Shown in pieces: positions 1 to 64,000 of a stretch of DNA of 64,000 bases. A model generated the notes under the pieces. That model worked only from the letters and a program-made list of their open reading frames with translations. It was not told the origin of the DNA and ran no database searches. Every line of letters starts with the position of its first letter. Position 1 is the stretch's first letter. The translations under genes and the position numbers were made by a program. Source of the DNA: Luteibacter rhizovicinus (GTDB lineage: Bacteria > Pseudomonadota > Gammaproteobacteria > Xanthomonadales > Rhodanobacteraceae); NCBI RefSeq assembly GCF_004342265.1, contig NZ_SMCS01000003.1, positions 310,001 through 374,000 on the forward strand, written 5' to 3'.

Positions 1-1039
1 CGAGGCACGAAACCGGCGTCATACGCATCAGCCAGGGCAGAAGCAGCGCGAACACGAGGATCCACGCACCGTGCAGCACAGCGGCCATGCGCGTGGCGGA
101 ACCCGCCTGCACATTCGCAGCGCTACGGACGATGACACCCGTCATCGGCAGCGCGCCCAGGAAGCCGCAGATCATATTGCCGATGCCCTGAGCGGCCAGC
201 TCGCGATCGTAGTTGGTGCGTTCGCCATCGTGCATGCGGTCCACCGCCGCCGCCGACAGCAGCGTTTCGGCGCTGGCAATGAATGCGAACGTCGCGGCGG
301 CAATAAGCAACGTGGAATCGAACAGGCCGAAGATGCTGCCCATCGACGGCAGGCTGATCGCCGAGAACAGATTCGACGGCACGTCGACACGGTTCACGTT
401 TACCGCGAAGTACTGCGCGGTAGCGGTCATCGCTACGACGGCGATCAGCGCGCCCGGAAGGAACTTCAGCTTTGCCGGCCGCAGCTTCTCCCATGCCAGC
501 ATGATCGCGATCGTACCCAGACCGATCATCAGGGCGATATGGGATTCGCCCTCACCCGTGAATGCCTCGTACAACGACGCGGGCAACGCGGCGAAATTCT
601 CCAGTCCGCGAGCCTTCGGCGCCGCGTCCATAAGAACATGCGCCTGCGACGCCACGATGAGGATGCCGATGCCCGAAAGCATGCCCGCCACGACGGCGGG
701 CGAGGTCATCCGGAACCACACGCCGACGCGACAGACGCCGGCAACCAGCTGGATCAGGCCCGCCAACAGCACGACCGGACCCAGCGCCGCCACGCCATGC
801 GCGCGCACCAGTTCGAACACGAGAACCGCCAGACCGGCGGCCGGTCCGCTGACCTGCAAAGGCGATCCGGCGAGGAAGCCGACCACCAGACCGCCAACGA
901 TGCCGGATATCAGCCCCGCGGCGGGCGGCATGCCCGACGCGATGGCGATACCCATGCACAGCGGCAGAGCAACAAGAAAAACGACCACCGAACCGAGGAG
1001 GTCGCGGCCAAAAAGGCCTTGGGAAAAGTACGCGCGCAT
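1..1039 (-). CDS. SulP-family anion permease (3' end outside window)
   Basis: The reading frame from the ATG at 1039 runs without a stop off the left edge, so the first 346 residues are visible. It is strongly hydrophobic and opens with MRAYFSQGLFGRDLLGSVVV. It then shows the SulP signature region (SGMPPAAGLISGIVGG, then SPLQVSGPAAGLAVLVFE) and many membrane helices, including FGLFDSTLLIAAATFAFIASAETLLSA. SulP proteins carry sulfate, bicarbonate or other anions through about 14 helices, usually followed by a STAS domain that would lie outside this window. It starts 13 nt after the carbonic anhydrase stop, so the two form one operon. That pairing suggests bicarbonate as the substrate; this is inference. 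Confidence 0.88.
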   Translation of the reverse strand, partial: MRAYFSQGLFGRDLLGSVVVFLVALPLCMGIAIASGMPPAAGLISGIVGGLVVGFLAGSPLQVSGPAAGLAVLVFELVRAHGVAALGPVVLLAGLIQLVAGVCRVGVWFRMTSPAVVAGMLSGIGILIVASQAHVLMDAAPKARGLENFAALPASLYEAFTGEGESHIALMIGLGTIAIMLAWEKLRPAKLKFLPGALIAVVAMTATAQYFAVNVNRVDVPSNLFSAISLPSMGSIFGLFDSTLLIAAATFAFIASAETLLSAAAVDRMHDGERTNYDRELAAQGIGNMICGFLGALPMTGVIVRSAANVQAGSATRMAAVLHGAWILVFALLLPWLMRMTPVSCL

Positions 1040-1052
1040 GATGTTCTTGTCC

Positions 1053-1736
1053 TTAAGCGGCGGAAGCCACCGGCACGGAGAACCGTGCGTGCGGAGTGGC
1101 GTCCGGGAGGTTGCTGCTGCCTGCGACCAGCGGACGGAAACGTCCTTCCGTGGCGTCGAAGGCGGTTATGTCGGTGCGAGCGATGTCGTAAATCCAGCCA
1201 TGGATACGCAGGCTGCCGTTCGCCATCGCTGCCGCCACGACCGGCAGCGTGCGCATGTGCTCAAGCTGGCCGACCACGTTTTCCTCGGTGAGGTAACGCA
1301 GTCCTTCTTCACCTTGCATGGTGGGACGATTCTCGGCGACGACGTAGCGGGCAACATCCGCATGCTTCAGCCACTGCTCGACGGACGGCTTGCCCTTCAG
1401 CAAGGCGGGGTTCTGCAGCGCCTTCATGGCGCCGCAGTCCGAATGGCCGCAGATGACAATGTGCTGCACCTTGAGCGCCGTGACCGCGTATTCGATCGCG
1501 GCGACCACGCCGCTGACGTGCTGGGCGTACGGCGGCACGATGTTGCCGACGTTGCGATATACGAACAGTTCGCCCGGATTGGCGTTGAACAGCAGTTCGG
1601 GCATCACGCGCGAATCGGCGCAGGTGATGAACATCGTGTGCGGCGTCTGGCCGGAGGCGAGTTTGGCGAATAGCTGGCGATGCTCATCGGACATGTCGCG
1701 ACGAAAACGATCGAAACCCTGGATAAGACGTTCCAT
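1053..1736 (-). CDS. Beta-carbonic anhydrase, first copy (SulP-linked)
   Basis: This 227-residue cytoplasmic zinc enzyme interconverts CO2 and bicarbonate. The beta-class ligands are visible: Cys39 with the Asp41-Arg43 dyad in CADSR, then His98 and Cys101 in HSDCGAMKAL. The length is normal for the family. GAGGAA lies about 8 nt before the ATG. It is the first gene of a two-gene unit with the SulP permease. A second beta-carbonic anhydrase at 24653 is clearly related but sits in a different operon, so the two copies probably serve different anion transporters. Confidence 0.95.
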   Translation of the reverse strand: MERLIQGFDRFRRDMSDEHRQLFAKLASGQTPHTMFITCADSRVMPELLFNANPGELFVYRNVGNIVPPYAQHVSGVVAAIEYAVTALKVQHIVICGHSDCGAMKALQNPALLKGKPSVEQWLKHADVARYVVAENRPTMQGEEGLRYLTEENVVGQLEHMRTLPVVAAAMANGSLRIHGWIYDIARTDITAFDATEGRFRPLVAGSSNLPDATPHARFSVPVASAA

Positions 1737-1848
1737 GGGAAATTCCTCTGTCGATAGGGGTAAAGGACGCGCACGAGCACGCGCCTGAAATGCGTTCGGG
1801 GAGAGCGATCGGACGGAAGGCCCGCGGGTATGGCCCGCGACGGCGGTG

Positions 1849-2205
1849 TCAGACGATCGGAGGACGCAAGTCCTGAGGAGGTTCGTGCGACGTCAGTGAC
1901 CTCACGTCCGCAACGGGACGGGAGGCGACGAGCCTTGCCACGGCAAGGCTCGTGGAGGGAGGAACGACAAGCGTGTCGTCGATGCCGCCGTTATCTTCGA
2001 GCGATGGCATGTCGGCGAGAATGTCGTCGCCTCCGGCGGCATCGTCCGCGCCGGTGAATACATGCGATACGGCATGCTCGGTCATTGCCGAATGCGTCGA
2101 AGCGGCATACGCCGTATGCAAACAGGCGCTGGCAAACAGAAGCGCGAACAGCACGAGGATCGTGCGGGTCATGCGTCGGGTTGCTGATAGCGTCGGAGAG
2201 CTCAT
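1849..2205 (-). CDS. Small secreted protein of unknown function
   Basis: The product is 118 residues from the ATG at 2205; a later start at 2172 would put the signal peptide at the very N-terminus. A hydrophobic signal (RTILVLFALLFASACLHTAYA) is followed by an acidic, low-complexity mature part with DDAAGGDD and DNGGIDD and a C-terminal PPQDLRPP. I recognise no family. It lies upstream of, and in the same direction as, the carbonic anhydrase-SulP pair, about 110 nt away. The AT-rich stretch at about 2280-2400 probably holds its promoter. The signal peptide and typical codon use favour a real gene. Confidence 0.55.
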   Translation of the reverse strand: MSSPTLSATRRMTRTILVLFALLFASACLHTAYAASTHSAMTEHAVSHVFTGADDAAGGDDILADMPSLEDNGGIDDTLVVPPSTSLAVARLVASRPVADVRSLTSHEPPQDLRPPIV

Positions 2206-2449
2206 GGAGCAAAACCTACGCAGCCGCGAATCGCCTTGCAAGTGTGGCGACGCAACACGTGTTGAAGGAATGACGCGTGACGTATCTTATATTCAGCTTA
2301 GCTCGAATAAAAAAACACTATTTACAATAACTTGAGAAGCATACTGAACAAACGGAGTATCCGAAAAAAACTTGCCATTTCCGTGTACGCACGACGATAT
2401 TCGCAACGCTTCGCCGCCATGCGGCATACGACATTTCTCAGTAGACGTC

Positions 2450-2482
2450 CAAAAAGAAAGCGGCGGGCTTGCGCCCGCCGCT
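2450..2482 (-). terminator. Rho-independent terminator of the porin gene
   Basis: GCGGCGGGC and GCCCGCCGC form a 9-bp stem around TTGC at 2460-2481. On the minus strand it is followed by TTTCTTTTT. It lies just past the porin stop at 2528. Confidence 0.85.
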
Positions 2483-2527
2483 TGTCGTCCCTGAGCCGAA
2501 CTCCTTTCAGATAACCGTTACTCCGGC

Positions 2528-3904
2528 TTAGAAGGTCAACAGACCCCAGAAGCCGACTTCGTCCGTCTTGTACTCATACTTCGTGGCGTCCGGGCCATCG
2601 AGCTTGTTGTGCTTGTAAGCCAGGGCGAGCTTCAGATTCTTGAACACGTCGTACGAAACACCCGCGTTGTAATACGTGTCTTTCAGCTTGCGCTCGGCAT
2701 TGGTCGGCGTCGTGTACTTGTAGTTCAGGCTATCGTAGCGAGCGAACACGGCCCACTGCGGCAGGAACTTCCAGTCGGCCCACAGCGAGTAACCATCGGC
2801 CTTGTCCTTGACGGACAGCGGCGCCGTGCCGGTACCGGCGTACTTCAGGATGTCGTCCCAGTTCTGGGCGTGGAAGTATTCGCCACCGACGCCGAAGGTC
2901 TTGTCGCGCCAGGCCACCATGAAGTCGCCACGCGAAGCATCGCGGGTCGGCTGACCGTTCTGGACGTCATTGCCGCGCTTGCCGGTGTAACCACCCACGG
3001 CGATAACCATCTGCTCGATCGGCGAGTAACCGAAGCGAGCTTCGGCATCGACGCTGTCCGAACGGCTCGGATTGCGGAAACCGCGACCATTGACGACCGA
3101 CAACTGGTAGTTGATGGAGTTGTCGCCCGTCGTGGCGCCCAGAGCGTGGATACCCCAGTCGGACGAGTTGCCGAAGGCGCCGACGCCACCGGCGTTAGCC
3201 GTGGAACCCGCGCGACCGCCTTCGAACGAACGGTCGGTGATCGTGTTCTCCAGGAAGCGGTAGCCGTACCACTTCTCGACGAACGGAATCCAGGGCATGT
3301 CGGCCGCACCGAAGCGGACCGTAAAGAGCGGATCGAACTTACCCTGCACGTAGGCCTTCTTCACGAAGAGGCTGGTCTGCGAGATGGTCGAAACGTAGTT
3401 GAAGTCGGTGGTGAGGTTCGCCGACCAGATATCGTCGAACTGGTGGTCGACCGTCAGGTAGAAGCGCTTCACGTCGTAGCCGGTGCCATTCGTGGCGCCG
3501 TGGCCATCGACCTTGCGGCCAGCACCGGTGGAAGCGAATTCCTTGTGATCGACGTTGGTGAAGTCGAAGAACATCGTGCCGCCGATCTTCGTGTTGTTCA
3601 CCAGCTTGTCGATCTTGTCGAACCTCTTCGCCAGGTCCTCGACCGGCTTGGCGGCGGCGACCTGGACGTTGTTGACAGCCTGAGCCGTCTCGACCTGAGC
3701 GTCGGCCTGTGCGTCCTGCTTGGTCTCGAGCTCGGCGACCTTCGCCTGCAGCGCCGCAAGCTGGGCCTGCATCTGCTCGAGCGTGGCGGCATCGACCGTG
3801 ACCCGGGCCGGCGGCTTCGTGGCTTTCGGCGTCGCGGCGAGAGCCGAGAAGCTGGTAACGCCCAAGCCGGTGGCGATAGCTACCGCGAGCAATGTGGAAC
3901 GCAT
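2528..3904 (-). CDS. OprP/OprO-type phosphate-selective porin
   Basis: This outer-membrane porin has 458 residues. The start at 3904 is chosen because GGAG lies 7 nt upstream and it opens the signal peptide (MRSTLLAVAIATGLGVTSFSALA). A short alpha-helical coiled-coil segment follows (LEQMQAQLAALQAKVAELETKQ). Then come alternating beta strands of a 16-strand porin ending in a C-terminal aromatic (VGFWGLLTF), as outer-membrane insertion requires. The fold resembles the Porin_O_P family, which carries phosphate or polyphosphate across the outer membrane. The nearby pst operon supports a phosphate role, but a different anion or sugar cannot be excluded from sequence. Confidence 0.85.
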   Translation of the reverse strand: MRSTLLAVAIATGLGVTSFSALAATPKATKPPARVTVDAATLEQMQAQLAALQAKVAELETKQDAQADAQVETAQAVNNVQVAAAKPVEDLAKRFDKIDKLVNNTKIGGTMFFDFTNVDHKEFASTGAGRKVDGHGATNGTGYDVKRFYLTVDHQFDDIWSANLTTDFNYVSTISQTSLFVKKAYVQGKFDPLFTVRFGAADMPWIPFVEKWYGYRFLENTITDRSFEGGRAGSTANAGGVGAFGNSSDWGIHALGATTGDNSINYQLSVVNGRGFRNPSRSDSVDAEARFGYSPIEQMVIAVGGYTGKRGNDVQNGQPTRDASRGDFMVAWRDKTFGVGGEYFHAQNWDDILKYAGTGTAPLSVKDKADGYSLWADWKFLPQWAVFARYDSLNYKYTTPTNAERKLKDTYYNAGVSYDVFKNLKLALAYKHNKLDGPDATKYEYKTDEVGFWGLLTF

Positions 3905-4119
3905 GGAATGTCTCCGCTTGATTGAATAAGGCATGGCTTCCCCCTGTCACCCCATACGAAATTTCTCAAGGAGGGGTCTGACGGCGCGCAGCATGGGCTC
4001 GCCCGTTTACCGTTCGATGCAGTTTTTGTTACAAAATGACGACACCGGTACGCGGCCTTAACATCTCGGATCGTCAAAGGGGCAGGAACCGCCGGTCGCG
4101 GGGCTGATATCCTTCGCGC

Positions 4120-4782
4120 ATGGATAAACCGAGCAACAGCACCGCCCTGCGCATGGCCGAGCGGTTCAGGGGGTTTCTGCCCGTCGTCGTAGACGTCGAG
4201 ACGGGCGGTTTCGACCCGGAACGCGACGCCCTGCTTGAGATCGCGGTCGTCCCCATCGCCATGGAACCGTCGGGCCTGGTCGTGCCGCTACCGGCCATTT
4301 CGGCGAACGTAGAGGCCTTCCCGGGCGCGAACATCGATCCCCGCTCGCTGGAGATCACGGGCATCGATCCCGATCACCCCTTCCGAGGCGCGCTGACCGA
4401 ACGGGCGGCGCTGGATCACGTATTCAATGGCGTACGCACGGCGATGCGCGATGCCGACTGCCAGCGCGCCGTCCTCGTCGGCCATAACTCGGCCTTCGAC
4501 CTTGCCTTCCTGAACGCAGCCGTCCGTCGCGTGGGCCATAAGCGCAACCCGTTCCATCCTTTCAGCAGCTTCGACACCGCCACGCTCGGCGGCCTGGCCT
4601 ATGGTCAGACGGTCCTGAGCAAGGCCGTCCTCGCGGCAGGCATCGAGTTCGACGCCCGCGAGGCGCACTCGGCGATTTACGACGCGGAGCGCACGGCGGA
4701 GCTTTTCTGCGAGATCGTGAACCGCTGGCGCCGACTGGAGTTACTGGAACGGGACCAGGCGGGAGTTGTTGTGGTTCTTTGA
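4120..4782 (+). CDS. rnt: Ribonuclease T (DEDDh 3'-5' exoribonuclease)
   Basis: The 220-residue product trims the 3' ends of tRNA and other stable RNAs in the cytoplasm as a dimer. All five DEDDh residues are visible: Asp25 and Glu27 in VVDVETGG, Asp127 in [10 protein letters not shown], His183 and Asp188 in HSAIYDAE. The N-terminal [19 protein letters not shown] is typical of RNase T. It stands alone, divergent from the porin and upstream of pstS, with no obvious functional link to phosphate uptake. Confidence 0.95.
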
Positions 4783-4789
4783 GGTCGCC

Positions 4790-4931
4790 CTTGCACAGGC
4801 AGGAGCCCAGGGCGAGCACGCATGCATGAGCGTTATCGACGAGGGTCGCGCGCTTAGAGCGTGAATGGACGTTATCGCGACAACCGATTGCACCGCACTG
4901 GGTCCAGCCTGCGCAGGAGCGACGAGCACAA
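4790..4931 (+). repeat. Degenerate inverted doublet of a second REP-like family
   Basis: The left half (about 4790-4815, ACAGGCAGGAGCCCAG) and right half (about 4900-4926, CTGGGTCCAGCCTGCGCAGG) are imperfect reverse complements. The same words recur at 43640-43770. The spacer has no gene. With the Pho-box-like site it accounts for most of the 4783-5198 gap, in which I see nothing else. Confidence 0.5.
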
Positions 4932-5096
4932 TGAGCGGCGACTCCCAACCCCTCGTCCATCATCAACCTGTAACAAACACCCCTCACCATCTCCGGTCAG
5001 GGGAAACAGGTTGTCCGCGTCCAACCTCGTGAAAACGAGGCCCAGCGGCAGTTGCAGGCCCATCCCCCGGCCCGGAAGACGACAACCGGACGGTGG

Positions 5097-5125
5097 GTGT
5101 CATACAGCTGAAACAATTAACTCAT
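5097..5125 (+). promoter_or_regulatory. Pho-box-like PhoB site before pstS
   Basis: GTGTCAT at 5097, CTGAAAC at 5108 and AACTCAT at 5119 repeat at exact 11-bp spacing. They match 6, 4 and 4 of 7 positions of the PhoB half-site CTGTCAT. The site lies about 75-100 nt before the pstS start, where a phosphate-starvation promoter is expected. The match is seen; PhoB binding is inference. Confidence 0.6.
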
Positions 5126-5198
5126 TTCATTGCAACACGGGACCCCTGAAATAGAGAGCGGGCGGGCTCGCCCGACACCTTCCATCCGAGGAACTACC

Positions 5199-6218
5199 GT
5201 GTTGACCTCAAGCAAACTCCGCATCGCCACGATCGTCGCCGCCTCCCTGTTCGGCATGGCCGCCCAGGCCACCGACATCACCGGTGCCGGCTCGAGCTTC
5301 GTATACCCCGTGCTTTCCAAATGGTCGGCGACCTATGCCGAGAAGACCGGCAACAAGCTCAACTACCAGTCGGTCGGCTCCGGCGCCGGCGTCGCCCAGA
5401 TCAAGGAAGGCACCATCGACTTCGGCGCGTCCGACGCTCCGATGAAGGCCGAAGACCTCCAGCAGTTCGGCCTGGGTCAGTTCCCGGTCGTGGTCGGCGG
5501 CATCGTGCCCGTCGTCAACATCAAGGGCATCGAAGCCGGTCAGCTGAAGCTGGACGGCGAAACCCTCGCCGACATCTACCTCGGCAAGATCACCAACTGG
5601 AACGATCCGAAGATCGTCGCCCTCAATGCGGGCCTGACGATTCCGTCGTTCAAGATCACGGTCGTGCATCGCTCGGACGGTTCGGGCACCTCGTTCAACT
5701 TCACCAACTACCTCTCGAAGGTCAGCAACGAGTGGGCGACCAAGGTGAAGTTCGGCACGGCCGTCGAATGGCCGGCTGGCGTGGGTGGCAAGGGTAACGA
5801 AGGCGTGTCGCAGTACGTGCGCCAGATCCCGGGCTCGATCGGTTACGTCGAGTACGCCTACGCGACCAAGAACAAGATCACCTACGCACAGCTCAAGAAC
5901 GCCTCGGGCGCCTGGGTGCAGCCGAACGCCAAGTCGTTCGCCGCCGCTGCCGCCACGGCCGACTGGAAAAGCTCCAAGGACTTCAACCTGATCATGACCA
6001 ACGCGCCGGGCGCCGAAGCCTGGCCGATCACGGCGACCACGTGGGTCATCATGTACAAGAAGGCCAAGAACGCTTCGCATGCCAAGGTGGCTTTCGACTT
6101 CTTCAAGTGGTCCCTCGAGAACGGTCAGGAACAGGCCGCTTCGCTCGACTACGTCGCCCTGCCGGACACGCTGGTCAAGCAGATCGAAGGTTACTGGTCG
6201 GCCGAGTTCAAGAACTAA
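5199..6218 (+). CDS. pstS: Periplasmic phosphate-binding protein PstS
   Basis: PstS captures phosphate in the periplasm for the PstCAB importer. The GTG at 5199 is preferred: CGAGGA lies 7 nt upstream and the signal peptide (KLRIATIVAASLFGMAAQA) begins there, giving 339 residues. The mature protein begins TDITGAGSSFVYPVLSKW, with the family's phosphate-contact segments GAGSSF, SGAGVAQI, DFGASDAPM and HRSDGSGTSFNF. Length is normal. It heads pstSCAB-phoU, behind a Pho-box-like site. A strong hairpin after the stop separates it from pstC, which fits the usual excess of PstS over the channel. Confidence 0.97.
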   Translation: MLTSSKLRIATIVAASLFGMAAQATDITGAGSSFVYPVLSKWSATYAEKTGNKLNYQSVGSGAGVAQIKEGTIDFGASDAPMKAEDLQQFGLGQFPVVVGGIVPVVNIKGIEAGQLKLDGETLADIYLGKITNWNDPKIVALNAGLTIPSFKITVVHRSDGSGTSFNFTNYLSKVSNEWATKVKFGTAVEWPAGVGGKGNEGVSQYVRQIPGSIGYVEYAYATKNKITYAQLKNASGAWVQPNAKSFAAAAATADWKSSKDFNLIMTNAPGAEAWPITATTWVIMYKKAKNASHAKVAFDFFKWSLENGQEQAASLDYVALPDTLVKQIEGYWSAEFKN

Positions 6219-6259
6219 GACATACCGTCGGGCCATCGGCCACGACGTGACGTAAAGGC

Positions 6260-6289
6260 GGGTCGCCGTCCCTTGAGGGGCGGCGACCC
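6260..6289 (+). promoter_or_regulatory. Intercistronic hairpin between pstS and pstC
   Basis: GGGTCGCCG (6260-6268) pairs perfectly with CGGCGACCC (6281-6289). There is no U-run, so it more likely protects the pstS 3' end or partly attenuates read-through than fully terminates. Confidence 0.6.
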
Positions 6290-6322
6290 ATCGCCGTAAT
6301 GATCCAGAGGAAAGCCGGCCCC

Positions 6323-7351
6323 ATGCATGCAAGCATCAGTCTTCCCGTCTCACCCGCCCGGCAGGCGGAGGCGGCGCGCAACGCGCGAGATGCACGCAAC
6401 GACCGTGTCTTCGGGTGGGTGCTCAAAGCCTGTGCCCTGCTCGTCCTGGCCTCGCTGATCGGCGCGGCCGCCTCGACCCTCTGGGGTGGCAGCGACGCAT
6501 TCAGAACCTTCGGCTGGGGCTTCCTTACCAGCGACGCCTGGGATCCGGGCAACGACCGCTTCGGCGCCCTCGTTCCGGTCATGGGCACCGTGGTCACGGC
6601 GCTCATCGCCCTGCTCATCGCCGTGCCGATCAGCTTCGGCATCGCACTCTTTCTTACCGAGATCGCCCCGTCGTGGCTGCGCGGTCCGGTCAGCTCCGCC
6701 ATCGAACTGCTCGCGGGTATCCCGTCGATCATCTACGGCATGTGGGGCCTCTTCATTTTCGCCCCGTTCGTCGCCGAACACATCAAGCCCTGGCTGATGA
6801 ACACCTTCAGCGACGCGCCGCCCGACGGCCAGATTTCCTGGCTGGTGCAGCACGTGCCCTGGATCGCGAAATTCTTTTCCAGCGATTACCCCTTCTTCGG
6901 CGCAGGCGTGCTGACCGCGGGCATGGTGCTCGCGATCATGATCATCCCGTTCATTTCGTCGGTCATGCGCGAGGTTTTCCAGACCGTACCCACCCGCCTC
7001 AAGGAGTCGGCGTACGCGTTGGGTTCCAGCACGTGGGAAGTGGTCTGGGACATCGTGCTTCCGTATACCCGCTCGGCGGTGATCGGCGGCGTCTTCCTCG
7101 GCCTTGGCCGTGCGCTGGGCGAAACGATGGCGGTGGCCTTCGTGCTCGGCAATACCTTCAAGTTCACGCCGTCGATCCTGGAAACGGGTAGCTCCATTGC
7201 CTCGACCATCGCCAACCAGTTCGGCGAAGCCGAAGGTCTGCAGAAGTCGGCATTGATGGCGCTGGCCTTCCTGCTCTTCGTCGTCACCTTCATCGTCCTG
7301 CTGATCGCGCGCCTCATGCTGCGCCAGCTGGGCAACCGGGAGGGTCGCTGA
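6323..7351 (+). CDS. pstC: Phosphate ABC transporter permease PstC
   Basis: PstC is one of the two inner-membrane channel subunits of the high-affinity phosphate importer. The ATG at 6323 is chosen because AGAGGAAA lies about 9 nt before it (342 residues); an ATG at 6299 lacks such a site. About six membrane helices are visible, beginning with KACALLVLASLIGAAASTLW. The ABC-permease EAA-like loop is seen in LKESAYALGSSTWEVVWDIV and GVFLGLGRALGETMAVAFVL. The stop overlaps the pstA start (TGATG), indicating translational coupling. Confidence 0.96.
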   Translation: MHASISLPVSPARQAEAARNARDARNDRVFGWVLKACALLVLASLIGAAASTLWGGSDAFRTFGWGFLTSDAWDPGNDRFGALVPVMGTVVTALIALLIAVPISFGIALFLTEIAPSWLRGPVSSAIELLAGIPSIIYGMWGLFIFAPFVAEHIKPWLMNTFSDAPPDGQISWLVQHVPWIAKFFSSDYPFFGAGVLTAGMVLAIMIIPFISSVMREVFQTVPTRLKESAYALGSSTWEVVWDIVLPYTRSAVIGGVFLGLGRALGETMAVAFVLGNTFKFTPSILETGSSIASTIANQFGEAEGLQKSALMALAFLLFVVTFIVLLIARLMLRQLGNREGR

Positions 7352-8223
7352 TGGCTTCCTCGCACATCTATGCAAAACGCCGCATCAAGAACATCGTGGC
7401 GATGGTGCTCAGCGTCGCGGCGACCGCCATCGGCCTTATCTTCCTGGCATGGATTCTTTGGGAAACCCTCAGCCAGGGCATTGCGGCCATCAAGCCTCAG
7501 CTGTTCACGAAGATCACCGCGTATCGCGAAGAAGGCGGCCTGGCGAATGCGATGGTCGGCAGCCTGATCCTCAACACGCTGGGCATCCTGATCGCCACGC
7601 CCATCGGCGTGATGGCGGGCACGTGGCTGTCGGAGTACTCGCTGCGTTCGCGCCTCGGTCCGATCATCCGCTTCCTCAACGACATTCTGCTTTCCGCGCC
7701 GTCGATCGTGCTTGGCCTGTTCGCCTATACGATCATCGTGCTGCCGATGAAGTGGGCGACCAACGGCGACATCACCTTCTCGGGCTTCGCCGGTGGCATC
7801 GCGCTCGCGCTGATCGCCCTGCCCGTCATCGTCCGCACGACCGACGAAATGCTTCGCCTGGTGCCTTCCACGCTGCGCGAGGCCGCGCTTTCGCTTGGCG
7901 TGCCGCAATGGAAGCTGACGGTCCAGATCCTGATCCGCTCGGCGCGCTCGGGCATCGTGACCGGCGTACTGCTCGCCCTCGCCCGCATCAGCGGCGAAAC
8001 CGCGCCGTTGCTGTTCACGGCGTTCGGCAACAATTTCATGACGTTCAATCCGCTGGACAAGATGCCGAGCCTTCCGCAGGTCATCTACGAATACACGAAG
8101 GATCCCAGCCCGGATATCAACACGCTCGCGTGGGCCGGCGCATTCGTCCTGACCATGTTCGTCCTGCTGCTCAGCCTCACTGCCCGCTTCGCGTTCTCGC
8201 GCTCCAAGGTGTCCCATGACTAA
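7351..8223 (+). CDS. pstA: Phosphate ABC transporter permease PstA
   Basis: This 290-residue inner-membrane partner of PstC has about six helices. The EAA-type loop that docks to PstB is seen in [20 protein letters not shown], followed by [20 protein letters not shown], which is typical of PstA. Its ATG overlaps the pstC stop and its 3' end overlaps pstB by 8 nt, so the three transporter subunits are translated as a coupled unit. Confidence 0.96.
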
Positions 8224-9043
8224 CATGAACGAAGCAGCCCCCAGCTTCGCCGCCACCGCGCAGACCGGCAAGCCCGACAACTCGCAGTTCCCGACGAAAA
8301 TGACGGTGCGCGACCTCAACTTCCATTACGGCGACTTCCACGCGCTGAAAAATATCGCGATGGATATTCCCGAGAAGAAGGTCACGGCCATCATCGGACC
8401 GTCCGGCTGCGGCAAATCGACGTTGCTGCGCATCTTCAACCGCATCTACGCGATCTATCCGAAGCTGGTCGCCACGGGCGAAATCGTGCTGGATGGCGAG
8501 AACATCCTCGACGCGAAGTACTCGCTGAATCGCCTGCGCAGCAAGGTAGGCATGGTCTTCCAGAAGCCCGTACCGTTTCCCATGACGATCTTCGAGAACG
8601 TCGCCTACGGCATTCGGCATCACGAAAAGCTCTCGCGTGCCGACATGGAAAGCCGCGTCGAACAGGCGCTGCGCAGCGCCGCCCTGTGGGACGAGGTGAA
8701 GGATAAACTGAAGCAGAGCGCTCTCGGCCTCTCCGGCGGTCAGCAGCAGCGTCTTTGCATCGCCCGCGGTATCGCCCTGAAACCGGAAGTGCTGCTGCTC
8801 GACGAACCTACCTCCGCCCTGGACCCGATCGCGACCAGCCGCATCGAGCAGCTGGTCGAGGAACTGAAGAACGATTACACAATCGTCATCGTCACGCATA
8901 ACATGCAGCAGGCGGCGCGTTGTTCCGACCTTACCGCGTTCATGTACATGGGCGAGCTGGTCGAGTTCGACCGTACGGAGAAGATCTTCACCAAGCCGAA
9001 CAAGAAGCAGACCGAAGACTATATTACCGGCCGTTTCGGTTAA
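8216..9043 (+). CDS. pstB: Phosphate ABC transporter ATPase PstB
   Basis: PstB is the 275-residue cytoplasmic ATPase that powers PstCA. Walker A is GPSGCGKST (residues 61-69), the ABC signature is LSGGQQQRL, and Walker B with the catalytic Glu is [13 protein letters not shown], followed by the switch His in IVTHNMQQA. An N-terminal extension of about 25 residues before the ABC core is slightly longer than in E. coli. It overlaps pstA and precedes phoU. Confidence 0.97.
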
Positions 9044-9077
9044 GTCCTCCGCCACGACCCCATTGAAGGCAAAGCGC

Positions 9078-9794
9078 ATGAACACGCCCCGCGAACACAT
9101 CATCAAGAGCTACGACGACGAGCTGACCCGCCTCACCGGCGAAATCGTCCGCATGGGCGAGCTGGCCGTCACGCAGCTGGAATCGGCCATCGACGTCGTC
9201 GAACGCCGCGACGAGCGTGCCGCCCAGCGCGTCGTCGACAACGACGAAGCCATCGATGCCCTGGAACAGGAAATCAGCCACGATGTGGTGCGCCTCCTTG
9301 CCCTGCGCGCGCCGATCGCGGGCGACCTGCGCAACGTGTTCGCGGCACTGCGCATCGCAGCCGACATCGAACGTATCGGCGACTACGCGGCCAACGTCGC
9401 GAAGCGGTCGATTCCGCTGAGCATGGTGGCTCCCATCAGTGCGGCTGCCAAGCTTGGCTATCTCGCCGAACTCGCCGCCTCCGAAGTACGCACCGTACTG
9501 ACGGCCTACCGCGACCGCGATGCCGAAGCCGCCTATCAGGTCTGGAAGGACGATGCGGATCTCGACGAAGCGTATACCGGCCTCTTCCGTGAACTGCTCA
9601 CATACATGATGGAAGACCCACGCAACATCACGCCGTGCACGCACCTGCTGTTCATGGCGAAGAATATCGAACGCATCGGCGACCACGCGACCAATATCGC
9701 CGAGAACGTCTGGTTCGTCGTCCACGGCGAGCCGCTCGTCGCGCCGCGCGCCAAGCGCGACCTGACGGCCAGCCCGGATTTCGATCGGAAATAG
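9078..9794 (+). CDS. phoU: Phosphate signalling regulator PhoU
   Basis: PhoU links PstSCAB to the PhoR/PhoB sensor and represses the Pho regulon when phosphate is plentiful. The product has 238 residues from the ATG at 9078 (AAGG 8 nt upstream). The two-repeat all-helical fold shows the metal-binding E/DxxxD motifs in IAADIERIGDYAANVAKR (first repeat) and MAKNIERIGDHATNIAENVW (second). It is the last gene of the pst operon; a REP doublet follows it. Confidence 0.96.
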   Translation: MNTPREHIIKSYDDELTRLTGEIVRMGELAVTQLESAIDVVERRDERAAQRVVDNDEAIDALEQEISHDVVRLLALRAPIAGDLRNVFAALRIAADIERIGDYAANVAKRSIPLSMVAPISAAAKLGYLAELAASEVRTVLTAYRDRDAEAAYQVWKDDADLDEAYTGLFRELLTYMMEDPRNITPCTHLLFMAKNIERIGDHATNIAENVWFVVHGEPLVAPRAKRDLTASPDFDRK

Positions 9795-9808
9795 GTCGCT
9801 GCAATACC

Positions 9809-9947
9809 TGTAGGAGCCCGCTTGCGGGCGAAAGCCAACGGAGCGGCGAAGATGCGCATGACATCCGCAGCCAGTAGTTCGGGCTCGCGGACGTGAGCAT
9901 CAAGCTTCTTCGCCCTGTTGGCTTTCGCCCGCAAGCGGGCTCCTACA
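9809..9947 (+). repeat. REP doublet (REPIN-like) after phoU
   Basis: An arm beginning TGTAGGAGCCCGCTTGCGGG at 9809-9841 is repeated in inverse at 9915-9947 with about one mismatch over 33 nt. Each arm is itself a palindrome (AGCCCGC-TT-GCGGGC). The spacer of about 73 nt has no gene. Relatives lie at 10316, 53650 and 62885. Confidence 0.9.
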
Positions 9948-9962
9948 ATATCTGCGGAAATA

Positions 9963-10283
9963 TCACGCGCCCGAGGTCATCTTCAGGCCAAGAATGCCCG
10001 CCACGATCAGCGCCACGCACAACAGGCGCAGCGGCGCAGCGGATTCGCCGAACAATACGATACCCAGCAGCACGGCACCCACGGCGCCGATACCCGTCCA
10101 CACCGCATAAGCGGTACCGATCGGTAACTGCCTTGTCGCCATCGACAACAGATAGATACTCACGACCATCGCCGCACCGGTGCCGATACTCGGCCACAGG
10201 CGCGTGAAACCTTCGGTGTATTTGAGCCCGATCGCCCAGGCGATCTCGAAAAGGCCAGCAAGAAAAAGCATCATCCACGACAT
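9963..10283 (-). CDS. gdx: Guanidinium exporter Gdx (SugE-type SMR protein)
   Basis: This 106-residue four-helix inner-membrane SMR transporter, acting as an antiparallel dimer, exports guanidinium in exchange for protons. With the start at 10283 the essential carboxylate falls at Glu13 ([17 protein letters not shown]), exactly as in known Gdx/SugE. The motif [17 protein letters not shown] also distinguishes Gdx from the multidrug EmrE branch. GGAG lies 7 nt before the ATG. A guanidine-II riboswitch in the leader confirms the substrate assignment independently. It lies downstream of the rnr-rlmB operon on the same strand. Confidence 0.93.
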
Positions 10284-10302
10284 GGAATGTCTCCGAAAAG
10301 AC

Positions 10303-10399
10303 GGGGTCGTCCCCATGTAGAAGCGCTCTTGAGCGCGATCCGAAACGATGCGAAACGCGAACGGATGAAACGCGAATCGCGGACTTCAGGGTCGTCCCC
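10303..10399 (-). promoter_or_regulatory. Guanidine-II (mini-ykkC) riboswitch with a long linker
   Basis: Read on the minus strand, two near-identical hairpins occur: GGGGACGACCCT (10399-10388) and GGGGACGACCCC (10314-10303). Each has the diagnostic ACGA loop. Guanidinium makes the loops kiss and raises expression of gdx-type genes. The second hairpin ends 8 nt before the GGAG of gdx. Next to it, GTCT-TTTCGG-AGAC could partly pair over that GGAG. The 73-nt linker is longer than usual and contains a REP-like hairpin (10316-10338). Confidence 0.85.
10316..10338 (+). repeat. REP-like hairpin inside the guanidine riboswitch linker
   Basis: TGTAGAAGCGCTCTTGAGCGCGA has the REP layout seen at 9809 (TGTAGGAGC, stem, CTTG loop, stem, GCGA) with a changed stem. 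It abuts the second riboswitch hairpin. Confidence 0.5.
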
Positions 10400-10403
10400 G
10401 AAG

Positions 10404-10428
10404 CCGGACCGACATTGCGTCGGTCCGG
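10404..10428 (-). terminator. Perfect 10-bp hairpin between the 10439 gene and gdx
   Basis: CCGGACCGAC-ATTGC-GTCGGTCCGG is a perfect stem 10 nt after the stop of the upstream gene and 4 nt before the first riboswitch hairpin. There is no U-run, so strong termination is doubtful. Confidence 0.4.
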
Positions 10429-10438
10429 CGACATTCTA

Positions 10439-10717
10439 CTACGGGGCAATAATCTTTGCCGCGCGACGTTCACGAACGCCGCGTGCGATGCCGTAAGCGC
10501 TGATCAGGAACCAGGCCAGTTCCTGCAGGAACGCCGGCAGGTTGAACTCGCCGAAGATCAGCGACAGCAGGATGCCCAGTGCACCGAGCAGGTTCATCGA
10601 CTGATATGTGTACGAGTGACCGCCGAGCTTGTGTGCCTGGAGCAGGAAGAAGGCGACCAGGACCAGGACGACGCCGGCCAGCCCCGTCCAGTCATGCCAC
10701 AAAAAATGCGTGTCCAT
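10439..10717 (-). CDS. Small CBU_0592-like integral membrane protein
   Basis: This 92-residue membrane protein has about three hydrophobic helices: GLAGVVLVLVAFFLLQAHKL, MNLLGALGILLSLIFG and FLQELAWFLISAYGI. It ends in a basic cytoplasmic tail (RGVRERRAAK). The YQSMNLLGALGI and E-x-W patterns resemble the CBU_0592 family, whose function is unknown. It overlaps the rlmB stop by 1 nt, so it is translated with rlmB and rnr. Confidence 0.75.
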   Translation of the reverse strand: MDTHFLWHDWTGLAGVVLVLVAFFLLQAHKLGGHSYTYQSMNLLGALGILLSLIFGEFNLPAFLQELAWFLISAYGIARGVRERRAAKIIAP

Positions 10718-11460
10718 TACTTGCCTCCGCGCTGCCTCAGTGCCTCGAACAGAACGATGCCCGTCGCCACGGAAACGTTGAGGCTTTCCATGCTTCCCGG
10801 CATCGGAATCCGTGCCACGAAATCGCAGGTATCGCGGGTCAGCCGGCGCATGCCGTCGCCTTCGCTACCCATGACGAGCGCGATGGGGCCCTTGAGATCG
10901 ATACCGTAGATCGACTGCTCGGTGTCGCCATCCAGCCCCGTGATCCAGACGCCAGCGTCTTTCAGCATGCGCATTGCACGCGCGAGATTCGTCGCCGCAA
11001 TCACGGGCACCAGATCGGCACCGCCAGCCGAGGCACGACGCACCGTCGGCGTAATGCCGACAGCACGGTCTTTCGGTACGACGACCGCGGTGACGTTCGC
11101 CGCCGCCGCGCTACGCAGGCAAGCGCCGAGGTTGTGCGGATCGGTCACCCCATCGAGCACGAGCACCAGTGCATTCGCGCCAGCGGCTTCCAGCAGATCC
11201 GGCAGGTCGTTCTCGCCACGCAGGGGCGGAACGTCATAGCGCGCGATGACGCCCTGATGCCGCACTTCACCACCCAGCTTTTCCAGTTGCTCGCGCGCCA
11301 CCGGCTTCACCGGAATTTTCAGCTTGCGCGCGGCGTCGGCGATTTCGCCGACGCGTGCGTTCTTCGAGCCCTGCTCGGTCAATACTTCGCGGACACGTTC
11401 CGGATCGTTGGCAAGTGCGCCTTCGACCGGATTGATGCCGACTATCCAGGTTTCACTCAT
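10717..11460 (-). CDS. rlmB: 23S rRNA (guanosine-2'-O-)-methyltransferase RlmB
   Basis: RlmB is a SpoU/TrmH-family enzyme that methylates the ribose of G2251 (E. coli numbering) in the 23S rRNA P-loop, using SAM through a trefoil-knot fold. The 247 residues show an N-terminal L30e-like RNA-binding domain (VGINPVEGAL...). The three SPOUT motifs follow: DGVTDPHNLGACLRSAAA, VMGSEGDGMRRL and MPGSMESLNVSVATGIVLFE. Its ATG overlaps the rnr stop (ATGA), so rnr and rlmB are coupled, an arrangement known in many gammaproteobacteria. Confidence 0.97.
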   Translation of the reverse strand: MSETWIVGINPVEGALANDPERVREVLTEQGSKNARVGEIADAARKLKIPVKPVAREQLEKLGGEVRHQGVIARYDVPPLRGENDLPDLLEAAGANALVLVLDGVTDPHNLGACLRSAAAANVTAVVVPKDRAVGITPTVRRASAGGADLVPVIAATNLARAMRMLKDAGVWITGLDGDTEQSIYGIDLKGPIALVMGSEGDGMRRLTRDTCDFVARIPMPGSMESLNVSVATGIVLFEALRQRGGK

Positions 11461-14108
11461 GACCGGGGCTTGCTCCTTGGTTTCTGCGGTGTCGTTTTAC
11501 GCGCCGGCTTCGACGGTGCGTCGCCCGACGCGCGAGGCTTGCCGCCCTTGCCGGACGGCGTTGCCTTGCCGCCCTGACGCGAAGGCCTTGGCGCTTCGAC
11601 CTCGACCTTGCGGCGCGCGGAACGCGGCGGGGCCACTTCCGGCTCGTCGCGTCGACGCGACGAGGGCTTCGGCGCGGGGGGTGGATTATCGCTCGCACGC
11701 GGTTCGCTGGCGACTTTCTTTCCACGACCGAATACACGGCCAACGGCCTTCGCCGCGCGGCCGATGGCGGCACTCATGCCCGACTTCGCCGCGGGCTTCG
11801 CTACCGGCGATTCCTTCGCCGCTCCACGCACCGGCGCAGCCATAAGCGCCACGAGGCGGAAGTCGATCTTGCGATCTTCCAGGCTTGCTCTCAGCACCTG
11901 CACGCGCACGTGATCGCCCAACCGGTACTGCGTACCCACACGCTCGCCCGATAGCAGGTGACGGATGGGATCGAACTTGTAGTAGTCGTTCGGTAACTGG
12001 GAGACATGCACCAGGCCCGACACGCGCGACTCGGTCAGTTCCACGAACAGGCCGAACGAGGTTACGCCGGTCACGGTGCCGTCGAATTCCTCGCCAACGT
12101 GCTTTTCCATCCACGCACACTTGAAGCGCTCGTCGACATCGCGCTCGGCCTCTTCCGCACGGCGCTCGCGCTGCGAACAATGGATGGCCATGACGGCCAT
12201 TTCGGCCTCGGTGTACGTATATTCGGCGGGCTTCTTCTTCGCGATGGCGTAACGGATAGCGCGGTGAACCAGCAGGTCGGGGTAGCGACGGATGGGCGAC
12301 GTGAAATGCGCGTACGCATCGAGAGCCAGACCGAAGTGTCCTTGATTCTCAGGATGGTATACCGCCATGCTCTGCGCACGCAGCAGCACCGACTGAATCA
12401 GCGTCGCTTCCGGACGGTCGTGTACCTTGCGCAGCAATGCGGAGAAATCCGCCGGCGTGACTTCGTCGGCCGGTGGCATTTTCAGTTTGAATTCGCGCAG
12501 GAACTGCAGCAGGTCTTCGTACTTTTCCGCCGGCGGTGGCGCATGCACGCGATACAGCGCGGGCACTTTTCGCTTCGACAGGAACTTCGCGGCCTGCACG
12601 TTCGCCGCGATCATGCATTCCTCGATCAGCTTGTGCGCATCGTTACGCTGCTGCGCGCCCATGGCGACCACTTCACCCGTTTGCGCCAGACTGAACTTGA
12701 CCTCGGGGGTTTCGAAGTCGATCGCACCGCGACGCTTGCGCGCCTTGGCCATCGATTTGTACAGGCGATGCAGGTTCTCGACCTGCGGCAGGACATCGGA
12801 GATTTCGTGCCGGACGTCGCGGTTGCGTTCGCCCACGGCCTGCCAGACCTTGTTATAGGTCAGGCGCGCATGCGAAAGCATCACCGCGTCGTAGAACTTC
12901 GAACGGACGACCTCGCCCTCTTCGTCGATTTCCATGTCGCAGACCATGCACATGCGCTCGACCTTCGGCATCAGCGAACAGATGCCGTTGGAAAGCGTTT
13001 CCGGAAGCATCGGAACGACGAAGCCCGGGAAATACGTCGACGTGCTGCGCTCGTACGCTTCCGCATCCAGCGGCGTGCCCACCGGCACGTAATGGGACAC
13101 GTCGGCAATCGCGACGATCAAGCGGAAGCCGCCATCCTTCAGCGGCTCGGCATACACGGCATCGTCGAAATCGCGCGCGTCCTCGCCATCGATGGTGACC
13201 AATGGAAGGTGACGGATATCGGTACGGCCGGCGCGGTCGGCGGCGGTGACCTGCGGCTCGACCTCTTCAGCCTGGCGGATGACCTGCGGCGGAAATTCGT
13301 GAGGCAGGTCGTGACTGGCGATGGCCATTTCGACCACCAGCGACGGCTGCAAACGTTCGCCAAGAACGGCCCGGATCGTACCGAGCGGCCCGCGATGCGC
13401 GGTGGGTGGATCGGTGATCTCGACGACCACGATCTGGCCCTGGCGCGCGCCCGCTTCGCGACCGGCGGGAATCATGATGTTCTGGTGCAGGCGACGGTCG
13501 TCGGGTTCGACCAGCGTCATACCGTTCTCGACGACGATGCGACCGACGAGGCGCGGCGAGCGGCGCTCAAGCACTTCGACGATGGCGCCCTGACGGCGAC
13601 CGCGACGGTCGATGCCGACGACGCTGGCAAGCACGCGATCGCCGTGCAGTACGGTGCGCATCTGCTGCGGCGACAGATAGAGATCTTCGCCGCCCTCGTC
13701 CGGGCGAAGGAAGCCGTAGCCTTCGGCATTGGCGATTACCCGGCCGGGCAACAGGCTGAGCTTCTGGGCAGGCGCATAGGTGCCCCGGCGGTTCTGCAGC
13801 AACTGCCCGTCGCGGATCATCGCCGCCAGGCGCTTGCCCAGCGCATTGATGTCGTATTCGGTGTACAGGCCCAACGCCAGTGCGATGGCCTCGGAGGAAA
13901 GCAGTTCGCCGCGTTCGTTCAGCAGCGCCAGAATCGCCTCCCGGCTGGGAATGGGTTGCTCGTAGCGCTTCGCTTCGCGATCGGCCTGCGGATCGACCGC
14001 CCGGGGCGGCATGGCGTCCTTATAGCGATCGAGCGCTTTCGCCGGACGCGTGGCCTTGGGCTTCCTCGGGCCGCGCGTACCGCCGGAGCCTTGCTTGGGT
14101 TTTGTCAC
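11457..14108 (-). CDS. rnr: Ribonuclease R (3'-5' exoribonuclease)
   Basis: RNase R degrades structured RNA processively from the 3' end. Of 883 residues, an N-terminal winged-helix region (SREAILALLNERGELLSSEAI) precedes cold-shock domains. The RNB catalytic domain follows, with the metal-binding cluster TIDGEDARDFDDAVYAE and HFTSPIRRYPDLLVHRAI. Then come an S1 domain (FDGTVTGVTSFGLFVELTE) and a long Lys/Arg/Pro-rich tail typical of RNase R. The start codon is GTG with AAGG 7 nt upstream. It leads the rnr-rlmB-10439 operon. Confidence 0.97.
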   Translation of the reverse strand: MTKPKQGSGGTRGPRKPKATRPAKALDRYKDAMPPRAVDPQADREAKRYEQPIPSREAILALLNERGELLSSEAIALALGLYTEYDINALGKRLAAMIRDGQLLQNRRGTYAPAQKLSLLPGRVIANAEGYGFLRPDEGGEDLYLSPQQMRTVLHGDRVLASVVGIDRRGRRQGAIVEVLERRSPRLVGRIVVENGMTLVEPDDRRLHQNIMIPAGREAGARQGQIVVVEITDPPTAHRGPLGTIRAVLGERLQPSLVVEMAIASHDLPHEFPPQVIRQAEEVEPQVTAADRAGRTDIRHLPLVTIDGEDARDFDDAVYAEPLKDGGFRLIVAIADVSHYVPVGTPLDAEAYERSTSTYFPGFVVPMLPETLSNGICSLMPKVERMCMVCDMEIDEEGEVVRSKFYDAVMLSHARLTYNKVWQAVGERNRDVRHEISDVLPQVENLHRLYKSMAKARKRRGAIDFETPEVKFSLAQTGEVVAMGAQQRNDAHKLIEECMIAANVQAAKFLSKRKVPALYRVHAPPPAEKYEDLLQFLREFKLKMPPADEVTPADFSALLRKVHDRPEATLIQSVLLRAQSMAVYHPENQGHFGLALDAYAHFTSPIRRYPDLLVHRAIRYAIAKKKPAEYTYTEAEMAVMAIHCSQRERRAEEAERDVDERFKCAWMEKHVGEEFDGTVTGVTSFGLFVELTESRVSGLVHVSQLPNDYYKFDPIRHLLSGERVGTQYRLGDHVRVQVLRASLEDRKIDFRLVALMAAPVRGAAKESPVAKPAAKSGMSAAIGRAAKAVGRVFGRGKKVASEPRASDNPPPAPKPSSRRRDEPEVAPPRSARRKVEVEAPRPSRQGGKATPSGKGGKPRASGDAPSKPARKTTPQKPRSKPRS

Positions 14109-14229
14109 GTAGAAACCTTGTATGGAGGGACGCGGTTATTTTCGCATCCGATGTAAACAGACTGTTGACAAGCCACGGGCCGATGCCTAATCTACGCGGC
14201 TCACGAGGCGCGAACGTCTTGTGACACCT

Positions 14230-14314
<85 letters not shown>

Positions 14315-14324
14315 ATTGTAGACG

Positions 14325-14348
14325 AAGCCCCGCAGCGATGCGGGGCTT
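14325..14348 (+). terminator. Terminator of tRNA-Leu
   Basis: AAGCCCCGC-AGCGAT-GCGGGGCTT forms a 9-bp stem, followed by TGTTGT, 11 nt after the tRNA CCA end. Confidence 0.8.
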
Positions 14349-14520
14349 TGTTGTATCTGGCATTCAGAAAAGCTTGCGCGGTCCACGTTTGGTCCACTAC
14401 CTGGTACCCGCCAGCTTTGCGCATTCGTCCCTACCAGACGTTCGTTCGTCCCTTGAAGCATGTTGTAGCAAGCACTGGCCTGCCAATATTCGGCCTCAAG
14501 AACCCGCAGGCTTGTACCGC

Positions 14521-15099
14521 ATGACTCCTGGATTCAGCGTCGCGCTTAATTTGGTCTGGTTAGTCGTTCTGGTCTACTGGCTATGGAGTGGCCGCCGAAC
14601 AAAGCCCCCTGTGCAGACCGAGCCTCTCTTGAAGCGACTCGTCGCTTATTGGCTACCTCTTGTCGCAGCGTTCCTATTGCTCGGTCCAGGTGAATGGTTC
14701 GGGCATAACTTGCTGAGGGAGCAGTTCGTACCGCACTCCACATTCTTTGAGTCAATCGGACTTTGCCTCTGTGTGGCCGGAGCAATCGTTGCCTGCTGGG
14801 CACGCCATCTTCTTGGCGAGAACTGGAGTGCCACCGTACAACTGAAAGACCATCATCAACTGATTACGCGGGGCCCATATAAGGTCGTGCGGCATCCCAT
14901 CTACTCCGGCCTGCTGCTTATCTTTCTGGGCAATGCCGTACTGGTTGGCGACTGGCGAGGGCTACTGGCGGTCGCCATCGTTTTTCTGTCGTTCTGGCGC
15001 AAGCTGCAACTCGAAGAACGCTGGCTAAATCAGCATTTTGGGGAGGCCTATCGCGAGTACGTCGTGCGGACCCATGCACTTGTTCCCGGGCTGATTTAA
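14521..15099 (+). CDS. Isoprenylcysteine methyltransferase-like membrane protein
   Basis: The product has 192 residues from the ATG at 14521. Helices include FSVALNLVWLVVLVYWLW and LVAYWLPLVAAFLLLG. The C-terminal motif TRGPYKVVRHPIYSGLLLIFLGNAVLVG is the cofactor and active-site region of the ICMT/PEMT superfamily, ending with LEERWLNQHFGEAYREY. In bacteria such proteins methylate lipids or isoprenoid-like substrates; the substrate here is unknown. Base composition is lower in GC than the neighbours, and the gene lies just after tRNA-Leu, so it may have been acquired. I see no integrase or repeated att site. Confidence 0.8.
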   Translation: MTPGFSVALNLVWLVVLVYWLWSGRRTKPPVQTEPLLKRLVAYWLPLVAAFLLLGPGEWFGHNLLREQFVPHSTFFESIGLCLCVAGAIVACWARHLLGENWSATVQLKDHHQLITRGPYKVVRHPIYSGLLLIFLGNAVLVGDWRGLLAVAIVFLSFWRKLQLEERWLNQHFGEAYREYVVRTHALVPGLI

Positions 15100-15226
15100 C
15101 AACCATAGGTCACGCACCTTAAACGCCCGGGTCAGTTCGGACTCACCGAACCATCGGGACCCCGCCTTAGCAGCTTTCTCCCGATCGGGTGTCGTTTCTG
15201 GCGTTTGGATTCGCGCACGAATCCGG

Positions 15227-15652
15227 TCACGCCACGGATGCCGGCGGCCCCTTGAGTTCCACCATATTTCCCTGCGGATCGTAGAGATAGATCGACGGCC
15301 CCTCGCCCTGCGCGCCGTAGCGCGATCCGACATCGCCGATGCGCACGCCGTGCGCCTGCAGATGCGCCTTGATGGCGGCCTCGTCGTAGCCTTCGACACT
15401 CAGGCAGATGTGATCGACGTTATGTCCTTCGGCGCCTGGCGGCGCACCACCCATGCGTCCAAGCTTTCCGTCCATGGCCACCAGATCGATAAGCGACGAG
15501 CCTGCACGCAGTTGCACGAGACCGATCTCGTCCTGGCGACGCTCCTCACTGCATCCGAGGACGTCGCAATAAAAACGCTGCATGGCATCGCCGTCGACAA
15601 CGCGCAGTACGACGTGATCGATGGCTCGAAGCCGAAAAGGGGGTGACGTCAT
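15227..15652 (-). CDS. VOC-superfamily (glyoxalase-like) protein
   Basis: This 141-residue single VOC module begins IDHVVLRVVDGDAMQRFYCDVLG and ends YLYDPQGNMVELKG. It has the paired beta-alpha-beta-beta-beta layout and metal ligands expected of this superfamily (His in IDHV and NVDHICL, Glu in MVELKG). Members include glyoxalases, dioxygenases and resistance proteins, and sequence alone does not settle the substrate. It stands alone between the methyltransferase-like gene and the gcvP leader. Confidence 0.88.
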   Translation of the reverse strand: MTSPPFRLRAIDHVVLRVVDGDAMQRFYCDVLGCSEERRQDEIGLVQLRAGSSLIDLVAMDGKLGRMGGAPPGAEGHNVDHICLSVEGYDEAAIKAHLQAHGVRIGDVGSRYGAQGEGPSIYLYDPQGNMVELKGPPASVA

Positions 15653-16133
15653 GGGACACCAACGACAGAGGGGAAGCCCAATAGTACGTCGAGACCGAGA
15701 CGGGCGGGATCACCCCGCCCGCGGGACTAGTACGCGTGTCCTGCTCGGCGCCACCCGGGCCGTCCATTCAACGTAACCGTCGGAACCGGCCGCATTGGGA
15801 ACCGCCTGCAGGGAATAATCCTTGTTTGGCCCGGCTCAACCATAGAGGAAGGCCTTCAGAAAAATCCCTAGACCGAGACGTGACCGACGCTTTGCGGGGA
15901 CTGGCTTTGGCCCGTTCAATGAACGCGTTTTCGCAGACATTCACATCCGTACGACGCAGACGGACTTCCGGCCCACAGGCAGTTGAGCCAGACCCGTACC
16001 CCCATCGGAGGCATGGATCCGTGCCTGCCCCTACATCGACCTACCCGAAAACGGGTGCCATACGATGCGGCCTCACCCCAGACACACCCCAGCCCACCCG
16101 GGCACCCTGTCGGCAATCCCTTACCGAGGCGGG
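15653..16133. other. Non-coding stretch before the gcvP promoter
   Basis: I find no convincing gene here; the open frames are Pro/Arg-rich with no start signal. A GC-rich hairpin (GGCGGG-ATCA-CCCCGCC) lies at about 15703-15720. Nothing else stands out. Confidence 0.4.
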
Positions 16134-16139
16134 TATAAT
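16134..16139 (+). promoter_or_regulatory. -10 element of the gcvP promoter
   Basis: A perfect TATAAT lies about 17 nt before the riboswitch, which places the transcription start at its 5' edge. The -35 region is weak (around TGTCGG at 16109). Confidence 0.65.
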
Positions 16140-16155
16140 CGCCGGCATATCGTTC

Positions 16156-16325
16156 GGTGGGAGAAGCGGGCCCGACCCGCTGCCGAAGGCGCAACGCCCG
16201 TAATCGCTCAGGCTCCCATACCACCGCGCGGGGAAAGACTCTGGAGAGACCGGTTGAATCCGGCGCCGAAGGTGCAAGAGGCGGTTCCATCGCCTCCAAA
16301 CTCTCAGGCAAAAGGACAGAGGGGC
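16156..16325 (+). promoter_or_regulatory. Tandem glycine riboswitch in the gcvP leader
   Basis: Two glycine aptamers lie side by side. The first (16156-16230) has GGGAGAAGC, GCCGAAGGCGCAA and CGCTCAGGCTCCCATACC. The second (16230-16325) has CTCTGGAGAGACCGG, GCCGAAGGTGCAAG and CTCTCAGGCAAAAGGACAGA. Glycine normally switches on cleavage-system genes. After it, GGGGCG (16321) can pair with CGCCCC (16359), enclosing ACGTGC/GCACGT, a likely expression platform just before the gcvP start. Confidence 0.95.
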
Positions 16326-16371
16326 GCCCCACGTGCGGCACGGCACGTTGTACCCGGACGCCCCTAACGCC

Positions 16372-19242
16372 ATGAGCCAGAAATCCTTTTCCTCGCTGCG
16401 CGAGCTCGAGCATCACGACGCCTTCGTCGAGCGCCATATCGGCCCGAACGATGCCGAGATCGCGGACATGCTGCGCGTCGTCGGCCACGCATCGCTCGAA
16501 TCGATGACCGATGCGATCGTCCCCGGCTCGATCAAGTCGCCCGCTCCGCTCGCGCTGCCCGACAGCATCACGGAAGTGGAGGCGCTCGCGAAAATTCGCG
16601 CTATCGCCGATCGCAATACCGTCTACCGCAGCTTCATCGGTCAGGGCTACTACGGCACCCATACGCCGAACGTCATTCTGCGCAACGTGCTGGAGAACCC
16701 GGCGTGGTACACGGCATATACGCCCTACCAGGCCGAAATCTCGCAGGGCCGCATGGAAGCCCTGATCAACTTCCAGACGATGGTCGCCGACCTCACCGGC
16801 ATGGACATCTCCAATGCTTCGCTGCTCGACGAGGCCACCGCCGCCGCCGAAGCGATGACGCTGGCTAAGCGCTCCGCGAAGTCGAAGTCGAACGTGTTCT
16901 TCGTGTCGCGCGACATTCATCCGCAGACGCTCGAAGTGCTGCGTACGCGCGCCGACGGCATCGGCATCGAACTGCACATCGGCGACGACAGCGAAGGCTC
17001 GACCGTCGATAGTTTCGGCGTGCTGCTGCAGTACCCGAATACATTCGGCCGCATCAACGATTACCGCGCACTGTCCGAGGCCGTACACGCACGCGGCGGC
17101 ATCGTAGCCGTGGCGACCGACCTGCTTGCGCTTACCCTGATCGCTTCGCCAGGTAGCTGGGGTGCCGATATCGTCGTCGGCAACAGCCAGCGCTTCGGCG
17201 TGCCGTTCGGATTCGGCGGCCCGCATGCCGCCTATCTCGCCTGCCGCGATGCATACAAGCGCTCGATGCCGGGCCGTCTGATCGGCGTGTCGGTCGACAG
17301 CGAAGGCAAGCCGGCATATCGCCTCACGCTGCAGACGCGCGAACAGCACATCCGTCGCGAGAAGGCGACGTCCAACATCTGTACCGCCCAGGTCCTGCTC
17401 GCCGTCATGGCGAGCATGTACGCCGTTTATCACGGCCCCGAAGGCCTGGCGCGCATCGCCAACCGCACGCATCGCCTTGCCGCGATCCTCGCCGGCGCCC
17501 TGCGTGGCGCGAACGTCGCCGTCGGCGACAGCTTCTTCGACACGCTGCACGTCACCGGCGTCGATGCGAAGGCGATCCACGCCGCCGCGAATAACGCAGG
17601 CATCAACCTGCGCGCCATCGATGCATCCAGTGTCGGCATCAGCCTCGACGAAACGACCACGCGTGCGGATGTCGTTGCGCTGGCCGGCGTATTCGGCGCG
17701 AAGATCGACGATATCGACGCACTGGACGCGACCACGGGCGAGGCGCTGCCCGCCGGACTTCGCCGCGACATCGACTTCCTGCAGCATCCGGTGTTCAACA
17801 CGCACCATAGCGAACACGAGCTGCTGCGTTATCTTCGCGGCCTCGCCGACAAGGATCTCGCGCTCGACCGCACGATGATTCCGCTCGGTTCGTGCACGAT
17901 GAAACTCAACGCCACCGCGGAAATGATTCCGGTGACGTGGCCCGAGTTCGCGAACATCCATCCGCTGGCTCCGGCCTCGCAGGCCACGGGCTACAAGCAG
18001 CTGATCGACGAACTCGAAGCCATGCTTGTCGAGTGCACGGGTTACGACGCGGTCAGCCTGCAGCCGAACTCCGGCGCACAGGGCGAATACGCGGGCCTGC
18101 TCGCCATTCGCGCCTATCATCGCTCGCGCGGCGAGGAACATCGCGACATCTGCCTCATTCCCGAATCGGCGCACGGCACCAATCCGGCGTCGGCGCAGAT
18201 GTGCGGCATGACCGTGGTCGTCACCAAGTGCGACAGCAACGGCAACGTCGATGTCGACGACATCCGCGCCAAGGCCGAAAAGTATTCCGACCGTCTCGCC
18301 GCGCTGATGATCACCTACCCATCCACGCACGGCGTGTTCGAGGAAGACGTGGTCGCCATCTGCGACATCGTCCACCAGCACGGCGGTCAGGTGTATACAG
18401 ACGGCGCGAACATGAATGCGCTCGTTGGTGTCGCCAAACCCGGCAAGTGGGGTTCGGACGTCTCGCACCTCAACCTGCACAAGACCTTCTGCATTCCGCA
18501 CGGCGGCGGTGGCCCGGGCGTCGGCCCGTGCGCGGTCAAGTCGCACCTCGCACCGTTCCTTCCGCGCTCGCTGGGTGGCGAAGGCGACGTCGGCATGGTC
18601 AGCGCCGCGACGTTCGGCTCGGCCTCGATCCTGCCCATTTCCTGGATGTACATCACGCTGATGGGCACGGCCGGTCTGCGCAAGGCAACCCAGGTCGCGC
18701 TGCTCAATGCGAACTACATCGCCAAGCGCCTCGCCCCGCATTTCAAGACGCTGTACACCGGCCGCAACGGTCTGGTCGCGCACGAATGCATCCTCGATCT
18801 GCGCCCGCTGAAGGACGCCACGGGCATCGGTGCCGAGGACGTCGCCAAGCGCCTGATCGACTTCGGCTTCCATGCGCCAACGCTGAGCTTCCCGGTGGCG
18901 GGCACGCTGATGGTCGAACCGACGGAAAGCGAATCGCAACATGAACTCGATCGCTTCATCGACGCCATGATCCAGATCCGCGACGAAATCCGTGCCGTGG
19001 AAGATGGCCGCCTGGATCGCGAAGACAATCCGTTGCGCAACGCACCGCACACCGCTGCCATGGTCACGGCGAGCGAATGGACGCATGCCTATCCGCGCGA
19101 GCTGGCCGCCTTCCCGCTGCCCAGCCTGAAACTGCAGAAGTACTGGTCGCCGGTGGCGCGCGTCGATAACGTGTACGGCGACAAGAACATCATGTGCGCC
19201 TGCATTCCGATCGATGCGTTCAAGGACGAAGTCGACGCCTGA
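16372..19242 (+). CDS. gcvP: Glycine dehydrogenase (decarboxylating), P protein
   Basis: This PLP enzyme decarboxylates glycine and hands the aminomethyl group to lipoylated GcvH. The 956 residues match the single-chain P protein: an N-terminal half ([38 protein letters not shown]) and a C-terminal catalytic half with the PLP lysine at about Lys704 in [19 protein letters not shown]. The start at 16372 is the first ATG after the riboswitch; no strong Shine-Dalgarno is visible. gcvT and gcvH are not in this window. Together with tdh and kbl downstream it links threonine, glycine and one-carbon metabolism. Confidence 0.98.
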
Positions 19243-19260
19243 TAGCGTAGTCGCAGAAAC

Positions 19261-19291
19261 GAAAAGGCCCCGCTATGCGGGGCCTTTTCGT
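19261..19291. terminator. Bidirectional terminator between gcvP and the 19307 gene
   Basis: AAAAGGCCCCGC-TAT-GCGGGGCCTTTT is a long perfect stem with A and T tracts on both sides, between two convergent genes. Confidence 0.92.
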
Positions 19292-19306
19292 TCTATTCCT
19301 GGTGGC

Positions 19307-21502
19307 TTATACCCTGCTACGCGTTCGGATCTCGTTCGAATTCCGACTGCTGCGCACCAGCGGCGGTTTACGTAACGTCCATTCTTTCGTGACTTCCGGC
19401 TTGTAGGTCTTGACGACATGCTCGCGCAGCATCTCCTTGATCGCCCCACGCATTGCGGTGGAGTCGGAACGCTTCGCGGCATCGCGCAGATTGTCGAGGT
19501 ACGGCTGCGCGGACGGCGTCGCCGCCATCATGTTGGCCATCTCCTTCTGCAGGATGGTGCCCTGGCGAGGATTGGCCATATTGCGCCCTAACGTATCGAA
19601 AGCTGCCCCATGTTGCTTCGTATAGTCGTCCCACCAGGTGGTGGGACCCGGCTTGCCGAGTTTGGAGCGCGCCAATGGCATCAGATAATCGAGCGACTCC
19701 GTTCCAAGTTGCGCTTGCCGCACTCGCTTGTCCGATGCACTGATCCCTGCATCGATATTCAGCCCGGCACCGACCGGCGCCGACACCTTCGTCACCGATC
19801 GCTCCGTGTCGAAAGTCTGATGCATAAGCAGAACCGGCTGACCATCCTTGATCTTGAAAACCGACTTAATCGTCTGGCTATATTCCTGCGGAAACCCCAC
19901 GTTAACCACGTCCTCCACGAGCTTTCCCACATCGAATACAGGCGTGCCCATTTGCCCCAGGGCTCCATTGACGACATTCGCGACCAATCCTTTCGAATTA
20001 AAGGCGCCCTTCAGTTCAACCTCGACGAACTGGCCTCGCAAGGTCGGCTCTTCATGGCGGTGCACATCGACCAGGGAAAGCTTTGCACTGACACCCGCCT
20101 GGCCAACCACATGCGCGTTCGCCTCCGACTCAAGAGCGACGATATTGCGAACCGAGGGTGTTTCGATGGACTCCCTGACCGATGCAGGGCGAAGCAGGGA
20201 TTTGTGCTGATCTAACAGATTGACGATATGCCGGTCAGCGGACTCATCGATTGCACCGGCCAACTTCAGCGATACATAGTCCTTCAGGAGTGAAGCCGAT
20301 TCACTCATCGCGGCACTCCTGAATTTCGCACCGCCATCCACCTTACCCAGCGAGATATCCGTCAACAGACGGCTGGCCTCCCTAGCATGAGCCTGCATCG
20401 CACAAGCAAGATCGTCGCTGTCTGCATAGCGCGAGGTACTCGACCCGAGCCGCTGACGCGCGAGGTCGGGATTGAAATCGTACATGTCCACAATATCCAT
20501 GGACTGCGTTTTCACCCCTCGCTCCGTTTTCACCTGTACCCCGGCCTTGAGTTCGATAACATCGCCAAACGCAAATTTGGCCGATGCCGATGCGACCCCT
20601 ACTTTCAGATACTCAACGGGGCGCGGCGCGCCCCTCCCCACCGGCTTGACCATATCGGCGGGCAATCCCATACGCTCCAGGCGCTCGTTGAGCGATGAAC
20701 GGGAAACCGCGAGGCGACCAGCGTCTTTCTCGTAGGAACCTGCCAGAGCGGCGATGCTCCGCATGTTGGCCAGCGCCCGCAATGGACTGGCGTGGTACCA
20801 GGCGCCGAGCTTGCCACTTTCGGCCCTCACGTAATCTTCCAGATTCGCATACGTTTTGCCGCGGATTGCGCCAAGGGTCGCGTCGAGCCCGACGAAGTCC
20901 TTGAGAAGTCCGATTCCCACACCGACCGAAGTGGTGGTTTTTTTCTGGATCGCCTTGCTCGCAAGTCCCGCGACTGTCTGCGCAGCCTCCACGAAAAGCC
21001 GTGCCGAGGCTCCGGGCTCGAACCCATACGAGGTCCCCAGGGATGCGCTACCGACGCGCTCGCCACCTTCGGGCAGGTGAGCGCTGAGCGAGCTGAATTC
21101 CGAATCCAGCCGGGCCTTAACCTGCTCGTTCAGCGCGGACCGAAAGTGCCACTTCATCATCCGGCTGACAGCTCTCGCCTCGGGATCCGGCAGGACAGAC
21201 ACCTGCTCGAAGGGATCGAGCACGTTCTGGGCGCGTATGAAATATCGAAGACCGGTAGCCAGTTGCTCTCGGGTGTAAGGCCCGTCCATATCCATCGCCG
21301 CGATACTTTCAGCCAGCAGCCGTGTCTTGCGGAGCTTCTGGCGGGATGTCTTACCGTCATTCGGATAGGCGGCTTCGAGCCGTCGCTCCATCGCCTCGAC
21401 GATACGTTTCAATTCGGGCTTGCCTACCCCAAAGGGGCCGACAGGCGTCGAAATGGGATCCAATGCCGGAGACGTGTCCGTCAATCCAATGTCCTTGCCC
21501 AT
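19307..21502 (-). CDS. Unrecognised 731-residue protein, possible secreted effector
   Basis: I do not recognise this family. The start at 21502 has GGAG 9 nt upstream (21517 is an alternative without one). There is no signal peptide. The N-terminus is rich in Ser, Thr and Pro (KDIGLTDTSPALDPISTPVG), followed by a helical, basic region (ELKRIVEAMERRLEAAYPND). Two stretches look beta-rich (VGVASASAKFAFGDVIELKA and GVSAKLSLVDVHRHEEPTL). The C-terminus is Arg-rich. Base composition is visibly less GC-rich than the neighbours and it stands alone between two terminators. These traits fit a laterally acquired type III/IV-type effector or toxin, but that is inference. Confidence 0.7.
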   Translation of the reverse strand: MGKDIGLTDTSPALDPISTPVGPFGVGKPELKRIVEAMERRLEAAYPNDGKTSRQKLRKTRLLAESIAAMDMDGPYTREQLATGLRYFIRAQNVLDPFEQVSVLPDPEARAVSRMMKWHFRSALNEQVKARLDSEFSSLSAHLPEGGERVGSASLGTSYGFEPGASARLFVEAAQTVAGLASKAIQKKTTTSVGVGIGLLKDFVGLDATLGAIRGKTYANLEDYVRAESGKLGAWYHASPLRALANMRSIAALAGSYEKDAGRLAVSRSSLNERLERMGLPADMVKPVGRGAPRPVEYLKVGVASASAKFAFGDVIELKAGVQVKTERGVKTQSMDIVDMYDFNPDLARQRLGSSTSRYADSDDLACAMQAHAREASRLLTDISLGKVDGGAKFRSAAMSESASLLKDYVSLKLAGAIDESADRHIVNLLDQHKSLLRPASVRESIETPSVRNIVALESEANAHVVGQAGVSAKLSLVDVHRHEEPTLRGQFVEVELKGAFNSKGLVANVVNGALGQMGTPVFDVGKLVEDVVNVGFPQEYSQTIKSVFKIKDGQPVLLMHQTFDTERSVTKVSAPVGAGLNIDAGISASDKRVRQAQLGTESLDYLMPLARSKLGKPGPTTWWDDYTKQHGAAFDTLGRNMANPRQGTILQKEMANMMAATPSAQPYLDNLRDAAKRSDSTAMRGAIKEMLREHVVKTYKPEVTKEWTLRKPPLVRSSRNSNEIRTRSRV

Positions 21503-21662
21503 AGAAACCTGCTCCATGCTTATTGCTGACCGGGGATAAGGCCCATCCTTACGTCATCGCTTCGCACGAACTATCGGTATCTGCCTGTCAGCTGGTAGGG
21601 GATGCCCCATATGCAACACCGCCTCCGAAGCACCCAATCGATGCAAAGGCATCATTGCTTCC

Positions 21663-21692
21663 AAAAAAAACCCCGCGGTTGCGGGGTTTTTT
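21663..21692. terminator. Bidirectional terminator after the M16 peptidase pair
   Basis: AAAAAAAACCCCGC-GGTT-GCGGGGTTTTTT lies 9 nt past the peptidase stop at 21701, with A and T tracts on both sides. Confidence 0.92.
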
Positions 21693-21700
21693 CCTGAGCC

Positions 21701-23107
21701 TCAGGGTTTGACCACCCTGAAATTCCCATGTGCTTTCAACTGCGAGTCGATGGCTTTTTCATCGCCGACGATAACGATACTCTGCAAGGCAGGATCGAAA
21801 TAACGGCTACCGATCGCTGTAACCTGCTCCGCCGTCACCTGGGATGTTTTCTCTACGTATTCGGTAACGAACGATGCGGGCAGCTTGTACGTCCATGTCG
21901 TTGCCAGTGTGGTTGCGAGGCTACGTTGCTGCTGATTGCGATAAAGGTACAGCCCGGCGATCAGTCGCTTCGCACCGACGAGTTCTTCGTCGCTGGCAGG
22001 CTGTGTGGCCATGCCGCGCAAAAGCTTGTCCACCTCATCAAGGGTAGGCCCGGTCACTTCATTGCGAACGTCGGCCACGACGCGGAGTTCGCTACCGGCA
22101 CGACGCGGCGTGACGATCGACCCCGGCGAATAGGTGTAACCCTTGTCTTCGCGGATATCCTCCGTCAACCGGCTACTGAACGAACCGCCGAAGATCATAT
22201 TTGCCACGGTCAGCGGTACATAGTCGACGTTGTTGGCGGAAACCGCCGGATGCCCCATGCGAATCGCGGACTGTACGCTTCCATCGCGTTGCACCAGCAC
22301 GCGTACCGGTTTGACATCGACGGGAACCGCCGGGGTTTCAGTGGACGGCGCACCACTGGCCTTCCAGTGGCCGAACGTGGCCGTGGCCAGCGCGAGCGCT
22401 TTAACGGCATCGATCTTCCCGACAATGACCAGCAACGCACGATCCGGACGCGCGCGCTGCGCGTATTCGGCGCGCAGGCTGGCTGGGGTAGCGGCTTCAA
22501 TCGACGCTTCGGTAGGAACGATGCGGGCATAGGGATGATCGCCATACAGCGCGGTCGCGAAAGCCCGCGAAGCCTGCCACGCGGGCTCGCCTTCCGATGC
22601 CTTCAGTTCCTGCAGCGCATTTGCCTTGCCGAGCGCGACCTCCTTGTCGGGAAAAGTCGAATGCAGGGCGATATCGCCGAGCAAATCCATCAAGACAGGC
22701 GCATGCGACGCCAGCGCGGTACCTCTCAACGTAATGGCATCGGCACTGGAACCCGACGAGAACTCCCCGCCGATAGCCTGCCATTGCTCGGCCAGCTGTT
22801 GCGAACTGCGCGTGGTCGTTCCCGCATCGAGCAAGCCGGAAAACAGATCGGATACCGCCGGCGCATTGGCGGGATCGGCGGCCGTGCCGCCTAGCAACGT
22901 CAGCACGGCGGTGATCTTGGGCATGCCCTGGCGCGGGACGATCCACACCGTCAGCCCATTCGGCAACACGTGTTGATCGACTGGCAAAGGGGGAAGCGGC
23001 TTCGCTTCACCGTAAGGGGGAAGGTCCTTTGGAAAAACAGGTTCGGCCGAATGCGCGATACCGGCAAAAGCAAGCGCAAGTGCGGCCGTCAGCGTCAGCG
23101 TTTTCAT
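21701..23107 (-). CDS. M16-family peptidase partner, catalytically inactive type
   Basis: This 468-residue secreted protein starts at 23107, chosen because the signal peptide (MKTLTLTAALALAFAGIAHSA) and AAGGGG lie there. The two M16 halves are present (HVLPNGLTVWIVPRQGMPKI; later RMGHPAVSANNVDYVPLTVAN). The zinc motif HxxEH is replaced by VSDLFSGLLDAGT, so it cannot bind the catalytic zinc. In such pairs the inactive subunit helps form the substrate chamber of a heterodimer. It begins 11 nt after the active M16 gene and is surely in its operon. Likely periplasmic. Confidence 0.93.
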   Translation of the reverse strand: MKTLTLTAALALAFAGIAHSAEPVFPKDLPPYGEAKPLPPLPVDQHVLPNGLTVWIVPRQGMPKITAVLTLLGGTAADPANAPAVSDLFSGLLDAGTTTRSSQQLAEQWQAIGGEFSSGSSADAITLRGTALASHAPVLMDLLGDIALHSTFPDKEVALGKANALQELKASEGEPAWQASRAFATALYGDHPYARIVPTEASIEAATPASLRAEYAQRARPDRALLVIVGKIDAVKALALATATFGHWKASGAPSTETPAVPVDVKPVRVLVQRDGSVQSAIRMGHPAVSANNVDYVPLTVANMIFGGSFSSRLTEDIREDKGYTYSPGSIVTPRRAGSELRVVADVRNEVTGPTLDEVDKLLRGMATQPASDEELVGAKRLIAGLYLYRNQQQRSLATTLATTWTYKLPASFVTEYVEKTSQVTAEQVTAIGSRYFDPALQSIVIVGDEKAIDSQLKAHGNFRVVKP

Positions 23108-23118
23108 TTTCGACCCCT

Positions 23119-24477
23119 TCACTTGGCTGCGACCGGTGTGCGATCGATGACGCTGCGGTTGGCGGCGACGAGGTAGGTGCGTGCCACTCTCTGCACATCG
23201 GCGGGGGTGACGCCGTCGATCAGTTTCGGTACGTCGTTCACCGTACGGGCATCGCCCCACAGGGTCTGCAACTTGGCAATCGCATCCGCACGATTGATGA
23301 ACGACTCCAGTTGTCCGTACCAGTCGGAAAGCATCTTCGTTTTGACGCGCGCCAACGAAGCCGCATCGACCCCATCGTGGTCGATGTGCGCGATTTCTTC
23401 ATCCAGACCCTTTAGAACGGCATCGGGCGATGTCGTGGGTTTGTACATCGCAAAGAGACTCAGCATCGTCGGACCATCGAAATCCCAGGCATCGCCGAGC
23501 GGGAAGTTAAGGCCGCCATCGATATTGGTAAGCAGTTCGCGGTTCTTGACCAGACCCTGGTAAAACCGCGACGCGTTGTCGCCGACCAGCAGCTGACTCA
23601 GTACCGCCATCGCCGCATGATCGCGGCTGCCCCTCGGCGGCGCCTTCCAGCCGATGGCAAGCGCCGGAACCCGCGCCAGGGAATCGGTCTCGCTTGTGCG
23701 GCGTTCTTTGGTATTCAACGGCTCGGATACATCGCCGCGCACCGGTGCCGTCTGTGTCGGTATATCGCCGAAGTATTTCTCGACCAGGGCGAACACCTGC
23801 GCCGCTTCGACGTCGCCGGCCACGCCGATCACCGCATTGCCCGGCTGATAGAACTTCGCGTGAAAAGCCTTTACGTCGTCGATCCGGGCACTGTCCAGAT
23901 CCTTGAACGAACCGTAGCCATCGTGCTTATTGGCCCATTTGTCGAACGCCAGCGCATTCAGATGGGTCCAGTAAAACAGACCATAAGGCTGATTCGTCAC
24001 GTTGACCCTGATTTCTTCTTTCACCACGTCGCGCTGATTGGTCAGGTTCTTCTCGCTGAAATCGAGCGCGCGCATGCGGTCGGCTTCCAGCCACAACATG
24101 GGCGCAAGCGCCGTGGTGGGGCCCGTCTCGATATAGTTCGTGAAGTCGGCGCGGGTGGATCCATTGTTGATGCCACCACCTCCCTGAATCACGCGATCGA
24201 ACACGCCCTTGGGCGATACCGGCGTGCCCTGGAACATCAGGTGTTCGAAGAGATGCGCAAAGCCGGTACGGTTTTCAGGCTCGAGCCGCATGCCCACGTG
24301 ATAGACGACGCTGATGCCGACGATGGGCGAGGTATGGTCCTCGCTCACGACCACCACCAGACCGTTGTCGAGCTTCTTTACCGCTATCGGCAACTTCCAT
24401 CTGTCGGTATCGGCAGCGTGCGCACCCGTGCTCAAACCCAGCACCGTCGCGAGGACGGCTACTCCCAAACGACGCAT
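23119..24477 (-). CDS. M16-family zinc peptidase, active subunit
   Basis: This 452-residue secreted metallopeptidase starts at 24477 (AGGGGA about 6 nt upstream). The signal is RRLGVAVLATVLGLSTGAHAAD. The inverted zinc motif HxxEH is intact in RTGFAHLFEHLMFQGTP. The distal Glu is expected in the NQRDVVKEEIRVN segment. The C-terminal half follows with GWKAPPRGSRDHAAMAVLSQLL. It likely degrades peptides in the periplasm together with the inactive partner just downstream, like the two-subunit pitrilysin/PqqL-type systems. The exact substrate is unknown. Confidence 0.95.
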   Translation of the reverse strand: MRRLGVAVLATVLGLSTGAHAADTDRWKLPIAVKKLDNGLVVVVSEDHTSPIVGISVVYHVGMRLEPENRTGFAHLFEHLMFQGTPVSPKGVFDRVIQGGGGINNGSTRADFTNYIETGPTTALAPMLWLEADRMRALDFSEKNLTNQRDVVKEEIRVNVTNQPYGLFYWTHLNALAFDKWANKHDGYGSFKDLDSARIDDVKAFHAKFYQPGNAVIGVAGDVEAAQVFALVEKYFGDIPTQTAPVRGDVSEPLNTKERRTSETDSLARVPALAIGWKAPPRGSRDHAAMAVLSQLLVGDNASRFYQGLVKNRELLTNIDGGLNFPLGDAWDFDGPTMLSLFAMYKPTTSPDAVLKGLDEEIAHIDHDGVDAASLARVKTKMLSDWYGQLESFINRADAIAKLQTLWGDARTVNDVPKLIDGVTPADVQRVARTYLVAANRSVIDRTPVAAK

Positions 24478-24652
24478 CGCTATCCCCTGCATTAATCCAG
24501 ATCGCAGTCATAAGACAGTCTCGCCGAACTGGCAAGTGCGAAGAGACCCCCTCGCCTGGCGCCCGATTAGCCTGGGGGATGGAGGACTAACCGCCACACA
24601 GGCATCATGTACATCTGCCGGCAGCGGACGGCCAAAACACAGGACGATAACG

Positions 24653-25318
24653 ATGACGACCGAAACACCCGCTGGCACCGACCTGCTTGGCCTCCTGAAA
24701 GGCGTCGATGCGTTCACTCACAAGGTCTTTCCGGAAAGCGCCGAGCTGTTCAGCGAACTGGCGACGGGACAGGCTCCGCACACGCTCTTCATTACCTGTG
24801 CCGATTCGCGCGTCGTGCCGGAAATGATTACCCAGACGCAGCCAGGCGAACTGTTCGTCTGCCGCAACATCGGCAACATCGTTCCCGGTTACGGAGAAAT
24901 GCTGGGTGGCGTCTCCGCGGTGGTCGAGTACGCGATCATGGTGCTCGGCGTCAGTCAGATCGTGGTTTGCGGTCACACCGACTGCGGCGCGATGAAGGGC
25001 CTGCTCGCCCCCGATTCCACCCGCGGTATGCCGACGGTGGAAGCCTGGCTGCGCAACGCGGAAGCCGCACGCAGCGCCATCTTCGCGCGCCGCCTGGAAG
25101 GCGCCGACGCCATGCAGGCACTGATCGAAGAAAATGTCCGCTTGCAGCTGATACACCTGCGTACGCATCCAGCCGTCGCGGCCGGCCTGGCGGAGCGCCG
25201 TCTCGCCCTGCAAGGCTGGGTCTACGACATCGAACACGGAAGGGTATCCATCCTGGACGAGGCCGCCGGCACGCTGATCACGCTGGACGAGGCCATAGCC
25301 CGCGAGGCAGCACTGTGA
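24653..25318 (+). CDS. Beta-carbonic anhydrase, second copy (bestrophin-linked)
   Basis: This 221-residue zinc enzyme interconverts CO2 and bicarbonate. Cys49, Asp51 and Arg53 (TCADSRVVPEM), then His108 and Cys111 (CGHTDCGAMKGL), are the beta-class active site. AGGA lies about 8 nt before the ATG. The stop overlaps the GTG start of the bestrophin gene (GTGA), so synthesis of enzyme and channel is coupled. It resembles the copy at 1053 closely in the catalytic segments but carries a different partner. Confidence 0.95.
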   Translation: MTTETPAGTDLLGLLKGVDAFTHKVFPESAELFSELATGQAPHTLFITCADSRVVPEMITQTQPGELFVCRNIGNIVPGYGEMLGGVSAVVEYAIMVLGVSQIVVCGHTDCGAMKGLLAPDSTRGMPTVEAWLRNAEAARSAIFARRLEGADAMQALIEENVRLQLIHLRTHPAVAAGLAERRLALQGWVYDIEHGRVSILDEAAGTLITLDEAIAREAAL

Positions 25319-26190
25319 TCGTCCCCGGCCGCGCCCATCTCGGCCACATCCTCAAATACGTCGGCAGACCGCTGATCCTGCTATTCGCATGGGATGTCGC
25401 CGTAACGGCCGCCTATTACTTCTTCGCATCGTACTGGGTGCAGTTTCCCGCACTCCCACTCACCTTGCTGGGTTCCGCGGTTGCCGTCTATCTCAGCTTC
25501 CGGAATACCACCGCCTACGCGCGCTGGTGGGAAGCGCGCACGCTCTGGGGCTCGATGGTGAATTCGTCGCGCACGTTCGCGCGCGAAGTCGCCACCCTGC
25601 TCCCCACCGGCACCACGAACACGCTACTGGTCCACCGTCACATCGCTTACGTGCAGGCGTTGCGGATGCATCTGCGCAGGCAGACGCCGTGGGACGAGCT
25701 CGCGGCACGATTGCCGGGCGACGAACTCGCCCGGTTGCGCGACGTCGCGAACGTGCCGCAGGCCATCCTGTCCCGCACCGCCTCAATGGTAAGGGCAACC
25801 GGTGTCGACGACATCCGGCATGTCGCGATCGAGAACACGTTCGCGGAACTAACCAATGCGCAGGGCGGCCTGGAACGCATCAAGAACACACCGCTCCCCC
25901 AACAATACGCGACTTATCCCGCACTGTTCACGCATGCCTTTTGCATCCTCCTCCCGCTTGGCATGGTGGAAGCCCTGGGGCTTTACACGCCTCTGGGCTC
26001 GACAGCGGTCGGCTTTCTTTTCCTCGCGCTACTGCAGATCGGCAACGACATGCAGAATCCCTTCGAAAACACCGAGAACGACGTCCCCATGACGGCCATC
26101 ACCCGCGGCATCGAAGTCGATCTTCGCGATGCATTGGGCGAAGCCCACGGGCTCGAACCCGTGGCCATCGAGGGCGGCGTTCTCTGGTAA
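25315..26190 (+). CDS. Bestrophin-family anion channel
   Basis: This 291-residue inner-membrane protein of the bacterial bestrophin (YneE-like) family starts at a GTG that overlaps the carbonic anhydrase stop by 4 nt. Visible features are the first helices (YVGRPLILLFAWDVAVTAAYYFF), the conserved FRNTTAYARWWEARTLWG segment, and YPALFTHAFCILLPLGMVEALG. The C-terminal GNDMQNPFENTENDVPM is a family hallmark. Bestrophins form pentameric channels; eukaryotic ones pass chloride and bicarbonate, some bacterial ones cations. Coupling to carbonic anhydrase argues for bicarbonate here (inference). Confidence 0.92.
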   Translation: MIVPGRAHLGHILKYVGRPLILLFAWDVAVTAAYYFFASYWVQFPALPLTLLGSAVAVYLSFRNTTAYARWWEARTLWGSMVNSSRTFAREVATLLPTGTTNTLLVHRHIAYVQALRMHLRRQTPWDELAARLPGDELARLRDVANVPQAILSRTASMVRATGVDDIRHVAIENTFAELTNAQGGLERIKNTPLPQQYATYPALFTHAFCILLPLGMVEALGLYTPLGSTAVGFLFLALLQIGNDMQNPFENTENDVPMTAITRGIEVDLRDALGEAHGLEPVAIEGGVLW

Positions 26191-26214
26191 CCACCCGCAA
26201 GGCGGAGTCCGATT

Positions 26215-28236
26215 TCAGTCCGCCGAGGGGTAGCGCAACCCATGGCCGCGCGGATAACGCACGACGGCGGCCGAGCCCCCTGTCGCCGGCTCGTAAACAT
26301 TGACCGGCAACCGGCCCATCGGATTCAGCGAGCCCACGACGACATCGACAACCATCGGCAGCGATGGGCCGCGCAAGCCGCCCTCGTAGCCGAAATAGGA
26401 GTACGTGGCCAGCGTCGCTCCGGGAAGATCGTCGAAATCGACCGAGTCGTACGGTGCGCGCATAGTGACGTGAATCAGCTTCCTGCCGGCGTGCGACACG
26501 TACTCCATGGCGGACCGAAGGCGCATCCACGCATCGGTATCGCTGGCATACGGTATGCGTGCGCGTCCGACATTCGCCTCACCGGACTGGTCTTCATTGA
26601 AAACGAGTGATCCGCTGTGAGACATCACGTGTCCCGCATCGAACAATGCCTGGTAACCCCGCGCGCCGGATAACTTCGTGACAGGCGAGCCCGCCCGAGT
26701 CGTCATACTGCCGAGCAATACCACGTCAGCCTTGTCGATCGCGCGCCGCAACTCCGCGTCCGTCACGGCGGCTAGCGACGTATGGGTAACGCGTGCGAAC
26801 CCATGCTCGGCAAAGCGGCGCTGCATGGCGGTCGCCTGCTCCTGCCAGGGAGTGACGATAAGGATATTGGCTGCACGATCGGCGATGGGAAGCGTGTCCC
26901 CGTCGTTACGGATCATCGTGATCGATCCGGCGGCGATCTTCCGCTCCACCTCGCGATGCGCTTCGCTTCCGATAATCGAGACATCGGATACCGGCCGCGA
27001 TGCGTACGCCGGGACGATTCCCCTACGCATTTTCATGCGTACGATGCGCCGCACGGATTCGTCCAGTTCCTCGCGGTCGAGGTCCCCGCTATCCACCGCA
27101 GCCACGACCGCATCGATCGCCGATGACAGGCGACCGGCATCCGCGGCACGCCGGACTTCGACCGGCATCAGCGCGATGTCCACGTCGGCACGAAACACAC
27201 GGATGAGAGCGTCTACCGGATCGAAAAAATCGGCAATCGCTTTCATTTCCAGCGAATCGGTGACTGTCACGCCATCGAAGCCAAGCTCGTCGCGCAGGAT
27301 GTCTCGCTGAATCGTCCGGGACATAGTCGCTGGCACGACGATGCTTTCTCCCGTCAGCGTCGTAACCCGTGACGAGTCGAGCGCGCCGTACTGGATATGC
27401 GCTGTCATGACCATATCGGGCCGAACGGTCGAAGAGAAAGCCGCACGGTAAGGTGCCAGGTCGATCGCGAACGCGTCCTCCCTGCTCTTGTCGACGACAG
27501 GAAGGCCGAAGTGCGAATCCGTCGTCGTATCCCCGTGCCCGGGAAAATGCTTCAGCACACCGATTACGTTGCGATTGGCCATGCCCTCCAACAAGCCGGT
27601 GCCCAGCAGCCCCACCAACCCCGGATCATCGCCCAGCGAACGCACATTGATGACCGGATTCAATGGATTGCTGTTGACGTCGACAGTCGGCGCGAAGTTC
27701 ACATTGAGACCGAGCGACGCCATCTCCGTCGCAAGCACTTCTCCCTGACGGACGGCAAACCCGGCATCGCCACTACCGAGGTACGCCGCAGCGAGGGCCA
27801 TGTTGCCGGGGAACGTGGTCGCCTTGTCGCGCGGAAGGCGAAATACGTTTCCACCTTCCTGGTCGATCGCGAGAAGCAGCCCGACGTTCTTCGCGGAATT
27901 CGCCCGCCCGAATGCTTCGACGAGATGTCCTGCCTGATCGATGCTCTGAATATTGTCCGAAAAGAAGATCACGCCTCCCAGACCATTGTCCCGAACGATC
28001 CGCATGACGTCCGGATTCCCCGTCGTCATCCCCGACGTACACGATGGATGGTCGTCATCGCACCAGTAACGGAAGGCCATCATGAGTTTCTGACCGATCT
28101 TCTCGCGTGTGGACATACCATCGACGATCTCTCGCGCCACGGCATCGGTATCGACCTGGGAATCCGCCTGGGTCGTGGTGCAGAGCGTGGGGAGCATGAG
28201 AGCAACAGTAAAGATAAGTTGCTTGCGATATCGCAT
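26215..28236 (-). CDS. Secreted GH3 beta-N-acetylhexosaminidase
   Basis: The 673-residue product has a signal peptide (MRYRKQLIFTVALMLPTLCT) and a GH3 catalytic barrel. It carries the N-acetylglucosaminidase-type signature KHFPGHGDTTTDSH, whose Asp-His dyad acts as general acid/base in the NagZ branch. The nucleophile Asp is in FDGVTVTDSLEMKAI. Unlike cytoplasmic NagZ (about 340 residues) it has a full C-terminal GH3 domain. Its place next to a chitinase suggests it splits chitooligosaccharides to GlcNAc outside the cytoplasm. A perfect palindrome overlaps its weak ribosome-binding region. Confidence 0.9.
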   Translation of the reverse strand: MRYRKQLIFTVALMLPTLCTTTQADSQVDTDAVAREIVDGMSTREKIGQKLMMAFRYWCDDDHPSCTSGMTTGNPDVMRIVRDNGLGGVIFFSDNIQSIDQAGHLVEAFGRANSAKNVGLLLAIDQEGGNVFRLPRDKATTFPGNMALAAAYLGSGDAGFAVRQGEVLATEMASLGLNVNFAPTVDVNSNPLNPVINVRSLGDDPGLVGLLGTGLLEGMANRNVIGVLKHFPGHGDTTTDSHFGLPVVDKSREDAFAIDLAPYRAAFSSTVRPDMVMTAHIQYGALDSSRVTTLTGESIVVPATMSRTIQRDILRDELGFDGVTVTDSLEMKAIADFFDPVDALIRVFRADVDIALMPVEVRRAADAGRLSSAIDAVVAAVDSGDLDREELDESVRRIVRMKMRRGIVPAYASRPVSDVSIIGSEAHREVERKIAAGSITMIRNDGDTLPIADRAANILIVTPWQEQATAMQRRFAEHGFARVTHTSLAAVTDAELRRAIDKADVVLLGSMTTRAGSPVTKLSGARGYQALFDAGHVMSHSGSLVFNEDQSGEANVGRARIPYASDTDAWMRLRSAMEYVSHAGRKLIHVTMRAPYDSVDFDDLPGATLATYSYFGYEGGLRGPSLPMVVDVVVGSLNPMGRLPVNVYEPATGGSAAVVRYPRGHGLRYPSAD

Positions 28237-28243
28237 CAGGGAC

Positions 28244-28266
28244 GTTCCGTTTTGATGAAACGGAAC
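28244..28266. promoter_or_regulatory. Perfect palindrome over the GH3 gene's ribosome-binding region
   Basis: GTTCCGTTT-TGATG-AAACGGAAC has 9-bp arms and begins 7 nt before the GH3 ATG. On the mRNA the hairpin would hide the only GGAA available for ribosome binding. It could equally be a repressor operator. Confidence 0.55.
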
Positions 28267-28397
28267 CGTAGCCCGATATCAAATCCGGAAAGGAGGGCTC
28301 ATCTCCTCATATTGCGTAGGCGTTGTGGCCGCAAAAGACCAGGAATGCCGCCCGCTCGCCATTCCCAAAGACAGCCAAAGACCGGTGAGCCGAATAG

Positions 28398-28436
28398 GAC
28401 GATTATTCGGCTCATTCCATGAGCCGAATAATCGTC
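28398..28436. terminator. 18-bp perfect inverted repeat after the chitinase gene
   Basis: GACGATTATTCGGCTCAT, spacer TCC, then its exact complement. It begins 13 nt past the chitinase stop. A partial third copy, GAGCCGAATA, at 28387 allows an alternative hairpin. There is no U-run, so intrinsic termination is uncertain; transcript protection is an alternative. Confidence 0.55.
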
Positions 28437-28449
28437 TCGCCTCCAATAC

Positions 28450-29766
28450 TTAACGCCCCAGATCGTGCAGGAAGCGCTTCGTGTACTGCACCGGTGTCGA
28501 GCCGCTTACCGAGTTGCAGGTCGGCGATGCGGTCGTCTGATTGCTGGAGCACGGCGTATCGCGATCGAGCGACCAGTAGTGGATGCCCGCGAGTTTGTTC
28601 GCCACCGCATACGCCGTCATCGTGTCGACGTTCGCGGGAGTGAATATTTCGCTGGACGCGTCGTTCACGCCGATCATCGGCGTGAGTTCGATTTGTGTCA
28701 GCGGAATGCCGTAGGTGTGCTGGAGGTTCTTCGCGGCCTGGATCGCCGACTGGCCCATATCGCACTGGCCGTTCGCCACGACGCAGATCGAGGAGCTGGC
28801 GCCGCTGCCGTAATCCATCACCATGAGGTTGATGACGTAGTTGGTGAGACCTTTCGCCTTGATCGCCTTGATCACGGCGTCGCCGGTGCTGTTGAGGCCA
28901 CCGTAGCTGCCGTCCGACGCGGCGAGCGTTGCCAGCGTGAATGAATAACGCAGGTTCGGGTACAGCGTCTGCGCATAAGCCACCATCGATACCAGCGAAG
29001 TCAGCTGCGCGGGCGTCTGGCCACCTTCGATATCGAAATCGATACCGACCATGTGCGAGGTGTTGTACGTCGACAGGAATTTGGCCATGCCTGCGGTTGT
29101 GGAGCAGGTGAACAAGCCCGCCTGCCCACCCGTCGATACGATGTAGTTCAGGCCAGCGTTGTTCAATGCCGGAATGTTCGCACCAGCGAAGCTGGCAGCG
29201 GGCAGCCCACCCCAGTTCTCGCTGCCGCATTCGCCACTGGCGAACGCCAGCGTGACCGCGCCGAGATTGGGCTGAACCGTCGAATAGAAACTACCGCTGC
29301 CGACCAGCGGCAATACCGTACCGGATGCGGCGGTCTGCATCAGGTTGGTGTTCCAGTTGAGATTGATCGTGACGTCTTTGTACGGACTGAAGAGCAGCGT
29401 TCCCGCAGCCGGCGGCGGATTGGTCGGCGGCGGTGGATCGACCGGAGGCGGAGTCGTACCGCCACCACTGCAGGCACCGGTCGAGGTCCATGGCTGTCCC
29501 GAGCCCGAAGGACCGCTATTGGTCGCCGGATCGTTACCCTGCGTCCACCAATTGGCTGTGTAGTTGGTGCCGTTTTCGCTTGCCGTATTGCCGCCCGTAT
29601 AGACGGCCGATGCATTCCACGCCGCGGCACAGGCCGCACTTTGCGCATGCGCGCTTTGCGTGGGAACCACGACTCCGACCAGTGCGAGCGAGATCGCCGC
29701 GGCCAGGGCCGCGGTGGACGTACACGACGCGACGGCAACGCGCACGCGCGATGATGTGATCGACAT
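28450..29766 (-). CDS. Secreted GH18 chitinase with N-terminal CBM5/12
   Basis: The product has 438 residues from the ATG at 29766 (GGAGG upstream). After a long signal peptide ending SAHAQ comes a chitin-binding CBM5/12 module (WNASAVYTGGNTASENGTNY, WWTQGNDP). A Pro-rich linker (PPPVDPPPPTNPPPAAG) follows, then a GH18 barrel with the catalytic DxxDxDxE-type motif in MVGIDFDIEGG and further sites YVINLMVMDYG and GIHYWSLDRD. It hydrolyses chitin outside the cell. Two NagR-like boxes lie upstream. Confidence 0.95.
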   Translation of the reverse strand: MSITSSRVRVAVASCTSTAALAAAISLALVGVVVPTQSAHAQSAACAAAWNASAVYTGGNTASENGTNYTANWWTQGNDPATNSGPSGSGQPWTSTGACSGGGTTPPPVDPPPPTNPPPAAGTLLFSPYKDVTINLNWNTNLMQTAASGTVLPLVGSGSFYSTVQPNLGAVTLAFASGECGSENWGGLPAASFAGANIPALNNAGLNYIVSTGGQAGLFTCSTTAGMAKFLSTYNTSHMVGIDFDIEGGQTPAQLTSLVSMVAYAQTLYPNLRYSFTLATLAASDGSYGGLNSTGDAVIKAIKAKGLTNYVINLMVMDYGSGASSSICVVANGQCDMGQSAIQAAKNLQHTYGIPLTQIELTPMIGVNDASSEIFTPANVDTMTAYAVANKLAGIHYWSLDRDTPCSSNQTTASPTCNSVSGSTPVQYTKRFLHDLGR

Positions 29767-29894
29767 TAGGTTATGCCTCCGATGCTCGGACAATGAGTAG
29801 AGCAAGGCGTAAGCCATAACCCCCCGGCGCTGGCAGTCGCCCTCCCCCTTCGCGTCACCGCTTTGCGCGGTAACGTCGTGATGAGATACGGCGA

Positions 29895-29912
29895 AATGAC
29901 AACGTTGTCGAT
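29895..29912. promoter_or_regulatory. NagR-like operator, proximal
   Basis: AATGACAACGTTGTCGAT contains the perfect palindrome GACAACGTTGTC (29898-29909), about 130 nt before the chitinase ATG. It closely resembles the LacI-family NagR box AATGACARCGYTGTCATT that I recall from Xanthomonas GlcNAc regulons. Confidence 0.7.
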
Positions 29913-30061
29913 ATCGGACAATCAGAAATGAGAACTTGTCGTAAATCCTCATTTAACAGTTCGTTGTGCGGCGCGATCAGGACGAACCAGCACCTCGCTC
30001 TACACCTTCCTCGATGGGCATGCGCACCGCAACACGACCGGCATTTCACAATTTGCCGAAT

Positions 30062-30079
30062 AATGACAACGTTGTCCGT
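30062..30079. promoter_or_regulatory. NagR-like operator, distal
   Basis: AATGACAACGTTGTCCGT repeats the same 12-bp palindrome at 30065-30076, 167 bp from the first. Paired operators at this distance could allow looping repression. The 29767-30131 gap holds no gene besides these sites and the terminator candidate. Confidence 0.7.
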
Positions 30080-30090
30080 ATAACGGACAG

Positions 30091-30123
30091 ACGGGACAGA
30101 TTCGATACATCGACCTGTCCCGT
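30091..30123 (-). terminator. Possible terminator of the valine catabolic operon
   Basis: ACGGGACAG (30091) and CTGTCCCGT (30115) form a 9-bp stem 9 nt past the mmsB stop. The tail is not U-rich. Confidence 0.5.
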
Positions 30124-30131
30124 TCGGCGGC

Positions 30132-31022
30132 TTATACCGCCTTCGTCATCACTTTCAGAACGCTGGAAAAATCCAGTCCGCCGTTGCCCGCCTGACTGTT
30201 GATCGCATAGAGGTTGCGTGCGAGCTCGCCGAGCGGAATGGGCGCGCCGACCTGCATCGCGGCTTCGGCTGCCAGCCCCAGGTCTTTCAGCATGAGATCG
30301 TTACCGAAACCGCCCGAATAACCGCGGGACGACGGCGCGTTCTCGAGTACGCCCGGCCAGGGATTGCACACCTCGGTAGCCCAGCTGCGACCCGTGCTCA
30401 CCGCCATCATCCGCGAGAGGACCGCGGGATCGAGCCCATGCGCGGAACCCAGCGCCAGCGCCTCGCCAGTCACCGCCATGATGACGCCAAGAGCCATGTT
30501 GTTGCATAACTTGGCTACCTGACCGGCTCCGCTATCGCCGACGTGGAAAATGTTCTTGCCCATGGCCGCGAGAACTGGCCGCGCCCGCTCCAGTACCGAC
30601 GCATCGCCACCCACGATAAAGGTCAGCGTGCCGGCGGAAGCGCCGGCCGTACCGCCGGACACGGGCGCATCGATCATCGCCAGTCCACGCTGCGCGGCAG
30701 CAGCGGCCACTTTCTTCGCCGACGCGGGAGCGATCGTGCTGCAGTCGATTACGAGCACCCCATCGGGAATATGCGCCAGGAGACCGTCATCGCCGAGGTA
30801 GAGACCTTCGACATGACGGCTGGCCGGCAACATCGAGATCACGATCTGCGCGTCGGCCACCGCATCGATCGCACTCGTCGCGGCAACGGCACCCGCGGCG
30901 ACCGCGGCAGCGACGGCGGACGCATTCAGATCGAACACGCGCAACGCATACCCGGCCTTCAACAGATTGGCCGCCATCGGCGCGCCCATATTGCCCAGAC
31001 CAATAAACGCGACCCGATTCAT
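30132..31022 (-). CDS. mmsB: 3-hydroxyisobutyrate dehydrogenase
   Basis: The 296-residue NAD-dependent enzyme oxidises 3-hydroxyisobutyrate to methylmalonate semialdehyde in valine breakdown. The Rossmann start FIGLGNMGAPMAANLLKAGY is followed by the family signature, the catalytic segment DAPVSGGTAGASAGTL, and the catalytic Lys in GAGQVAKLCNNMALGV. Length is normal. It is the last gene of the operon and overlaps the preceding hydrolase gene by 4 nt; its product feeds MmsA, encoded first. Confidence 0.96.
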   Translation of the reverse strand: MNRVAFIGLGNMGAPMAANLLKAGYALRVFDLNASAVAAAVAAGAVAATSAIDAVADAQIVISMLPASRHVEGLYLGDDGLLAHIPDGVLVIDCSTIAPASAKKVAAAAAQRGLAMIDAPVSGGTAGASAGTLTFIVGGDASVLERARPVLAAMGKNIFHVGDSGAGQVAKLCNNMALGVIMAVTGEALALGSAHGLDPAVLSRMMAVSTGRSWATEVCNPWPGVLENAPSSRGYSGGFGNDLMLKDLGLAAEAAMQVGAPIPLGELARNLYAINSQAGNGGLDFSSVLKVMTKAV

Positions 31023-32206
31023 ACGCGACTCCTTCTATCCGTATCCGTACCCGTTCCGACGCGAGCAAGCGGATGCTCGCCTTCCCGCCATGGCGCGACA
31101 AAAAAACCATCGGCCCAGCCGACGGTGGCCTCGCCCAGCGTCATGGGCTGCCAGCGCGGCGTGCGGTCCTTGTCGATCAGCAATGCGCGAATGCCTTCGG
31201 CGAAATCGCCGCGCGCCGCGCAATGCAACGACACTACGTATTCCATACGGAAGACGTCGGCCAACGACATACCGCGCGCGCGCCGCCGCAACTCGAACGC
31301 CAGGCGCGCCGAACCGGGCGCGCCTGCGGCCAGCGTCTGTTTTGCCATATCGAGCCATGGATCGTCGATCCCGATCGCGGCGATAGCAGCGACGATCCGA
31401 TCGAGATCGTCGCCACCGCACACCTCGTCGATCAATGCACTATGCCGTTGCAACGGTCCTTCGACGGCGGCCTCCGAATGCAGCCGCAACAGCGAGGTCA
31501 GGAGCGCCGCGTTCGCGTTCGCATCGTCGCCCCACGCAATCTCCGACAGCCCGTCATGGATGCTCCGGAAATGCACTTCCTGCACGTAGTGGTCGGCCAG
31601 TCCGGCGTAAATCGCGTCGCTGGCGTTCAATGGCGCTCCCGTCAGTGCGAGGAACAAACCAGCGTGACCCGGCACACGATCGAGCAACCAGCTGCCACCG
31701 ACATCCGGATAGAGCCCGACGGTAATCTCAGGCATTGCCAGCCGGGAACGCTCGGTCACGACACGGTGGCTCGCACCCGCCATCAGGCCGATGCCGCCAC
31801 CCATGACAATGCCGTGTCCCCAACAAAGAACCGGCTTCGGAAAGGTGTGGATACGATAGTCGAGGCGGTACTCGGTGGCAAAGAAATCGCGCGCATAGTC
31901 GTTCTCGCGAATATCGGCATGTCCGCTGGCGCGATACTCGACCATCGAATGGTACAGGCCGTGCAGATCGCCGCCGGCGCAGAATGCTTTTTCGCCCGCG
32001 CCCTGCAGGACGATCATGGCGACGCGATCGTCGGCCGCCCATGCTTCCAGTCGCGCGTCGAGCAGGCGCGCCATGTCCAGCGACAGACCATTAAGTGTTT
32101 TCGGAACATTGAGTGTCGCAACACCGATGCGCCGTCCGTTGGCGGTTACACGTTCCTCGAAAAGCACGGGCACTTCGACAACAGCGGAAGCGGCAACGTC
32201 GTTCAT
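31019..32206 (-). CDS. 3-hydroxyisobutyryl-CoA hydrolase-type crotonase
   Basis: This 395-residue crotonase-fold protein is longer than simple hydratases, as in the HIBCH branch. It has the oxyanion-hole segment AFCAGGDLHGLYHS, then GHGIVMGGGIGLMAGASHRV, and the HIBCH-type active-site run MPEITVGLYPDVGGSWLLDR. It should release 3-hydroxyisobutyrate from its CoA ester in valine catabolism, and its neighbours on both sides carry out the flanking steps. Both ends overlap neighbours by 4 nt. Confidence 0.93.
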   Translation of the reverse strand: MNDVAASAVVEVPVLFEERVTANGRRIGVATLNVPKTLNGLSLDMARLLDARLEAWAADDRVAMIVLQGAGEKAFCAGGDLHGLYHSMVEYRASGHADIRENDYARDFFATEYRLDYRIHTFPKPVLCWGHGIVMGGGIGLMAGASHRVVTERSRLAMPEITVGLYPDVGGSWLLDRVPGHAGLFLALTGAPLNASDAIYAGLADHYVQEVHFRSIHDGLSEIAWGDDANANAALLTSLLRLHSEAAVEGPLQRHSALIDEVCGGDDLDRIVAAIAAIGIDDPWLDMAKQTLAAGAPGSARLAFELRRRARGMSLADVFRMEYVVSLHCAARGDFAEGIRALLIDKDRTPRWQPMTLGEATVGWADGFFVAPWREGEHPLARVGTGTDTDRRSRV

Positions 32207-33000
32207 GCGTTCTCCCAGCGCGGGGCGCGCTTCTCGAGGAAAGCATGGACGCCTTCGGCCTGGTCGGCGCTGTCGAACAGATCGACGAATGCCTCGCGCT
32301 CGCTTACCAGGGCCGCGGCATGGGTTTGCGTGCGCGTCGCCTGGATGAGCCTCTTGCAGGCGGCGACACTGGTGGGACTCTGCTTCCCGGTCTGCTTCGC
32401 CCAGGCTATCGCCCGGCTCTTCGACTCGCCTTTAGCGACCACGTCTTCGACCAGGCCGATGCGCAGCGCCGTGGGCGCGTCGACGCGCTCGCCAAGCAGG
32501 ATCATGCGCTTGGCCCAACCCTCGCCGACGAGCCGCGCCAGGTTCTGCGTGCCGCCCGCACAGGGAAGCAAGCCGACACTCGCTTCCGGCAGCGCCATCT
32601 GCGCCTGTTCTTCGGCGATACGCAGATCGCAGGCCAGCGCGCATTCCAGGCCGCCACCCATGGCATAGCCGTTGATGGCGGCGATACTGACGCCACGAAA
32701 TGCGCTCAACGCTTCGAACGCTTCGCCAAACCGGCGTGCGGCATCGCGCGCCAGCGCCTTGTCGCCATCGGCGAACTGTTTCAGATCCGCACCGGCGGAG
32801 TAAAACTTTTCGCCTTCGCCGGTGATCACCAGTGCGTAGATATCGCGATCGCTATTCAGATCGACGACAAGATCGCGCAACGCGGCGAGGCTGTCCCGGG
32901 TCCAGGTGTTGGCCGGCGGATTGGCGATCGTGACAATCGCCACATGATCGTCGACCTCCAGCTGCAGATTCGTATAGGACGTGCCGCGGTGCGAACTCAT
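32203..33000 (-). CDS. Enoyl-CoA hydratase of the valine operon
   Basis: The 265-residue crotonase hydrates an enoyl-CoA, here probably methacrylyl-CoA. It shows EKFYSAGADLKQFADGD (oxyanion hole) and NGYAMGGGLECALACDLRIA with one catalytic Glu. The second Glu is in MALPEASVGLLPCAGGTQNLARL. It lies between the acyl-CoA dehydrogenase and hydrolase genes with 4-nt overlaps, matching the order of the pathway. Confidence 0.93.
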   Translation of the reverse strand: MSSHRGTSYTNLQLEVDDHVAIVTIANPPANTWTRDSLAALRDLVVDLNSDRDIYALVITGEGEKFYSAGADLKQFADGDKALARDAARRFGEAFEALSAFRGVSIAAINGYAMGGGLECALACDLRIAEEQAQMALPEASVGLLPCAGGTQNLARLVGEGWAKRMILLGERVDAPTALRIGLVEDVVAKGESKSRAIAWAKQTGKQSPTSVAACKRLIQATRTQTHAAALVSEREAFVDLFDSADQAEGVHAFLEKRAPRWENA

Positions 33001-34184
33001 CGCAATTCCTCTTCGGTGTTAAGCAGGTGGCGCGCAATGATCACGCGCATGATTTCGTTGGTCCCTTCGAGTATCTGGTGCACGCGACAATCGCGGAGCA
33101 ATCGCTCGATCGGGTATTCGCGGATATAGCCGTATCCGCCATGGATCTGCAGCGCATCGTTGCAGATCGCAAAGCCGGCGTCCGTGGCGAACCGCTTGGC
33201 CATGGCGCACCACACGGACGCATCCGGCGTGCCGGCGTCGAGTTTGCGTGCCGCCGTATGCACCATCTGTCGCGCGGCGACCAGCTGGGTCGCCATGTCG
33301 GCGAGCTTGAACTGCAATGCCTGGAATTCGCCAATCTTCTTTCCGAACTGCCGCCGCTCGCCCATGTAACGCCGCGCCGCATCGATCGCGCCCTGTGCGG
33401 CACCGAGCGAGCATGCGGCGATATTCGTGCGTCCGCCATCGAGGCCTTTCATGGCGAGCCTGAAACCGCCGCCCTGCTCGCCCAGCAGATGATCGAGAGG
33501 AACACGCACGCCGTCGAAACTGACGCCGCGCGTGGGCTGGCTGTTCCAGCCCAGCTTTTCTTCCTTACGACCGTAACCGATACCCTGCGCATCGGCGGGC
33601 ACCGCGAATGCGCTGATGCCACCGGCACCATTACCGCCCGTGCGCGCCATCACCACCATGACATCGGTGGCACCCGCACCGGAGATGAACGCTTTCGCGC
33701 CGTCGATAACGTAGTGATCGCCATCGCGCACAGCTCGCGTCTTCAGCGAGGCGGCGTCGGAGCCCGCGCCGGGCTCGGTCAGGCAATACGAAGCAAGCTT
33801 CCTGCCCGATGCGAGCGGCGGTCCCCATACGTCCCTCAGCGCGGGGAGCGCATGCGCCGTCAGCATCCACGTCGCCATGTTGTGGATGCTGATAAAAGCC
33901 GCTGTAGAGGGGTCGATAGCCGCCAGTTCTTCGAACACGATCGCGGCGTCCAGCCGGGTCAGGCCCGATCCGCCGGCGATCTCGTCGACATACAGCCCGC
34001 AGAAACCCAGCTCGCCCGCCTTGCCGATGGCTTCGCGCGGAAATTCGCAGTGCGCGTCCCAGCGCGCGGCGTGCGGCGCCAGTTCCGCCACGGCAAAGGC
34101 CCGGGCCGCCTCGCGGAAGGCAAGCTGATCCTCACCGAGATCCCATGGCGGCGGCGTCACGTGAATATCCATGGCCGCCACCAT
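32997..34184 (-). CDS. Acyl-CoA dehydrogenase, probably isobutyryl-CoA specific
   Basis: This 395-residue FAD enzyme should oxidise isobutyryl-CoA to methacrylyl-CoA. Motifs are CLTEPGAGSDAASLKTRA, QIHGGYGYIREYPIERLLRD and the C-terminal LEGTNEIMRVIIARHLL, which includes the catalytic Glu region. It overlaps the mmsA stop by 1 nt; an ATG at 34172 is a possible later start. Specificity rests on operon context. Confidence 0.93.
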   Translation of the reverse strand: MVAAMDIHVTPPPWDLGEDQLAFREAARAFAVAELAPHAARWDAHCEFPREAIGKAGELGFCGLYVDEIAGGSGLTRLDAAIVFEELAAIDPSTAAFISIHNMATWMLTAHALPALRDVWGPPLASGRKLASYCLTEPGAGSDAASLKTRAVRDGDHYVIDGAKAFISGAGATDVMVVMARTGGNGAGGISAFAVPADAQGIGYGRKEEKLGWNSQPTRGVSFDGVRVPLDHLLGEQGGGFRLAMKGLDGGRTNIAACSLGAAQGAIDAARRYMGERRQFGKKIGEFQALQFKLADMATQLVAARQMVHTAARKLDAGTPDASVWCAMAKRFATDAGFAICNDALQIHGGYGYIREYPIERLLRDCRVHQILEGTNEIMRVIIARHLLNTEEELR

Positions 34185-35707
34185 TACTTCAGACTGATCG
34201 TGGTGTTGACCCCGACGTGCAGCGTGTCGTCGTCGAACCAGCGCTGCGTCACCGTCTTGGTCTGGGTATAAAAAAGAACGACCTGCTTACCGTAGGGACC
34301 GAGGTCACCAAGCTTCGATGCGCGCGACCCTGTAAACGAAAACAACGGTACGGGCACCGGAATCGGCACATTGATACCCACCTGACCGACATCGATGTCC
34401 TCCTGGAAACGACGTGCGGCGGCGCCGCTTTGCGTGAAGAGAGCCGTGCCGTTTCCGTTGGGATTGGCGTTGATCAGCTCGATGGCTTCGTCCAGCGAAT
34501 CCGCACCGAGGATGACGAGTACCGGGCCGAAGATTTCTTCGTCGTAGATCCGCATACCGGGTTTGACGCCCGAGAAGATCGTGGGTCCGACGAAGTTTCC
34601 GCTCTCGTAACCGGGCACGTTCGGCGAACGTCCGTCGAGCTCCAGGATCGCGCCCTGCTGTACGCCGGAAGCGATATAGCCTTCTACCCGTTCGCGCGCC
34701 GCACGGGAAATAAGTGGGCCGACATCGGTACCGGACTCGCTGCCCGCATTGACCCGGAGGGTTTTTGCCTTCGCTACGAGTTCGGGAATCCAGGAACGCG
34801 CCTCGCCCACCAGGACCGCGGTCGACGCTGCCATGCAACGCTGACCCGCCGCACCGAACGCCGCACCGGCAAGCGCGTTGAGCGTCTGCTCGCGGTTGGC
34901 ATCCGGAAGCACCACCGCGTGATTCTTCGCACCCATCATGCACTGGACGCGCTTCCCGGCCTGCGATGCACGGTGATAGACATGCGTACCCACCTTCGTC
35001 GATCCGACGAACGACACGGCCTTGATATCGGGGTGGTCGCAGATGGCGTTGACGACCTCTTCGCCGCCGTGGACGACATTGAGCACACCCTTGGGAATGC
35101 CTGCTTCCAGCGCGAGTTCGACCAGGCGCATCGTCACCATCGGGTCCTGCTCCGATGGCTTCAGCACGAAGGTATTGCCGGTCGCGATCGCCATGGGAAA
35201 CATCCACAGCGGAATCATCGCCGGGAAATTGAACGGCGTAATGCCTGCGCAGACGCCAAGCGGCTGCAATAACGTATAGGTATCGACACCACCGGCAACG
35301 TTGTTGGCCAGTTCGCCCAGTTGCAGGTTGCCGATACCCGCTGCGTGTTCCACGACTTCCAGCCCACGGAAAACATCGCCTTCGGCATCGGGCAGCGTCT
35401 TGCCCTGCTCGGCCGTGAGGATCGAGGCGAGTTCGCCCATGTGTTCGCGGATCAGCTGCTGATACTTGAGGAAGATGCGTGCACGCACGCCGATAGGTGT
35501 CTTGCGCCAGGTCCGGAATGCTTCTTTGGCCGATGCCACGGCGGCATCCACTTCGTTAGCCGTCGCGAAAGGAACGCGCGCCAGGACGTCCTGGGTCGCC
35601 GGATTGACGACATCGCGCCATTGCGTGGAGGTCGATTCGACGAACGCGCCGCCGATCAGTAATTTAACGCTTGCGACTTCGGTCGCAACGCCGCTCAATT
35701 TGTTCAT
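34184..35707 (-). CDS. mmsA: CoA-acylating methylmalonate-semialdehyde dehydrogenase
   Basis: The enzyme converts methylmalonate semialdehyde, NAD and CoA to propionyl-CoA. The start at 35707 gives 507 residues, near the usual 500; GGAGAC lies 9 nt upstream, whereas starts at 35722 or beyond have poorer sites. Visible are [51 protein letters not shown] and the catalytic Cys in GQRCMAAS. It is the first gene of the five-gene valine operon. Its ribosome-binding site can be sequestered by a hairpin below a cobalamin riboswitch, an unexpected control for this enzyme. Confidence 0.96.
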
Positions 35708-35708
35708 T

Positions 35709-35763
35709 TGTCTTGTCTCCATATCGCTCACCCGCGAAGGGAGCTGCGGAGCCAGACAAGACA
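35709..35763 (-). promoter_or_regulatory. Shine-Dalgarno-sequestering helix of mmsA
   Basis: On the minus strand TGTCTTGTCT (35763-35754) is the exact complement of AGACAAGACA (35718-35709), which includes the end of the mmsA GGAGAC. Forming this 10-bp helix would block translation, giving the cobalamin riboswitch an output stage. Confidence 0.7.
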
Positions 35764-35838
35764 CGTCGATGCGAGCGGATGCGGCACCGACGAAGCTCGC
35801 CTGGTTGCCCACCGCAACACCCGAGGAAGGACACGCAA

Positions 35839-36034
35839 GGTGTCCGCCACTGGCCGGTCTCCGGGCTTGCGAGCGATGCGATCAGCACCACCCCGACACC
35901 TTCCCGCTTTCGCAGTGGTTCTTCAGTCGGGTTTTCTCGCCTACCGTTGCGGGGGCAGCGCCGGCTTGGGATCGATCGATCCGCACCAGCTTCCCGTTTC
36001 ACCCTGCACGCCGGAATGACGGCGGCAGGACACC
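35839..36034 (-). promoter_or_regulatory. Cobalamin (B12) riboswitch in the mmsA leader
   Basis: Read on the minus strand, P1 pairs GGTGTCC (36034-36028) with GGACACC (35845-35839). Between them are the class hallmarks: GGGAAGCTGGTG, the conserved core GCTGCCCCCGCAACGGTA, GACTGAAGAACCACTG and the B12 box AGCCCGGAGACCGGCC. Just after P1, GGACAC-CTTGC-GTGTCC offers an alternative to P1. It points only toward mmsA, about 130 nt downstream. Confidence 0.95.
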
Positions 36035-36146
36035 TGTGGTCCGACGAGTGTAACGTCCGCGCCCGGACGAACAAGCTGCACTGCGCCATAGCCCGCAAAC
36101 CATCGTATGCTCGCCCGCGACACCATGCCTTCCGGAGAGATCGCGC

Positions 36147-36956
36147 TTGAGCACTTCCCCGTCCAAAGGCAGCCTCGTCTGCGTGGGCACCGGCATGACC
36201 CTGGGTGCGCACATGGGACCGCTGGCGCGCAGTCACATCGAAGCGGCGGACGTCGTCTTCGTCGGGGTCTCCGATGGTGTCGTCGAATTATGGCTGTCGG
36301 GCATGCATACGGACGTCCGCAGCCTGCAGCCGTACTACGCGAAAGGTAAGCCGAGAATCGAAACCTACCGGCAGATGGTCGATGCCATGCTGACCGAAGT
36401 GCGGGCGGGAAAGCGCGTCTGCGGCGTCTTCTATGGGCATCCAGGGGTGTTCGCCTGGGCGCCGCACAAGTCCATCGAGCAGGCCCGCCGCGAGGGATAC
36501 GCTGCCCATATGGAACCGGGCGTGTCGTCGGAGGACTGCCTTTACGCGGACCTCGGCATCGATCCGGGCACCTATGGATGCCAGCATTTCGAAGCCAGCC
36601 AGTTCATGATCAACCACCGCCGCGTGGACCCCAGCGCCTGGCTGGTGCTCTGGCAGGTAGGCGTCACCGGCGATATGTCCAAGGGAAAGTTCTCCACCAG
36701 CGAGCCCTATCTGCAGGTTCTCGTGGACGTACTGAGCGAGGATTACTCCCTGGATCACGAGGTCGTCATCTATCAGGCGCCCACGCTGCCCATCCAGTCG
36801 CCACGGATCGAGCGCCTTGCACTGCGCGATTTACCTCGATCCAATGTCGGCATGTCCGATACGCTGGTGTTGCCGCCAGCCCACGCCATGCGGCCAAATA
36901 CGGATGTCCGGGCGCGGCTCGCGGCCATCGACCTGGAGCTGGCCGGTAAGTCCTGA
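36147..36956 (+). CDS. Borosin-type peptide alpha-N-methyltransferase (SonM-like)
   Basis: This 269-residue SAM enzyme has the tetrapyrrole-methylase fold. The TTG at 36147 is the start: GGAGAG lies 9 nt upstream and no later ATG keeps the nucleotide-binding loop VCVGTG (11-15). Tyr64, Arg70 and Tyr74 (YYAKGKPRIETYRQ) reproduce the spacing of the catalytic Tyr66/Arg72/Tyr76 of OphMA. GHPGVF (97-102) and SSEDCLYADLGIDPGTYGCQ (127-146) are typical of this branch rather than of cobalamin-pathway methylases. A RiPP-like precursor gene follows 145 nt downstream. Such enzymes methylate backbone amides of their partner peptide. Confidence 0.9.
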   Translation: MSTSPSKGSLVCVGTGMTLGAHMGPLARSHIEAADVVFVGVSDGVVELWLSGMHTDVRSLQPYYAKGKPRIETYRQMVDAMLTEVRAGKRVCGVFYGHPGVFAWAPHKSIEQARREGYAAHMEPGVSSEDCLYADLGIDPGTYGCQHFEASQFMINHRRVDPSAWLVLWQVGVTGDMSKGKFSTSEPYLQVLVDVLSEDYSLDHEVVIYQAPTLPIQSPRIERLALRDLPRSNVGMSDTLVLPPAHAMRPNTDVRARLAAIDLELAGKS

Positions 36957-37101
36957 CCGATACGCCCTGGCGGACCCGCGTGAAATTACCAGTGTGATCG
37001 CATCCCGCGCGGGATATGATCGCGCTGTCGCCGTGCCCAAGGGGGGCACCGCACAGCCACTGGCCAGGTCTTGAAACCGCCAGCTATCGGGGGATGGTTC
37101 G

Positions 37102-37437
37102 ATGTCGAGTGTCGTCGATTTTCTGGAGAAACTGGGGCAGGACGCGCGGCTGCGTGACGCATCGCCCGAAGAGTTGGAACGCGCGATGGCGGAAGCACAG
37201 ATCGACGAACCATTGCGTGCCGCGATTCTGGCTGGCGATGCCGACGAACTTCGCAGCCAGCTGAGGCAGCACTCGTTCATGGCGACGCAGATGGACCACA
37301 CCGGTACCCAGATGCCAAGCGAAGACAATACCGGCACGCAGATGCCCAGCGACAACGAAGAAGAAAAGAAGGACGGCGAGGACGAAACGACCGAGGCCTC
37401 GCTCAAGGGTTCCAAAGACTGCTCGATCGTAGCCTGA
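37102..37437 (+). CDS. Split-borosin precursor peptide
   Basis: The 111-residue protein begins with a compact helical domain (residues 4-54: VVDFLEKLGQDARLRDASPE, then LRAAILAGDADELRSQL) of the kind that binds borosin methyltransferases. A flexible candidate core starts near residue 57. It has TGTQMPSEDN (67-76) and TGTQMPSDN (77-85), preceded by a degenerate ATQMDH (61-66). An acidic stretch (EEEKKDGEDE) and the C-terminus KDCSIVA follow. GGGGGA precedes the ATG. Residues actually methylated cannot be told from sequence. It lies between the methyltransferase and, 3 nt on, a diguanylate cyclase gene. Confidence 0.85.
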   Translation: MSSVVDFLEKLGQDARLRDASPEELERAMAEAQIDEPLRAAILAGDADELRSQLRQHSFMATQMDHTGTQMPSEDNTGTQMPSDNEEEKKDGEDETTEASLKGSKDCSIVA

Positions 37438-37440
37438 GTC

Positions 37441-39264
37441 ATGTTCCGGGCTGGCCTCAAACGCCTGCCTTTTTTGCCGGGAGTAGTCATGCTCCTGGGA
37501 TTGCTTGTGGGAAACGCGGGTGCGGTCGCATCCACTGCTGACAATCCTGCCAGCCAGCTCACCCATGCGGACAGTATCAAGACCTCGGACCATGTTGCGT
37601 TCGTCGAGATCATCGATCGCCTCGAACGCAACCCGGCGACGCTGTCGCCATCGCAGCAATGGCACCTGCGTTATCTCATCGCATGGCAGGATGCTTACGG
37701 CGGCGACTATGAAGGCGCCACGACGCAGCTGAATGCCATCGCCGAGCGATCGCCCGATGCCGTATTGCGCTTTCGCGCCCGCGCCACGCTGGTCAACATC
37801 CTCGGCATCGGCCATCGCTACGAGGAAGCTTTCTCGCGATTGAGCCAGCTGGTCGAACTGCTGCCGCAGATCACCGACAAGACCGCGCGATACCAGGGGC
37901 TGGGCGAAGCCGCGCAGGTACTGATCGCAGCAGGACAGTACGACCTTGCCATCACCTATGCGGAACAGATGCTCGACGATATCCCGCCCGGTGAAAACAC
38001 TTGCAAGGCGATGTCCTTCAAGTTGCACGCATTGCTGCGTAGCGGTCGCCTGAGCTCGCTCGATTCGCGCTTCAAGAACGGCATCGACGCTTGCGTGGAA
38101 GCGCATGAGTCCGTTTTCGCCAATGCGCTGCGCGCGGATGTCGCACGCTTTTACATCGCCAACGATCGCACGAAAGAAGCCATCGATCTCCTTCAGTCCA
38201 ACTATCCGGACGTCCTGCGCGACCAGTACCCGAGCCTGACCTCCAAGTACAACGCGCTGCTGGCGCAGGCTTACTTCAAGGAAGGCGACACGAATACCGC
38301 GCGCGGTTATGCACTCGACGCCGTCGACGGCGCCATCAAGGACGAGTTCACCGAACCGCTGAGCATCGCTTACGAAGTGCTCTATCTGATCGAAAAACAG
38401 CGCGGCGACCTGCATGCCGCGCTCGCGTACCACGAACAGTTTCTCACCGCCGACAAGGGCTATCTGAACGACATCAGCGCGCGTTCCATTGCCTATCAGA
38501 TCGTCCAGCAACAGGTGCTGGCGAAAAAGTTGCAGGTCGAAGGCCTGAACAAACAGAACCAGATCCTGCAGCTGCAACAGGCACTCGATCGTAAAGCCGT
38601 GGAAACCAGCCGGCTCTACATCGCCCTGCTGCTGACCGCTCTCGCTTCCATTGCATTGATCCTTTACCGGCTCAAACGCTCGGAGCTGCGCTTCATGCGG
38701 CTGGCGCGTCGCGACGGACTCACCGGCATCTGCAATCGACAGCACTTCGTCGACGAGGGCGAACAGGTACTGCGCTATGCCGCGAAATCGTCCCGTGGCG
38801 TCAGCATGATCCTGCTCGATCTCGACCACTTCAAGAACGTCAACGACACCCACGGCCATGCCGCGGGCGACCAGGTACTGAAGCGAACGGTCATGGTGTG
38901 CAGGAAATACCTGCACTCGACCGACGTCTTCGGTCGGCTCGGTGGCGAAGAGTTCGGCATCATGCTTCCCGAGTGCACGCCCGAACAGGCGATGGAACGG
39001 GCCGACCGCATTCGTGTCGCGCTGGCGACAACGGTCGCCGAGAACAGCACGGACGTCCCGGTCACCGCCAGCTTCGGCGTCGCATCGACCGACCGCTGCG
39101 GCTACGAACTAAGCCGCCTGCTTGTCGAAGCCGACGATGCGCTATATCAAGCCAAGCGCGACGGCCGTAACCGCGTCGTTTACGGCAAGGTCAACGGAGA
39201 ATCGGACTCTCCGTACCCGAACGCGACGAACGAGCAAGTCGCAGGATCGGTATCGTCGCGGTAA
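37441..39264 (+). CDS. Membrane diguanylate cyclase with periplasmic TPR-like sensor
   Basis: The 607-residue protein makes c-di-GMP. An N-terminal signal/anchor (LPFLPGVVMLLGLLVGNAGA) is followed by about 340 residues of TPR-like helices, probably periplasmic. Then come a coiled coil (QVLAKKLQVEGLNKQNQILQ), a membrane helix (about 393-411) and a cytoplasmic GGDEF domain. The active site GGEEF (501-505) is intact. The inhibitory RxxD site is changed to HSTD (492-495), so product inhibition is probably lost. It starts 3 nt after the borosin precursor stop, implying coupled translation. Confidence 0.93.
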   Translation: MFRAGLKRLPFLPGVVMLLGLLVGNAGAVASTADNPASQLTHADSIKTSDHVAFVEIIDRLERNPATLSPSQQWHLRYLIAWQDAYGGDYEGATTQLNAIAERSPDAVLRFRARATLVNILGIGHRYEEAFSRLSQLVELLPQITDKTARYQGLGEAAQVLIAAGQYDLAITYAEQMLDDIPPGENTCKAMSFKLHALLRSGRLSSLDSRFKNGIDACVEAHESVFANALRADVARFYIANDRTKEAIDLLQSNYPDVLRDQYPSLTSKYNALLAQAYFKEGDTNTARGYALDAVDGAIKDEFTEPLSIAYEVLYLIEKQRGDLHAALAYHEQFLTADKGYLNDISARSIAYQIVQQQVLAKKLQVEGLNKQNQILQLQQALDRKAVETSRLYIALLLTALASIALILYRLKRSELRFMRLARRDGLTGICNRQHFVDEGEQVLRYAAKSSRGVSMILLDLDHFKNVNDTHGHAAGDQVLKRTVMVCRKYLHSTDVFGRLGGEEFGIMLPECTPEQAMERADRIRVALATTVAENSTDVPVTASFGVASTDRCGYELSRLLVEADDALYQAKRDGRNRVVYGKVNGESDSPYPNATNEQVAGSVSSR

Positions 39265-39272
39265 ACCCCGAC

Positions 39273-40166
39273 TTACCCCCGATAACGCAAAGCATCCACC
39301 AGCAGCGTAAACGCTGGCGAAGGCTGCCGCCGGCTCGGGTAATAAAGGTGATAGCCGGAAAAGGGAGGACACCAGTCGGCAAGCACGCGGACGAGTCTTC
39401 CGTCGTCCATATAGTCCCGCACCTGATCTTCGGGCAGGTAAGCCAGACCGAGTCCTGCCAGAACCGCGCTCAGCCTCAGCGCGATGTTGTTGAACACCAA
39501 CTGCCCTTCGACGCGAACCTTCAGTTCACGGGCACCCTTTTCAAACTCCCAGGCGTAGATGCCACCGTGAGTCGGCAAGCGCAGATTGATGCAGCCGTGA
39601 TGCGTTAGCTCCTGCGGTGTCGTTGGGCGTTTATGGTGGGCGAAATAAGACGGCGCACCAACAACGGCCATGCGCAGATCCGGTCCGATGCGCACGGCGA
39701 TCATGTCCTTCGCCACCTGCTCGCCGAGTCGAACGCCGGCGTCGTAGCGTTCGGCGACGATATCCGTCAGGCCATAGTCGACGATCACTTCTACATGGAT
39801 GTCCGGATAGTCGGGCAGCAGCTTTTCCATGGCAGGCCACAGAATCGCACTTGCCGCGTGCTCACCCGACGTAATGCGGATAGTCCCCGCCGGTTTTTCC
39901 CGCAGTTCGCTCAGCGCGGAAAGCTCGGCCTCGATTTCCTCGAACCGGGGAGCGATGGCATCGCGCAAACGCTCGCCCGCTTCGGTCGGCGTGACACTGC
40001 GCGTGGTCCTTGCCAGGAGCCGGACGCCCAGACGCTCTTCCAGAGCCCGGATCGTATGACTGAGCGTCGACTGCGAAACACCGAGTTTCGCGGCTGCCTT
40101 TGTAAAGCTGCGCTCGCGCGCAACGGCGAGGAAAGCCAGGAGATCGCTGAAATTCTCGCGCGCCAT
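39273..40166 (-). CDS. LysR-family transcriptional regulator
   Basis: The 297-residue protein has an N-terminal winged helix ([40 protein letters not shown]) and a periplasmic-binding-like effector domain with the typical [28 protein letters not shown]. It is transcribed away from the cupin and aldo/keto reductase genes, which it probably regulates. A palindrome ACGCAT-N6-ATGCGT lies in the shared intergenic region. The effector molecule is unknown. Confidence 0.95.
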
Positions 40167-40177
40167 TTATGGCTCTC

Positions 40178-40195
40178 ACGCATAGGTTCATGCGT
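40178..40195. promoter_or_regulatory. Candidate LysR operator
   Basis: ACGCAT-AGGTTC-ATGCGT is a perfect 6-bp inverted repeat 12 bp from the LysR start, in the divergent promoter region. Its position and T-N11-A-like geometry suit an autoregulatory LysR site. Confidence 0.5.
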
Positions 40196-40298
40196 TTTAT
40201 ACCACTTAATCGCAACTGGCCAGAGCGCTAAGGTATCCATCTCCCTGAGAGGCGCAGTCAACTTCCTCGCGCCTCCGTGCATCGAAGGAACCCAGAAC

Positions 40299-41712
<1,414 letters not shown>

Positions 41713-41790
41713 CCGGATCTTGCCCGATGGGCCGTCATGGGGTTTGCTACGCTCGACACGGGAAATCGACGGGCGGAGAGGACAAACGTC

Positions 41791-43572
41791 ATGACGGCCG
41801 AACACCACGGCATCGCATTGCTTCCGGTCATCATGCTTCTTGCCGTCGGAGTCATAGCCGTCCCGTTATTCAAACGCCTGGGGCTGGGCTCGGTCCTCGG
41901 TTATCTCGCCGGTGGCATCGCCATCGGCCCCTTCGGCCTGCGCGTGTTCGCCGAACCGGCATCGATCCTTCAGGTCGCCGAGCTCGGCGTGGTCATGTTC
42001 CTTTTCATTATCGGACTGGAAATGCACCCCTCGCGATTATGGGGATTGCGCCGCCAGATTTTCGGACTCGGGCTGGTACAGGTAATCGTCTGCGCTATAC
42101 CGCTGACTGCCGTGGGCGTCGTCTCGGGGTTTCCCGTAGCGCCGTCGTTCGTTGCGGGTGCCGGCTTCGTGCTGACCTCGACGGCGATCGTGATGCAGCT
42201 GCTGGAAGAGCGCGGCGAGGTCAGTTCGGTAAGCGGTCAGCGCATCGTCTGCGTGCTCCTGCTCGAAGACCTGATGATCGTGCCACTGCTTGCACTCGTC
42301 GCGTTCCTGGCACCGATCGCACCAGGCAGCACCGCTTCGCACCACGGCATCGACTGGAGCGCCATCGGCATCGGCGCGGGCTCCGTTGCCGGATTGATCG
42401 TCGCCGGTCGCTATCTGCTTAACCCGTTGTTTGGAATACTCGCCAACGCGCGCGCCCGCGAAGTCATGACGGCCGCCGCGTTGCTGGTCGTACTCGGCTC
42501 CGCTTACGCGATCCAGCTGGGCGGCCTGTCGATGGCCATGGGCGCATTCGTTGCCGGCGTGCTGTTGTCGGAATCCACGTACCGGCATCAGCTGGAAGTC
42601 GACGTCGAACCGTTCCGCGGCATCCTGCTGGGGCTGTTCTTCCTTGCCGTCGGCATGTCGCTCGACCTCCACGTGGTAGCCACAAGCTGGCGAATGATCC
42701 TGTGCTATGTCGCCGCCTATATGGCTGTGAAAGCGCTGGTCATTTACATCGTGGCGCGCGTGTTCCGCTCGTCCCATCGGGAAGCTGTCGATCGCGCGGT
42801 CCTCATGGCGCAAGGCGGCGAGTTTGCTTTTGTCCTGTATGCGGCCGCGGCGAGCACCGGCATCATCAACGGCGAACAGAACGCCGTACTGACAGCGATC
42901 ATCGTTCTTTCGATGGCGCTCACGCCCATCGCGATCGTCGTGGTGAACTTTGTCCGCGGCCGACGCCAACCTTCCACGGAAGAATACGAGCGACCGTCTG
43001 GCCTCACGGGTACCGCGCTCGTCATCGGCTTTGGCCGCGTGGGCCAGATCGTCAGTCAGTTTTTGCTCGCGCGCGGCTACGAGATATCCATCATCGACAC
43101 CGACGTGGAAATGATCGACGTCGCGCGTGGATTCGACTTCAAGGTTTACTACGGCGACGGCACGCGCCTCGATATCCTGCACGCCGCCGGCGCCGGTCAT
43201 GCACGCGTGGTGCTGGTCTGTGTCGACAAACCCGACGACGGCACGAAAATTACGGAACTGCTCAAGGCGGAATTTCCGCTCCTTCCCGTACTCGCCCGTG
43301 CCACCGACCGTCGCCACAGCATCGCTCTGATCAAAGCCGGAGCGGACCTTCAGGTACGCGAGACCTTCGAATCGGCAGTGGTGCTGGGAGCGGCGGCTCT
43401 GGAAACGCTTGGGACCGAACCTGCCGAAATCGCCGAAATCAGCGCGCACATCCGGGAGCGGGACGAGCAGCGCCTGCAACTGGAACTGGTCGGTGGAATG
43501 AATGCGGCAAAGGCATTGTTCAGCGGAAAATCCGGGCAGCCGACCGGGCCCGGAGCGCGGGAAGAACCTTAA
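41791..43572 (+). CDS. Kef-type cation:proton antiporter (CPA2) with RCK domain
   Basis: The 593-residue inner-membrane protein starts at the ATG at 41791 (GAGAGGAC 8 nt upstream). The N-terminal exchanger domain has about 12 helices (LPVIMLLAVGVIAVPLFKRL; GYLAGGIAIGPFGL; QLLEERGEVSSVSGQRIVCVLLLEDLMIVPLLALV). A cytoplasmic NAD-binding RCK/TrkA-N domain follows (ALVIGFGRVGQIVSQFLLAR). It matches KefB/KefC-like K+/H+ antiporters, but the glutathione-binding control of true KefC cannot be judged by eye. Confidence 0.93.
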   Translation: MTAEHHGIALLPVIMLLAVGVIAVPLFKRLGLGSVLGYLAGGIAIGPFGLRVFAEPASILQVAELGVVMFLFIIGLEMHPSRLWGLRRQIFGLGLVQVIVCAIPLTAVGVVSGFPVAPSFVAGAGFVLTSTAIVMQLLEERGEVSSVSGQRIVCVLLLEDLMIVPLLALVAFLAPIAPGSTASHHGIDWSAIGIGAGSVAGLIVAGRYLLNPLFGILANARAREVMTAAALLVVLGSAYAIQLGGLSMAMGAFVAGVLLSESTYRHQLEVDVEPFRGILLGLFFLAVGMSLDLHVVATSWRMILCYVAAYMAVKALVIYIVARVFRSSHREAVDRAVLMAQGGEFAFVLYAAAASTGIINGEQNAVLTAIIVLSMALTPIAIVVVNFVRGRRQPSTEEYERPSGLTGTALVIGFGRVGQIVSQFLLARGYEISIIDTDVEMIDVARGFDFKVYYGDGTRLDILHAAGAGHARVVLVCVDKPDDGTKITELLKAEFPLLPVLARATDRRHSIALIKAGADLQVRETFESAVVLGAAALETLGTEPAEIAEISAHIRERDEQRLQLELVGGMNAAKALFSGKSGQPTGPGAREEP

Positions 43573-43639
43573 AGCGTGGCAAAACGCATATCCATGCTCT
43601 GAAAGCGACGTCGTGCGCGCCTGGACACACCCGGACACT

Positions 43640-43770
43640 ATCCGCCCTGTGCTCCTGCCTGCGCAGGGGCGGCGGTGAGGGATAGGCGTCTTGTTCGAAC
43701 ACGGAGTCGCCTGAGCTACACATCCCATTGTCGTTCCTTCGCAGGCAGGAACCCAGTGCGGTGCACTGGG
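43640..43770 (+). repeat. Inverted doublet of the second REP-like family
   Basis: CTCCTGCCTGCGCAGGGGCGG (about 43650) and, inverted, CCTTCGCAGGCAGGAACCCAG (about 43736) share the words of the element at 4790. CAGTGC-GGT-GCACTG follows. Together with the terminator this explains most of the 43573-43888 gap; I see no gene there. Confidence 0.5.
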
Positions 43771-43841
43771 TTATCGCGATAACGTGAGTTCAGCACTTCC
43801 TGCAGCCTCGAGGATATCGCGCTCGAGAGCGCTCCTGCAGC

Positions 43842-43873
43842 CAAAAAAAGCCCCGCTATGCGGGGCTTTTTTT
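43842..43873. terminator. Bidirectional terminator after purA
   Basis: AAAAAAAGCCCCGC-TAT-GCGGGGCTTTTTTT lies 15 nt past the purA stop, with A and T tracts on both sides. Confidence 0.92.
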
Positions 43874-43888
43874 ATTGAACCACTTCGA

Positions 43889-45253
<1,365 letters not shown>

Positions 45254-45261
45254 TTATCGCG

Positions 45262-46131
45262 TCAGCGCTGCTTGCCGGGACCGTCGTTGAGATAACGGAG
45301 GAATTCGGAATCGGGTTTCATGACCAGCACGCCCTTGCCGTCGCTGAACGCCTTTCTATACGCCGAAAGACTTCTGTAAAACGCGAAGAACTCGGGATCC
45401 TGGCTGTACGCCTGGGCATAGATGGCCGCCGCCTGGGCGTCGCCGTCGCCGCGCACCTTGGTGGCGTCGCGGTTGGCGTCGGCAAGCAACACCTGCTTCT
45501 GGCGATCGGCGTTGGCGCGAATCGTCTCGCCCGCTTCCTGACCCGTGTAACGCAATTCGTTGGCCAGCTGCAGACGCTCGGCCTTCATGCGCTTGTAGAC
45601 CGATTCGCTGACTTCGTCGGGCAGGTCGATACGCTTGATGCGCACGTCCACCACGGCGATGCCGAGGCTCTTGCGGGCCGCATTATCGGTCTGCTGACGA
45701 ACGCGCTCGGTGATGTCCTTGCGGCCACCGGCGATCAGCTCTTCCAGCTGGCGCGAGTTGAATTCGAAGCGCAGCGCGTCCTTCACGATCGGCGTCAGAC
45801 GCTGGGCGGCCTGCAATTCGTCGCCCGATGTGGCGCGGTAGTACGCCGCGTTGTCGGCGATGCGCCATTTCACGTAGAAGTCGACGTTGACGCTTTTCTT
45901 CTCGGACGTGAAGTAACGCTCGGGCTGTGCGTCGAGACCGAGGATGCGGTTGTCGAACTTCATTACCTGCTGGATGACCGGCAGCTTGAAGTGCAGGCCC
46001 GGCTTGTAGTCCGTGCGCACGATACGGCCGAACTGCAACAGCAGGGCATTCTCGCCTTCGTGCACGACGAAGGCGCTGTTGAAGCCGAAGAAAACCAGGA
46101 GAACGGCGACGATGGCGGAAGCGATCTTCAC
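45262..46131 (-). CDS. hflC: FtsH-modulating membrane protein HflC
   Basis: The 289-residue SPFH/band-7 protein has one N-terminal helix (IASAIVAVLLVFFGFNSAFVV) and a periplasmic domain (ENALLLQFGRIVRTDYKPGLH...). With HflK it forms a large cage that encloses the FtsH protease and limits its access to membrane substrates. A long helical stretch (ANADRQKQVLLADANRDATK) fits cage assembly. It overlaps hflK by 4 nt. Confidence 0.97.
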   Translation of the reverse strand: MKIASAIVAVLLVFFGFNSAFVVHEGENALLLQFGRIVRTDYKPGLHFKLPVIQQVMKFDNRILGLDAQPERYFTSEKKSVNVDFYVKWRIADNAAYYRATSGDELQAAQRLTPIVKDALRFEFNSRQLEELIAGGRKDITERVRQQTDNAARKSLGIAVVDVRIKRIDLPDEVSESVYKRMKAERLQLANELRYTGQEAGETIRANADRQKQVLLADANRDATKVRGDGDAQAAAIYAQAYSQDPEFFAFYRSLSAYRKAFSDGKGVLVMKPDSEFLRYLNDGPGKQR

Positions 46132-47252
46132 TGCGACTTCTCCTGTCCGCTGGTGTCCGTGGTGGTAGCGGACTGGATCACCGCGCCAACGCCCGGCACA
46201 TTGCGAACATTGCCCGGCGTGACGTTCACCGGCAGATTGATGATGTTCTTACCGCCCGAACCATCGACGATCTTCGGGTTGTCGGCCATGACTTCCTCGA
46301 CCGTTTCCAGCCAGAGGCGGCGACGGGTGACTTCGGGAGCGGCACGGTATTCCTTGAGCAGCAGACTGAAGCGTTCGGCGTCGCCGTTGGCGCGCGCAAT
46401 ACGTTCGACGCGGTCGGCTTCGGCTTCGGCGGCGATGCGCGCGGCTTCGCCGCGAGCGACCGGCACGACCTGGCTGGCGTATGCGCGGGCTTCGTTTTCC
46501 TTGCTCTGCTTGTCCTCGCGAGCGGCGTTGACGTCGTCGAAGGCGTCCTTCACTTCCTTCGGCGGAGCCACGTTCTGGAAACTGACATCGGTAACGGCAA
46601 GGCCGGCGTCGTATTCGTCGAGCGTGGCCTGCAGGATGTCGCGCGTCTGCTGCTGCAGCGTTTCGCGCACTTCCGGAGCGACGCCCGGCACGGCGGCCTG
46701 GGTCGGTGCCGGCGTGTCGACGCCCGGGCTGGTCAGGATGTTGTCCATGACGTTCGCGCCGACGACCGAACGCACCGCCGCTTCGGCGGCCTGGCGAATC
46801 GTGCCTTCGGGATCGCGGTTGGAGAACAGGAACTTGCGCGCATCCGAGACCTGGAACTGCACGTTGAAGTCGACGGTAATGATGTTCTCGTCGCGGGTCA
46901 GCATGCGGACGTTGTCCGAAAGCGAGCGCACCTGGGTCGTCTCGACCTTGGTGACGGTCTCGACCGGGCTCGGAATCTTCAGGTGGAAGCCCGGAGGCAG
47001 CATGCGCGAGAACTGGCCGAAGCGCAGGACCACGCCGACCTGACGGGCGTCGATGACCGTATAGCTGCCAAGCAGCAACCAGGCCAGCACGATCGCAAGC
47101 ACGATGGTGGCTATCCCGCCGCTACCCGTACCGAAACGGCCGAAACGGGCCTTCAGGTTCTTGAGCACATTGTCCAGATCGGGCTTGCGGCCCGTGGGCC
47201 GGTTGCGGTTCCAGGGATCCTTCTGCCCGTTACCGGGTTCGTTCCATGCCAT
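46128..47252 (-). CDS. hflK: FtsH-modulating membrane protein HflK
   Basis: The 374-residue partner of HflC has a Gly/Asn/Pro-rich cytoplasmic N-terminus (MAWNEPGNGQKDPWNRNRPTG). One membrane helix follows (GIATIVLAIVLAWLLLGSYTVI), then the SPFH domain (QVGVVLRFGQFSRMLPPGFHLKIP) and a Gly/Asn-rich C-terminus. It lies between hflX and hflC as in E. coli. Confidence 0.97.
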   Translation of the reverse strand: MAWNEPGNGQKDPWNRNRPTGRKPDLDNVLKNLKARFGRFGTGSGGIATIVLAIVLAWLLLGSYTVIDARQVGVVLRFGQFSRMLPPGFHLKIPSPVETVTKVETTQVRSLSDNVRMLTRDENIITVDFNVQFQVSDARKFLFSNRDPEGTIRQAAEAAVRSVVGANVMDNILTSPGVDTPAPTQAAVPGVAPEVRETLQQQTRDILQATLDEYDAGLAVTDVSFQNVAPPKEVKDAFDDVNAAREDKQSKENEARAYASQVVPVARGEAARIAAEAEADRVERIARANGDAERFSLLLKEYRAAPEVTRRRLWLETVEEVMADNPKIVDGSGGKNIINLPVNVTPGNVRNVPGVGAVIQSATTTDTSGQEKSQ

Positions 47253-47376
47253 TGGCGACAGTCTCCTTTGGGGACCGGAGTAACGTGGCGGCGCGAAAGC
47301 CTAGACGCGCCCGAAAAGGGCACGCAAACGCCCGTAATTCTAGCAGACGGATCACCGCCCGTGGGTTTGAAGCCCC

Positions 47377-48681
47377 TCAGTCGACCAGGGGCGGATCAAT
47401 AAGGTCCCGCAAAGGCCGGGCATGGGCATCGTCGCCGAGCAATGGCGCGAGTACGGAGCGCGGCGCATCGATCGTCAGATGCCAGCCGTGCTCGTCGATG
47501 TCCTCGACGGAGACGGCGCCGGCGGCCTTGAGGCGGGCATGCAGCCTGCCCGCCTCCAGCGGCAGTTCCAGGCCAGCCTGAATACGTTCGCCACCCAGCA
47601 GCTCGCCAAGCGCGTCGCGCAGCAGGTTCAGGCCCTCGCCCGTCGCCGCGGACAGCCAGACCTGGCGGATTTCACCGCCGTCGCCACGATCGATGCGCGC
47701 CGCGGTGTCCACCAGGTCGATCTTGTTCATGACCGACAGCTGGGGCACATCGCCCGCGCCGATTTCCTCGAGTACTTTGTTGACGACCTTGCGCAAAAGC
47801 TCGCGCTCCTCGTCGGCCGCGTCGCTCACGTGGATCAACAGGTCCGCATCCCGGGCCTCCGCCAGCGTGGCGCGGAACGCCGCGACCAGATCGTGGGGCA
47901 GCTCGCGAATGAAACCGACCGTGTCGGCCACGACCGCCGGACCGCAGGCGAGGCCGTCGATCTTGCGAACCGTGGGGTCCAGCGTCGCGAACAGCTGATC
48001 CGCCACGTAAACGCCGCCGGTGGTCAGCACATTGAACAGCGTGGACTTGCCAGCGTTCGTATAACCGACCAGCGCCACGCGAGGCACCGTGTTGCGCATG
48101 CGCGCACGACGCTGCTGGGTGCGCTGGGTCTGCACCTTTTCAAGGCGCTTCGTCAGCATTTTCACGCGCTCGCCAAGCAAGCGGCGGTCGGTTTCCAGCT
48201 GGGTTTCGCCGGGACCACGGTTGCCGATAGCACCGCCGCGCTGGCTGTCCAGATGGGTCCAGCCCCGCACGAGCCGGGTGGCCAGGTGCTTCAGCTGGGC
48301 GAGTTCGACCTCCAGCTTGCCTTCATGCGAGCGGGCGCGCTGGGCGAAGATGTCGAGGATCAGGCCCGCACGATCGACCACGCGCACACTCAGGTGCTTT
48401 TCCAGGTTTCGCTCCTGAACGGGGCTGAGTACGTGATCGACCAGGACCAGGTCGGCCTCGGTCGCGCGCACGGCCTCGGCCACCTCGTCGGCTTTGCCGG
48501 TACCTATATAGAAGCGGGGATTGGGCGCCTCGACGCGGGCCGGGATGCTGCCTAGGATCTCGGCACCGGCAGAACGCACCAGTTCGGCGAATTCCTGACC
48601 ACGGCGTACCGCATCACCCTCGCCGCGCGAATGCGGCAACACGATAACGGCGCGATCGCCTTTCTTTTGTCTGTCGAACAC
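47377..48681 (-). CDS. hflX: GTPase HflX
   Basis: HflX splits stalled or stress-damaged ribosomes. The 434 residues have the N-terminal HflX domain (AELVRSAGAEILGSIPARVE; RNLEKHLSVRVVDRAGLILDIFA) and a linker (GPGETQLETDRRLLGERVKML). The G domain shows VALVGYTNAGKSTLFNVLT (G1), DTVGFIRELPHDLVAAF (G3) and NKIDL (G4). It lies just after hfq, the standard order. Confidence 0.97.
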   Translation of the reverse strand: MFDRQKKGDRAVIVLPHSRGEGDAVRRGQEFAELVRSAGAEILGSIPARVEAPNPRFYIGTGKADEVAEAVRATEADLVLVDHVLSPVQERNLEKHLSVRVVDRAGLILDIFAQRARSHEGKLEVELAQLKHLATRLVRGWTHLDSQRGGAIGNRGPGETQLETDRRLLGERVKMLTKRLEKVQTQRTQQRRARMRNTVPRVALVGYTNAGKSTLFNVLTTGGVYVADQLFATLDPTVRKIDGLACGPAVVADTVGFIRELPHDLVAAFRATLAEARDADLLIHVSDAADEERELLRKVVNKVLEEIGAGDVPQLSVMNKIDLVDTAARIDRGDGGEIRQVWLSAATGEGLNLLRDALGELLGGERIQAGLELPLEAGRLHARLKAAGAVSVEDIDEHGWHLTIDAPRSVLAPLLGDDAHARPLRDLIDPPLVD

Positions 48682-48793
48682 TGGGTCTGGTCAACCTCAT
48701 TCGTAACGGGATGGCCTCGCGCCGGACGATACGCCGACGCGAGGCTATATAAAGTCAGTAACCCGTTCGATATGGGTCGGAAGACGGGTCGAC

Positions 48794-49054
48794 TCAACCC
48801 TCGGCGTCTACAGTCGCGCCGTCCGGATGGTTTTCGTGACCGCCCACGCGAACGTTGCGGCTGGGTACGACCGTGGAAATGGCGTGCTTGTACACCATCT
48901 GGCTGACCTGGTTGCGCAGCAGCACCACGAACTGATCGAACGACTCGATCGTGCCCTGGAGCTTGATGCCGTTCACCAGATAGATGGCGACCGGTACGCG
49001 CTCGCGACGAAGCGCGTTAAGAAACGGATCCTGCAGCGACTGCCCTTTGGACAT
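48794..49054 (-). CDS. hfq: RNA chaperone Hfq
   Basis: Hfq is a hexameric Sm-like protein that matches small RNAs to mRNAs. The 86 residues show Sm1 ([40 protein letters not shown]) and Sm2 ([17 protein letters not shown]). A short C-terminal tail with HENHPDG follows, shorter than E. coli's 102 residues. It lies between miaA and hflX. Confidence 0.98.
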
Positions 49055-49145
49055 TCTTCTTCTCCCCTAGCACCACGCGAACAGACCGGGTTAAAGAACA
49101 CCGCAAGGGGTGCCCCGGTCCAAGTGTCTTGAATCTTAACTGCTT

Positions 49146-50126
49146 TTAAACGCCGGACGAAAGCGGCCGGCGTGACGCCCTCGGCATTCCCAGAAACTGC
49201 TCCACGGCACGTGCGGCCCGCTCGGTCGGATCGGCCCGGTCGGGGTCCAGAGTAAGCGCGTCGAACTCCCTTCGCAGCCAGGTAATCTGCCGTTTCGCCA
49301 ACTGGCGCGTGGCATATACCCCCCGATCGCGGAACTCGCCAGCGCTGTACTCCCCCTCCAGGAACTCCCACGCCTGACGGTAGCCAACCGCCCGGATGGC
49401 GGGAAGATCCGCGTGAAGGTCGCCACGGGCCCGCAAGGCACGCACTTCGTCGAGGAACCCGTCGGCCAGCATGGCATCGAAACGCGCTGCGATGCGCGCA
49501 TGCAGGGCGACGCGCTCCTCGGGCAGCAAGGCGATTTTCAGCACCCGCCACGGAAACCGCTCGCCGCTGCCACCCTGCTGCAATTCGCTGAGAGGGCGCC
49601 CGGTGAGCTCGATGACCTCGAGCGCGCGCTGGATGCGCTGGGCGTCGCCTGGCCGGATTCGCTGACCGGCCACCGGGTCGAGTCCGACCAGCCTCGCATG
49701 CAATGCAGTCCAGCCGATGACGGACGCTTCGGCGCTCAGGCGCTCGCGAACGGCCGGATCGGCTTCGGGCAGCGCGGACAGACCCCGCTGCAACGCCCGG
49801 AAATAGAGTCCCGTACCGCCAACCAGCAGCGGGGTCTTGCCGGCGGCGGCGATCCGCTCCATCGCCGGCAAAGCGTCGGCGCGGAAGTCCGCCGCCGAAT
49901 ACGGCTCGGAGGGATCGCGAATGTCGATCAGTTCGTGCGGATACCGGGCAAGCGTCGCCGCGTCGGGCTTGGCCGACCCGATATCCAGACCGCGATACAC
50001 CAATGCCGAGTCGACACTGATCAGGCCTATGGGAAAAAGGTCCGATAACGCGCACGCCAGCGCCGTCTTGCCGGAGGCCGTCGGGCCCATCAGAAAGATT
50101 GCGAGGGGGCGGTTGTCTGGAGCCAT
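49146..50126 (-). CDS. miaA: tRNA dimethylallyltransferase
   Basis: MiaA adds the isopentenyl group to A37 of tRNAs that read UNN codons. The 326 residues have the P-loop [50 protein letters not shown] and the tRNA-binding [14 protein letters not shown] follow. It leads the miaA-hfq-hflX-hflK-hflC-purA run. Confidence 0.97.
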
Positions 50127-50371
50127 TCGTCAGTGCTCGGGAGTCAGGCGAAGGCGAAGGGCGGGGGCCGTCGTGATCGGCAGCAGCCAAGAGTAGACGG
50201 GTCGGTCGATCGTTTCAAACACGGTATGACGGCAAGATCCTGCAGGCGCAAGGCAACCGGGGGTTCCAGGATGGCCTGTGGGAAATGGAACGATGGACCA
50301 CTAAGCCTGTAAACAGGTCCGCGACCTACGCTGGATCGGCAAGGGGACTTCTCCATCGCGAGGGGCACGTC

Positions 50372-50992
50372 ATGGCGATGTTACGTCGATGGCTTATTAT
50401 CCTGACGATTCTCGTTTCGGGCCCGGCGCTCGCGTCCGGGGGCCCGCTCGGGATCGATCACAGGCTCCACTACGACAACAGCGGCATCTGGAACCGGTCC
50501 AACCAGAACGTGCTCATGTACGGCACCATCGTCACCGTGGTCGGGAGCGCGATCGCCTTTGGCGACGACGACAGATTCGGCGACACGATGTGGCGATCCG
50601 TCGACGCCATGGCCATCACCGCCATAGGCTCCGAAGCGATGAAATATACCTTCCGGCGCGAACGCCCCTCGCAGACCGCCGACCCGAACCGTTTCTTCAA
50701 GAGCGGCGGCCAAAGCTTCCCAAGCGGGGAAGTTGCCGCCATCTCGGCGGCGGTTACACCCGTCATCGCCGAATACGGCTCCGACCATCCCTGGGTATAT
50801 GCGCTGGCGGTGCTTCCCGCTTACGACGCCGTCGCGCGCATGAAAGTCCGCGGACACTGGCAAAGCGACGTCCTCGTCGGCGCGCTTCTCGGCACCGGCG
50901 TCGGCATCTGGGCATCGCATCGCGACTCCCCGCTCATCGTCGGCTGGCTACCCGGCGGATTCCGGGTTGGCTACATACATCACTTCAAATAG
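50372..50992 (+). CDS. PAP2-superfamily phosphatase-like protein, PSGE variant
   Basis: The 206-residue protein has an N-terminal signal (MLRRWLIILTILVSGPALA); the start at 50372 has AGGGG 7 nt upstream. The three PAP2 motifs can be followed: KYTFRRERPSQ (motif 1), SFPSGEVAAISA (motif 2) and ARMKVRGHWQSDV (motif 3, with nucleophile His and Asp). In motif 2 the usual PSGH reads PSGE, replacing the conserved His, so activity may be altered. PAP2 enzymes remove phosphate from lipids such as undecaprenyl or phosphatidylglycerol phosphates. Confidence 0.85.
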   Translation: MAMLRRWLIILTILVSGPALASGGPLGIDHRLHYDNSGIWNRSNQNVLMYGTIVTVVGSAIAFGDDDRFGDTMWRSVDAMAITAIGSEAMKYTFRRERPSQTADPNRFFKSGGQSFPSGEVAAISAAVTPVIAEYGSDHPWVYALAVLPAYDAVARMKVRGHWQSDVLVGALLGTGVGIWASHRDSPLIVGWLPGGFRVGYIHHFK

Positions 50993-51121
50993 AAACCGGT
51001 GCCGAGCCTACGCGCCACGTGAGCTGCACATGGACAACGACAAGACCCAAACCGAAAGCACAGCCGTGTCAGGTCGCTAGCCTTTATCCCAAGGTGTAAC
51101 GTGCAGCCCACAAGGATTTAT

Positions 51122-51313
51122 ATGGCGACGAAACCCATGAACACGGAAGATCACGAAATGATCCACGCGCAGCTCACGAAGCTCGTCGCCGAGACGGGCA
51201 AGATCCACGCGGAAACGATGAAAATCAACTCCGAAGCCCGTTGGTATCCTTTCGTAGCCACTGCTGGCCTCTTCGCCGCGGCCTACGGGATGATGAAACT
51301 GCTCGGCAATTGA
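51122..51313 (+). CDS. Small single-helix membrane protein of unknown function
   Basis: The product has 63 residues from the ATG at 51122 (AAGGA 6 nt upstream). An amphipathic helical N-terminal half (EDHEMIHAQLTKLVAETGKI) leads to one C-terminal hydrophobic helix (WYPFVATAGLFAAAYGMMKL), then LGN. I know no function. The ribosome-binding site, the membrane helix and a terminator 24 nt downstream make it credible. Confidence 0.7.
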   Translation: MATKPMNTEDHEMIHAQLTKLVAETGKIHAETMKINSEARWYPFVATAGLFAAAYGMMKLLGN

Positions 51314-51336
51314 CCTGAGCAAATCCAGCGTCGCCC

Positions 51337-51377
51337 AACAAAAAACCCGCTGCCAATCGCAGCGGGTTTTTTGTTGC
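51337..51377. terminator. Bidirectional terminator
   Basis: AAAAAACCCGCTG-CCAATCG-CAGCGGGTTTTTT, extended by CAACA/TGTTG, lies between the small membrane protein and the convergent S46 peptidase gene. Confidence 0.93.
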
Positions 51378-51399
51378 CCGGCATCGGGTCACATACGAG

Positions 51400-53562
51400 C
51401 TACTTCGCCGGAACGCCCATTTCCTTCAGGAGATTGTCGGCGTGGTCGAGGTGATGCATGACCCACAACATATAGCGAACATCGACCTGGATCGAACGGT
51501 TGAGCTTCGGATTGAACAGCCAGTCGCCGCTCACCGATTCCCAGTTACCGTCGAATGCCAGACCCACCAGACGGCCTTCGGCGTCGAGCGACGGCGAACC
51601 GGAGTTACCGCCGGTGATGTCGAGATCGGCGAGGAAGTCGACGGGCAAGGTACCGAGTTTCTTCGACGCATAACCGTCGAACGCCTTCGCGCGGATGGCA
51701 TCGGTTTCGGCCTTCGGTGCATTGAACGGCTCGACGCCCGTATCCTTTTCCACGATGCCTTCGGCCGTGGTGAACGGCGCGTAGCCGACGCCATCGCGCG
51801 GCGCCACGCCCTGCACGTTGCCGAAGGTGACGCGCAGCGAGCTGTTGGCGTCCGGGTAAACGGGAAGGTTCTGCGAATCCTTCCACGCGATCATCGCCTG
51901 CATGTAGCGCGGACGAAGCTTCGCCAGTTCGCCTTCGCGGGCGTCCTGCTCGTCTTCGATCTTCTTCAGCTCGGGCAGCACCGCCGTGGCGAGCTTCAGC
52001 ATGCTGTCGTCGCTGGCCGCGATAGTCTTCGCATCGGCCTTAAAGTACTTCATGCGGTCTTCGGTGTTGCCGAGCTTGCTACCGGCGTACAGCGCCGAGA
52101 CCTTCGTCGCGATGGCTGCGTCGGTATTCGCACCGGCAAGCCATGCATCGATGGCGGGCAGACGCTGCTCTTTCGGAAGCTTCGCGTAACGAACCAGCGC
52201 GTAGGTCATCAGTTGCTGATCGGTCTTCGCATCGTAGCGACGCTCCATCTGCTTCAGCGCGCCCTCGATGCGTACTTCGTCACGCTGCTGATAGCCCGTC
52301 TCGCGCTCCATGTCCGGCTTGGTGCGCTCGTTGGCCAGACGGGCAAGGCGAACGCCGCTGGAGAACATCGACGAACGCGAGAGCAACATCAGATCCAGAT
52401 CGCGCTCACGCGTGGACTGATAGCTGGCAAGCTTCGTCTTCAGCGTGGCGATATCGGCGATCAGCGCCTTGTTATCCGCACCGCCCTGCTTCTTCAGCCA
52501 CGCATCCAGGTCGGCTTCCTGCTTCTGCTTGACGGCCACGGCGTTGGCACGACGCAGACCTTCGAGCTGGCCGCCGAAGTTCTTCAGATAATTATTGAGG
52601 CCGGCAACCATGCCTGCGTACTTCACCGTCACGTCCGGATTCGTTTTTCCGTTCGCTGCGATGATGTCGAGCGTGTCCTGGTAGATCTTGATCTGCGTCG
52701 GGTACTGCCAGTCGATCGCGGCCTTCGCTTCGTCGGCCAGACGATAGCGATTGGTGCGGCCCGGATAGCCGACGACCATCACGTAATCGCCCTCTTCCAC
52801 GCCCTGCGGATTGACCTTGAGCACGTGCTTCGGGTGATACGGCACGTTGTCCTTCGAATAGGTGGCCGACTTGCCGTCCTTCGACACGTAAGCGCGCAGG
52901 TAGCTGAAGTCGCCCGTATGCCGCGGCCACATCCAGTTGTCGACGTCCCCACCGAACTTGCCGATGGACTCGGGCGGCGCGTAGACGAGGCGCACGTCCT
53001 TGATTTCCAGCTGCTTGATCAGCTGATAGCTAAAGCCACCGTGGAAGGTGTAGACGTCACAGCGATAGCCGTCCGTCTCGCATCCCTTCACGAGTTCCTT
53101 CTTCGCCAGATCGATAGCCTTGTAGCGCGCCAGCGCGCCCATGTCCGGCGTGAGTTTCGCCGTGACTTCCTTCGTCACGTCGCGAATTTCCTCGGTGACG
53201 AACACGCGCATATCCGGCGAGCCGGGGAGTTCTTCCGCCACGGTCTTCGCGAGGAAGCCCCGTTCGATGAGGTTTTTCTGCGGCGTGGAGTTGTACTGCA
53301 GTGCGCCGTAACCGCAATGATGATTCGTCACCACCAGGCCATCGGGCGATACAAACGATGCCGTGCAGCCGCCAAGACTGACGATCGCGCCCATCGGATA
53401 GGCGGTCAGATCGGTCAGCGTGGCGGGGTCGAGCTTCAGACCGTGCTGCTTGAGCGTGCTGGCGATCTTCGGAAGCTGGGCGGGCTGCCACATGCCTTCG
53501 ACGGCATGGGCGGACGTGACGAGGCCGGCGGCAAGGGCCGCGGCGAGTGCGAGACGACGCAA
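51400..53562 (-). CDS. S46 dipeptidyl-peptidase, DPP7-like
   Basis: This 720-residue secreted serine exopeptidase releases dipeptides. The TTG at 53562 is the start: AAAGGAG lies just upstream and the signal peptide RRLALAAALAAGLVTSAHA begins there. The mature protein opens VEGMWQPAQLPKI. Catalytic His (about 81-82, VVTNHHCGYGALQ), Asp (downstream of NWMWPRHTGDFSYLRAYV) and Ser (about 654, TGGNSGSPSLD) are visible. The S1 residue in FDGNWE is Gly, as I recall for DPP7 enzymes that prefer hydrophobic P1. A second S46 gene follows upstream. Confidence 0.95.
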   Translation of the reverse strand: MRRLALAAALAAGLVTSAHAVEGMWQPAQLPKIASTLKQHGLKLDPATLTDLTAYPMGAIVSLGGCTASFVSPDGLVVTNHHCGYGALQYNSTPQKNLIERGFLAKTVAEELPGSPDMRVFVTEEIRDVTKEVTAKLTPDMGALARYKAIDLAKKELVKGCETDGYRCDVYTFHGGFSYQLIKQLEIKDVRLVYAPPESIGKFGGDVDNWMWPRHTGDFSYLRAYVSKDGKSATYSKDNVPYHPKHVLKVNPQGVEEGDYVMVVGYPGRTNRYRLADEAKAAIDWQYPTQIKIYQDTLDIIAANGKTNPDVTVKYAGMVAGLNNYLKNFGGQLEGLRRANAVAVKQKQEADLDAWLKKQGGADNKALIADIATLKTKLASYQSTRERDLDLMLLSRSSMFSSGVRLARLANERTKPDMERETGYQQRDEVRIEGALKQMERRYDAKTDQQLMTYALVRYAKLPKEQRLPAIDAWLAGANTDAAIATKVSALYAGSKLGNTEDRMKYFKADAKTIAASDDSMLKLATAVLPELKKIEDEQDAREGELAKLRPRYMQAMIAWKDSQNLPVYPDANSSLRVTFGNVQGVAPRDGVGYAPFTTAEGIVEKDTGVEPFNAPKAETDAIRAKAFDGYASKKLGTLPVDFLADLDITGGNSGSPSLDAEGRLVGLAFDGNWESVSGDWLFNPKLNRSIQVDVRYMLWVMHHLDHADNLLKEMGVPAK

Positions 53563-53649
53563 GGCGTTCTCCTTTTGGTGAGTCGCGAAGTTATCCAATA
53601 AAACGTTACTTTATAACACCGCCGAAAGTCATGGATGTTATTGCTTTCC

Positions 53650-53677
53650 TGTAGGAGCGGGCTTGGCCGCTCCTACA
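53650..53677 (+). repeat. Single REP palindrome
   Basis: TGTAGGAGCGG-GCTTGG-CCGCTCCTACA lies between the two S46 genes and is followed by AAAAAAA. It shares TGTAGGAGC with the doublet at 9809 and may also end transcription from the upstream peptidase gene. Confidence 0.8.
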
Positions 53678-53695
53678 AAAAAACCAGCGATTTCT

Positions 53696-55855
53696 TCAGT
53701 GGGTTTCGGCTGGTACGCCCAGTTCCTTCAGCAGGGCCGGGGCCGGATAGACCTTATCCATCAGCCAGCGCATATAGCGCATGTCCACGTGGATGGCGCG
53801 CTTGTAACGCGGGTCGTACATCCAGCTGGCGCTGACCGCTTCCCAGTTGCTGTCGAAGTTCAGACCGACCAGTTCGCCCTTCGCATTCAGTACCGGCGAG
53901 CCGGAATTGCCGCCCGTGGTATCGAGGTTGCTCAGGAAGTCGACCGGCATCGCCTTCAGCTTCGGATCGGCGTACTGGCCGAAGTCCCCTTTGCGGATGG
54001 CGTCGAGCAGCGGCTTGGGTGCGTCGAAAGGTTGCTTGCCCGTGTTTTTCTCGACGATGCCGGCGACCGTGGTCACCGGCGCGTACGTCACCGCATCGCG
54101 GGCCACCAGCGGCGTGACCTTGCCGTAGCTGACGCGCAGCGTGGAGTTCGCGTCGGGATATACCGCTTTGCCCTGCTTCTCGCGATAGGCGATCAACGCC
54201 TGCATGTATGCGGGACGCAGACGAAGGAGATCGCCTTCGCGCGATTTACGCTCGTCCTCGATCCGCAGCAGTGCGGGCTGGAGCTTGTGGGCGGCAACGA
54301 GAAGCGCATCGGAACTGCCTGCGATGTCGGCGGGCGATGCCTTGAACAGCCGGGTACGCTCGGCCTCGGCGCCCATTTTTGTCGCGCCGTAAACGCGGTC
54401 GAGCGTTTTGGCCAGATCCGCGGCGGTGCGACCGAACACGGCATCGAATTCCGGCAGGCGCTGGGCATCGGGCAGTTTCTGGTAACGCGTGACCAACGCC
54501 GTGACCAACGCCTTTTCCACGCGAGGATCGTACCGGCGTTGCGCCTGCTTCAGCTGGCTCTGGATCAGTTCCTCGTCGCGCTGCTGATAGCCGGACTCGC
54601 GCTCGGCATCGGGTTTCGGACGCTCGACGGCCAGCCGGTCGATGGCCAGCGCGCCGCGCATCAGCTGCGTCTGGGAGGAAAGCAGGCCCACCAGCAGATC
54701 GCGCTCGCGAACGTCCTTGCCGGCGGCGATCAGCTTCATCGCTTCGTCGATTCGCGGCTTGAGCGTCTTCGCATCGGGCTGGGTAGCCAGCCAGGCAAGC
54801 ATGGCGGCCTCGTCCTCGCGGTGAATGGTCACGGCGTCGCTGCGCTCCAGGCCTTCGAGTTCGCCGCTGAAGCGCTTGATGCCGTTCTTCAGCGACTGCA
54901 GCTGCGAGGCGTATTTGATGCCCGCATCGCGATCGGCCTTGCCCTGATCCTCGATCACATCCTGCAATTGCTTAAGCACCTCCACCGAGGCAGGCAAACG
55001 CCATTCGATCTGATCGGCGAATTCGGCCGCCGTGCGGTGGCGATAGGTAATGCCCGGGTAGCCAGCCAGCATCACGAAGTCGCCATCGGCTACGCCTTCG
55101 CGAGCCACTTGCAGGTGCGACGGCGGATGATAGGGCTTGTTATCCGGCGAATAGTCGGCGGGCTTGCCATCGGGCCCGACATAGGCGCGCAGCACCGTGA
55201 AGTCGCCGGCGTGACGCGGCCAGACGAAGTTGTCGATCTCGTCGCCGTAGTTGCCTATGGCGCGCGGCGGCGCATAGACCAGACGCAGATCGCGCAGTTC
55301 GAGCTGCTTCACCAGATAGAAATCGCGGCCATAGAACATGTTCGCGACGCTGCAGCGATAGCCCTGCTCTTTTTCGCATTCGGCGACCAGCGCCTTGCTC
55401 GCGGCATCCACGGCGTCGTAGTAAGCGCGTCCCGTCTTGCCCGCGGCACCGGCCAGCACGCGATCGGTGACTTTGTCGAAGCCGACCGTCACGCGAAGAC
55501 GATAATCGGGATTGGCGGGCAGCTCGCCGGCACGATCCGGCGCGACATAGCCATCCGTGATCAGGTCGCGATCGGGTTTGCTGTTGTACTGGATGACGCC
55601 GAACGCGACGTGGTGGTTGGTTACGACGAGGCCGTCGGAGGAAACAAACGCCCCCGTACCGCCGCCGATCCGCACCACCGCGTTCAGCGGCGCCTTCGTC
55701 AGGTCGGCCAGATCCTTCGGATCGCCCTTATAGCCCGCCTCGCGCAGCGCCTTGCCGATGGTCGGCAACTGCGCCGGCATCCACATGCCCTCGTCGGCTT
55801 TTACATCCAGCGCAAGCGCCATGGCTGCTCCCAGCATCATTGAGCGGATTCGCAT
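53696..55855 (-). CDS. S46 dipeptidyl-peptidase, second copy with Ser at S1
   Basis: The product has 719 residues from the ATG at 55855 (AAGGAAAG upstream), with a signal peptide (MRIRSMMLGAAMALALDVKA) and mature start DEGMWMPAQLPTIG. The His region is VVTNHHVAFGVIQYN, the Asp region NFVWPRHAGDFTVLRAYV and the Ser region TGGNSGSPVLNAKG. The residue aligned with the DPP7/DPP11 selectivity position is Ser (NFDSNWEAV), not Gly as in the other copy or Arg as in DPP11, so cleavage preference probably differs. The two genes look like an old duplication. Confidence 0.95.
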   Translation of the reverse strand: MRIRSMMLGAAMALALDVKADEGMWMPAQLPTIGKALREAGYKGDPKDLADLTKAPLNAVVRIGGGTGAFVSSDGLVVTNHHVAFGVIQYNSKPDRDLITDGYVAPDRAGELPANPDYRLRVTVGFDKVTDRVLAGAAGKTGRAYYDAVDAASKALVAECEKEQGYRCSVANMFYGRDFYLVKQLELRDLRLVYAPPRAIGNYGDEIDNFVWPRHAGDFTVLRAYVGPDGKPADYSPDNKPYHPPSHLQVAREGVADGDFVMLAGYPGITYRHRTAAEFADQIEWRLPASVEVLKQLQDVIEDQGKADRDAGIKYASQLQSLKNGIKRFSGELEGLERSDAVTIHREDEAAMLAWLATQPDAKTLKPRIDEAMKLIAAGKDVRERDLLVGLLSSQTQLMRGALAIDRLAVERPKPDAERESGYQQRDEELIQSQLKQAQRRYDPRVEKALVTALVTRYQKLPDAQRLPEFDAVFGRTAADLAKTLDRVYGATKMGAEAERTRLFKASPADIAGSSDALLVAAHKLQPALLRIEDERKSREGDLLRLRPAYMQALIAYREKQGKAVYPDANSTLRVSYGKVTPLVARDAVTYAPVTTVAGIVEKNTGKQPFDAPKPLLDAIRKGDFGQYADPKLKAMPVDFLSNLDTTGGNSGSPVLNAKGELVGLNFDSNWEAVSASWMYDPRYKRAIHVDMRYMRWLMDKVYPAPALLKELGVPAETH

Positions 55856-55961
55856 GTCTTTCCTTACCCCTGTGAACATTACGGAACCGGTCGACCATAA
55901 AGGGTCGCGTGAAGAGGGGCAATGCGGCAGCGCACAACGGCCCACCCCGCCATGGGCGTTC

Positions 55962-55967
55962 TATAAT
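55962..55967 (+). promoter_or_regulatory. -10 element of tdh
   Basis: A perfect TATAAT lies 46 nt before the tdh ATG and is followed by CGGCGTTT. The same ATAATCGGCGTTT run recurs before kbl. Confidence 0.6.
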
Positions 55968-56013
55968 CGGCGTTTGGGTCTCCTCCCCGAGACCTCCCCA
56001 CGAGACGATCGCC

Positions 56014-57048
56014 ATGCAGCAGACGATGAAAGCCCTGGTCAAGCGCAAGCCCGAACAGGGTATCTGGATGGAGGAAGTGCCGGTCCCGCAGGTCGGTCCG
56101 AACGAAGTACTGATCAAGATCGAGAAGACCGCGATCTGCGGTACCGATCTGCACATCTACAAATGGGACGAATGGTCCCAGCGCACGATCGTGCCGGGCC
56201 TGACTATCGGTCACGAATTCGTCGGCCGCATCGTCGAGATCGGTCCGGGCGTCACCGGCTACAAAATCGGCGACCGCGTGTCGGCCGAAGGCCATATCGT
56301 CTGCGGCCATTGTCGCAACTGTCGTGCCGGTCGCCAGCATCTGTGCCCGAACACCGTGGGCATCGGCGTCAATCGCAACGGCGCTTTCGCCGAGTACATG
56401 ACCATGCCGGCCTCCAACCTCTGGCCGATTCCCGACCAGATTCCGTCGGAACTGGCAGCCTTCTTCGATCCGTACGGCAACGCCGCGCACTGCGCGCTGG
56501 AGTTCGACCTGATCGGCGAGGACGTGCTCATCACGGGCGCGGGTCCCATCGGCATCATCGCCGCCGGCATCGCAAAGCACGTTGGCGCGCGCAACGTCGT
56601 CGTCACCGACGTCAACGATTACCGCCTGAAACTCGCGGCCGACATGGGCGCCACGCGCGTCGTCAACGTCACGAACCAGTCGCTGAAAGACACGGTCAAG
56701 GACCTGCACATCGAAGGCTTCGACGTGGGCCTGGAAATGAGCGGCAATCCACGCGCGTTCAACGACATGCTCGACTGCATGTACCACGGCGGCAAGATCG
56801 CGATGCTCGGCATCATGCCGCGCGGCGCGGGCATCGACTGGGACAAGGTCATCTTCAAGGGCCTCACGCTGCAAGGCATCTACGGCCGTCGCATGTACGA
56901 GACCTGGTACAAGATGACCCAGATGGTCCTCACCGGCTTCCCGTTGCAGAAGGTGCTTACCCACCAGATCGCGATCGACGATTTCCAGAAGGGCTTCGAC
57001 CTGATGGATGCGGGCAATTGCGGCAAGGTCGTCTGTTCCTGGAACTGA
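56014..57048 (+). CDS. tdh: L-threonine 3-dehydrogenase
   Basis: Tdh is a 344-residue zinc alcohol dehydrogenase-type enzyme that oxidises threonine to 2-amino-3-ketobutyrate with NAD. The catalytic zinc site is [15 protein letters not shown] and GHEFVG. The structural zinc loop is [15 protein letters not shown], and the NAD fold is [15 protein letters not shown]. Its product is cleaved by Kbl, encoded 3.8 kb downstream. The start at 56014 is two codons longer than needed to match E. coli; an ATG at 56026 is possible. Confidence 0.97.
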
Positions 57049-57057
57049 GTCCTGAAT

Positions 57058-57087
57058 AACTCCCGTCGTCCGTCGACGGCGGGAGTT
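57058..57087 (+). terminator. Hairpin after tdh
   Basis: AACTCCCGTCGTC and GACGGCGGGAGTT form a long, nearly perfect stem 9 nt past the tdh stop. The tail (CCAAAAT) is not U-rich, so termination is probable but not certain. Confidence 0.5.
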
Positions 57088-57199
57088 CCAAAATACCCTC
57101 GGCCGAGTAGACTCGGACGACATGCGGGTCAGGGATTGTGGCGGTGCCGGCAATAACGCCGCACCATCTGCTCGCGGACCTTTCCGGAGCACCATCCGC

Positions 57200-60100
57200 A
57201 TGGCCGAGAGCAGTCTTCCAAAGGGATCACGGTTGGCTGCGGGGCGCGAACGCGCCCGCACCCTCTATAAGTCGCATCGCCTGCGCAAAACCCTTCTGAT
57301 CCTTCTGGCGATCGTCGTACTGTTCGGCCTGCTTGGCTTCTTCGCGACGCCGCCCTTGCTGAAAAGCCAGCTCGAGACGCGCGCAAGCGCCGCGTTGCAA
57401 CGACCGGTGACGCTGGGTGGCGTCCATATCAATCCCTTTACCCTGCGCGTCGAACTCGATCGGCTGCATATCGGCGAACGCGATGGCAAAACGCCCTTCG
57501 TCGACGTCGACAAGATTGTCGTCAACGCATCCTGGTCCTCGCTGTTCCGCCGCGCGCCGATCCTGGACGAACTCTCGCTGCAGCATCCGCAATTGCACCT
57601 GGTCCGCACCGCCGACCAGAAATACAACTTCTACGATCTCGTCGAACGCTTCATGACCCGTCCCGCGGCACCGGACGAACCCCCGACCCGCTACGCGCTG
57701 TCGAACATCAGCATCCATAACGGCGACATCCAGTTCAAGGATGCCGTGCACGACGTCGACCATCGCGTGGACCAGCTGGAACTCGGCGTTCCTTTTATCG
57801 CCAACCTGCCCAGCGACACCGACATCTTCGTCCTTCCTTTGCTGTCGATGCGTGTCGACGGCAGTCCCATCCATATCGAAAGCAAGGCAAAACCATTCGC
57901 CGCGGTGCGCGATTCGGCGACACATTTCAAATTCGACAAACTCGACCTGCCGCGCTACCTCGCCTATGCACCGTTCGCGATGCCGGTGGCGGTAAAGCGT
58001 GGCCTGCTTTCCGGCGACCTCGAACTGCATTTCCTGATGAGCAAGCCAGCGCCGCAGATGCAACTGACCGGCACGCTGACGATGGACGACTTCGTCGTCA
58101 CCGCGAGCAAGGATGCGCCCCTGCTGGAACTGGGTCACGGCACGATCGCGCTGACCCAGGTCGAACCGCTGATCTCGCGCCATCACTTCGGTGCGATCGA
58201 CCTGCAGCGCGCGACCCTGCATTACACACGCATGGCCGGCGGACATAGCAACTTCGACGCACTGACCGGCGGCGCCTCCGCGCCGGCCAAACCCGACGAA
58301 CCAGCAACCCAGATACGTATCGACGCGGTAACCCTGCAGGGCTCCCGCATCGACTACCAGGACCTCAGCGGCAAAGCCCCGGCCGGATTGTCGCTGGACG
58401 ATATCCACGGCAACCTGCGTGGCCTGTCCACCGTCGCGGGCCCGGCGGGCAGCATGGATCTGACCGCCGGACTTTCCGGCGGCAGCCTGGCCGCCAGCGG
58501 CAAGCTCGACCTTGCCAAAAGCAACTACACCGGCAAGATCGGCCTGAAGAAGGTCGCCCTGTCTCCACTGCTACTTCTCGCGCCGCCGATGATGAACGCC
58601 GATGTCTCCGGCGGCACCATCGACGCTGACGGACAGGTGCAGGCAACCTGGAGTCCCACGCTCAACGTCCATCTGGAGCCGGCGACAGTCAGCCTCGAGG
58701 ACTTCGCCCTCGCATCGCATGGCGGCAAAGTCACACCCGTCGCGTGGAAGACGTTGAAGGCCGAGATCGCCAGCTACGACATGGCTGGCAGCGAAGCGCA
58801 TCTGAACCACCTCACGCTCAGCGGACTGAAGCTGGACGTAAAGCGTCTGCGCAACGGCACGATCGATCTGACCGGCCTGATGCTGCCGCCCGTCAAGGGC
58901 GCACCGGCTACCCCCGCCTTCCGCTGGAGCGTGGCGCACCTCGGCCTCGATGACGGCGCTGTGACCTTCCTCGACACCAGTATCGAAGGCAGGCCAAACC
59001 CGGTGAAGCTGACGGCCGACAAGTTCGGTATCGACGACCTGTCCAACGACATGCGCAAACCGCTGAAGCTCGATCTCAATGGCAGCCTCGGCAAGGGCGG
59101 CGCTTTCGCGGTCACGGGTACCGTGCGTCCCGAGCCGGTGAATGCCGACCTGAAGATCAAGGCAAGCCGACTGGATCTGGTGCCGCTGGTGCCCCTGATC
59201 ACTGTTCCCCTGAACGTACATATCGTCAGCGCGCAGTTGGCGCTGAATGGACGGCTACGCTACACGGATCGCGGCAGCGCGCCGGCCAACATCGACTACC
59301 GCGGCCAGGCCACGCTGGGTCGTGTGCGCGTGCAGGACAAGGTCAGCGGCGACGACTTCCTGCACTGGACGTCGTTGTCGGCCAGCGGCACCGAGCTACG
59401 TATGGGCGAAGGCGCCCCACACGTGTCGGTGGGCGGACTTGCGCTGGACGATTTCTATGCACGCGTGATCGTCAACGCCAACGGACGCATGAACCTGCAG
59501 GACGTGGTGGCGAACCAGACCCAGGCGCCGGTTTCGGTCACCCGCACGCAAGACGGCAGCACGCCGAAGCCGGCTACGCCTGCATCCGCACCCGTGCCGC
59601 CCGCGCCGCCCGTGGATACCGGTCCCAAACCGGAAATCCAGATTGGCCAGATCACCCTGACCCGCGGCCAGCTCAATTACACCGACAATTTCATCAAGCC
59701 CAACTACACGGCGAATGTCACGCAGCTCACCGGCAAGATCGGCGCGTTCGGTACGGCTGGCAGCGGCCCGCCGGCCGATCTCACCCTGCAAGGCCAGCTC
59801 GACGACAACGCGCCGGTGACGATCGACGGCACGATAAATCCACTGGCTCCGGTCGCATTTCTCGACGTAAAGGCCAAGGCCGATGGCGTGGAACTCACGC
59901 ATCTGTCGCCCTACTCCGGCAAGTACGCCGGTTATCCGATCACCAAAGGCCGCCTCACCGCCGACGTCCACTACCTGCTCGACCAGGGCAAGCTCACCGC
60001 GGACAACCACATCTTCATCGACCAGCTGACCTTCGGCGATCGCCTGGAAGGACCCGGCATCAGCCATCTGCCGGTCAAGCTGGCGGTTGCGCTGCTGAAG

Positions 60101-60814
60101 AATTCGCAGGGTCAGATCGACGTCCATGTACCGGTATCCGGTTCGCTGGACGATCCGCAATTCAGCATGGGCGGTCTGATCTGGCGTGCCATCGGCAACC
60201 TGATCATGCGCGCGGTCACCTCGCCGTTCCGTCTGCTCGCCTCGGCGGGCGGCAGCGATAAGGATCTTGGCTATGTGGCCTTCGCGCCCGGCTCGGCCGT
60301 ACTCGACACGGAGGCGCAGTCGCGCCTGACCGATATAGCCAAGGTACTCAACGACAAGCAATCGCTGAATCTGGACATCATCGGGCGCATCGACCCGGCG
60401 AAAGACGAGATCGGCTTGCGCCAGGTGATGGTTCAGGACCTCGTGGTCAGGGAAAAGATGGACGACGAGGGCGACAGCAAAGACGCCGACCCCACCGCGG
60501 TAAAAGTCGACCCCGCCGAATACGACAAGTACCTGGAAAAAGCCTACAAGCATACGAAGTTCCCGAAGCCGCGCAATTTCGTGGGCCTGGCCAAATCCGT
60601 GCCGTCGGACGAAATGAAAAGCATGCTCGAGACGAACATGCCGGTCGATCAGGATGCATTGCGCCACCTCGCCGAACGGCGTGCCGACGCGGTGCGCCAG
60701 TGGTTGCGCGGCAAGGTCGACGACAAACGCATCTTCGTCCTCGCGCCCAAGCTCGATGCAAAGGGTATCGACGATGAAGGCAAGACCACACGCGTGGATT
60801 TCGGCCTGCACTAG
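57200..60814 (+). CDS. DUF748/AsmA-like envelope protein
   Basis: The 1204-residue protein starts at 57200 (GGAG about 11 nt upstream); an ATG at 57122 is possible. One N-terminal helix ([21 protein letters not shown]) anchors a long periplasmic, beta-rich chain. It has the AsmA-family opening ([32 protein letters not shown]) and repeated DUF748 segments. A Pro/Ala linker ([19 protein letters not shown]) and the C-terminal [26 protein letters not shown] block follow. AsmA-like proteins of this size form grooved bridges that move phospholipids to the outer membrane; that role is inferred. It separates tdh from kbl. Confidence 0.9.
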
Positions 60815-60834
60815 AGCCAATCGGCCGGGGGGCT

Positions 60835-60840
60835 CATAAT
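60835..60840 (+). promoter_or_regulatory. -10 element of kbl
   Basis: CATAAT lies 27 nt before the kbl ATG, followed by CGGCGTTT exactly as before tdh. AAGGAA then precedes the start codon. Confidence 0.55.
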
Positions 60841-60867
60841 CGGCGTTTCCCGTTAAGGAAACTCCCC

Positions 60868-62067
60868 ATGAGCTACCCCGGCCAGTCCCGCTTCGCCAGC
60901 GAACTCGAATCGATCCGCGAACAGGGTCTGTTCAAGAGCGAACGCATCATCACCTCGCCGCAGTCGGCAGAGATCGTGCTTGAAGACGGCCGCAAGGTGC
61001 TGAACTTCTGCGCCAATAATTACCTCGGCCTGGCCGATCACCCCGACGTGATCCAGGCGGCCAAGGACGCGCTCGACACCCACGGCTTCGGCATGGCCAG
61101 CGTGCGCTTCATCTGCGGTACGCAGGATCTGCACAAGCAGCTGGAAGCGAAGATCGCCGAGTTCTTCGGCACCGAGGACACCATCCTCTACGCCGCCTGC
61201 TTCGACGCGAACGGCGGCCTCTTCGAGCCGCTGCTAGGCGAAGAAGACGCCATCATTTCCGATGCGCTCAACCACGCATCGATCATCGACGGCATCCGCC
61301 TGTGCAAAGCCAAGCGCTTTCGCTACGGCAACTGCGACATGGCCGATCTCGAGGAACAGCTGAAGGCCGCCGACGCCGCCGGTGCGCGCACCAAGCTGAT
61401 CACCACCGATGGCGCGTTCTCCATGGACGGCTTCGTCGCCCCACTCGCCGAAATCACCGCCCTGGCCGAAAAATACGGCGCGCTCGTCCACATCGACGAA
61501 TGCCACTGCACCGGGTTCCTCGGCGACACGGGTCGCGGCTCGGCCGAAGTACACGGCGTCCTGAACAAGATCGACATCTTCACAGGCACGCTCGGCAAGG
61601 CACTCGGCGGCGCACTGGGTGGCTTCACCACCGGCCGCAGGGAAGTGATCGAGATGCTGCGCCAGCGTTCGCGCCCGTACCTTTTCTCGAACTCGCTGCC
61701 GCCGCATGTCGTCGCCGCCGGCATCAAGGTTTTCGACATGCTGGCCGCCGCCGGCGACCTGCGCGACAAGGTCAAGGAAAACACGCGGTACTTCCGTGAA
61801 AAGATGACCGAAGCCGGTTTCGACATCCGTCCGGGCCAGCACCCCATCGTGCCGGTGATGATCTACGACGCGAAACAGGCCCAGGCCATGGCATCGGCCC
61901 TGCTGGACGAAGGCATCTATGTCACGGGCTTCTTCTTCCCCGTGGTGCCGCAGGGCAAGGCACGCATCCGCACGCAGATGAGCGCAGCGCACACGCGCGA
62001 ACACCTGGATCACGCCATCGACGCATTCACCCGCGTGGCCAAGCGCCTGGGCGTCCTGCCGGCCTGA
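60868..62067 (+). CDS. kbl: Glycine C-acetyltransferase (2-amino-3-ketobutyrate CoA ligase)
   Basis: Kbl is a 399-residue PLP enzyme that splits 2-amino-3-ketobutyrate with CoA into glycine and acetyl-CoA, completing threonine breakdown begun by Tdh. Motifs are [34 protein letters not shown], the Asp-His pair in [13 protein letters not shown] and the PLP lysine in [19 protein letters not shown]. The glycine made can feed GcvP. The last 41 nt overlap the convergent pseudouridine synthase gene. Confidence 0.98.
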
Positions 62068-62845
62068 CGCTCACGCCCTGCGCACCGCGCCCGGACATGG
62101 GCGTCGCGCGCAGGGCGTCCACTTCCGCGGAACTCAGATGCCGCCACTGCCCCTTGGGCAGCTCGCCGAGCGTCAACGAGCCGATGGCGATGCGCACCAG
62201 TCGCACCACATCGAAACCCAGCGCCGCCAGCAGACGGCGGATATGGCGGTTACGCCCTTCATCCAGCGTGACCTCCAGCCAGGCATTGCGCTCGCCCTGA
62301 CGTAACAGCGAGGCGTGGCGCGCACGCAGGAAGTCGTCGCCGTCGCGCACGCCTTCGCGCATGGCGGCCAGTGTCGCCTCGTCGGGCGTACCGGCCACCT
62401 GGACGTGATAGGTCTTGTCCACGTGCGTGACAGGCTCGGTGATGCCCGCGGCCCACACGGTGTCATTGGTGAGCAGCAGGAGGCCTTCGCTGGCCTTGTC
62501 CAGACGCCCCACCGGACCCAGCCATGGCAGGCCGGCCTCGGCCAGCGCGGTGTAAACCGTATCCCGGCCGCGCTCGTCCGCCGCGGTGGTAACCAGCCCG
62601 CGTGGCTTGTTCATCATGATGTAGACCTGCGCCACCGCCTCGGCGCCACCGCCATCCACTTCGATGCGCTCGGGACCGGCGATCGGAAACTCCGGATCGA
62701 GCACGACACGGCCGTTCACCGTAACGCGCCCTTCGCGCGCCAGCCGCTCAGCCTGGCTGCGGGAGCAGATGCCGCGTTTGGACAGGACACGGGCCAGCCC
62801 GAAGGTAGGCGTGGTTTTTCGGGGGTGGGAAGGCTTGTGGATCAT
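62027..62845 (-). CDS. RsuA/RluB/E/F-family pseudouridine synthase
   Basis: The 272-residue RNA-modifying enzyme has an N-terminal S4 domain ([31 protein letters not shown]). The synthase domain has the catalytic Asp in [19 protein letters not shown] and the family motif [18 protein letters not shown]. The group includes enzymes that modify 16S or 23S rRNA; which position is modified cannot be read here, although the S4 domain excludes RluE-type minimal proteins. Its Gly/Arg-rich C-terminal tail ([19 protein letters not shown]) extends over the end of kbl. Confidence 0.93.
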
Positions 62846-62862
62846 CGCTAAAGGTTAGCGGA

Positions 62863-63057
62863 CCGGTGCTTTCTGTGGGAATTGCTCTCTGTGGAGCGCG
62901 CCTGCGCGCGAAAGCCTACGGAGCGAAGAAGGCTCGGTGCTCACATCGCGAGCCCGCAGATCTGGCCACGGATGCCACGTACGGCATCTATGCTTCGTAG
63001 GCTTTCGCGCGCAGGCGCGCTCCCACAGAGAACAACGGAGAGCACAGAAAGCACCGG
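62863..63057 (+). repeat. Large nested REP doublet (195 nt)
   Basis: The outer arms CCGGTGCTTTCTGTG (62863-62877) and their complement (63043-63057) match perfectly over 15 bp. Inside, REP arms (62886-62920, GTGGAGCGCGCCTGCGCGCG; 63000-63030 inverted) match nearly perfectly. The centre holds no gene. Confidence 0.88.
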
Positions 63058-63082
63058 GCATATCGCCAGCGGCTACGAAGCC

Positions 63083-63115
63083 AAAAAAAAACGGCGGGCC
63101 GAGGCACGCCGTTTC
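63083..63115 (-). terminator. Terminator of the NlpC/P60 gene
   Basis: On the minus strand AAACGGCG...CGCCGTTT pairs around TGCCTCGGCC and runs into a stretch of nine T residues. Confidence 0.85.
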
Positions 63116-63160
63116 GGAAAATACGTTGAAGGAGGACCGTTAAGTGCGTTCGATAAAACC

Positions 63161-63859
63161 TTAAATCCTCGCGATGCCTTCCGGACGCTTCGCACCGACG
63201 AAGTGCTTGGCCCAGTATGCCTCGTTGAGGCTGTCGACGCGGACCGTCTTACCCGCCGAGGGCGAGTGGATGAACTGGCCGTTGTCGATGTAGATACCGA
63301 CGTGCGAGACGGCCTTGCCGCGGGTGCGGAAGAAGACCAGGTCGCCCATCTTCATATCGTTGCGCTTGACCTTCAGGCCGGCGAGGAACTGGCTGGCCGA
63401 ATTGGACGGCAGGTCCAGACCGATGCTGTGGCGGAACACGTAGCGGACGAAGCCGCTGCAGTCGAAACCCGTCGACGGCTGGCGGCCGCCACGGTGGTAC
63501 CGGATATCGCGAAGCTTCATGGCAAAGGCCATGAGGACGTTACGGGCATCGCCATCGACATGACCGGCAAGTTTGTCGGTCGCGTCCGCAACCAGGCTCT
63601 CGTCGTCGCCGTCGTCGCCTTCATCGTCGGTCTTCGCCACGGCAGCCTGAGTGGCGGCGGGCTTCGTGATCGCGGTCAGGTCGGGAACCGTGGACTGGGC
63701 AAGCGCGGTAGCTGGAGCAAAGACAGGCAGATCGGTCAGAAGCAACGAGGCGGACTCGCTAAGGCCAGCCGGGGGCGTAACGTTTTCGGCAAAAACAGGT
63801 GTAACGGCGGCGGCACATGTAAGGGCTAACGCGAGAGCGGTCAGTCGCTTTAAATGCAT
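63161..63859 (-). CDS. NlpC/P60-family cell-wall hydrolase
   Basis: The secreted protein has 232 residues from the ATG at 63859, where the signal peptide (LKRLTALALALTCAAAVTPVFA) begins. After a low-complexity acidic linker (KTDDEGDDGDDESLV) comes the NlpC/P60 papain-like domain: catalytic Cys in GFDCSGFVRYVF, His in VSHVGIYIDNG, and third polar residue His in FIHSPSAGK. Such enzymes cut peptidoglycan stem peptides between D-Glu and diaminopimelate. It stands alone with its own terminator. Confidence 0.95.
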   Translation of the reverse strand: MHLKRLTALALALTCAAAVTPVFAENVTPPAGLSESASLLLTDLPVFAPATALAQSTVPDLTAITKPAATQAAVAKTDDEGDDGDDESLVADATDKLAGHVDGDARNVLMAFAMKLRDIRYHRGGRQPSTGFDCSGFVRYVFRHSIGLDLPSNSASQFLAGLKVKRNDMKMGDLVFFRTRGKAVSHVGIYIDNGQFIHSPSAGKTVRVDSLNEAYWAKHFVGAKRPEGIARI

Positions 63860-64000
63860 GAGCGATAAGGCCTTTCTTTCGGTGAGTTGAGCCGCCTGCC
63901 ATGCTGACGACCGTGAACGAGCGGTGAAGTTAGCAAAGGACTCCCCCGCAGTTGTTGGCATAAAGTTAAAAAGGGGCCGATCTAGGAAATATTCAGATAA

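Follow-up and report, generated by a model that had tools for sequence, protein, structure and literature searches.

A gene for a predicted split-borosin methyltransferase, a gene for its candidate precursor peptide and a gene for a membrane diguanylate cyclase with a TPR sensor follow one another on the forward strand of the window (the whole stretch of 64,000 nucleotides from Luteibacter rhizovicinus that was analysed). Many related bacteria carry this trio too, and a third gene of this kind beside a borosin is not new. This recurrence suggests that the peptide may tune the sensor. The reading favoured here, to which we assign a probability of about 0.5, is that of a split-borosin operon whose methylated product would regulate its own cyclase through the periplasmic TPR domain.

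Organization of the locus

The coordinates and intergenic gaps of the three genes were recomputed on the window and are exact. The features are as follows:

36147..36956, +, split-borosin alpha-N-methyltransferase (MT), predicted, 269 aa, TTG start (Pfam TP_methylase 2.9e-15; phmmer)
36336..36434, +, MT active-site stretch with the codons of Tyr64, Arg70, Tyr74 and Tyr96 (alignment with SonM)
36957..37101, +, MT-precursor intergenic gap, 145 nt (ORF coordinates)
37102..37437, +, predicted borosin precursor peptide, 111 aa (SonA matches; alignment with 31 other precursors)
37102..37284, +, borosin-binding-domain leader, residues 1-61, five predicted helices (AlphaFold2, Foldseek)
37273..37350, +, probable core, residues 58-83, with MATQM / TGTQMPS / TGTQMPS repeats (post-leader position in the alignment; limits inferred)
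37351..37434, +, precursor tail, residues 84-111, first part acidic (alignment)
37441..39264, +, predicted membrane diguanylate cyclase with TPR sensor, 607 aa (Pfam; model mean pLDDT 90.7)
37441..37533, +, N-terminal hydrophobic segment or signal peptide of the cyclase, residues 1-31 (hydropathy)
37546..38400, +, TPR alpha-solenoid sensor, residues 36-320 (Pfam, alignment, model)
38608..38676, +, transmembrane segment of the cyclase, residues 390-412 (hydropathy, model)
38686..39195, +, GGEEF diguanylate cyclase domain (Pfam, motif reading)

A GGAG motif lies 9 nt ahead of the TTG start of the MT gene. No sigma-70-type promoter match was found in positions 35900-39400 of the window, and terminator-like matches in the same interval were at about chance level.

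Among solved structures, the best match of the MT was SonM (1.2e-76; phmmer against the PDB), with OphMA at about 1e-50. In the alignment, Tyr64, Arg70, Tyr74 and Tyr96 correspond to Tyr58, Arg67, Tyr71 and Tyr93 of SonM, and the roles of the SonM active-site residues are given in the excerpts of PMC8429565. The first three are the residues that the first-pass annotation had singled out in a TP-methylase-fold enzyme, and the comparison with the spacing of OphMA's catalytic residues is that annotation's. The MT is discrete, homologous to SonM and OphMA and conserved in its active-site residues, as is characteristic of type IV-like split borosins ('class 3' in the excerpts of PMC11395268). Its predicted function as a split-borosin N-methyltransferase, and the split-borosin reading of the locus, are strongly supported.

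The first-pass annotation had also proposed a helical-leader peptide gene 145 nt past the MT gene, and both the gap and the leader were confirmed by the present comparisons. Similarity to the SonA leader spans residues 1-61 (best E 0.0063), and the seven best of the eight precursor matches in this search of 177,635 sequences were SonA chains. The AlphaFold2 model of the leader contains five helices, with block pLDDT of 82-91 over residues 1-50, and its twelve best Foldseek matches were SonA chains (E 0.38-3.5). The precursor is encoded by a separate gene, and its N-terminus is a borosin-binding domain as judged by sequence and model. Its acidic tail is typical of cyclase-adjoining precursors, a long acidic tail being found at this position in 14 of 19 multi-precursor loci. 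No evident export signal was found in the precursor.

The third gene starts 3 nt after the precursor stop, exactly as annotated before. It is a separate adjoining gene and there is no fusion, so the description of the locus as fused to a c-di-GMP enzyme gene has to be dropped. Its product has a predicted signal-peptide/TPR/transmembrane/GGEEF architecture, with a GGDEF Pfam match of 4e-41. The GG(D/E)EF active site of GGDEF diguanylate cyclases reads GGEEF here (residue 501), with no variation among the 48 aligned sequences, and diguanylate cyclase activity is predicted. The I-site arginine position is occupied by His (HSTD), and Arg was found there in 36 of the 48 sequences. In the model, the transmembrane segment sits within one long predicted helix (residues 324-423). 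Cys188 and Cys218 of the TPR sensor are invariant in all 48 sequences; these two cysteines, together with the positive flank after the transmembrane segment, fit a periplasmic sensor, and the TPR domain is predicted to be periplasmic. The sensor is net acidic (-10 in the window, median -7), and docking of the acidic tail by simple charge is therefore not expected. No paralogue of the TPR sensor was found elsewhere in the same genome at E up to 1. The SonM and OphMA matches by phmmer, the SonA leader match and the GGDEF Pfam match place the predicted trio beyond chance.

Conservation of the three-gene arrangement

The three-gene order, whose conservation had been proposed as a check, is indeed kept in related genomes. 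Of 132 distinct related MTs (window not counted), 125 have a GGDEF gene downstream in the same orientation; this sample includes a family set of 30 hand-picked, not random, stretches. The other MTs come from 58 loci with 61 MT ORFs, including two fragments of a single broken gene in L055, and from the Shewanella sets (20 SonM-type and 20 second-type places, also picked, with one duplicate, L130, dropped). The seven exceptions are L029, L030, L034 and L042, where the cyclase lies upstream instead, L004, where the sensor gene is cut by the contig end, L056 and L158. The changed order, with the cyclase upstream of the MT, is that of four Rheinheimera loci. Among distant MTs, seven of eight had no GGDEF gene downstream (of ten class-level places examined, one, L140, is a member of the family, and another, L149, yielded no MT at the threshold applied).

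Since the genome of the window contains 19 GGDEF matches in 4.47 Mb, chance adjacency is estimated at about 0.1% per locus. The adjacency is kept across distant genera (Dyella, Rhodanobacter and Lysobacter; Shewanella, Alteromonas and Rheinheimera), and it was also found in duplicated units and without an MT. In all 20 SonM-type Shewanella loci examined, the same kind of third gene comes after the SonA-like gene; in three of these loci the MT shares 99% identity with SonM. A 'GGDEF-sequence-containing domain' was already named among borosin architectures in 2024 (Figure 1 legend, in the excerpts of PMC11395268). The novelty suggested in the first-pass annotation, which knew of no described borosin with such a third gene, is thus not supported.

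Co-occurrence and co-variation of sensor, methyltransferase and precursor

In the 233 genomes of the window's family, the MT was detected in 164 (E 0.001) and the TPR sensor in 159 (E 1e-10), with 158 genomes common to both. The sensor occurred without an MT in 1 of 159 genomes (G081, 86% complete), and the MT without the TPR sensor in one group (G031, G034, G036 and G039). Out of 18 sensor loci with no MT in the stretch, 16 have a precursor with the leader domain that adjoins the start of the cyclase or overlaps it. Across the 166 GGDEF ORFs longer than 300 aa in the stretches, an adjoining precursor was found for 126 of the 153 with this sensor and for 0 of the 13 without; no precursor was found alongside the remaining 27 sensor genes.

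Co-variation of MT, sensor and cyclase was analysed in 122 triads (without L001, L060-L099 and L130). MT and sensor distances correlated with r 0.80, and the partial correlation was 0.57 given the cyclase; that between MT and cyclase, given the sensor, was 0.16. Paralogue pairing agreed in 102 of 109 scorable genome pairs; 20 genomes give 190 possible pairs, and those not scored did not have two triads in each genome or had no clear MT pairing. For the precursor core, the partial correlation was 0.34 with the sensor versus 0.10 with the cyclase. Common ancestry enters all such distance correlations, and the stronger constraint on the cyclase domain can lower the correlation seen for it.

Of the first-pass proposal of a bacterial split borosin tied to c-di-GMP, the split-borosin part is strongly supported by homology. 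For the putative link between the peptide locus and c-di-GMP signalling, support comes from the conservation, the co-occurrence and the co-variation described above.

Proposed mechanism and alternative explanations

As suggested by homology with SonM/SonA, the MT would bind the helical leader of the 111-aa precursor and methylate backbone nitrogens of the core. The modified core would probably be freed from the leader and acidic tail by proteolysis, would cross the inner membrane and would bind the periplasmic TPR domain of the cyclase. By analogy with the working of other membrane diguanylate cyclases, binding may alter the long transmembrane helix and, in turn, GGEEF dimer activity and c-di-GMP output. 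Each cyclase would keep a dedicated precursor just upstream, and one MT could serve several pairs in trans.

It speaks against this mechanism that neither an evident export signal nor a recurring exporter nor a local protease was found by which a cytoplasmic product would be cut and reach a periplasmic sensor. The net acidic sensor, the group of MTs lacking the sensor, the distant MTs with no GGDEF gene downstream and the 27 sensor genes with no adjoining precursor also count against it. No recurring exporter family was present around 59 loci, where several conserved clusters were antisense or out-of-frame shadows of the MT and cyclase genes. An A1-type aspartyl (pepsin-like) protease gene lies upstream of the MT and in the same orientation in 16 of the 19 second-type Shewanella stretches and in 8 of the 58 genome-contig stretches, which fits a processed product in those other lineages. 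Such a gene was found neither in the window nor in 20 SonM-type, 30 other family and 20 sensor-only stretches.

A possible, albeit unlikely, alternative is that the cyclase controls the borosin: the TPR domain would sense another periplasmic cue, and c-di-GMP would switch production, maturation or release of the peptide. The operon order, the same in nearly all loci, agrees with this, as does the lack of a recurring exporter family, since release could need a c-di-GMP-regulated host system. Nevertheless, the precursor-cyclase pairs without a local MT (16 of 18) and the excess co-variation between sensor and precursor core point to a specific pairing of peptide and sensor more than to a general regulator.

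The methylated, uncleaved precursor could also stay in the cytoplasm and act there, without export, as a partner subunit for the cyclase or the MT-cyclase complex, which we regard as rather unlikely. The lack of a recurring exporter, and of a protease near the MT in the window's family, would be accounted for; short precursor-cyclase gaps (medians 3-10 nt in four sets of near loci) suggest coupled translation, and the long acidic tail on the cyclase-proximal precursor points the same way. However, the co-varying part is the TPR domain, predicted to be periplasmic, and this explanation is rated lower because in 24 other loci a gene for a pepsin-like protease lies upstream of the MT, which speaks for cleavage there.

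It is improbable that the genes travel together as a mobile or conserved block with peptide and cyclase functionally unlinked: adjacency by itself is no proof of function and orthologous synteny inflates the counts, but the adjacency persists across distant genera, in changed order, in duplicated units and without an MT.

Finally, the methylase might be an enzyme of tetrapyrrole or cobalamin metabolism next to an operon under B12 control. The TP_methylase fold in Pfam would agree with this, as would a cobalamin riboswitch at a distance of 95 nt from the MT in the window and the genes for B12 uptake and salvage that lie close to several borosin loci of the same genus. This alternative is nevertheless highly improbable: the best matches are SonM and OphMA, and cobalamin methylase models scored far under cut-off (PRK05991, 18 bits, cut-off 391; cobM_cbiF, 11.5, cut-off 259.65). 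The riboswitch is on the opposite strand and leads mmsA, as it does in 9 of the 11 genomes of the genus that have a close orthologue, a count that includes the genome of the window. Of 53 other loci scanned, 4 have a cobalamin riboswitch within the stretch. A consistent location of MT homologues in cobalamin clusters, which the first-pass annotation had named as evidence against a borosin, is not the rule.

Relation to known systems

No split-borosin pathway had been linked to a final product as of 2021, according to the excerpts of PMC8429565, and no stated biological role for split borosins was found in the portions of the borosin literature examined. The dedicated cyclase beside almost every related precursor provides a testable hypothesis for peptide function. 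If it holds, backbone N-methylated peptides would serve as ligands in c-di-GMP signalling, and it could become possible to read the split borosins of Dyella, Rhodanobacter, Shewanella and their relatives as pairs of peptide and receptor. As a tentative generalization, bacterial split borosins may be N-methylated peptide signals with a cognate periplasmic TPR-cyclase receptor encoded next door. One MT would serve several pairs in trans, and the signal would be diversified by arrays of up to 11 spare precursors, in a form of RiPP-to-c-di-GMP communication.

RRNPP-type TPR peptide pheromone receptors are cytoplasmic regulators in Gram-positives. The likeness lies in the proposed peptide ligand in a TPR superhelix, whereas here the TPR domain is predicted to be periplasmic and belongs to a diguanylate cyclase. 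SiaD, WspR and DgcB share the fold and active-site motif of the GGEEF domain with the window cyclase but, unlike them, the latter has an N-terminal TPR sensor that goes with borosin precursors.

The locus resembles the type IV split borosin SonM/SonA of Shewanella oneidensis in its discrete MT, active-site residues and SonA-type leader. A TPR-GGDEF gene of the same kind also directly follows the precursor in Shewanella loci whose MTs reach 99% identity with SonM. The core of SonA-like precursors is short and hydrophobic and is not followed by an acidic tail, in contrast to the MATQM/TGTQM repeat core and acidic tail of the window precursor. The fungal borosins OphMA and dbOphMA have an MT domain homologous to the window MT; in these, MT, clasp and core form one protein (excerpts of PMC8429565), whereas in the window MT and precursor are encoded by separate genes.

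A split-borosin locus with a conserved cyclase partner

The locus is a split borosin with a conserved diguanylate cyclase partner, of a kind already known. Its three ORFs in the window lie on the plus strand exactly where the first-pass annotation placed them, with gaps of 145 nt (methyltransferase to precursor) and 3 nt (precursor to cyclase), and a cobalamin riboswitch lies beside them:

36147-36956, +, N-methyltransferase (MT) ORF
37102-37437, +, precursor peptide ORF
37441-39264, +, cyclase ORF
35835-36052, -, cobalamin riboswitch (97 bits), 95 nt from the MT start

Upstream of the MT, a minus-strand block encodes methylmalonate-semialdehyde dehydrogenase (751 bits) and acyl-CoA dehydrogenase-like proteins; downstream of the cyclase is a convergent LysR regulator gene. 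The window also holds a glycine riboswitch (16231-16329, +, 65.9 bits).

The MT matches Pfam TP_methylase (2.9e-15), and its six best matches among PDB sequences were SonM, the Shewanella oneidensis split-borosin enzyme (up to 1.2e-76), followed by enzymes of the fungal OphMA type. Dyella and Rhodanobacter are among its closest named relatives. Tyr64, Arg70, Tyr74 and Tyr96 align with SonM Tyr58, Arg67, Tyr71 and Tyr93, mutants of which are described in PMC8429565. Cobalamin methylase models scored far under their cut-off against this MT. The notable PDB sequence matches of the precursor were SonA, the partner peptide of SonM (best E 0.0063). Its AlphaFold2 model (mean pLDDT 71) has five helices across residues 3-61, beyond which it is of low confidence and helix-free; the top twelve Foldseek matches were SonA chains (best E 0.38, probability 0.98), the E-values not being low because the leader domain is short. 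According to the alignment, the probable core contains one MATQM and two TGTQMPS units, and an acidic tail comes after it. The matches to SonM and SonA strongly support the split-borosin assignment.

The cyclase comprises a signal segment, a TPR solenoid (36-320, the sensor), a long helix (324-423) that includes the transmembrane segment (390-412), and a GGEEF domain. Cys188 and Cys218 of the sensor are invariant across the 48 sequences aligned; in 43 of these, the region has no other cysteine. At the position that we take to be the product-inhibition-site arginine, the window has His and 36 of the 48 sequences have Arg.

Conservation of the three-gene order

A pattern scan of genome contigs detected at least 58 loci with an MT relative (44-74% identity), and such a relative is present in 164 of the 233 genomes of the family. 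The count was restricted to distinct MT ORFs followed by 1.5 kb or more of sequence. A same-strand GGDEF gene was found downstream of 125 of the 132 near MTs, a set that includes 30 non-randomly picked family stretches, and of 1 of the 8 distant ones sampled across the class. The gene was present in 20/20 SonM-type Shewanella stretches fetched and for 19/19 distinct MTs of a second Shewanella type, 48-53% identical to SonM. Four Shewanella genomes carry an MT that is 98-99% identical to SonM, and the 20 SonM-type stretches cover three of these genomes; in one locus (L100, 99%), a 594-aa TPR-GGDEF gene starts 6 nt past the SonA-like gene. Therefore, the third gene very probably belongs to the founding type IV locus.

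Conservation of the gene order was observed, and the proposal that the third gene was new falls. For borosin architectures, the legend of Figure 1 in PMC11395268 already names "GGDEF, GGDEF-sequence-containing domain". No paper combining "borosin" with "diguanylate cyclase", and no statement of a c-di-GMP role for borosins, was found in the open-access literature, whose partial coverage does not establish absence from print. The useful result is stronger evidence for the peptide-cyclase pair.

In four Rheinheimera loci (L029, L030, L034, L042) the order is changed, with precursor and cyclase upstream of the MT. Four SonM-type Shewanella loci (L100, L103, L105, L107) lie ~2.5-3 kb from a tmRNA gene, a common integration site.

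Cobalamin riboswitches near borosin loci

The idea that the MT is a B12 enzyme, based on its closeness to the riboswitch, was rejected, since the riboswitch is on the minus strand and leads the dehydrogenase gene, mmsA. This arrangement was found for 9 of the 11 mmsA orthologues in the genus that share 85% identity or more, a count that takes in the window's own (rows compared); to our knowledge, B12 control of this pathway is unusual. Borosin or precursor-sensor loci of other species in the genus (L166, L167, L171, L172, L188, L190, L194) have a riboswitch at a distance of ~1-3 kb. Model matches identify the gene led by this riboswitch as a B12 receptor gene in L188, and place cobB and cobO after it in L171 and L172; the other four stretches resemble these by eye, with B12 uptake or salvage genes nearby. 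Two B12 contexts exist in the genus, the mmsA riboswitch beside the window locus and uptake or salvage genes beside the others. The first-pass annotation had named a consistent placement of homologues in cobalamin biosynthesis clusters as a ground for refuting its reading. The closeness recurs within the genus and is no rule beyond this pattern: a riboswitch was found within the stretch in 4 of 53 other loci scanned, two of them from Shewanella and several kb away.

Association of the peptide with the TPR sensor

The sensor was detected in 159 of the 233 family genomes (limit 1e-10), 158 of which were shared with the MT set (limit 0.001; rows compared by eye). Only G081 had a sensor without an MT, and only six genomes the reverse (G028, G031, G034, G036, G039, G211), with weak matches in G028 and G211. 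The borosin-like MTs of the other four, all of genus g5 (E ~1e-64 to 1e-72), are probably of a different borosin type.

Across the 23 genomes of the window's genus, summed rows gave 41 MT versus 66 sensor matches. Twenty sensor loci were selected for having no MT listed nearby, and an MT turned up at two; in 16 of the remaining 18 (14 under stricter limits), a leader-domain precursor lay beside or overlapped the cyclase start. As the fetched stretches of these pairs (L180-L189, L192, L193, L195-L198) lack an MT, their precursors are presumably modified in trans. Among GGDEF ORFs, 126 of the 153 that encode this sensor had an adjacent precursor, versus 0 of the 13 that do not.

MT and sensor co-vary (r 0.80; 0.57 as a partial correlation controlling for the cyclase domain, versus 0.16 for MT and cyclase domain given the sensor; 0/1000 permutations as high), and so do precursor core and sensor (partial 0.34, versus 0.10 for core and cyclase). 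Common descent and the slower change of the cyclase domain temper these figures. Of the 109 genome pairs that could be scored, 102 agreed in paralogue pairing. At the limits used, the window's own genome yielded a single MT, a single precursor and no second copy of the sensor, beside 19 GGDEF matches.

Putative mechanism and maturation

The trio, whose anatomy, conservation, co-occurrence and co-variation are documented here, might operate as a signaling unit in which the core would be methylated, released from the precursor, moved to the periplasm and bound by the TPR domain, with a resulting change in c-di-GMP. Transport is the weak point, as MT and precursor look cytoplasmic and the sensor periplasmic, with no connecting exporter; no recurring exporter family was found around 59 loci. 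The main structural rival has the uncleaved precursor as a cytoplasmic partner of the cyclase. For a released core, N-methylation, said in PMC8429565 to favour membrane permeability, offers a route across, if not proof of one.

Once the MT, the cyclase and shadow ORFs of the two (antisense or out of frame) were set aside, the commonest protein family of at least 120 aa occurred in 7 of the 59 loci. This family is a pepsin-like A1 aspartyl protease (Pfam Asp, 4e-15), a type uncommon in bacteria. Its profile matched a gene that precedes the MT in the same orientation in 16/19 second-type Shewanella stretches (L120-L129, L131-L136) and 8/58 pattern-scan stretches (L022, L023, L027, L028 in two frames, L032, L033, L037, L045), and nothing in the window or in the 20 SonM-type, 9 distant, 30 other family and 20 sensor-only stretches. 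In lineages with this gene beside the MT, its product is a candidate for the maturation protease.

Nineteen cyclase genes are preceded by at least two precursors. Arrays of 11, the maximum (L162:3332-6922), and 7 (L169:7489-10108) precursors with varied cores lie between MT and cyclase, and in both the long acidic tail is restricted to the cyclase-proximal precursor. This precursor was the richest in acidic residues after the leader in 14 of the 19 multi-precursor loci (mean 12.2 versus 5.8 for the others), and distal precursors of L161, L162, L168 and L169, all from the window's genus, stop shortly past a core of approximately MYxPQxxQS. The arrays suggest that the cyclase-linked precursor is specialised and that the others make up a pool of variant peptides.
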